From: a virus
DNA length: 26,906 nucleotides
Direction: 5' to 3' (one strand)
Virus record (IMG/VR): IMGVR_UViG_3300008050_007251
Coordinates: 1-26,906 of that record
Numbering within the stretch: position 1 is the stretch's first letter; each line of letters begins with the position of its first letter. Made by a program: the position numbers and the translations under genes. Below are positions 1 through 26,906 of this stretch, one piece after another. The notes beneath the pieces were generated by a model. The model ran no database searches and was not told the origin of the DNA. It saw nothing but the letters and a program-made list of their open reading frames with translations.

Positions 1-104
1 CCCGTGGCTCTCCCCGCCAGAGGTCCCGATCTCCCGCCCATCTCCCGCCCCACCTCCCCCCGATCTCCCGCCCATCTCCCGCCCCACCTCCCGCCCATCT
101 CCCG
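1..104. repeat. C-rich 34-bp tandem repeat (G-tract array on minus strand)
   Basis: Two 34-bp units (27-60 and 61-94) agree at their first 32 positions, and a partial third copy follows. Each is built from the sub-motif ATCTCCCGCCC. On the minus strand this reads as at least a dozen runs of three or more G separated by 1-5 nt, which meets the usual G-quadruplex pattern several times over. It lies downstream of the 138-residue gene, so leftward transcripts would carry the G-runs. No convincing gene is seen in positions 1-169. Confidence 0.75.
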
Positions 105-124
105 ACAACGGTCGGGGCGTTGTC
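104..124 (-). terminator. Hairpin downstream of the 138-aa gene
   Basis: GACAACG (104-110) and CGTTGTC (118-124) form a perfect 7-bp stem around a 7-nt loop, 45 nt past the stop codon of the leftward gene and directly before the G-tract array. There is no U-run, so calling it a terminator is inference. Confidence 0.35.
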
Positions 125-169
125 AGGCGGCTGGGGGGGGTGTCAGGCGGGACGGCCCCGTCAGGCGGC

Positions 170-586
170 CTACGGGGTCGCGTCGACGACGAACGGCCAC
201 TCGACGACGACCGCGCCGAGGTCGCTCATGTCGGGCCAGACAGCGGCAGCCGTGCCCGCTGTGAGCGTGGCGACGGCGCGGTAGGCCGAGCCCCCGACGA
301 GGGCGTACTCGGCGGGCGTGACCTGCGCGAAGAACGAGTAGCCGCCGTCGGCGTGCGGCCAGTTGTCGTCGGTCTGCAGCGCCGCAAACATCGCTTGGTC
401 GTAGTCGCTGCTCGACGGGTCGGTGACCAGATACAGCGTCTTCGTGAAGAGGACGGTGTCAGGATCGTCGAGCGCGTAGATCGAGAGCGTCGCGGCGCTG
501 ACGTCGGCGCGGAGGAGGACGCGCCCGGCGGCGGAGGGAGCCCCGAAGAGCTTGAGGGTCTCGCCCTCGATGTGGGTGAAGGTCAT
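170..586 (-). CDS. Hypothetical protein, probable virion accessory protein, 138 aa
   Basis: I do not recognise a family. The protein is acidic, has no membrane segment or signal peptide, and looks beta-rich, with alternating hydrophobic and small residues (for example VLLRADVSAATLSIYAL near residues 23-39). It starts with ATG 24 nt after the stop of the 786-residue tail-spike candidate and is probably co-transcribed with it, which suggests a structural or assembly partner of that protein. The leader lacks a Shine-Dalgarno sequence but carries GACACCGACCCC before the ATG, resembling leaders of other genes in this window. Function by context only. Confidence 0.7.
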   Translation of the reverse strand: MTFTHIEGETLKLFGAPSAAGRVLLRADVSAATLSIYALDDPDTVLFTKTLYLVTDPSSSDYDQAMFAALQTDDNWPHADGGYSFFAQVTPAEYALVGGSAYRAVATLTAGTAAAVWPDMSDLGAVVVEWPFVVDATP

Positions 587-610
587 GGGGTCGGTGTCGG
601 AGGTAGGGCG

Positions 611-2971
611 TTAGCCGATTGCGGTGTTGGCGCGGGAGCGGCCCAACGCCGTGCGGGCGCGGGGGTAGTCTGTCAGCGGGGTCGAGGCGACGGTGGTCGA
701 GCGGACCACGGTCTCGTCCTCCTGCTCGGTCAGGGTGAAGCCGCCCTCGTAGTCGACCATGACCATGCGCCCGCCGGTCGACGTGACGCCGAAGACGGAC
801 AGCTCGACGCCCCGACCGTCGACCAGGGTGCGCACGCCGGGGATGTGCACGACGTCGACGCGGTTGTTCGCGGTGGCGCCGACCTCGAAGCTGCTGAAGA
901 GCGCGCCGTCCGAGGAGTCGGTCATCAGGTAGCCGTTCGTCGGGAGCGTGATGCCGTTGCTCGACAGCCCGACCTCTGACGCGGGGATGGTCCAGTCGGT
1001 GTCGCCCCGGTTGATCCAGTAGGTCAGGGTGCCGACGACGATGCGAGCGCGGGTCTCGCGCATGCCGTCCGCCCCGCGATCCTCGCGGGTGAAGCGCTCG
1101 TCGAAGGTCTCGTAGCCCTCGGTCGCGTCGTGGTAGGTGACCACCGCGTCGGTGGCGTAGAGCGCGGCGGCGCGCTTGCAGGCGGCGGTGACGATGTACT
1201 CCTCCTTCACCACCTCACGCTCGGCGTGCTTCTGGCTCCACGTCTCGGCGAGGTAGACCTCGCCCGGTCGGCGAGTCATGAGCTGCAGGCAGCGGCGGAG
1301 GTCGATCATCGCCCGCGAGTAGGGGTAGAGCTGCCCGATGTAGGGCGCGACCTGGAGCCCGGCTTCGTGGATGGTGAAGAGCCGATCGGGGTGGGTCCAC
1401 CCGTCCTGCGCCGCCTTGCCCCTGCGGTTCCACGCTTCTTCGAGATCCATCGGCCATTGCGCCGGGGATCGCCCATCCTCATACCCGGCATCGGTCTCTT
1501 CGAGCGGCTCGTTCGTGACCCATGCCGCCTCGACGCTGTCGACGCAGCCTTCGAGGCCGATCGCGAAGGCGTTCATGTGCCCGCCGCGCGGACCCTCGCC
1601 CTGGAGCATGCCGCTGGTCGTGGCGCGGATCGCGTAGAAGGCGCGGCGCATCTCGCGAGCTGCAGTCGCGAGGGTCTGGGTGTCCGAGGTCGCGTCGGCG
1701 TTGACGAAGTTGCCGCCGCCCCCGGCGAAGGGGCTGACGAAGGTGTCGACGTCGGCGAAGAGGTCGGTCGCCGAGATGGTGGCCGCGAGGTTAGCGCCGG
1801 TCGGGCCCATCTGCGCCTCGAACTTCGCGGCCAAGTCCTCGGGTCGGCAGAGGAAGGTCCCGGCGGCGAAGGTCGAGTCGCGTGCGCCGCCGTCGGCATC
1901 AAGCACGCGGCGCGAGGCGTCGTAATTCGCGGTGCCGACCTTCTCCAAAGTGGCGTAGGTGTACGGGGCGAAGCGGAGCCCGGCGGCGGTGACAGCCGCG
2001 CCGAGCGTGGCGATGCCCGCGTCGCCCGACTCGATCGATCCGCCGTTGTTCTGTCCGAGGCTCGGGTAGTTGCCGAGGATCCACCAGTAGAACAGGAAGA
2101 CCATCGAGTCCTCAAAACCCCACTCGTCGGCGAGGTCGGTCAGCCGGGTCTGGTTCGTGGCGAGCCCGTCGCCGATCGAGGTGACGAAGACGCGGGTCGC
2201 GGCGGCGCGGGTGTGCTTGTCGCTCGCCGCGTTGGAGTGCACGCGCACGGCGTTGCGGTCGTCGATGGAGCCGATGCCCCAGATGGTCTCGTCGAGGTCG
2301 GAGGGCAGCACGCCCGCCGTGTTCTTCTCGTAGCGGTTCGCCGTTGTGTAGTTCGCATTCAAGCTCCCGCCCGTCGGGTCGGTGAGCACGAAGCCCTGCG
2401 CTGCGCTCTGGTAGATGTCGAGGAAGTGCCCGAGCCAGAGCGTCGCCCCGGCGGCGGTGTTGAACGCGGTGGGGAAGGCCGCCGTGCCGGGCAGCTCGAT
2501 CGTCGCGAGACCAGGGCCGGAGAAGGCACCGGCATACAGTCCGTTGAAGTTCGAGGCGTAGCTGGTCGAGCCGCTGCCCTGGAAGCGGAGGCGCACGGCC
2601 TCGCCGACGATGTCGATCGTGACGGTGAGGACGCGGTCGGTGCCATCGATCGTGACCCGGAAGGTGGCGGTCGCCACGTCATCGGTGACGGTCAGGGCCT
2701 GCAGGGCGTAGGTCCCCGCGTTCAGGCCAAGGTAGCTCTCGCCGGAGTCGACGGCACCGATCTGCGCTTGGTAGATCGGGTAGGTCCCCGAGCTGACGTG
2801 TTCGACGCTGAAGAGCCCGTCGCGGAAGTCGGAGCCCGGCGTCGCGTCGATCTGGTAGGTCGTGCCCGCCACGCCGCGCAGCGTCAGGATCTGGCTGTCG
2901 AGGGTGACGGTCCCGGCGGCCTGACCGGCCTCGCCGAAGGACAGGGCAAACGTCTCGATGATCTCGGGCAT
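611..2971 (-). CDS. Putative tail spike with glycoside-hydrolase-like domain, 786 aa
   Basis: Large acidic protein with three visible regions. Residues 1 to about 170 are beta-rich. The middle, about 170-640, has the feel of a TIM-barrel glycosidase: ATLWLGHFLDIYQS, then VFLFYWWILGNYPS (near 292), AAGLRFAPYTYATL, and an acidic GEGPRGGHMNAF segment near residue 460. The C-terminal region, with LTYWINRGDTDW and ITLPTNGYLMTD, resembles the beta-sandwich that closes many glycoside hydrolases. There is no signal peptide, as expected for a virion protein. A tail-spike depolymerase acting on host surface polysaccharide is my inference; the family is not confirmed and the catalytic residues are not assigned. 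It lies next to the replication module, far from the tail-tip genes. No Shine-Dalgarno is seen before the ATG. Confidence 0.6.
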   Translation of the reverse strand: MPEIIETFALSFGEAGQAAGTVTLDSQILTLRGVAGTTYQIDATPGSDFRDGLFSVEHVSSGTYPIYQAQIGAVDSGESYLGLNAGTYALQALTVTDDVATATFRVTIDGTDRVLTVTIDIVGEAVRLRFQGSGSTSYASNFNGLYAGAFSGPGLATIELPGTAAFPTAFNTAAGATLWLGHFLDIYQSAAQGFVLTDPTGGSLNANYTTANRYEKNTAGVLPSDLDETIWGIGSIDDRNAVRVHSNAASDKHTRAAATRVFVTSIGDGLATNQTRLTDLADEWGFEDSMVFLFYWWILGNYPSLGQNNGGSIESGDAGIATLGAAVTAAGLRFAPYTYATLEKVGTANYDASRRVLDADGGARDSTFAAGTFLCRPEDLAAKFEAQMGPTGANLAATISATDLFADVDTFVSPFAGGGGNFVNADATSDTQTLATAAREMRRAFYAIRATTSGMLQGEGPRGGHMNAFAIGLEGCVDSVEAAWVTNEPLEETDAGYEDGRSPAQWPMDLEEAWNRRGKAAQDGWTHPDRLFTIHEAGLQVAPYIGQLYPYSRAMIDLRRCLQLMTRRPGEVYLAETWSQKHAEREVVKEEYIVTAACKRAAALYATDAVVTYHDATEGYETFDERFTREDRGADGMRETRARIVVGTLTYWINRGDTDWTIPASEVGLSSNGITLPTNGYLMTDSSDGALFSSFEVGATANNRVDVVHIPGVRTLVDGRGVELSVFGVTSTGGRMVMVDYEGGFTLTEQEDETVVRSTTVASTPLTDYPRARTALGRSRANTAIG

Positions 2972-3000
2972 GTAGCTGGGTGGCGGTGGGGTGACGAGGC

Positions 3001-3029
3001 GGGGCCGGGCTGACGTCCAGCCCGGCCCC
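3001..3029 (-). terminator. 12-bp perfect GC hairpin upstream of the tail-spike gene
   Basis: GGGGCCGGGCTG (3001-3012) pairs perfectly with CAGCCCGGCCCC (3018-3029) around a 5-nt loop. It lies between the 70-aa gene and the 786-aa gene. It has no U-run on either strand, so it may be a weak terminator, an RNA-processing or stability element, or both. A near-identical stem occurs at 9026-9055. Confidence 0.55.
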
Positions 3030-3069
3030 TACAGGATGACGGCGGCCCCGTCAAGTGTCAACGGGAAAT

Positions 3070-3282
3070 CTACCTGACGACGGGACGCGGCGGGTGGTAG
3101 CGGTCGCAGGGGACCTGGACCTCGACCTGCTCGACGGCGACCTGGGGCTCGGGGCAGGCGTGTGCCTTGCGCTCGCGCAGGTGCCCGAGCCAGAAGCCGA
3201 CGGCGAGGAAGAGGAACGCGACGAAGTAGATCGAGCGGACGTCGACCTCCTTCCGCCAGAAGCCAGGAGGGAACTGAATCAT
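3070..3282 (-). CDS. Small single-pass membrane protein, 70 aa
   Basis: The N-terminal stretch SIYFVAFLFLAVGFWLGHL (residues about 17-35) is a clear transmembrane helix, followed by RERK, so the C-terminal part probably faces the cytoplasm under the positive-inside rule. It has two cysteines (CPEPQ and PCDRY) and a proline-rich end. The start is supported by GGGGGGCGAGG just upstream and by an ATGA overlap with the preceding frame, whose stop is at 3279. It follows a small lipoprotein gene. A lysis or membrane-modifying role is possible, but I cannot assign a family. Confidence 0.75.
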   Translation of the reverse strand: MIQFPPGFWRKEVDVRSIYFVAFLFLAVGFWLGHLRERKAHACPEPQVAVEQVEVQVPCDRYHPPRPVVR

Positions 3283-3737
3283 GCCTCGCCCCCCTCATGG
3301 TCGGCCCGAGGGCTACCTGCCCTCGGGCCTCCATCGGTCAGGTCAGGGACTGGCCGACCGTCCCGTTGTCCAGACCCGATGCCGCCATCGCGGTCGGTCG
3401 GCAACCCGCGAGGGCTCCCAGGGTCAGGACGGCCAGGATCAAGGCCAGCGTCTTCAGGGTGCGCATGGTGCGCCTCCGGGTTGCCCCCGGCACCATCGCC
3501 GGGGGTGTGCGAGACTAGCATCTGCTCGTCGTAGGTCTTCGCCCGATCGACGCCCGTGATGGTCGCGGCCCCCGAGGGTCGCCCCATTGCGGGCGACAGG
3601 ACCAAGCCCATCGCGTCGCCGATCTCCTTGGCCTCGTCCATGCTGACGGGCTCCTTCAGGTCGGCGCGGACCTCGACGTCGCAGAGCCTGCCGCAGATGC
3701 GGAGGCCCTCGAAGCGTTGCACGACTACCCCGCTCAT
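3279..3737 (-). CDS. Hypothetical protein, 152 aa, with suspicious C-terminal half
   Basis: The start overlaps the stop of the SbcC-like gene (ATGA at 3734-3737), so the two are probably translationally coupled. The first ~75 residues look like an ordinary folded domain (RFEGLRICGRLCDVEVRADL, then EAKEIGDAMGLVLSPAMG). I do not recognise it. From about residue 80 the sequence becomes low-complexity, rich in G, P, D and R, and overlaps a lipoprotein gene in another frame (3338-3466). The frame nevertheless stays open to 3279 and ends in an ATGA overlap with the next gene, using the same GGCGAGGCATGA junction seen at 3734. Either the tail is really translated or a frameshift ends the protein earlier. 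Confidence 0.55.
   Translation of the reverse strand: MSGVVVQRFEGLRICGRLCDVEVRADLKEPVSMDEAKEIGDAMGLVLSPAMGRPSGAATITGVDRAKTYDEQMLVSHTPGDGAGGNPEAHHAHPEDAGLDPGRPDPGSPRGLPTDRDGGIGSGQRDGRPVPDLTDGGPRAGSPRADHEGGEA
3303..3329 (-). terminator. 10-bp perfect hairpin after the small lipoprotein gene
   Basis: GGCCCGAGGG (3303-3312) pairs with CCCTCGGGCC (3320-3329) around a 7-nt loop, 8 nt beyond the stop codon of the 42-aa lipoprotein on the minus strand. There is no U-run. The 70-aa gene begins 20 nt further on, so read-through or an RNA-stability role is as likely as termination. Confidence 0.4.
3338..3466 (-). CDS. Small lipoprotein, 42 aa
   Basis: The protein begins MRTLKTLALILAVLTLGALA followed by GC: a basic N-terminus, a hydrophobic core and a lipobox LAGC with Cys21 as the lipidated residue. 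Mature peptide is only 22 residues. A strong Shine-Dalgarno GGAGG lies 6 nt before the ATG, one of the best ribosome sites in the window. The gene sits wholly inside the 3' part of the 152-aa frame, in a different frame. It would be exported and anchored in the inner or outer membrane. Candidate roles are outer-membrane spanin subunit or superinfection-exclusion lipoprotein; nothing decides between them. Confidence 0.7.
   Translation of the reverse strand: MRTLKTLALILAVLTLGALAGCRPTAMAASGLDNGTVGQSLT
3484..3505 (-). terminator. 8-bp hairpin just upstream of the small lipoprotein
   Basis: CCCCCGGC (3484-3491) pairs with GCCGGGGG (3498-3505) around a 6-nt loop. It lies 18 nt 5' of the lipoprotein start on the minus strand, inside the 152-aa frame. 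It could slow ribosomes or polymerase before the lipoprotein ribosome site. Role inferred. Confidence 0.35.
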
Positions 3738-5065
3738 GCCTCGCCCTCGGCGGGGGCTCCGGCGTCGTGGGCGGTGCCGTCCTCGACCCAGACGCCGGAG
3801 CCGCCGTCCTCGTCGCTGTCGACGATCTCGGCCCAGAGCTGGAAGCCCCTGGCCTCGGCCATCCCGGCGAGCAGCGCGAGGCTGTCGTCGTCGAGGAGGG
3901 AGCAGTCGGTCGCGAAGAGGACGCGGATCTTCGGGTCGCCCGACATCGCGACGGCGGCGGCGACCGTCAGGCGCTCGGCCTGCGATGCCTGCGAGAATGG
4001 GACCTCGCCGACGGTCAGGACCTTCTTCGCGTGGTCGTAGGCCATGCCCTCGACCGGGAACTCGGTCCCGCTCAACAGCTCGTGGATCTCGGCGCGGGTC
4101 GTTTCGAGGGCCTTGTCGGCCTCCTCCGCGACATCGACGGCGGTGTCGTACTGCTCGCGGGTGCTGTCGAGCAGGTCGCGGCGGCCCTGGTGCCGGGCGG
4201 CGGCTTCGTGCGCCATGACGGCGGCGGTCAGCGGGGCGAGGTCGGCCTCGTCGCCGAAGCGCTCGGCGTCGGCAGAGGCAGCGGTCCACTCGGCGGTCGC
4301 GGCGGCGCGGTCGGCCTGGGCCTGGGCCAGCTCCAGCTCCAGCTGCTCGATCCGCGCGGTCAGACCCTTGCCCCGGCGGGCGACGGTCTCTATCTGGGTC
4401 AGGACCTTGGCGCGGTCGGCGTTGAAGTCCTTGGCGGCCTTCACGGCCTCGATGGCTTCGGCGAGGGTGCCGTCGGCGGGAGGGGCGGGCAGGCCGCCGA
4501 CCTCCAGCTCCAGCTCTTCCAGCGCTCCGTTGAGCCGGGTGACGTCGCGGTTGACGAGGTGCCGGGCATCGTAGTGGGCCTCGGCCTGGGCCTCCAGGCG
4601 CTCCAGGTGTTCGTCGAGGCCGAGGGTCGCCAGCACGACCTTGACCTGCTCGGGGGCCTTCAGGTCGAGGAAGGCGACAGGGTCGGCGAAGTGCCCGCGC
4701 AGCTCCTTCAGGACAGCGGCGGGGCTGCGGATCTTGCCGCCGTCCTTGGCGACGATCGACAGGGAGGGCTTGGCCTTGTGGGTGTCGCGGTCGCGGGTCC
4801 AATGCTTGCGGACGACGATCTCGCCCAGGTCGAGGACGACGGTCGCGGTGCGCTCGCCGACGGTGATGGGGAGAGCATCGGCGGACGCCTTGGTCGCGCC
4901 GAGCGCGTCGAGCATCGAGCCGATCAGGCTCGACTTGCCCTGGGCGTTCTTGCCGCGCACGGCGACGAGCCCCTGCGGGGATGGCTTGAGGTCAGCGGCG
5001 GTCAGCCGCTTGTAGTTGTCGACATGGAGGCCGACGACGGTCAGGTCGGTGGTGGGAGTCTTCAT
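3734..5065 (-). CDS. SbcC/RecF-type SMC-like ATPase, 443 aa
   Basis: Residues 9-46 match the start of RecF/SbcC ATPases: LTVVGLHVDNYKRLTAADL, then the Walker A motif GKNAQGKSS at 38-46. The middle (about 165-330) is rich in E, A, L and Q, with heptad-like coiled coils split by ELEVGGLPAPPADG. The C-terminal part has an ABC signature-like stretch FSQASQAERL and a Walker B IRVLFATDCSLLDD. Such proteins use ATP to tether or process DNA ends, usually with an SbcD-type nuclease; no such nuclease is seen here, though the ERCC4 nuclease could serve. The protein is short compared with bacterial SbcC and resembles compact phage versions. It is the first gene after a 438-bp gap. No Shine-Dalgarno is seen; the leader is C-rich. 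Confidence 0.85.
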   Translation of the reverse strand: MKTPTTDLTVVGLHVDNYKRLTAADLKPSPQGLVAVRGKNAQGKSSLIGSMLDALGATKASADALPITVGERTATVVLDLGEIVVRKHWTRDRDTHKAKPSLSIVAKDGGKIRSPAAVLKELRGHFADPVAFLDLKAPEQVKVVLATLGLDEHLERLEAQAEAHYDARHLVNRDVTRLNGALEELELEVGGLPAPPADGTLAEAIEAVKAAKDFNADRAKVLTQIETVARRGKGLTARIEQLELELAQAQADRAAATAEWTAASADAERFGDEADLAPLTAAVMAHEAAARHQGRRDLLDSTREQYDTAVDVAEEADKALETTRAEIHELLSGTEFPVEGMAYDHAKKVLTVGEVPFSQASQAERLTVAAAVAMSGDPKIRVLFATDCSLLDDDSLALLAGMAEARGFQLWAEIVDSDEDGGSGVWVEDGTAHDAGAPAEGEA

Positions 5066-5188
5066 GGGGAAGGCGGCGGCGGGTAGGGCGGGATGGATTC
5101 CCGCTGGAATGGCGAACCCCCAGCCTACCTCGTCCGAGCGAAAACACGAACAAAAAAAGGGTTAGAGTAGTTAAGAGTCTTTCAAATG

Positions 5189-5240
5189 CGCACGCCCGCG
5201 CGCCCGCATTACCTATACATCGCGTGCGCGGGCGGGTGCG
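5189..5240. repeat. Imperfect inverted repeat around an AT-rich loop
   Basis: CGCA plus CGCCCGCGC (5189-5201) pairs with GCGCGGGCG, a GG bulge, then TGCG (5226-5240): 13 bp with one 2-nt bulge and a 24-nt central loop containing ATTACCTATACAT. As DNA it could extrude a cruciform or mark a protein-binding site. Confidence 0.5.
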
Positions 5241-5437
5241 TGCGGGTGGGTGCGCATGACGCGCGCGTGTGCGTGTGACGATGCTAAACCCCCCCCTATA
5301 GAACGACTTTTGAAACTTCGTTTTTCGAGTCGAGGCTCCCAGCGCTCGCCCTGGGCCGATGCCTCTCTCCTCCCCCGCGTCACCCCCCCCTGCCATCCTC
5401 GATCCCGTCAGCGCCCCTGGCACGCCCCCTAACGCGC

Positions 5438-5479
5438 TCGGGGCGGCTGGGCGACTCGTCAGTCGTCCAGCCGCCCCGA
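5438..5479 (-). terminator. 18-bp hairpin downstream of the primase gene
   Basis: A perfect 13-bp stem (5438-5450 with 5467-5479) continues into five more pairs (5451-5455 with 5462-5466, one G-U) closed by a 6-nt loop. It begins 25 nt after the primase stop codon on the minus strand. No U-run follows, but the stability and position fit transcription termination or 3'-end protection of the primase mRNA. Confidence 0.65.
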
Positions 5480-5503
5480 TGCGGGAGAGCGCCTGTCAGG
5501 GCG

Positions 5504-8500
5504 TCAGTCGGGCGGGGTCCAGGTTTCGCCGCCCTGGGGGTGACTGGCGGCGGGCGGGCGGGCCGCCGGGTCGTGCATGAAGGTGAAGCGCCGCGTGCCC
5601 TTGTTCGTCGTCTCGACGTGGACCTGGAAGCCAGCGGCCTCGATGAAGTCCAGGCCGTCGAGGATCCGCCGCTCCAGCTGACCCGCGCGCAGGTCGGTCG
5701 AGATGGAGCGCGGGGCGTTCATCTCCTTGCCTGCCGTCCGCACCAGCCGGGCGAGGTGGGACGCGCGCATCGGGCCGAGGATCGCCTTGCCCGTGCCGTC
5801 CGCGACGTACCTGTCATCGAGCCCCCGCGTCTCGCCGGAGTAGGTGTCGACCTCGGCGACGCTCGCCCCGTAGGCGAAGGCGTAGCGCAGGGCCGAGACG
5901 CTCAACTCCTCCGCGAGCAGAGACTCCAGCGCGGCGTCGCCGATCCCCAGGAACGCCTTGCACCAAAGGTCGTCGACGACGACGAGGGCGTCGGCCTGCT
6001 GGGGCTCGGGGAGCCCGGCGACCCAGGCGAGGTACATGATCCGTAGGTAGGCCGACAGCCGCCCGATCTTCGTGCTGCCGAAGAGCTGCTCGATCTGGGT
6101 GCCGATGCCCTCGCCGTAGTCCGCGTCGAGGGCCAGGGCTTCGGAGCAGCGCCGGGCTGATTCCGACCAGAATGCGTCACGGCAGGCGAGCAGCGCCCGC
6201 ATCAGCGCCGACTCGGCTGAAGGGGAGTCGGCGACGCGGTGCTTCTCGTCAGCGTGCAGGATCAGCATGCGGCTCGCCAGCTCGCTGCGCCCGTCGTGGA
6301 TCGGCTCGATGCCGTTCATCAGGAGCGCCCCGCTCACCCGCTCGATGACCGTGCCCGTGTCGCTACTGCCCTTGCGCTTCTCCCGCGCCCCCAGGTGGGT
6401 GGCCTGCAGGAGCGTGCCCTCCATCGTCGGGGTGACGTCCCGCGTCTCTCGGTTGTCGTCGAGGGTCAGCATCTGGGTGGACAGCCTGCTGATCAGGGCG
6501 GCGGCGGTGGGGACCGAGGAGGACTTGCGCCCGTTGGCGAGGATGCTGACGGCGTCGACCGTCCGCGTCTTGCCCGACGAGCTGCCGCCCTCGATGCGCA
6601 GGATGGGGATGGTCCCGATGCGCCGAAGGACGGGGAGGCAGGCGAGCCAGTGGACGAGGATCAGCCGATCCTCCGTGCCGATCGAGGTCCAGCGGAAGCA
6701 GTCGAGCGCGCGAGCGATGCCGCCGTCCCGCTCGACGTACTCGAAGGGCTGGAAGTCCTCGCCCGCGACGGCGGGGACCTTGGCCTCGGACATGCGGGTC
6801 CGCTCGACCTTGCCCGGCGAGATACGGAGGAGCCTGCCCATGCGGTCGCCCGTCGGGAAGAAGACCGAGCCGTCCCGCTCGACGAAGCTCCAAGCGACGT
6901 CCTGTACTTCGCGGGCGTCGAGCCCCAGGAAGTAGACGACGGCGGCGAGGTAGGCGCGGTGGCTGGCCTTCTTCGCGGTGAGCCCCGACGCCAGCCAGAC
7001 CAGCTTCGTGAAGGCTGGGGTGTGGTGGTCGAGCCCGACGGCCACGCGCTGGCTGCCTCGGACGAGGTAGAGGTCGTCGGCTGTCTGGAAGGCCGTGAAG
7101 CCCATCGACCGCTTGATCGCTTGGCTGACGAAGTCCCCGATCTGCTCCTCGGGGAGCTTGTTCTCGACGGCGTTCATGACCGCGAGCCGCGTGCTGCTGT
7201 AGTGGTCGTGGTCGCTCTGCTCCTTCTCGACCGGGGCGGGCGCAGCGGCTTGGCCTGGGCGTGACGGGGGCGGCGCGAGCGGCGCGGGCTGCTGGGCCGA
7301 CGGTGTCTCGGGCGGCGGCAGGACCAGGGCCTTGGCGACCTCGTCCTTCGTCGGCTTCCCGATCGCCTCCTCCTCCTTGCGCTTCGGCTTGACCCTGTCG
7401 CGGCGCTCGGCGGCGACGCGCCGGGTGATCTCGACCTTGGTCACCCCCTTGCCCGCGACCTTCGCGATGCGGCCAGCGCACGCCTCGCGGGCGAGACGGT
7501 CCTCGATGTGCGCGACGAGCAGGATGACCTCCGCGAAGACGCCAGCCCGCTCTGCCGGGTCCATCCCCTCGACGATCCGCTTCGCAGCGTCGGCGATCTC
7601 CAGGTCGATGATGTCGACGCCCGCCCGTCGGATGACCTCGATCTTCGCGGGGGCGGCAGCGCCCTCGGCGACGCTCCACTCGGCGGCGTCGATCTTCGAG
7701 TCGTTCACGTTGCGGGCGATCCAGTCGCCCGTCGTCTCGTCGGTGACCGCTGCGGCGATCAGCTTCTTCCTGTCGCGCGGCTCGGCCTGTTCCAGCTCGG
7801 CGAAGGCGTCTTCGCCCAGGAGGTTCAGGACCTCGTCGCGGGCCTGCTGCTGGCTGGGTCCGAGCGGCAGGGTCAGGACCTTGACGGAGAGCCCGCGCTC
7901 CACAAGCTGTTTGCCGACGCGCCGCGCCGCCATGTTGCCGCTGCCGGACAGCTCGTTGTCGAACAGGATCTCGACGCGGGTGATCCCTCGGTCGCGCGCC
8001 TTGCGGACGAAGCGCTCCAGGTCGACCTTGTTGAAGCTGACCGTGACCGGGCTGACGACGGGGACGCCGAGCGAGGACAGCGCGACGGCGTCCGCGATGC
8101 CCTCGGCGATGACGACGACGTCGGTCGTGTCCATGACCGTCTCAAGGTAGAGGTGGTCGTTCGTGATGCGCGGCGAGACGCCGGGCCGCTTCTCGCTGTG
8201 GACCGACAGCTTGTGGTACTTGGGCAGGAAGCCGTCGCCCTCCAGGGGCGGGGTCCAGGGCGTCGAGCGCCCGATCAGGTAGAGCGCCTTGCCATGCTCC
8301 AGGTAGGGGAAGAGGATGCGTCCCTCGAAGCGCGTGCGAAATCGCTTCTGGTCCTGATACCAGCCGAGCCCCGACGCGCGGAAGGCCGAGCGCGCTTCGT
8401 GCCGATCGGCCTCGCCGACGATCGAGGGCAGCAGCGGCGATGGCATGAAGCCGATGCCGTAGCTCGCGACGTCCTCGCGATCGAAGCCCCACTTCTCCTT

Positions 8501-8956
8501 GATCCAGTCGAGGACGTCGGGCCGCTCCAGCAGGTAGTCGTGCGCAGCCATCGCGAACATATGGACGACGTCGAGGCCGGGGTCGCCCGCGCTCTTCGTC
8601 GCGTCGTAGGGCACGCCGAACTGATCGCAGAGCCAGACGATCGCGTCGCGGTGCCCCGTGGTCTGCCCCTTGCCCGATCCCCGACTCGGCGCGCTGCCAC
8701 CCGTGCGGACGTATTCGACGAGGTCGATCATGTCTCCGTAGACTCCGGCGGTCTGGCACGCCTTGCAGTTCCAGCGGCCCGTGTGCAGGTTGATCTGCAG
8801 CGACTCCCCCCCTGCGGAGTCGTGACAGAGCGGGCGGCAGTAGGCTTCGCTGCCGGAGGTGCGGACGACCTCGATCCCGAGGCGGGCGATCAGGTCCTCG
8901 GCGTTGAGGTGGGGGCGGATCTTGTCGTAGACGGAAGCGGTCTGTGGTAGGCTCAT
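5504..8956 (-). CDS. Fused DNA primase-helicase, 1150 aa
   Basis: Likely replicative primase joined to an AAA+-type helicase. Residues 40-67 form a zinc-ribbon-like motif (C40, C44/H45, C64, C67) as at the start of DnaG-type primases. A TOPRIM-like domain follows: VVVIAEGIADAVALSSLG (about 280-297, acidic residue E285) and ILFDNELSGSGN (330-341); the usual second DxD acid is replaced, giving D333-x-E335. A basic, proline-rich linker runs from about 515 to 580. The C-terminal half has Walker A GGSSSGKT at 790-797 and Walker B-like LTLDDN at 830-835. The fusion resembles phage and plasmid primase-helicases of the DUF927/D5 kind, which unwind and prime at the fork. It follows the RecD2-like gene after a structured 166-nt leader; no Shine-Dalgarno is seen before the ATG. 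Confidence 0.88.
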   Translation of the reverse strand: MSLPQTASVYDKIRPHLNAEDLIARLGIEVVRTSGSEAYCRPLCHDSAGGESLQINLHTGRWNCKACQTAGVYGDMIDLVEYVRTGGSAPSRGSGKGQTTGHRDAIVWLCDQFGVPYDATKSAGDPGLDVVHMFAMAAHDYLLERPDVLDWIKEKWGFDREDVASYGIGFMPSPLLPSIVGEADRHEARSAFRASGLGWYQDQKRFRTRFEGRILFPYLEHGKALYLIGRSTPWTPPLEGDGFLPKYHKLSVHSEKRPGVSPRITNDHLYLETVMDTTDVVVIAEGIADAVALSSLGVPVVSPVTVSFNKVDLERFVRKARDRGITRVEILFDNELSGSGNMAARRVGKQLVERGLSVKVLTLPLGPSQQQARDEVLNLLGEDAFAELEQAEPRDRKKLIAAAVTDETTGDWIARNVNDSKIDAAEWSVAEGAAAPAKIEVIRRAGVDIIDLEIADAAKRIVEGMDPAERAGVFAEVILLVAHIEDRLAREACAGRIAKVAGKGVTKVEITRRVAAERRDRVKPKRKEEEAIGKPTKDEVAKALVLPPPETPSAQQPAPLAPPPSRPGQAAAPAPVEKEQSDHDHYSSTRLAVMNAVENKLPEEQIGDFVSQAIKRSMGFTAFQTADDLYLVRGSQRVAVGLDHHTPAFTKLVWLASGLTAKKASHRAYLAAVVYFLGLDAREVQDVAWSFVERDGSVFFPTGDRMGRLLRISPGKVERTRMSEAKVPAVAGEDFQPFEYVERDGGIARALDCFRWTSIGTEDRLILVHWLACLPVLRRIGTIPILRIEGGSSSGKTRTVDAVSILANGRKSSSVPTAAALISRLSTQMLTLDDNRETRDVTPTMEGTLLQATHLGAREKRKGSSDTGTVIERVSGALLMNGIEPIHDGRSELASRMLILHADEKHRVADSPSAESALMRALLACRDAFWSESARRCSEALALDADYGEGIGTQIEQLFGSTKIGRLSAYLRIMYLAWVAGLPEPQQADALVVVDDLWCKAFLGIGDAALESLLAEELSVSALRYAFAYGASVAEVDTYSGETRGLDDRYVADGTGKAILGPMRASHLARLVRTAGKEMNAPRSISTDLRAGQLERRILDGLDFIEAAGFQVHVETTNKGTRRFTFMHDPAARPPAASHPQGGETWTPPD

Positions 8957-9022
8957 TGGTAGGTGATAAGGCGCACCCGCCGATCGAGACTGCGCAGCAG
9001 CGGCGGGTGCAATCTGCTGCGC
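8957..9022 (-). promoter_or_regulatory. Primase leader with two interlocked stems (H-type pseudoknot candidate)
   Basis: Two perfect complementarities interlock: 8992-9000 with 9014-9022 (9 bp) and 8973-8982 with 9001-9010 (10 bp). Read as minus-strand RNA this gives stem 1, a 3-nt loop, stem 2 with no gap between stems, and a 9-nt loop, which is the geometry of a classic H-type pseudoknot. It ends 16 nt before the primase ATG. The two stems could alternatively form as competing hairpins. Likely role is control of primase translation; inferred. Confidence 0.55.
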
Positions 9023-9025
9023 TTT

Positions 9026-9055
9026 GGGGCCGGGCTCTTCAGGGAGCCCGGCCCC
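9026..9055 (-). terminator. 12-bp perfect GC hairpin between recD-like and primase genes
   Basis: GGGGCCGGGCTC (9026-9037) pairs with GAGCCCGGCCCC (9044-9055), with a 6-nt loop. It shares its first eleven pairs with the hairpin at 3001-3029 and differs by a compensated swap at the innermost pair. The T-rich stretch TTCTTTCT lies on the plus-strand side, so as an intrinsic terminator it would work best rightward, yet all neighbouring genes run leftward. Confidence 0.55.
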
Positions 9056-9072
9056 TTCTTTCTACTCCTCTG

Positions 9073-9111
9073 CCGCGCGGGACTGAAGGGCTGCCCCCCG
9101 ATCCCGCGCGG
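9073..9111 (-). terminator. 10-bp hairpin directly after the recD-like stop codon
   Basis: CCGCGCGGGA (9073-9082) pairs with TCCCGCGCGG (9102-9111), a perfect 10-bp stem with a 19-nt loop, starting 11 nt past the stop codon of the helicase gene. No U-run; probable transcript end or stability element. Confidence 0.45.
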
Positions 9112-9122
9112 GCTCCTTCAGA

Positions 9123-11399
9123 TCAGCGCTCGGCTCTTGTGTTGCAGGGCTCGACGGCCACAACCCCTTGTGCCTCGAAGCTCCAGCCCGCTGCGGCGAA
9201 GGCTCCGAGGGTCTGCCGCTTCTCGCTCCGCTGGGCCTTGGCGAAGTTTGCCATCCCCATGCGATCGCCGACGATGGCGAGCGACTCGGCGGCGCGGCTC
9301 GCCCCGGTGTAGAGCAGGTTGCGGTCGTGCATGATCCAATGCTTCGCCGAGGCGACCATGACGACCAGCGGCCATTCCGATCCCTGGCTCTTGTGGATCG
9401 TCATGGCGTAGGCGACCTCGATGTGCTTGCGCTTGCCCGACGGGACCAGGACCTCGGTCCCGTCCTCGGTGCGGATCTTCATCGCGCCCCCCTTCGGGAG
9501 CCCGATGACCATCGCCTGGGTGCCGTTCATCAGCCCCAGCTCGTAGTCGTTCTGGGTCCAGATGATGCGGTCGCCCATCAGCGGCTTCGGGCTGCGTCCG
9601 TCGGGCGTGGCCTCGGGGGGCGGGTTGCCCAGCAGCCGCTGGCGCAGGCGCTGCAGCTCGACGTTCAGCGCCCAGACGCCGCACGGTCCCTTGCGCATCG
9701 GGGCGAGGACCTGGATGTCCCAGGCGAAGTCGAGGACCCGACCGAAGGGCTCCAGCGGGTGGGGGCTGGTGACCAGCGACTCGACGAGCGCGGCGATCAG
9801 GCCGGGCGTGCCAGCTTCGTGGCCGGGCTCGGTGCGCTCGATGCCCCAGACCGCCGACGACTCGGGGCTGATGACGCCGTCGAGGATCGAGGTCGTGTTG
9901 AGCGCGAGCGTGCCCGCCTGTCGGACGACTTGGGTGAGGACGTTGACCGCTGCGGGGTAGCGCGCCTTCGACGCCAGGAGGTCGCGGAGGATCGCGCCTG
10001 CGCCGACACTGGGGATCTGGTTGTGGTCGCCGACCAGGAGCAGGCGGCAGCCTGCGGGGAGGGCGGCGAGGAGGCTGTGCATCAGCTTGATGTCGACCAT
10101 GCTGACCTCGTCGATGACGACGAGGTCGAACTCGACGGGGTTGTTCCGTCCGCGCGTGAAGCCGAAGCCGCCGTTCATGTCGGGCTGGGGTTCGAGCAGG
10201 CGGTGGATCGTCTTCGCCGTGCGCTGCGTGGCGCTCTCCAGCTTCCGGGCGGCCTTGCCCGTCGGCGCGGCGAGGGCGACGCGGAGCCCGCTCTCCTCGG
10301 CGATCTCGCAGATGGCGTTCATCGTGTAGGTCTTGCCGACGCCAGCGCCGCCTGACAGGACGCTGACGCGCCGCGAGGCGAAGCCCTGGACCGCCGACGC
10401 CTGCCCGGTGTTCAGCGTCGTGAGCGCCGCCGTGGCGCGGGCTCCGGCGAAGCTGACGGGGCGGCGGGCGTTGTCGTCGCCCATGCCTTCGAGCAGCTGG
10501 TCGAAGACCTCGGCCTCCTTCGTCGCGAGGTGCAGGTCCGCGAGGAAGGGCGTGCCGTCGGGGGTCTCGCCCTCGACGATCAGGCCCGTCGCGATCATGT
10601 CCTCGATCGACTCGCCGATCAGGTCCTCGGCGTCGAGCGTGTCGGGGCGCAGCTCCTGGTTGGCCTCGGCGGTCAGCGCCTCCTTGGTCGTCCAGGTCGA
10701 GCCGTTGTCCGCGATGCGGTCGAGGCAGAAGCCGATGCCTGCGGTGAGCCGGATCGGCGCGGTGCTGCTGATCCCCATCTTCTGGGCGATGGCGTCGACC
10801 GTGCGGAAGCCGAAGCGCTCGACCTTGCCGATCAGGGCGTAGGGGTTGGCGCGGACGATGGCGACCGCGCCCTCGCCGAAGCGCTTGAGGATCTTCGTGC
10901 CCTGGGCTGACGTCCAGCCCTGATCGGTGAGCTGGGCGAGGGCGTCGAAGTGCCCCTTGCGCTCGGCCCAGATCCGCGAGGCCGAGGTGACGATCTCGAT
11001 GTCGACGCAGGCGCGGTCGGCGATCTCCTTCGGGTAGGCGATCAGCGCCGATGCGACCTCGCCGTCGTCGCTGATCATCAGGGCTTGCTCGACGATCTTC
11101 TTCGCGCGGGCCGGGCCGATGCCCTTGAAGGCTTCGTTACTGGCGAGCAGGTGGATGAGGGCTTCGGGGCTCTCGTCGATCTGGACGACGCCGCTGGCCG
11201 CCTCGAACTGCTTGCCGAACTTCGGGTGCATGCCCCACTTGCCAGCCAGCTCGACGGAGTCGCCGACGTTCGCGGCGACGGCCCCGGCGAAGCCGAAGGT
11301 TCCGCCCTTGGCGAGCTTGATCTTGCCAGCCATCCAGGGGCTGTCGGGGTTCAGGAAATGGACGACGGCGACGGTGCCGCTGATGGTCTCGGTCTGCAT
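9123..11399 (-). CDS. recD2-like: RecD2-like SF1B DNA helicase, 758 aa
   Basis: All main superfamily 1B motifs are visible: Walker A GGAGVGKT at 350-357, APTGKAA near 378-384 (motif Ia), VVIDEVSMVD at 427-436 (motif II), LVGDHNQIPSVGAG from 455 (motif III), AYAMTIHKSQGSEW (motif V) and LLYTGASRAAESLAIVGD (motif VI). The N-terminal 350 residues include an OB-like start and helix-hairpin-helix stretches (FKGIGPARAKKIVEQ at 91-105), as in RecD2/TraA helicases that move 5' to 3'. It probably acts in replication or recombination beside the primase and nuclease genes. AAAGGA precedes the ATG. A putative promoter lies at 11463-11491, inside the gap after the ERCC4 gene. Confidence 0.93.
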   Translation of the reverse strand: MQTETISGTVAVVHFLNPDSPWMAGKIKLAKGGTFGFAGAVAANVGDSVELAGKWGMHPKFGKQFEAASGVVQIDESPEALIHLLASNEAFKGIGPARAKKIVEQALMISDDGEVASALIAYPKEIADRACVDIEIVTSASRIWAERKGHFDALAQLTDQGWTSAQGTKILKRFGEGAVAIVRANPYALIGKVERFGFRTVDAIAQKMGISSTAPIRLTAGIGFCLDRIADNGSTWTTKEALTAEANQELRPDTLDAEDLIGESIEDMIATGLIVEGETPDGTPFLADLHLATKEAEVFDQLLEGMGDDNARRPVSFAGARATAALTTLNTGQASAVQGFASRRVSVLSGGAGVGKTYTMNAICEIAEESGLRVALAAPTGKAARKLESATQRTAKTIHRLLEPQPDMNGGFGFTRGRNNPVEFDLVVIDEVSMVDIKLMHSLLAALPAGCRLLLVGDHNQIPSVGAGAILRDLLASKARYPAAVNVLTQVVRQAGTLALNTTSILDGVISPESSAVWGIERTEPGHEAGTPGLIAALVESLVTSPHPLEPFGRVLDFAWDIQVLAPMRKGPCGVWALNVELQRLRQRLLGNPPPEATPDGRSPKPLMGDRIIWTQNDYELGLMNGTQAMVIGLPKGGAMKIRTEDGTEVLVPSGKRKHIEVAYAMTIHKSQGSEWPLVVMVASAKHWIMHDRNLLYTGASRAAESLAIVGDRMGMANFAKAQRSEKRQTLGAFAAAGWSFEAQGVVAVEPCNTRAER

Positions 11400-11462
11400 G
11401 GGGTTCCTTTCTGCGCGCGGGGGTTGTTGCCAGCGTTGCCAGCTCCGCGTCGTCAGGGGTGC

Positions 11463-11514
11463 AGAGTACCCGTCCGGCCCGTCGGGTCCAAGCCCTTTCC
11501 CCGGATTATCCCAG
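11463..11514 (-). promoter_or_regulatory. Putative promoter and operator for the recD-like gene
   Basis: On the minus strand TTGGAC (complement of 11486-11491) and TACTCT (complement of 11463-11468) are spaced by exactly 17 nt, leaving a leader of about 57 nt. Just upstream, 11496-11514 holds TTTCCCCGGATTATCCCAG, related to the TTTCCTGGGA motif near the repressor gene. The boxes are weak matches to the sigma-70 consensus (3 of 6 each). Confidence 0.35.
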
Positions 11515-11937
11515 CTTGCCCGCTGCCGCCCGCAGGAAGGCCCCGGCGAGGATCTGGGCCTCGGGTCGGCTACCCGCGAGGTAGACCGGGACGCTCTGCG
11601 CGACGGCGACCTCGGCGATGAAGGCGAGGACTGCCGCCGGGTTGACGCGCGAGGTGTAGAGCCCCTTCGAGATGTCGCGGACGCTGCCCTCGATGATGAC
11701 GCAGCGGAAGTCGAAGGCCCGCATCCGATCCAGCTCTCGGTAGAAGCGCTTGCGCGCGCCCATGATCGAGCCGACCCAGTCGTCGATGCTCTTGCGCTCG
11801 ATGGCGACGCGGTCCTCCAGCCCCTCGATGGAGTAGTCGCCCGTGTCGAGCTTCGCGCGGACGGTCTGCAGGCGCAGCCCCTCGCTCGTCCAAGGAGTCT
11901 GCTCGCGAGTGTCGATGACGACGGTCGGGTTCTTCAT
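11506..11937 (-). CDS. ERCC4-type DNA nuclease, 143 aa
   Basis: Small XPF/ERCC4-family endonuclease. The hallmarks are in place: VVIDTREQTPW (D9, R11, E12), GDYSI (33-37) and the catalytic AIERKSIDDW (E47-R48-K49 with D53), matching the family pattern GD...ERKxxxD. Such phage proteins cut branched or flapped DNA in recombination and replication. I chose the ATG at 11937 because GGGGG precedes it; an in-frame ATG at 11949 would add four residues but lies only five bases from a hairpin (11954-11987). The protein is a bare nuclease domain without a helix-hairpin-helix tail, so a partner probably supplies DNA binding. Confidence 0.9.
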   Translation of the reverse strand: MKNPTVVIDTREQTPWTSEGLRLQTVRAKLDTGDYSIEGLEDRVAIERKSIDDWVGSIMGARKRFYRELDRMRAFDFRCVIIEGSVRDISKGLYTSRVNPAAVLAFIAEVAVAQSVPVYLAGSRPEAQILAGAFLRAAAGKLG

Positions 11938-11953
11938 GCCCCCAAGCATAGAA

Positions 11954-11987
11954 GCAGCCCGCCGTCAACTCAATGACGACGGGCTGC
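11954..11987 (-). terminator. Hairpin between SSB-like and ERCC4 genes
   Basis: GCAGCCCGCCGTC (11954-11966) pairs with GACGACGGGCTGC (11975-11987), 12 of 13 positions with one C-A mismatch and an 8-nt loop. On the minus strand it starts 21 nt after the SSB-like stop and is followed by TTCTATG. It may end or attenuate the upstream transcript. Confidence 0.5.
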
Positions 11988-12008
11988 CGACGGACTAGGG
12001 CGCGTCCC

Positions 12009-12686
12009 CTAGAAGGGCGGGACCATGTCGGACGCGGGGACGTCCGTGCCCCCGGCGGGCGCGTCGCCGACCGCGTCGCTCGCGGGGTCGCCCTTCCAGG
12101 GCATCTCCTCGCTCTGCGGGTGCGGCTGCGGCGCGGCCTGCGGCTGCGGCGAAGCGCCGCCCGGTGCCGGAGCACCAGCCGCGAGGGCGCGGGTCTGCCC
12201 CTGGAAGCGCGCGCTCAACTTGGAGAGCAGCCCCGTGTCGGCGGGCTTGAAGCCGCCGCGCGCGGCGGGCTCGTCGGCGTTCGGGTTGACCCAGTCCGCG
12301 CGGTAGCGCGTGCCGTACTGCTCCGAGTGTTCGGCCTTGACATCGAGCAGGACGACGACCTTCGGCACGGGGCCGCTGATCTTGTCCCAGTCCCCGTCCC
12401 AGAGCCCCGCCTTGCCGAGCGCGTCGATCGCGGCGGTGTTCAGGGTGCCGTCCTTCTTGACGACCCAGGCGCGGTGGGTGGTGAAGTACCCGGCGGGCCA
12501 CGCCTCGCCCCAGCCCGCCTCGCGGCCTCCCCACTCGACCATGATGCCGAACTGGAAGGCGATGGCGACCGCGCCGGAGGCGGCCTCCTCGACGGTCCAG
12601 GTGAGGGGGAATCCCCGGTAGGTGCCCTCGCGGTCGAGCTGGCTCTGGAGGTAGTCTTCGATGGTCAGGTTGCTTTGGTTCTGCAT
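12009..12686 (-). CDS. Putative single-stranded-DNA-binding protein, 225 aa
   Basis: Residues 20-115 form a compact domain rich in beta-prone and aromatic residues (YRGFPLTWTVEE, AIAFQFGIMVEWGG, KVVVLLDVKAEH). From about residue 160 the chain is a flexible A, P, G and Q-rich linker, and it ends in an acidic tail finishing SDMVPPF. That layout, a core plus disordered linker plus acidic tip ending in PF, is the one used by bacterial SSB and phage gp2.5-like proteins to recruit partner enzymes. The position between a RecA-fold ATPase gene and an ERCC4 nuclease gene fits a recombination role. The OB fold is not proven from sequence. The leader has no Shine-Dalgarno and carries CACACCAGAAACG. Confidence 0.6.
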   Translation of the reverse strand: MQNQSNLTIEDYLQSQLDREGTYRGFPLTWTVEEAASGAVAIAFQFGIMVEWGGREAGWGEAWPAGYFTTHRAWVVKKDGTLNTAAIDALGKAGLWDGDWDKISGPVPKVVVLLDVKAEHSEQYGTRYRADWVNPNADEPAARGGFKPADTGLLSKLSARFQGQTRALAAGAPAPGGASPQPQAAPQPHPQSEEMPWKGDPASDAVGDAPAGGTDVPASDMVPPF

Positions 12687-12740
12687 GATTCGTTTCTGGT
12701 GTGGTGTCGGTTCGATGTGACTAGGCGCGGAGGTGATAGG

Positions 12741-13592
12741 TCAAGAGATCCCCAGCTCGCGCCAAAGAGCGCCGGGGTCCTGAAGGGTGAAGGGCCAATG
12801 GCCCTGCTTGGTACGGCTGCCAGCGATGTGCGTCGGCAGCTCCTGGGTGTACGCCGTGCGCGTGCCGGAGCCCCGCGCGCGACCGTCGTCGACGACGACG
12901 TCGTAGCCGATGAAGACGATATGCTCGGCCCAGTTCTTCAGGCGCGAGCGGATCGACCCGCGCCCCTTCTTGTCGCCCGCATACATGAAGGGCTCCCAGC
13001 GAATGAACTCGTCCGCGCCGGGGTTGGGCGCGGGGCTCGCGACTTCGTGGGCGATCAGGCAGACGTTGATCCCCGCCGCCGCGATGCGGTCGAGCGGCTC
13101 CAGCAGCCCGTTGAACTCGTCGCCGACGAACTGCCAGCCCTTACCCCAGGGGAAGCCCTCGATCGACTCGACGGCGCTGCCCTTCTCGGTCTTGCGGGTG
13201 GCGATGATGTACTCCTTCGCCAGCTCCTCGGCGACGGTCACCGTGTCGATGACGATGGAGCGCACGCCCTTCGGCGGGGACTGGGCGATCGACTCGATCT
13301 TCCCCGACAGCATCTCCCAGGTCGGGTTGGCCCGCAGCTCGCGGTCGAAGGCGACGTCCATCTTCGCGGTCGAAGCCTCGACGTCGAGGAAGTAGGGGGC
13401 GGGGAGGTGGGCAGCGAGGAAGGTCTTGCCGATCTTCCCGGTGCCGTAGACCAGGATGCGGTCGCCGCGCTTGTCGATGCCCTTCCCCATCGAGAGGGGG
13501 ACGGGGGTCGCCTTCCTCGCTCGGGGGCTCTGCTTGTTGGCCGGGCCTGCTGGCGCGGTCGGTGCGGCGGGGGCCGCTGGTTTGGAAGTCAT
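12741..13592 (-). CDS. Sak4/AAA_24-like RecA-fold ATPase, 283 aa
   Basis: After a disordered A- and P-rich N-terminus (1-30), the protein has ILVYGTGKIGKTFLAAHL with Walker A at residues 50-57, and a Walker B-like SIVIDTVT at about 112-119. FLDVEAS and ICLIAHE-like stretches (INVCLIAHEV) match the AAA_24 family of phage ATPases, which includes Sak4 single-strand annealing/recombination proteins working with a phage SSB. The neighbouring SSB-like gene supports this. The ATG has no Shine-Dalgarno and is preceded by CACACCGAAACG. The stop of a tiny upstream frame overlaps the start as ATGA. Confidence 0.85.
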   Translation of the reverse strand: MTSKPAAPAAPTAPAGPANKQSPRARKATPVPLSMGKGIDKRGDRILVYGTGKIGKTFLAAHLPAPYFLDVEASTAKMDVAFDRELRANPTWEMLSGKIESIAQSPPKGVRSIVIDTVTVAEELAKEYIIATRKTEKGSAVESIEGFPWGKGWQFVGDEFNGLLEPLDRIAAAGINVCLIAHEVASPAPNPGADEFIRWEPFMYAGDKKGRGSIRSRLKNWAEHIVFIGYDVVVDDGRARGSGTRTAYTQELPTHIAGSRTKQGHWPFTLQDPGALWRELGIS

Positions 13593-13623
13593 AGCGTTTC
13601 GGTGTGCCAGATGGTGAAGCGGG

Positions 13624-13656
13624 GCGTGCCCGCGTGGTCGACCGAGCCGGGCACGC
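13624..13656 (-). terminator. 9-bp hairpin between the zinc protein and ATPase genes
   Basis: GCGTGCCCG (13624-13632) pairs with CGGGCACGC (13648-13656), loop 15 nt. It sits 22 nt after the stop of the 174-aa gene on the minus strand. No U-run; an attenuating or stabilising role is inferred. Confidence 0.4.
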
Positions 13657-13677
13657 TGCCCGACTCGGTGGTCGTGG

Positions 13678-14202
13678 TCAGCGGACGCCGCGCTCGGCGC
13701 AGACCGGGCCGATGCCCGTCTCGATCGACTCCGGGGTCGTCAGCTTCCTGTTGCAGATCAGGCAGCGGCCTTCGCGGAGGAGCGTGTAGCCCTCGCCCGC
13801 CCAGAAGCCTTGACGCTTGGAGCCGTCGGCGAGCAGCTCGGTGCCGTCGCCGCGCGTGGCGAGGTCGCACCAGATTTCGAGCTTCTGCTCGATCGCGCTC
13901 CAGCGGGTGTGCTCCCAATGAAAGCCATCGATCGGGTAGGTCTGCTCGTTGGGGAGCTTGCGGTAGCGCTTCCAGACGTTCGCGCGGTGCTGCTCGTCGT
14001 CCCAGAAGGCGACGCCCTTGTAGTCGCTCTCGTTGTCGCTCCCGACGAGCATCGAGAGGATGCGCTTCCCTGCGAGGTCGCCCTTCTGCACGGTGTGCAG
14101 CTTGAGCGTGAAATGCCCGTGGGGGCTGTCGATCGTGTAGGTCCCGTTCTGTACGTTCGGCGGGACGGGGCGGGCGGGGTCGGTCGTGGTCGTGTTCTTC
14201 AT
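13678..14202 (-). CDS. DUF6011-like zinc-binding protein, 174 aa
   Basis: The C-terminus GRCLICNRKLTTPESIETG followed by IGPVCAERG (C147, C150, C168) matches the DUF6011 zinc-ribbon pattern, CxxCxRxLxxPxSxxxGxGPxC, which is common in phage and plasmid accessory proteins. The front part (20-80) reads as a beta-strand domain (GTYTIDSPHGHFTLKL, AFWDDEQHRANVWKRY) that often accompanies it. A nucleic-acid-binding role in DNA metabolism is likely but the function of the family is not known to me. A GAGGAG stretch lies about 11 nt before the ATG; further up is CTACCTCACACCGAATCG, shared in part with other leaders. Confidence 0.8.
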   Translation of the reverse strand: MKNTTTTDPARPVPPNVQNGTYTIDSPHGHFTLKLHTVQKGDLAGKRILSMLVGSDNESDYKGVAFWDDEQHRANVWKRYRKLPNEQTYPIDGFHWEHTRWSAIEQKLEIWCDLATRGDGTELLADGSKRQGFWAGEGYTLLREGRCLICNRKLTTPESIETGIGPVCAERGVR

Positions 14203-14256
14203 GGTCTTCGGCTCCTCGATTCGGTGTGAGGTAGCGTCGGGGGTTGAGGGTGCAGC

Positions 14257-14529
14257 TTACCGTTTCGGCAGGCGGGGCGTCTTGGAGAAGTAGGAGCGAC
14301 GGCACTCCAGGCGTTCGGCGAGGGCGGCGACATGGTCGGCGCTGGGGGCGTAGTCCTCGGACTCCCAGGAATGGATGGCCGAGCGGCTGACGCCGATGGC
14401 GAGCCCGAGGTCAACCGCGCTCAAGCCCATCGAGATGCGACGGACGCGGAGGGCGAGGCCGACCCAGGTGATGCCGGGGTCGTTCGGCGGTCGCCCCTTG
14501 ATCTTGGGCTTGGTCTTCTTGGTCTTCAT
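14257..14529 (-). CDS. XRE-family HTH transcriptional regulator, 90 aa
   Basis: A basic N-terminus (KTKKTKPKIKGRPP) is followed by a five-helix Cro/CI-type domain: VGLALRVRRISMGLSAVDLG, AIGVSRSAIHSWESEDYAPS (turn and recognition helix) and AALAERLECRRSYF. At 90 residues it is a bare DNA-binding domain, like Cro or a small repressor, without a peptidase or inducer domain. It is divergent from the rightward cassette starting at 14803. A 17-nt-spaced promoter (14581-14609) with a TTTCCTGGGG motif between its boxes suggests autoregulation. The start is ATG with GAGGCGG about 8 nt before it; earlier in-frame starts would run through that promoter. Confidence 0.9.
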   Translation of the reverse strand: MKTKKTKPKIKGRPPNDPGITWVGLALRVRRISMGLSAVDLGLAIGVSRSAIHSWESEDYAPSADHVAALAERLECRRSYFSKTPRLPKR

Positions 14530-14580
14530 GGTGGTGCCGCCTCGTCGCGGCCTTGGGGTTGTCGGGGTCAGGGAATGCAG

Positions 14581-14609
14581 AGAATACGCCGCTTCCCCCA
14601 GGAAAGCAA
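14581..14609 (-). promoter_or_regulatory. Putative promoter of the repressor gene with internal operator
   Basis: On the minus strand TTGCTT (complement of 14604-14609) and TATTCT (complement of 14581-14586, 4 of 6 to consensus) are 17 nt apart. The motif TTTCCTGGGG (complement of 14596-14605) starts within the -35 box and covers the spacer, so a bound regulator would block polymerase. Confidence 0.5.
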
Positions 14610-14624
14610 GGGCGGGAGGGAGGG

Positions 14625-14644
14625 ATTCCCTGGGATCTTCCCAG
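14625..14644. promoter_or_regulatory. Operator-like dyad between the divergent genes
   Basis: CTGGGA-TCT-TCCCAG (14630-14644) is a perfect 6-bp inverted repeat with a 3-nt spacer; together with the preceding TTCC it overlaps a TTCCCTGGGA copy (14626-14635). It lies in the 273-bp gap between the repressor and the rightward cassette. Confidence 0.5.
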
Positions 14645-14694
14645 CCGCGCCGTAAGCCTACGCGGGGCGCAGAGTTACGAAAGGCGCGGAGGGG

Positions 14695-14739
14695 TTTCCT
14701 GGGATCCGCCTTGGCAAAGTCGGTGCGGGAGGGTAGGGT
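14695..14739 (+). promoter_or_regulatory. Putative rightward promoter with adjacent operator motif
   Basis: TTGGCA (14711-14716, 5 of 6 to consensus) and TAGGGT (14734-14739, 3 of 6) are spaced by 17 nt. TTTCCTGGGATCC (14695-14707) lies just upstream of the -35 box. It would drive the gene at 14803 with a leader of about 57 nt. Confidence 0.45.
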
Positions 14740-14802
14740 CTTGTCTTGCGCGGGCGGCATGTCGCCGACCGCAATCCCCGCTACCTCTGAAGGAAGGACC
14801 CC

Positions 14803-15111
14803 ATGCCCAACCTCAACACCCTCCGCGCCGACCTGACCGCAGCGATCGACGCCGTCGAGCAGCTCGACGAGCAGCGCGGCGCGATCCGCTCCCAGCCGAT
14901 CGCCCTCGCCGCGCACGATCGCCGCGCCGCGAAGGCGCACGCCGCCGCCGCCGACGCCGCCCTCGCAGTCTCGAACGAGCTGACCCGCCTCGGCAACGCG
15001 AACCCGGCGACGCAGACGCTCCTGCTCTACGGCTACCACGCGCACCTTGCGGAGACGCTGACCGCCAACACCGACCGCGCCGACCGCGCCCGCATGGCGG
15101 TGGGTCTGTGA
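14803..15111 (+). CDS. Hypothetical protein, 102 aa, first gene of rightward cassette
   Basis: I do not recognise it. It is alanine-rich and mostly helical by appearance (ADLTAAIDAVEQLDEQR, AAAADAALAVSNELTRLG), cytoplasmic, with no signal or membrane segment. A good ribosome site GAAGGAAGGA ends 4 nt before the ATG. Its stop overlaps the next start (TGATG at 15109-15113), so at least the first three rightward genes are coupled. Its place directly beyond a repressor-controlled promoter suggests an early or accessory function. Confidence 0.75.
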   Translation: MPNLNTLRADLTAAIDAVEQLDEQRGAIRSQPIALAAHDRRAAKAHAAAADAALAVSNELTRLGNANPATQTLLLYGYHAHLAETLTANTDRADRARMAVGL

Positions 15112-15260
15112 TGCGCCTGCTCGCGACCCTCGCCTTCCCGGCGGGCCTGATCTCCCTGACCGTCAGCCTCGGGCTGGCCTTCGCGCTGCTCACCTTCGCG
15201 GGCGCAGCGGACTGGGTCTTCGATCGCCTCGAAGCCCGCGCCGACCAGGGGGGGCGCTGA
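15111..15260 (+). CDS. Small membrane protein, 49 aa
   Basis: Starts MRLLATLAFPAGLISLTVSL and continues hydrophobic to residue ~33 (GLAFALLTFAGAADW), giving one long or two short transmembrane helices, then a charged tail VFDRLEARADQGGR. Too short to place in a family. It shares TGATG overlaps with both neighbours (15109-15113 and 15258-15262), so it is translationally coupled in the middle of a three-gene unit. Confidence 0.75.
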   Translation: MRLLATLAFPAGLISLTVSLGLAFALLTFAGAADWVFDRLEARADQGGR

Positions 15261-15475
15261 TGCCGAAGACGGACCCGCGTCCCTTCCAGGTCTGGCGTCG
15301 CGAGGCTGATGCCAAGACCGCCGTCGGGCAGCGCCTGACCTTCCACTCCTGCCATCGCGAAGCCGACGCGCGCGACAAGAACCTTGAGAGGGTGCGTGCC
15401 CTCGGCGACGGATGGGAGTACGTTGCCCGCGACCCAGACGACCGCGACCGTCCCGACGGTCGACAGACGTTCTAG
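15260..15475 (+). CDS. Hypothetical basic/acidic small protein, 71 aa
   Basis: Highly charged, no membrane segment: MPKTDPRPFQVWRREADAK at the start and DPDDRDRPDGRQTF at the end. No family recognised. The start overlaps the stop of the previous gene (TGATG), preceded by a GGGGGG run that may serve as ribosome site. It is the last gene before the rightward terminator at 15552-15591. Confidence 0.7.
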   Translation: MPKTDPRPFQVWRREADAKTAVGQRLTFHSCHREADARDKNLERVRALGDGWEYVARDPDDRDRPDGRQTF

Positions 15476-15551
15476 GTCGGCAGGCCGGGGAGGCGAGGCG
15501 CTGATCGTTCTTCATACTCTGCTTCAGCGCCAGGCATGGGCCTCGGCCTGT

Positions 15552-15591
15552 GGGCGCGGCATCCTTGCGAGGGGTGCCGCGCCCCTTTTTT
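15552..15591 (+). terminator. Strong rho-independent terminator
   Basis: A 13-bp stem (15552-15564 with 15572-15584, one G-U pair, rest Watson-Crick) with a 7-nt loop, followed by one C and six Ts (15586-15591). It closes the first rightward gene group and is the only textbook rightward intrinsic terminator in the window. Confidence 0.88.
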
Positions 15592-15605
15592 GCCCACCCT
15601 GGGGC

Positions 15606-15660
15606 TTTCCTGGGATTTCCCCGAAAAGGTGTGGACTTTCCTGGGCGGGTAGTCGATGAT
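15606..15660 (+). promoter_or_regulatory. Second rightward promoter with two operator motifs
   Basis: TGGACT (15632-15637) and GATGAT (15655-15660), each 4 of 6 to sigma-70 consensus, are 17 nt apart. TTTCCTGGGA at 15606-15615 and TTTCCTGGG at 15637-15645 are 31 bp apart, about three helical turns, and the second lies between the promoter boxes exactly as at the repressor promoter. Confidence 0.5.
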
Positions 15661-15708
15661 CCCCTTGTCGAGAGAACGACGCCCCCAACCCCCAGCCCCA
15701 CCAAGACC

Positions 15709-16065
15709 ATGTCGAACTTCATCAGCGCCACGACGACCCGCACCGAGACCGCCGCCTACCTGACCGCCGCCTTCCAGGTCTTCGCCTACAACTGCTTCGA
15801 GACCCCCACGAAGAGCATCGTCATCGCGACCTGCGGCACCTACGCCACGATCGACGGCGAGAGCGTCGAGGTCAACGAGGCGATCGACGCCGTCCGCGCC
15901 ATCGAGGGCGACTGGATGGGCTCGTCCTCCTGCGACTTCGCCTACGAGTCGATGCCCGGCTACTGCGGCGACGAGGACAGCCCCGCCCGCACCAGCGACA
16001 GCCAGACCGCCGACGCCCAGCAGCGCTTCGACGCCCTGCTCGACGAAGTCTTCCACGCCGCCTAG
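15709..16065 (+). CDS. Hypothetical protein, 118 aa
   Basis: No family recognised. Soluble and acidic, with four cysteines (near residues 24, 35, 69 and 78) and a short beta-like stretch KSIVIATCGTYATIDGESVEV. I chose ATG 15709 because the frame upstream runs through the terminator; the ATG is preceded by the C-rich, SD-less leader AACCCCCAGCCCCACCAAGACC-type sequence that recurs at the next two genes. First gene behind the putative promoter at 15632-15660. Confidence 0.75.
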   Translation: MSNFISATTTRTETAAYLTAAFQVFAYNCFETPTKSIVIATCGTYATIDGESVEVNEAIDAVRAIEGDWMGSSSCDFAYESMPGYCGDEDSPARTSDSQTADAQQRFDALLDEVFHAA

Positions 16066-16079
16066 TCCGACGCCCCAAC

Positions 16080-16111
16080 CCCCAGCCCCCAGCCAAGCCA
16101 TGACCATCGCC
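16080..16111 (+). repeat. Repeated translation leader, copy A
   Basis: These 32 bases, 20 before and 12 within the gene at 16100, are identical to 16370-16401 before the gene at 16390. A shorter related copy lies at 15687-15711. The sequence is C-rich, has no Shine-Dalgarno, and ends GCCAAGCC before ATGACCATCGCC. Confidence 0.9.
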
Positions 16112-16369
16112 CCTGACACGATCGCCGCCTGCCTCAACGACATCGAGGACAACGCGAACGGCATCTTCCCCTGCACCGAGGACTTCCGCATCGACAACCA
16201 CATCCTGATCGAAGCCATCGAGGAGGAGTTCGACGGGCTGCACCTCAACATGATCGGCCCCGAGGCCCGCAAGCTCGCGGTCTCCTGGGGGGTCGGCAAG
16301 CTCGCCGACGTCGCCAAGCGAGCCAACTGGCTGCGCCAGCGCATCCAGGCTATCCGCACCAACCGCTAA
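16100..16369 (+). CDS. Hypothetical protein, 89 aa
   Basis: No family recognised. Acidic N-terminal half (NDIEDNANGIFPCTEDF, EAIEEEFDGL) and a basic C-terminus (KRANWLRQRIQAIRTNR), mostly helical in appearance, no membrane segment. The first four codons MTIA and the leader are identical to those of the next gene, which suggests that the leader and start were duplicated as a unit in front of different coding regions. Confidence 0.72.
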   Translation: MTIAPDTIAACLNDIEDNANGIFPCTEDFRIDNHILIEAIEEEFDGLHLNMIGPEARKLAVSWGVGKLADVAKRANWLRQRIQAIRTNR

Positions 16370-16401
16370 CCCCAGCCCCCAGCCAAGCCATGACCATCGC
16401 C
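16370..16401 (+). repeat. Repeated translation leader, copy B
   Basis: Identical over 32 bases to 16080-16111 and placed identically relative to the start codon of the gene at 16390. Confidence 0.9.
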
Positions 16402-16578
16402 GAACAACGCGCCGAGATCCTCGACACCATCGAAGTCTGCGAAGCCTACCTCGCCGACGCCGAGAAGCACGCCGACCACAAGATGCCCGCCGGGTACGCC
16501 CACCTGTTCGACGCCGAGGGCGTCGCCTTCGCCAAGGCGCAGATCGCCTTCGAGAAGGACCGCCTCGCCTCCCTGTAG
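16390..16578 (+). CDS. Hypothetical small protein, 62 aa
   Basis: No family recognised. It reads as a helical, charged protein (AEQRAEILDTIEVCEAYLAD, FAKAQIAFEKDRLASL) and may form a coiled-coil hairpin. It is the last gene of the rightward cassette and converges on the leftward lysis/tail block, with a hairpin between the two (16596-16648). Confidence 0.7.
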   Translation: MTIAEQRAEILDTIEVCEAYLADAEKHADHKMPAGYAHLFDAEGVAFAKAQIAFEKDRLASL

Positions 16579-16595
16579 TCGCCATCCACGAAAAC

Positions 16596-16648
16596 GCCCG
16601 CCGCGCGAACTGCCGGGAGACGACGGCAGGAGGAATCGCGCAGCGGGC
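16596..16648 (-). terminator. Terminator between convergent gene blocks
   Basis: Outer stem 16596-16608 with 16636-16648 (12 of 13 pairs) and inner stem CTGCCG/CGGCAG (16610-16615 with 16624-16629), loop 8 nt. On the minus strand the hairpin is followed by GTTTTCG, a short U-run, so it probably ends the leftward tail and lysis transcript and may also stop rightward transcripts. Confidence 0.7.
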
Positions 16649-16654
16649 TAGGAG

Positions 16655-17140
16655 TCAGAAGCCTTCGGAGGGCGGGTCGCGATCGCGCGGCCCGCCCTCC
16701 CGCTTCGTCTTGACCCAGGCGCGGACGCTGACGGCCATCGCCGACGGGGACTTGAGCAGCCACGCCAGGAGCCCGGCGGCGACCAGCCAGCGCCACCAGC
16801 GCAGCGCAGCCTCGCCCGCCGTCAGGTCGCGCAGCTTCTCGACGACCTCGCCCTTCGCGTTGGCCTTGACCTCCTCGATGATCGCCTCGCGGAACTCGGC
16901 CTGTAGCTGGTCGCCCTCGATTGCCTGGGTGCCGAGGTCAGCGGCGACGACCGAGAAGACCACGGCCACGGGCCCCGCTCCGGTGGCGGCGACGACGCCG
17001 CCCGTGACCGCCGGGATCGCGGCCTCCTCGACGACGTCGTAGGCGCTCTTGAGCGTGGCGCACCCAGAGGCCAGGGCCAGGAGCCCCGTCAGGCCGCCCA
17101 GGAGCGCCGCCCTGCGCACGCGGGGGCCGAGCCGGGCCAT
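16655..17140 (-). CDS. Lipoprotein with C-terminal membrane helix, unimolecular-spanin candidate, 161 aa
   Basis: Starting at ATG 17140 the protein opens MARLGPRVRRAALLGGLTGL and runs to the lipobox LASGC (Cys27), then a periplasmic segment, then a tryptophan-rich hydrophobic stretch ALRWWRWLVAAGLLAWLL near residues 114-131, and a basic tail. Lipid anchor at one end and membrane helix near the other is the layout of u-spanins such as T1 gp11, which join outer and inner membranes during lysis. GAGG lies 6 nt before this ATG. A TTG at 17188 overlapping the upstream stop would add 16 residues but would spoil the signal peptide. A hydrophobic middle (TGGVVAATGAGPVAVVFSVV) is unusual for a u-spanin. 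It is the last gene before the leftward terminator. Confidence 0.7.
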   Translation of the reverse strand: MARLGPRVRRAALLGGLTGLLALASGCATLKSAYDVVEEAAIPAVTGGVVAATGAGPVAVVFSVVAADLGTQAIEGDQLQAEFREAIIEEVKANAKGEVVEKLRDLTAGEAALRWWRWLVAAGLLAWLLKSPSAMAVSVRAWVKTKREGGPRDRDPPSEGF

Positions 17141-17184
17141 TAGACCTCGGTCAGCCTGGACGCGGGAGAGGGCCGCACAGGGCG

Positions 17185-17427
17185 TCAACGCTTGCGGCGA
17201 CCCCCCTCGGCGTCCTTGAGCTTCGACAGCGGGCCTCGGGGGGCGTGCGCGCCCTGACGGTGGATCCAGATGCAGTACGCCGTCCAGACGATGACCGCGA
17301 CAGCGGGCAGCAGCCCGGTGAGTCGAGCCCAGAGCGGGAGGTCGGTCGCGGCCAGGGCTGCGCCAGCGACGGTCAGGCCGCCGAGCAGGAGCTTGGCGGC
17401 GGGGAGGTTCTTCGGGAGCTTCAGCAT
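17185..17427 (-). CDS. Holin candidate, 80 aa, two membrane helices
   Basis: Two hydrophobic segments, about residues 10-28 (AAKLLLGGLTVAGAALAAT) and 37-55 (LTGLLPAVAVIVWTAYCIW), joined by a short turn, and a strongly basic C-terminus ending EGGRRKR. Size, topology and charge fit a class II-type holin, and the next gene downstream is a spanin candidate. It starts 4 nt after the stop of the 47-aa gene. No endolysin is recognised nearby, so the assignment rests on topology and neighbours. Confidence 0.6.
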   Translation of the reverse strand: MLKLPKNLPAAKLLLGGLTVAGAALAATDLPLWARLTGLLPAVAVIVWTAYCIWIHRQGAHAPRGPLSKLKDAEGGRRKR

Positions 17428-17431
17428 AGGG

Positions 17432-17575
17432 TCAGTCCTCGGGCCAGATGAGTTGGGCGGCGGCGACGGCGTCTTCGTGCCGCTGCTGCCACGCGGTGTT
17501 TGACTCGCCCGGTAGCTGGGGAGTCTCGATGCGGACGGGTGCTCCGCCGCTGGTCCATTCGGTGAGCTTCGGCAT
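17432..17575 (-). CDS. Small soluble protein, 47 aa, paralogue of the upstream gene
   Basis: Begins MPKLTEWTSGGAPVRIETP and ends AAAQLIWPED. It aligns with the 40-aa product just upstream: MP start, T..T, GG, V.TP, then W..RH..A.AAA. The gene fills the gap between its neighbours almost exactly, 3 nt after one stop and 4 nt before the next start. Too short for common gene callers. No function known to me. Confidence 0.65.
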   Translation of the reverse strand: MPKLTEWTSGGAPVRIETPQLPGESNTAWQQRHEDAVAAAQLIWPED

Positions 17576-17578
17576 GGG

Positions 17579-17701
17579 TCAGGAGGTGGCGGCGGCGAGG
17601 GCTTCCTTGTGGCGATCGAGCCAGTCGCGGAGGGTCTCGTCGTGTCGGCGCGGGGTCGTGACGGATCCGCCGGGGAGGGTGTGGGTGATGGTCTGGGGCA
17701 T
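17579..17701 (-). CDS. Small soluble protein, 40 aa, paralogue of the next gene
   Basis: Reads MPQTITHTLPGGSVTTPRRH and ends RHKEALAAATS after a W at residue 27. The ATG at 17701 is supported by AAGGA 8 nt upstream and lies 22 nt after the preceding stop. The same frame remains open upstream to another ATG at 17809, which would give a 76-aa protein with an N-terminal membrane helix, overlapping the end of the 129-aa gene. I favour the short form, with the long form possible. Confidence 0.6.
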   Translation of the reverse strand: MPQTITHTLPGGSVTTPRRHDETLRDWLDRHKEALAAATS

Positions 17702-17723
17702 AGTCAAGTCCTTCGCTGAAGGG

Positions 17724-18113
17724 TCAGCGAGCGAGGCCAGGAGGATAGTTATCACCACCCCCAGGATTAGGGTTTCCAGCAGCAGGCTGGCGAGACGGTC
17801 GTGGTTCATGTTGGGAGTCGAGAATCAATGCTTCGAGGTGGGCGACCTGCGCGACGAGGTCCTTATGCTCGCGCTCCCGGCGAGCGGTCCAGCGAGCAAA
17901 GGTCACGCCGCAGCCGAACGCGGTGACGACCGAGCTGATGTAGATCGGCAGCGTGACCGAGACTTTCCCCCAGGGCGTCCCGATGGCCTCGGACGCAGCG
18001 TGCGCGTCGGTCGCGGTCGCCACCATGACTAGCATGGACAGCAGCGCGATCAAGCGAACGTGCTTCGCGGATTCCCAGGACAGGTTCACGGGGTTAGAAA
18101 TGGGACGGGTCAT
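17724..18113 (-). CDS. Membrane protein of the lysis region, 129 aa
   Basis: Two hydrophobic segments: HVRLIALLSMLVMVATATDA (about 18-37, ending in an AHA-A signal-peptidase-like site) and VSVTLPIYISSVVTAFGCG (about 51-69). After that comes a charged, heptad-like stretch ARREREHKDLVAQVAHLEAL and a disordered proline- and glycine-rich tail. Such a membrane helix plus coiled coil is seen in holins and in inner-membrane spanins; I cannot decide. It starts 3 nt after the stop of the fibre-type gene, hence shares its transcript. Confidence 0.65.
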   Translation of the reverse strand: MTRPISNPVNLSWESAKHVRLIALLSMLVMVATATDAHAASEAIGTPWGKVSVTLPIYISSVVTAFGCGVTFARWTARREREHKDLVAQVAHLEALILDSQHEPRPSRQPAAGNPNPGGGDNYPPGLAR

Positions 18114-18116
18114 AGC

Positions 18117-18518
18117 CTAGACGGTGAGCTTGAAGCCATACCATTCGGTGCCGTCCGTGTAGACGCAGACCGTTTGGTGTTGGGTGGTGGTGGTGTACGC
18201 GGAGGCCGAGCCGTTGATCGTCTCGCTGGCGTCGCCGTCGAAGCCCACGGCGTTGCCTCCGGCGTCGGTCTTGCGAGCGTAGAAGATCCGACCGACGTCG
18301 GCGTCGGCGACAGCAGGCAGCGCGCCCGTGATCGCGCCAGCGGTCGCGTCGCAGAGGTAGACGTCCTCCGGCGTGCCATCGACGTCGCCGTCGGCGACGG
18401 TGAAGTCGGCGGTCTCGGCAGACAGGTTCAGGTGCCGAGCGGTGGTCAGGCCGGAGGTGAGCAGGTCGCCGAGGTCGCTCGGCGAGTGCGTCGTGATGTC
18501 GATCGGGGTAAAGCTCAT
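18117..18518 (-). CDS. Small tail-fibre-type protein, 133 aa
   Basis: The C-terminal 80 residues (TAGAITGALPAVADADVGRI, then FYARKTDAGGNAVGFDGDAS, and a final YTDGTEWYGFKL) follow a pattern common at phage fibre tips and other virion proteins: a polymer-like beta repeat in which glycine-rich turns alternate with strands and end in a DGTxW motif. Start ATG 18518 overlaps the stop of the 116-aa gene (ATGA), which settles it against a much longer frame running upstream. Probable virion component attached near the tail tip. Confidence 0.7.
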   Translation of the reverse strand: MSFTPIDITTHSPSDLGDLLTSGLTTARHLNLSAETADFTVADGDVDGTPEDVYLCDATAGAITGALPAVADADVGRIFYARKTDAGGNAVGFDGDASETINGSASAYTTTTQHQTVCVYTDGTEWYGFKLTV

Positions 18519-18865
18519 GACGGGTCGAGGGGGTCGAGGGTCGTGTCGTACTCGGAGAGCAGCTCGGCCCAAGGGATCGCGCCCAGCTCTTCGGGGGTGG
18601 TGGCGGCGAGGGCGTTGCCCTCGATGAAGTTGCTGACGAGGCGCACGGCAGCGCGCGCCGAAGCAACCTCGGGGTCGATGGCGACCCCAGTCTCGAAAGC
18701 CTTGATGGTCTGCCAGTCGGTCGCCGCCAGGATCTCGCCCGCCCACGCCTTGACGTAGGCGATGAGCAGCGGGACGTACTCCTCGACGGTGTAGTGGTAG
18801 ACCGTCTCGACGAGGACGCCGCCCTCGTAGGACTCGGTCGACAGGGGGGGGAGGTCGATCTTCAT
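18515..18865 (-). CDS. Probable tail-fibre assembly chaperone-like protein, 116 aa
   Basis: The stretch ILAATDWQTIKAFETGVAID followed by PEVASARAAVRLV resembles the conserved region of phage tail assembly chaperones (TDW...R motif), which hold fibre subunits until assembly. Acidic, soluble, no membrane segment. It starts 3 nt after the stop of the Mtd-N-like fibre gene and its own stop overlaps the next start as ATGA. Position between two fibre-type genes supports the call; the match is short, so alternative roles remain. Confidence 0.5.
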   Translation of the reverse strand: MKIDLPPLSTESYEGGVLVETVYHYTVEEYVPLLIAYVKAWAGEILAATDWQTIKAFETGVAIDPEVASARAAVRLVSNFIEGNALAATTPEELGAIPWAELLSEYDTTLDPLDPS

Positions 18866-18868
18866 GGC

Positions 18869-19546
18869 CTACCCGATCTGGACGCTGACGATGGGGAAGG
18901 CTCCGGTTGTCACCCCGGCAGGTGTCGCCGTCGCAGGCAGCGCGCCGAAGGCGGCGATCTCGTAGGCCACCGTCGGGCGCTTCACGCCGCTCGCGCTCCA
19001 GGCGACGAGACTGATGTAGCCGAGCGTCGCCAGTACCTCGTAGGTCGGCGCTGCGCTCGACACGGTGATCGCGGTCCAATGCCAGCCCGACTTCACGGGG
19101 ATGATCTGGGAGACTCCCATCTGCTTGAAGGCGGCGGTCGATGTGGACAGGTTGCCGCTGTCGAGAATCAGGGTGCCCGGCTCTCCGTCGATGTCGGAGT
19201 AGAGCCCGACGCGGACGTTGCCAGCCGCGCCGCTTCGGACATGGCAGCCGAGGTTCTTGACCGTGATGTCGAAGCCCTGCGGGATGCAGATCGGCGCGTA
19301 GTAAATGACGTTGGCCGCGACCGCCGCCGTGCCGAAGTTGAGCAGGCTGGAGTTGTTGATGATCCAGCGGCTGCCGTAGACGGGCGGCATGAAGTTGCCG
19401 AAGCCCGTGCATTCATCGCCGACGTAGACGCCGCCGCCGAGCGGGCCGCTGTCGGTCGTGGTGTGCGGCTCGCCCTCGGCAAGACTCGCGGTGCGTCGGG
19501 CGGCATCCCCGCCTCGTCTGATCAGAATCTCGCTGTCACCTGCCAT
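18869..19546 (-). CDS. Tail fibre / receptor-binding protein with Mtd-N-like start, 225 aa
   Basis: Residues 5-45 (ILIRRGGDAARRTASLAEGE, then a TDSG and a GVYVGDE) match the short N-terminal module of Mtd and many fibre proteins (R-R-G ... LAEGE ... TD.G ... GD). The remainder is beta-rich with surface-like strands (VRVGLYSDIDGEPGTLILDS) that recall carbohydrate-binding jelly-roll domains. It is coupled to the gpJ-like gene by a TGATG overlap and has the best Shine-Dalgarno of the tail block, GGAGG 9 nt before the ATG. Likely attached to the tail tip and contacting the host. Confidence 0.65.
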   Translation of the reverse strand: MAGDSEILIRRGGDAARRTASLAEGEPHTTTDSGPLGGGVYVGDECTGFGNFMPPVYGSRWIINNSSLLNFGTAAVAANVIYYAPICIPQGFDITVKNLGCHVRSGAAGNVRVGLYSDIDGEPGTLILDSGNLSTSTAAFKQMGVSQIIPVKSGWHWTAITVSSAAPTYEVLATLGYISLVAWSASGVKRPTVAYEIAAFGALPATATPAGVTTGAFPIVSVQIG

Positions 19547-22500
19547 CAGTAACTACCTCCGTCGATTGCGCTGCTGTAGAAGTCGGGCAGGTTCAGGACC
19601 CGCACGCCGAAGCGCTCGACGCGCACGTTGAAGTCGCTGGTCGGGCGCGTGATCCGCACGCGAAACTGCGCCTTGCGGAAGTAGACCTCGCCGGGCCGGA
19701 TCGCCGCCCAGCTCGACGAGCCGGGCAGCGTCGCGGTTGCGGACGGCAGCCACTCGATTGCGATGCGGCAGACCTGCGCGTCATCCCCGCCAGTCGGACC
19801 TTCGAGCAGCCAGTTAGCGTAGGACCGCGAGCCGAGCGGCTCGTTCATGTCCTCCAGCAGCATCGGGTGCCGCTGCTCCGCCTGCGCCGCGACCTCCAGC
19901 ATGTAGCGGCAGGCGTCGGTCATATCGAGCGCGGCGGTGGTCCAAGAGCCCTCCAGGTGCGACCCCGAGCTGAACTCAAGATAGCCGTCCGTGACCTGCA
20001 TGCCGTCGAGCGTGCCGCTGCCCCAGGCGTCCTCGTGTGCGGTGTCGTCGGCGGAGGTCATACCCAGCGGCAGCGCGTCCTCGTTCTCGAAGGTCGCCGC
20101 CGCGCTGACCTGCCCGCTCGGGAGCAGGCTGCGGACCTGATGGGTGTAGGCCCCGTCGCTCGCGGCGTTGTCCGCGCCGTAGACCCATTGCCTCGATTCG
20201 AGGTCGCCGTCGCGCAGGGCGTGCGCCACCTTCTGGCCGAGGATCCAGCCGCCGACGCGGACCTCGACGCCCTCGGGGGTCTGGCCGTCAGGGAACGCGA
20301 TGGGGTAGACCGCGTGGCCCTGTCGGCTCTTCGGCGCGAGGACGGTGGGCGCGCCGCTGGCGTTCGGCTTCGCCCGCCCGCCGACGGCCATCTTGAAGCT
20401 CGGGCAGCCGATCGGCGTGCGCCCCTCGCCTCTCGCGTTCAGGCGCTGGATGTGGAAGCGGACAGTCGTGCCAGCGCGGAGGTGTTCGCCGTTGATGGTC
20501 AGCGACGACGCGCCGGGTGGGGCGACGCCGACCTTCTTCGGGGCGGGCGTCTGGCCGTCAGTCTCGCTTGACACCCAGACCGCCGTGCCGCCAGCGGCTT
20601 CCGCGCCGTAGCTCGGCGCGGGCCATGTCACGACGACCGACAGCTCCGGCTTGCCGCCGACACCTAGGAAGGTCCGCTCGATGGCGGCGGTGACCTTGCC
20701 ACCGAGGTGGCCGTGGTGGTTGCCGGGCCGCTTGATGCTGCCGCCGAAGCCCGTCCCGCTCCCGTCGTCGCCGCCACCAGTCGGCGGCACGGTCACGATC
20801 GGGTCGGGGGGGAGGACGCCGAACTCGTTATCCGTGTAGACGTCGGCGTTGTATTCGATGCACTCGACGCGCCGGAGCATCGTCTGCGGGTCGAGCGTCA
20901 CGCTGGTAACGGCAAAGTCCTCGGCGGTCGCGTCCGTCTCGCCGAAGCTGTAGACGTCGCCCTGCGCGGGAACGAGCGTCGTGAAGCCGGAGCCCGCGAG
21001 CGTGATCGTGGAGCCAGCGGCGAGGGTCGAGCTGCCGCTGCCGGGGATCATGGAGGCGTGCAGCGAGACGACCTCGCGGATCTCGCTGCCGTCGACGTCG
21101 ACGGTGTCGCTCGACCGCAGCTCGATCTCGTAGGTCGAGCCGAAGGTGACGACGACGTCGCGGTCGAGCTTGATCGTGGTCGCGGTGCCGTCGGCGTAGA
21201 CGCGGCCAGACTGCCCGATCAGCGGAACGTCGTGCGCGATGCGGAGACGGTCGCCCGGCGTCACGCCGATGCCGTCGACGCCGAGAGCGAAGCGGCAAGC
21301 GTTGCCGAGCAGGTGCCACTCGTTGAGCTTGAAGATCGCCTGCCGACGCGCCTCGCTGCGACGGACGATGCCGCGCAGTTGCTGGGGCGGGGCCTTGCGG
21401 ATCTTCTCCGGCGCGACCTCGCCGCTGACCGAGGGGTGATCCTCCTGCAGCGTGTCCAGCTCGTAGTCCTGCAGGCGGTCGGCGTACTCGAACTCGATCG
21501 AGTTGTAGCGGTCCTGGGTGCCCGACCAGGAGAAGACCATCGAGTTCTTCTCCATCTGGGCCTGGGTGATCAGGAAGTCGACGGGGCGCGCGCGGTCGAC
21601 GAAGACCGAGAGCGTGTCGCCGATGATGATCGGCGCGGCGCGGCTCGCCCGCATGATGCCGAGCATCTCTTCCCAGCCGTCGCTGTCCTTCTGGTCGAGG
21701 ACGACGTCGAACTCATGCCGAGCCTCGATGCCGACGGCGGTGCCCGTCACGCTGCTGACGCCGGGCAGGGTGTAGTCGGGCGTCCAGTCGACTTCGACCT
21801 GGACCCAATGCTGGAAGCCGTTGGCGGCGGTGTCGTCGCTCTTGTACTGGATCGAGGTGATGGCCAGCCGCACGGCGTCGTCGGTGCTGGCGACCTCCCA
21901 GGAGCTGTCGCTCGCGGTCTTGATCCTGATGGTCGCACCGACGACCCAGGTCGAGGGCAACGTCTCCCCCGTCGATACGCCGCTCGCGTCGAGCAGGCCG
22001 ATCGAGAAGTGCAGCTCGCCGTCGGGGTGGTCGGCGCTTGCGACGACGGGGGTGCCGTTCGTGAAGGCGGGCACGCCTGCGGCGTCCTCGACGCCCTCGT
22101 CGCAGTAGTCGGCCCAGACCTTCCAGGCTTCGAGGTCGACGTTCCTAGCCTTGTCCCAGATCGCGCCCATGCCGATCTCTTCCTCGCTCACAGCGTGCAG
22201 CGCGCACCAAGCGTTGTTTCGGCTCCAGGTGTCGGTGAAGACCGGGAACTCGGAACTGGCCCCATCCCAGATCGGGACCTTCACGCCGCGCTCGATGACC
22301 GTGTAGGTCGGGCGGCTGTCGCTGACCTGATCGTCGGCGTCGATCGAGACGGCGAGCATCGCCACGCCAGGATGCTCGAAGTCCTCGTCGGTGATCAGCG
22401 TGGCCGCGTCCCACTCGGCGACGTTGACCTCGGTGCCGCTGTCGTCGATCTCGGGGTTGGACCGATACAGCTCGATCTGGTAGCGGTCGCGCAGCGGCGT

Positions 22501-24510
22501 GCCGCTGGGCGGATACCAGAGCGGGGCAGCGGTTTGGGGAGCGGCCTGCAGCGCGCCGCCGATGTAGTCGACGACCTCGCCCGTGGTCGTGCTGCCGGGG
22601 AAGGCGAGCTGCTCGATCTGGCCCGCCGCGATCTCTTCGGAGAGGCGCGACGCGAAGACCAGGAGCGAGTCGGCGGCGGGGGAGTGGTAGGCCAGGCGGT
22701 TCCCTTGTGGGTCGACCGTGTTCGCGCCTTGCCAGAACCAGGACGCCGGGCGCACGGTGTCGCTGATGACGAGATCGCAGAGGTCGACCTCGTCGACGTT
22801 GAGCCCTTGCCCCGTCGTTCCGCTCGCGCCGTTGTGGCCGATCAGCATGTCAGCCTCCTCGAACATCGCGGGCTTGAGGGATCCGACCTTGGAGAAGCCA
22901 GCCATCGGCTGACCGTTGAGGTAGAAGACGGGGACGCCGAGGACGCCATCCCAGGCGACGCCCGCGTGCAGCCATTCGTTCACGACCGAGCCCACGATCG
23001 GCGGCGAGTACCAGACCGAGACCGACGAGGTGAAGCCGAGCCAAGCGTAGACCGCGAGCTGCCAGGGGCCAGGGAAGGCGATGCCCCCGCCGTCGTCGAC
23101 GTACTGGCGCTCAAGCGCGAACATCATCCCGCTGTGCGAGGTGCTGTTCGACGAGCCCCTCGGGTAGTAGGGCCATTGCGAATAGTGTTCCGTGTTCGAC
23201 TGCGTGCCCTTCTTCGTCAGGAAGATCGGCTTCAAGCGGTGGGTCGATTCTGACTTCGCGCGGACCCAGCACGACGCCGAGAACTTCAGCGCGTCGCGGT
23301 CGGCGAAGTTGTCTGGGAAGGTCGACGAGTCGATCGGCGCGGTGACGAGCGCGTGCTGCAGGTAGCCGTCGGCGTTGAGGTAGCCGAGCTGCTGCGAGGG
23401 CGTGTAGGACTGCGGCGAGAAGAGACCGCCGGGGATCTGGAAGACCTGCGGGACGAGCGTGTCGCCCTGGACATTGATCTCCGGCAGGAGGACGGTGTCG
23501 CCCGTGCGCGTGCCGACCGCGTCGACAGGCCAGAACTGCAGGCGGAAGCTCGCGGTCGAGACAGTGGTCCCGCCGCCGCCAGCGTCCTTGTAGAGCCCCT
23601 TGGGAAACGACAGCGTCAGGATGTAGCGATCGGCGACGTCGGCCATCGTGATCGCGAGCGAGTTGCCGAGCGTGTCGTCGATCTCGTTCCCCGACGTCAG
23701 CACGCCGCTGGCCTTGCCGCCGTCGGTGATGTCGATCGTCGTCGAATACTCCAGCACGCTCTGGCCGACGGTGGTGTCGACCGAGGAGTCGGGGAAGCCA
23801 GCGATCGGCGTCTGGTCGATCTCGCCCGTGCGCCACGCGACGATGACGTCGGTGAAGTTGGCGGCGCTCTGCCCGTTGATCTTCAGACCGATCATGTCGG
23901 CGGGGAGGCCGGGCAGGCCGAAGGGGCCGCTGCCTGCCACGATCGCCGTCTGGTCGTCGGCGTCGGCGACGGTGCCGAGCGCGGTGCCCAGCCCGGCGAT
24001 CGGGCCATGCCCCAGGACCATCAGCGCGCGGAGCGTCTCGCGGTTCGACAGAGTCCAGCTCGCGAAGCTCGACTCGATGACCTGCCCGACGATGGGCGGG
24101 GCGATGCGTCGCTCGCCGTACACCAGCGGGACCGCGCCGCCGCTGAAGTAGCTGTTCGTGAATCCCTTGAAGCCGTTGCTCTGGTTGTCCTCCTCGACCG
24201 GATCGTCCTCGCCCAGCGCCTGCTTGGCGAGGATGGCCGACGCCGCCATCGTCACGACCGCGATCAGGAGCTGCCAGAGCACCGCGCTCTCGAAGGCCGG
24301 GCGCCGCACGACGACGACCTGGGAGCCGGGGCTGACCAGCCCAGCGTCGCGGCGCTCGCCATCGACGCTGACGTTCGTCAGCGGGTCGGCGAGGTCGACG
24401 CCCGACGGCATCAGGCTCGACAGCTCGACCGGGTCCTCGGTCACGGTCTCGGTGACCGTGCGGGACTCGGGCTCGAAGACGTTGGTGAAGTAGACGGTTT
24501 GGATCAGCAT
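19546..24510 (-). CDS. gpJ-like tail-tip / host-specificity protein with LamG-like insert, 1654 aa
   Basis: The N-terminus resembles a gpI-like domain with one hydrophobic segment (VLWQLLIAVVTMAASAILA, about 78-96), then GGAVPLVYGERRIAPPIVG (124-142), the conserved start of gpJ-type central tail proteins. Residues about 385-600 form a LamG/concanavalin-like insertion (LKFSASCWVRAKS, NEWLHAGVAWDGVLGVPVFY, then LNGQPMAGF). A central region (about 950-1200) reads as the phage-tail hub domains (DRLQDYELDTLQEDHP, EARRQAIFKLNEWHLLGNAC, PGDRLRIAHDVP). The C-terminal 450 residues are Fn3-like and beta-rich. It would form the tail tip and bind the host surface. It begins 7 nt inside the end of the NlpC/P60 gene and ends overlapping the fibre gene. 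Confidence 0.9.
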   Translation of the reverse strand: MLIQTVYFTNVFEPESRTVTETVTEDPVELSSLMPSGVDLADPLTNVSVDGERRDAGLVSPGSQVVVVRRPAFESAVLWQLLIAVVTMAASAILAKQALGEDDPVEEDNQSNGFKGFTNSYFSGGAVPLVYGERRIAPPIVGQVIESSFASWTLSNRETLRALMVLGHGPIAGLGTALGTVADADDQTAIVAGSGPFGLPGLPADMIGLKINGQSAANFTDVIVAWRTGEIDQTPIAGFPDSSVDTTVGQSVLEYSTTIDITDGGKASGVLTSGNEIDDTLGNSLAITMADVADRYILTLSFPKGLYKDAGGGGTTVSTASFRLQFWPVDAVGTRTGDTVLLPEINVQGDTLVPQVFQIPGGLFSPQSYTPSQQLGYLNADGYLQHALVTAPIDSSTFPDNFADRDALKFSASCWVRAKSESTHRLKPIFLTKKGTQSNTEHYSQWPYYPRGSSNSTSHSGMMFALERQYVDDGGGIAFPGPWQLAVYAWLGFTSSVSVWYSPPIVGSVVNEWLHAGVAWDGVLGVPVFYLNGQPMAGFSKVGSLKPAMFEEADMLIGHNGASGTTGQGLNVDEVDLCDLVISDTVRPASWFWQGANTVDPQGNRLAYHSPAADSLLVFASRLSEEIAAGQIEQLAFPGSTTTGEVVDYIGGALQAAPQTAAPLWYPPSGTPLRDRYQIELYRSNPEIDDSGTEVNVAEWDAATLITDEDFEHPGVAMLAVSIDADDQVSDSRPTYTVIERGVKVPIWDGASSEFPVFTDTWSRNNAWCALHAVSEEEIGMGAIWDKARNVDLEAWKVWADYCDEGVEDAAGVPAFTNGTPVVASADHPDGELHFSIGLLDASGVSTGETLPSTWVVGATIRIKTASDSSWEVASTDDAVRLAITSIQYKSDDTAANGFQHWVQVEVDWTPDYTLPGVSSVTGTAVGIEARHEFDVVLDQKDSDGWEEMLGIMRASRAAPIIIGDTLSVFVDRARPVDFLITQAQMEKNSMVFSWSGTQDRYNSIEFEYADRLQDYELDTLQEDHPSVSGEVAPEKIRKAPPQQLRGIVRRSEARRQAIFKLNEWHLLGNACRFALGVDGIGVTPGDRLRIAHDVPLIGQSGRVYADGTATTIKLDRDVVVTFGSTYEIELRSSDTVDVDGSEIREVVSLHASMIPGSGSSTLAAGSTITLAGSGFTTLVPAQGDVYSFGETDATAEDFAVTSVTLDPQTMLRRVECIEYNADVYTDNEFGVLPPDPIVTVPPTGGGDDGSGTGFGGSIKRPGNHHGHLGGKVTAAIERTFLGVGGKPELSVVVTWPAPSYGAEAAGGTAVWVSSETDGQTPAPKKVGVAPPGASSLTINGEHLRAGTTVRFHIQRLNARGEGRTPIGCPSFKMAVGGRAKPNASGAPTVLAPKSRQGHAVYPIAFPDGQTPEGVEVRVGGWILGQKVAHALRDGDLESRQWVYGADNAASDGAYTHQVRSLLPSGQVSAAATFENEDALPLGMTSADDTAHEDAWGSGTLDGMQVTDGYLEFSSGSHLEGSWTTAALDMTDACRYMLEVAAQAEQRHPMLLEDMNEPLGSRSYANWLLEGPTGGDDAQVCRIAIEWLPSATATLPGSSSWAAIRPGEVYFRKAQFRVRITRPTSDFNVRVERFGVRVLNLPDFYSSAIDGGSY

Positions 24511-24926
24511 TTCTCGCCGCCGACTCTAGCATCCATCGACCCCAAACGGTAAGCGCCAACCGTCTCGGATTCCGTCAGCCGTGGCGCTCGAACCACGCCG
24601 CCATGCTCGACGGCGGTGAGCAGCCGACGCGGTGACTCATCGACGACGACCGAAAGGTGGACCGACGCGCGCTCCCCGCTGGGGTCGGTCACTACGACGT
24701 CGCCGACCTTGCAGGCATCGAGCGGGCGCTCGCCGAGCTTGATCCATCCCGCGCCGAACTCCTCGACAGCGGCGACCGGGTCGCGGTCGGGGCCAGCGGG
24801 AATGGGCGGCGGCGTCAGGCCGAGGCGGGACAGCACGACAGCGGCGACGCCCCAGCAATCGTAGCCGGGGCCTCGACCGCCAAGCTCCCAGGGCGCACCG
24901 ATCAGATCGTCGACGGAGACTTTCAT
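24504..24926 (-). CDS. gpK-like NlpC/P60 tail-tip peptidase, 140 aa
   Basis: Catalytic pattern of NlpC/P60 cysteine peptidases: GRGPGYDCWGVAAVVL with Cys24, SVHLSVVVDE with His90, and a third polar residue at His108 in AVEHGG. DACKVGDVVV (70-79) is the usual strand before the catalytic His. Lambda gpK and its relatives are about this size when they lack the extra Mov34 domain, and they lie between gpL and gpI/J genes, exactly as here. It probably cleaves peptidoglycan cross-links locally during DNA entry or acts in tail-tip assembly. Start overlaps the previous stop (ATGA). Confidence 0.88.
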   Translation of the reverse strand: MKVSVDDLIGAPWELGGRGPGYDCWGVAAVVLSRLGLTPPPIPAGPDRDPVAAVEEFGAGWIKLGERPLDACKVGDVVVTDPSGERASVHLSVVVDESPRRLLTAVEHGGVVRAPRLTESETVGAYRLGSMDARVGGEKC

Positions 24927-25606
24927 AGCCCCCCGCCGCTGCTCTGGCGTGGCACCGACCGGAAGCCGCCGAAGCGCTGCGGGTGGATCGCGTCCAGCCC
25001 CTCGGCTTCGTAGAGCGCGCCCTTCGCCGTGCAGCCATTCTCGCCGTCATAGCTGTGGTCGCAGGTGATCGCGCCCGTGTCGGACTCGGAGAGGGCGAAG
25101 CCGCAGCGCTTGCCCTTGAACTTGTACCAGCAGCCCTGCCGCGCGATCCGCCCGCCGGGTAGGACGGCGCGCCTGGGGTTGAAGACCTGGAGCCGGAGCG
25201 TCGCGCTGTCGACCGAGAGCGAGCCGTCGGCGACGGTGACGTCGATGGACTTGATCGGCTGCCCCGTCCCGAGGTCGTCCAGCGAGACGAGGGTAATCGT
25301 CACGGGCTGGTCGGCGAGCCCGCCGTAGCTCTTCATGATCGCCGAGACCTCGCGCGAGACGTTCGGGACGCTGGCCTGCAGCGTCGGCAGGTTGCCCTCG
25401 GTGTCCTCGACCAGCTCGCTGTGCATCATCGGCGCAGCCGTGAAGGTGTTGCCCTGCCACTCGACGTCGTCGTCGTGGCCGACGAGGCGCAGGCGACTCG
25501 GGGGCGTGGTCGGGACCTGGATCGAATACAGGAAGACCAGCGGGTCAGCGGACTGGACCGCGTTCTTGCTGGCGGCGACGCCGGGGGTCAGCGGGTTCGG
25601 GCTCAT
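24923..25606 (-). CDS. gpL-like minor tail protein with four-cysteine cluster, 227 aa
   Basis: The C-terminal region has Cys159, Cys168, Cys182 and Cys192 in CWYKFKGKRCGF, CDHS and NGCTA, followed by HPQRFGGFRS. This four-Cys plus RFGGF layout is that of lambda gpL, whose C-terminal domain binds an iron-sulfur cluster. The N-terminal half (LFLYS-like VFLYSIQV, WQGNTFTAAP, VTLVSLDD-like) fits the hub-forming domain of the family. It links the distal tail ring to the central tip. Both ends use ATGA overlaps. AGAGG lies 8 nt before the ATG. Confidence 0.88.
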   Translation of the reverse strand: MSPNPLTPGVAASKNAVQSADPLVFLYSIQVPTTPPSRLRLVGHDDDVEWQGNTFTAAPMMHSELVEDTEGNLPTLQASVPNVSREVSAIMKSYGGLADQPVTITLVSLDDLGTGQPIKSIDVTVADGSLSVDSATLRLQVFNPRRAVLPGGRIARQGCWYKFKGKRCGFALSESDTGAITCDHSYDGENGCTAKGALYEAEGLDAIHPQRFGGFRSVPRQSSGGGL

Positions 25607-26906
25607 GCGAGGACCTCTTCGATCTCGACGGTCGGCACCCAGGCGTCGGGGCTGACCATCTTGTAGACGGGCGGGCTGACGAAGTAGGCGACCACGGCGC
25701 TCTCGCCGTCGGGCGTCCAGTTGAAGGCGACCCCGACGCCGTGTGAGCCCCAGAAGGCTTCCATCGTGTCACGCGCCGAAGATGACAGCGGAGCGCCGGA
25801 GAAGCGCCAGCGGCGGCGTGTGCGGGTCGCCCTTGCCCTGGTGAACCGAAGGCCGATCTCCGTCTCCAGCACGATCGGGTCCGTGCCCTTGTGCGTGACC
25901 GAGACGGGGAAGACCGCATCCATGACGTCGCCCAGGTCGCCCGTCGCTTCCGAGAAGCCCTCGTCGCTCGTCCAGGCGAAGCTCGGCATCAGCTCGGGCG
26001 GGAGGGTGGGGTCGAGCAGCGTCAGCGCGCCCTGCGTCCACTCCTTGACCTGGGCGGGTTCGCGCAGGACGTTGGAGCTGTTGTCGGTCGTCGGGACGGT
26101 CGACTCGAAGAAGAAGCCCTCGACGTTCCCAGCGCTGCCGGGACCGAAGGCTCCCGTGTCGAGGACGCGCCCATCGGCCAGGGCCTGCAGCCCGCTGCCG
26201 TAGGTGCCGACCGTGTCGAAGACGACGACCGAGCCGTCGACCGTGACCGTGTGGACGACGGGGCCGTCGACCGAGGTCGCGTCCTCGAAAACGTGGCAGT
26301 TGTAGTCGAGCGTGTGGAACGCGCCGTCCGCGAGGTCGACGCCCGCCATCGTCTTCGACAGGAGGCCGAGGTAGGTCGGGTCGGTGTCGATGCCGTTGCG
26401 CACCTTGACCGCGAGGTGGCAGACCAGCGAGGTCTGGTCGAGGGTGCTCGCGGTCTCCGTGAAGATCGGCTCCAGGTAGGCGACGAGTGCAGTCGCGACG
26501 TAGCCGCCCACGAAGTAGCCACGAACCTGGACGCCGTACTTGTCCTGCGCCGCAGTCCAGAGCGGCTCGGTGACCTGATGGTCGAAGGGCTTGAACTCGA
26601 TCGAACGGTGCTGGCTGTAGTCGTAGTCGGCTGGACGCAGCGCGATGAAGTCGCGGCTCAAGGGGTTGCTGGACGACGGCACGACGAGCGACGTCTGCGG
26701 GCGGGCGTAGTCGACCGGGTCGTGCGTCGTGCTGCCGACGACCGTGCGACCGAGGTAGGTGTCGACCTCGTCGGCGGTGTTGTCCGTCGCCGCCGTGCTG
26801 CCGTAGGTCCAGCCGGAGTTGAACCACGCGCCCTCGTCGCCGTGGACGCTGGTCACGCGCAGCAGGCTGTTGAAGTCGGTGACCTCGTAGGTGTCGAAGT
26901 CGATGA
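25603..26906 (-). CDS. Distal tail protein, 5'-partial, with LamG-like region
   Basis: The frame is open to the right edge: upstream of the GTG at 26856 the residues IDFDTYEVTDFNSLLRV continue without a stop, so the true start lies outside the window. At least 434 residues are present. The last ~105 (VSVTHKGTDPIVLETEIGLR, RARATRTRRRWRFSGAPL, then FWGSHGVGVAFNWTPDGE) match the C-terminal strand pattern of gpM/DUF2460-type distal tail proteins. The middle (VCHLAVKVRNGIDTDPTYLG, HTVTVDGSVVVFDTVGTYG) resembles a LamG/concanavalin sandwich, a possible carbohydrate-binding insertion. It is coupled to the gpL-like gene. Confidence 0.75.
   Translation of the reverse strand, partial: IDFDTYEVTDFNSLLRVTSVHGDEGAWFNSGWTYGSTAATDNTADEVDTYLGRTVVGSTTHDPVDYARPQTSLVVPSSSNPLSRDFIALRPADYDYSQHRSIEFKPFDHQVTEPLWTAAQDKYGVQVRGYFVGGYVATALVAYLEPIFTETASTLDQTSLVCHLAVKVRNGIDTDPTYLGLLSKTMAGVDLADGAFHTLDYNCHVFEDATSVDGPVVHTVTVDGSVVVFDTVGTYGSGLQALADGRVLDTGAFGPGSAGNVEGFFFESTVPTTDNSSNVLREPAQVKEWTQGALTLLDPTLPPELMPSFAWTSDEGFSEATGDLGDVMDAVFPVSVTHKGTDPIVLETEIGLRFTRARATRTRRRWRFSGAPLSSSARDTMEAFWGSHGVGVAFNWTPDGESAVVAYFVSPPVYKMVSPDAWVPTVEIEEVLA

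Follow-up and report, generated by a model that had tools for sequence, protein, structure and literature searches.

A predicted H-type pseudoknot in the leader of a phage primase gene and candidates of the same design in other phages

The leader of a phage DNA primase(-helicase) gene holds two perfect helices that interlock as a compact H-type pseudoknot and stop 16 nt before the start codon. The gene lies in a viral contig of 26,906 nt (IMG/VR record IMGVR_UViG_3300008050_007251), analysed over its full length and hereafter named the window. The pairing is non-random, its geometry is that of a groove-crossing knot, and the same shape and placement recur in other phages with unrelated stem sequences. 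On this basis we propose, with about even confidence, a cis-acting role: placed at the upstream border of the region where ribosomes bind to the primase mRNA, the knot would limit or insulate translation of the downstream gene.

Architecture of the knot and its gene context

Both helices lie on the minus strand, read from 9022 to 8973, and consist only of Watson-Crick pairs, 9 bp in S1 and 10 bp in S2. From 5′ to 3′ on the primase strand, the order is GCGCAGCAG-ATT-GCACCCGCCG-CTGCTGCGC-AGTCTCGAT-CGGCGGGTGC, with an L1 loop of 3 nt, a junction of 0 bases and an L3 loop of 9 nt (Table 1). The initial annotation had described interlocked perfect stems of 9 and 10 bp with no intervening bases, which is exact at 8973-9022. 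It had also assigned the 3-nt and 9-nt loops to the deep and shallow grooves, in that order, and A-form distances allow both crossings. The P-P distance is 25 Å across 10 bp of deep groove, a taut but feasible span for the 3-nt loop, and 37 Å across 9 bp of shallow groove, spanned by the 9-nt loop. On the opposite strand, a 3-nt loop must cross about 40 Å, so the full knot fits the primase mRNA strand only; a version with trimmed stems is conceivable there. The predicted primase-leader fold has the interlocked stems and groove-crossing loops that define the H-type class. Extending S2 to 11 bp through a U-G pair was rejected because it leaves a 2-nt loop, too short for the groove. A frameshifting role was discarded as well, since the knot lies outside both reading frames.

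Table 1 Features of the primase leader and clean knots of the leader scan (coordinates are those of the window unless a contig is named)
Feature	Position	Strand	Evidence or remark
DNA primase(-helicase) gene, 1150 aa, knot in its leader	5504..8956	-	PHROG 47 DNA primase, E 1.6e-45
Open segment GCCTTATCACCTACCA, putative ribosome-landing site, 16 nt, without Shine-Dalgarno	8957..8972	-	sequence
S2 3′ arm CGGCGGGTGC	8973..8982	-	sequence
L3 AGUCUCGAU, 9 nt, crosses shallow groove of S1	8983..8991	-	sequence, groove geometry
S1 3′ arm CTGCTGCGC, 0 junction bases to S2	8992..9000	-	sequence
S2 5′ arm GCACCCGCCG	9001..9010	-	sequence
L1 AUU, 3 nt, crosses deep groove of S2	9011..9013	-	sequence, groove geometry
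S1 5′ arm GCGCAGCAG	9014..9022	-	sequence
Perfect 12-bp hairpin GGGGCCGGGCTC/GAGCCCGGCCCC, directly upstream of the knot	9026..9055	-	U-rich tail on + strand only
Second long hairpin of the RecD2-primase spacer	9073..9111	-	sequence
RecD2-like helicase gene, upstream, same direction	9123..11399	-	Pfam HHH_RecD2, AAA_30, UvrD_C_2
Window primase knot	8973-9022	-	16 nt before start
G001 knot	L047 18240-18286	sense	20 nt before start
G008 knot 1	L094 9055-9114, upstream of 9131	sense	16 nt before start
G008 knot 2	L094 upstream of 15241	sense	10 nt before start

The knot occupies part of the 166-nt spacer between the RecD2-like helicase and primase genes, which also holds two more strong hairpins. 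The primase ATG at 8956, 16 nt from the 3′ end of the knot, is the conserved start, the beginning MSLP/MSVP being common to the relatives. The distance and the lack of a Shine-Dalgarno sequence are as the initial annotation gave them, but the latter is unremarkable: a Shine-Dalgarno is present in 4 of the 22 called genes of the window, and the primase start is among those without. Most gene starts of the window are of this kind, with a short C/A-rich unstructured stretch just before them.

Two further structures of the window were recorded. A spacer hairpin at 3001-3029, GGGGCCGGGCT/AGCCCGGCCCC, has the same arms as the hairpin at 9026-9055 and a different loop, and no U tract was found on the gene strand after either of them. 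A second candidate knot lies at 13624-13669 on the minus strand, in the spacer upstream of a Sak4-like gene (S1 9, L1 4, S2 7, junction 0, L3 10); it ties with a 13-bp hairpin.

Chance formation and fold energy

The primase-leader knot is the sole interlocked pair of the window with both stems of at least 7 bp and short loops. Among 120 dinucleotide-shuffled whole windows, none contained a pair totalling at least 19 bp; the maximum was 18 bp, and eight shuffles had 16-18 bp. Nulls that preserve the local hairpins gave the same picture. When S1 was kept and the loop and tail bases were shuffled, an equally good S2 appeared in 0 of 5000 cases. With one hairpin (S1 or S2) and the neighbouring hairpins held, 0-1 of 1500 shuffles matched the advantage of the knot over the nested fold. 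The small chance probability claimed at the outset is borne out by these nulls.

The stacking energy of the leader is -46.7 for the knot; shuffles average -23.6 (sd 4.2). With the knot energy estimated as stacks plus an assumed penalty of 9 kcal/mol, the knot gains 14.3 kcal/mol over the segment's nested fold, the highest advantage among all the spacer or coding regions tested. Across 275 kb of relatives, no sense-strand coding site reaches a knot advantage of 8 kcal/mol. S1 and S2 use different bases and can form together, and the knot is far stronger than either hairpin by itself. Having no bases in common, the stems are unlikely to act as the switch between two competing hairpins that had been suggested.

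Occurrence of the design in other phages

Nine other IMG/VR contigs carry the primase, mostly with the same RecD2-primase order, and in those with a readable leader the protein is 54-61% identical to that of the window. The knot is not conserved in the primase leaders of these relatives. L002, L012 and L014 have hardly any leader, in L005 a further gene is inserted, and the leaders of L003, L007 and L013 contain hairpins and no knot. In L017, a hairpin is followed by a possible knot (S1 6, L1 6, S2 10, junction 0, L3 17) that ends 13 nt before the ATG and has the S2 core CCCGCCG/GGCGGG in common with the window knot, with a nested fold that is as good or better. Since the relatives' leaders differ greatly and lack a clean knot, the primase-leader knot is lineage-specific. 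An exact-sequence search for the knot arms in viral contigs returned unrelated chance matches only, and no primase relatives were found in cellular genomes or in the phage collection. The spacer after the primase in G003 (L053 12826-12892) consists of long alternating G and C runs that give many spurious knots; it is either an assembly error or real sequence.

Leaders of the relatives' contigs and of the window, with genes called by self-trained codon models, were scanned for clean knots, defined as those with an advantage of 8 kcal/mol or more over the nested fold. The 188 leaders yielded four, each on the sense strand and ending 10-20 nt before a start codon (Table 1). Shuffling predicts 0.05 per set, to be compared with the four observed, or three without the discovery case. 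The one antisense match is the mirror of the discovery knot. The knot at L094 9055-9114 (S1 15, L1 2, S2 8, junction 0, L3 12) precedes a 243-aa gene with no assigned function, and its S1-kept null gave 0 of 5000. Eight unrelated high-GC phages yielded one weak match in 173 leaders, 63 nt from the start.

The recurring design can be described as S1 of 8-15 bp, L1 of 2-4 nt, S2 of 6-10 bp, a junction of 0-1 and L3 of 6-12 nt, on the sense strand, with 10-20 nt between the 3′ end and a start codon. The window knot agrees with this descriptor in strand, junction, loops and start distance. A scan of spacers with the strict descriptor returned six sense and no antisense candidates where 0.13 were expected. 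Four of the six tie with plain hairpins. The descriptors were refined during the search, so all p-values given here are indicative. Looser scans of all spacers, with a margin over the nested fold below about 6 kcal/mol, gave sense and antisense candidates alike, with no sense excess. This weakens the case for a broad enrichment of knots across all spacers, and the excess remains only for strong knots adjoining start codons. Matches in phiC31 and TG1 were set aside, being palindromic ACTCACGTGAGT repeats and not knots. In these two phages, terminator hairpins (L081 14755-15478, L090 12608-12755) carry ACTCACGTGAGT palindromes repeated just downstream, which are probably DNA operators.

The G001 knot is positioned between the tail-tube gene and the next gene. 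The homologous spacer of G008, with a tube protein 53% and a next protein 32% identical to those of G001, contains a knot with quite different stems. Cultured phages carry such knots at the tail-tube spacer too. In the Roseobacter phages RDJL6, RDJL Phi 1 and RDJL Phi 2, S2 is GUCGGG/CCCGAC, and in the Nipunavirus phages PAJD-1 and DoCa3 it is AUGGUGC/GCACCAU, with one junction base. The 3′ ends lie 20 (G001), 10 (G008), 13 (RDJL) and 11 nt (Nipunavirus) before the start. Given the first helix, an equivalent second helix arose per 5000 shuffles in 2 cases for G001, 9 for G008, 19-27 for RDJL and 9 for PAJD-1. Between RDJL6 and RDJL Phi 1, a U-A pair of S1 is replaced by G-C, which preserves the pairing, and S2 is unchanged. 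The RDJL, PAJD-1 and G001 leaders have a Shine-Dalgarno-like stretch downstream of the knot. Besides G001, a knot was found at this spacer in 3 of the 12 lineages tested; the other nine show either a terminator-like hairpin, a spacer free of knots, or hardly any spacer at all. In RDJL (L101 1883-1938, L103 1886-1942), (C)CCCGAC occurs downstream in two tandem copies, and the knot loop is able to pair with one or the other, which gives two alternative second helices.

In these tail-tube spacers, both stem sequences are replaced and shape and placement are kept, as selection for the fold would give. The RDJL, Nipunavirus, G001 and G008 knots share architecture, orientation and start distance with the primase-leader knot, but they precede different genes and have unrelated stem sequences. 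The likeness between the primase-leader and tail-spacer knots is architectural only.

Possible roles at the primase start

In the cell, the S1 hairpin would form first, during synthesis of the mRNA. Its loop could then pair with the segment 9 nt downstream, giving a stiff coaxial rod of 19 bp that would end 16 nt before the start codon and leave the short unstructured landing segment open. Such a rod would most likely uncouple primase translation from that of RecD2 and lower or set its rate. It may do so by blocking re-initiating or sliding ribosomal subunits and by setting the rate of fresh initiation. We favour a role in translation initiation because the 3′ end of the knot sits just upstream of the landing site and some of the other knots are followed by a Shine-Dalgarno-like stretch. 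We infer that the knot folds in the cell and affects expression, and in which direction. A regulatory site had already been suspected here: a cis role at the ribosome-binding region gains from the knots of the same design at the same distance from their starts, whereas the analogy with the T4 gp32 leader that came with the suggestion is not established.

The main rival is a role at the transcript end, unlikely in our estimate yet the best placed of the alternatives. The knot, with the adjacent hairpins, would slow the polymerase or block 3′ exonucleases, which would terminate or protect the RecD2 mRNA and reduce the amount of primase mRNA. The two additional strong hairpins of the primase spacer are consistent with this, as are the terminator-like hairpins that occupy the homologous tail-tube spacers when the knot is missing, with an annotated terminator in TehO. 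These siphophage hairpins (tail tube/chaperone spacer of TehO, KL1 and R6L) resemble the knots in their intercistronic position and their similar long first hairpin, and knot-free spacers of this kind suggest a shared "step-down" role between neighbouring genes. Unlike the knots, however, the hairpins of TehO, KL1 and R6L are followed by a U-rich tail and lack a helix between loop and tail. An intrinsic terminator needs a GC hairpin and, directly behind it on the transcribed strand, a U tract; neither the knot nor the hairpin 9026-9055 has one: on the primase strand, S1 is followed by AGUCUCGAU, S2 by GCCUUAUC and the hairpin by AAAGCGCA. Nor would a transcript-end element be expected to keep a constant distance of 10-20 nt to the start codon.

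H-type leader knots are known singly, in T4 gene 32 (PMC535899, PMC3014915) and in tisB (PMC7708055). In T4, T2 and RB69, the leader knot of gene 32, which itself encodes the SSB, is 67 nt upstream, and the more than 40 nt of open RNA that follow carry UUAAA repeats spanning the ribosome-binding site (PMC535899, PMC3014915). Like it (PMC3014915), the primase-leader knot, as predicted here, is a compact H-type structure of two coaxially stacked stems and lies in the leader of a phage mRNA, ahead of a replication gene. This shared fold class raises the idea of a translational operator, on which a phage replication protein, for example an upstream SSB or the primase, would cover the start site as gp32 does. 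A candidate for such a protein exists. An unannotated 225-aa protein encoded at 12009-12686 of the window (minus strand), between Sak4 and an ERCC4-type nuclease, is kept in all relatives; it has an OB-like structural model with a Mycobacterium SSB as top structural match (E 9e-4), a Pro-rich tail and a conserved C-terminal PF tip. These features make it a likely divergent phage SSB. Control in trans by this protein is possible, because its gene lies 3 kb upstream of the knot in the same gene block. We nevertheless regard the operator as improbable. In the window, only 16 nt of open RNA separate knot and start, as opposed to more than 40, and UUAAA repeats are absent; the gene is not that of the SSB but of the primase, and would be the binder's own only if the primase were the one to bind; and relatives' primase leaders show no conservation, with the weak L017 candidate only. 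In addition, knots of this design stand before tail genes, for which control by an SSB would be hard to explain.

We consider it equally improbable that the knot has no function at the RNA level, and is either a chance overlap of two inverted repeats in a spacer rich in structure and in GC, or a DNA-level site (an operator, an origin, or an antisense transcript with a plus-strand terminator). The spacers of these phages are rich in hairpins, at 0.86 per kb, a density similar to that of other high-GC phages. The hairpin at 9026-9055 has its U-rich tail on the plus strand, and the knot is absent from the relatives' primase leaders. Against this stand the hairpin-keeping nulls (0/5000 and 0-1/1500) and the same architecture and placement in other phages. 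Rfam gives this reading no help either, with no match in the window at the curated gathering score and none at the knot-bearing loci L047, L094, L103 and L110; the best weak match of the window is SorY on the plus strand, at 24.5 bits against a cut-off of 111.

Least probable of all is a standby or docking site, at which ribosomal protein S1 would bind the knot and bring the 30S to a start without Shine-Dalgarno: S1 protein does bind H-type knots, tisB standby translation needs one (PMC7708055) and the primase start is of the right kind, but most window genes without Shine-Dalgarno have no knot, and knots also precede starts with a Shine-Dalgarno-like sequence. The tisB knot of E. coli lies far upstream of a sequestered ribosome-binding site and has a 5-bp second stem (PMC7708055). 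The primase-leader knot resembles tisB and other S1-binding knots in being an H-type knot in an mRNA leader, theirs influencing ribosome loading, and differs from tisB in its 10-bp second stem and in adjoining an open start region.

Beyond the primase leader, we put forward a little more tentatively than the cis role itself that these knots form a recurring class of siphophage intercistronic pseudoknots, conserved in shape and placement and not in sequence, 10-20 nt before the starts of selected genes (tail assembly, primase and others). They would act as sequence-free dampers of translation and could replace terminator hairpins. A search of the open-access literature, whose coverage is incomplete, turned up no account of knots of this kind in the spacers concerned, and the class would be an undescribed one. 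If the design is real, leader pseudoknots would be a broader tool of phages than the singly known cases indicate, and one that ordinary covariation searches miss, as the stems are exchanged entirely and only the shape persists. Its presence in the cultured phages RDJL Phi 1, RDJL Phi 2, RDJL6, PAJD-1 and DoCa3 makes it directly testable.
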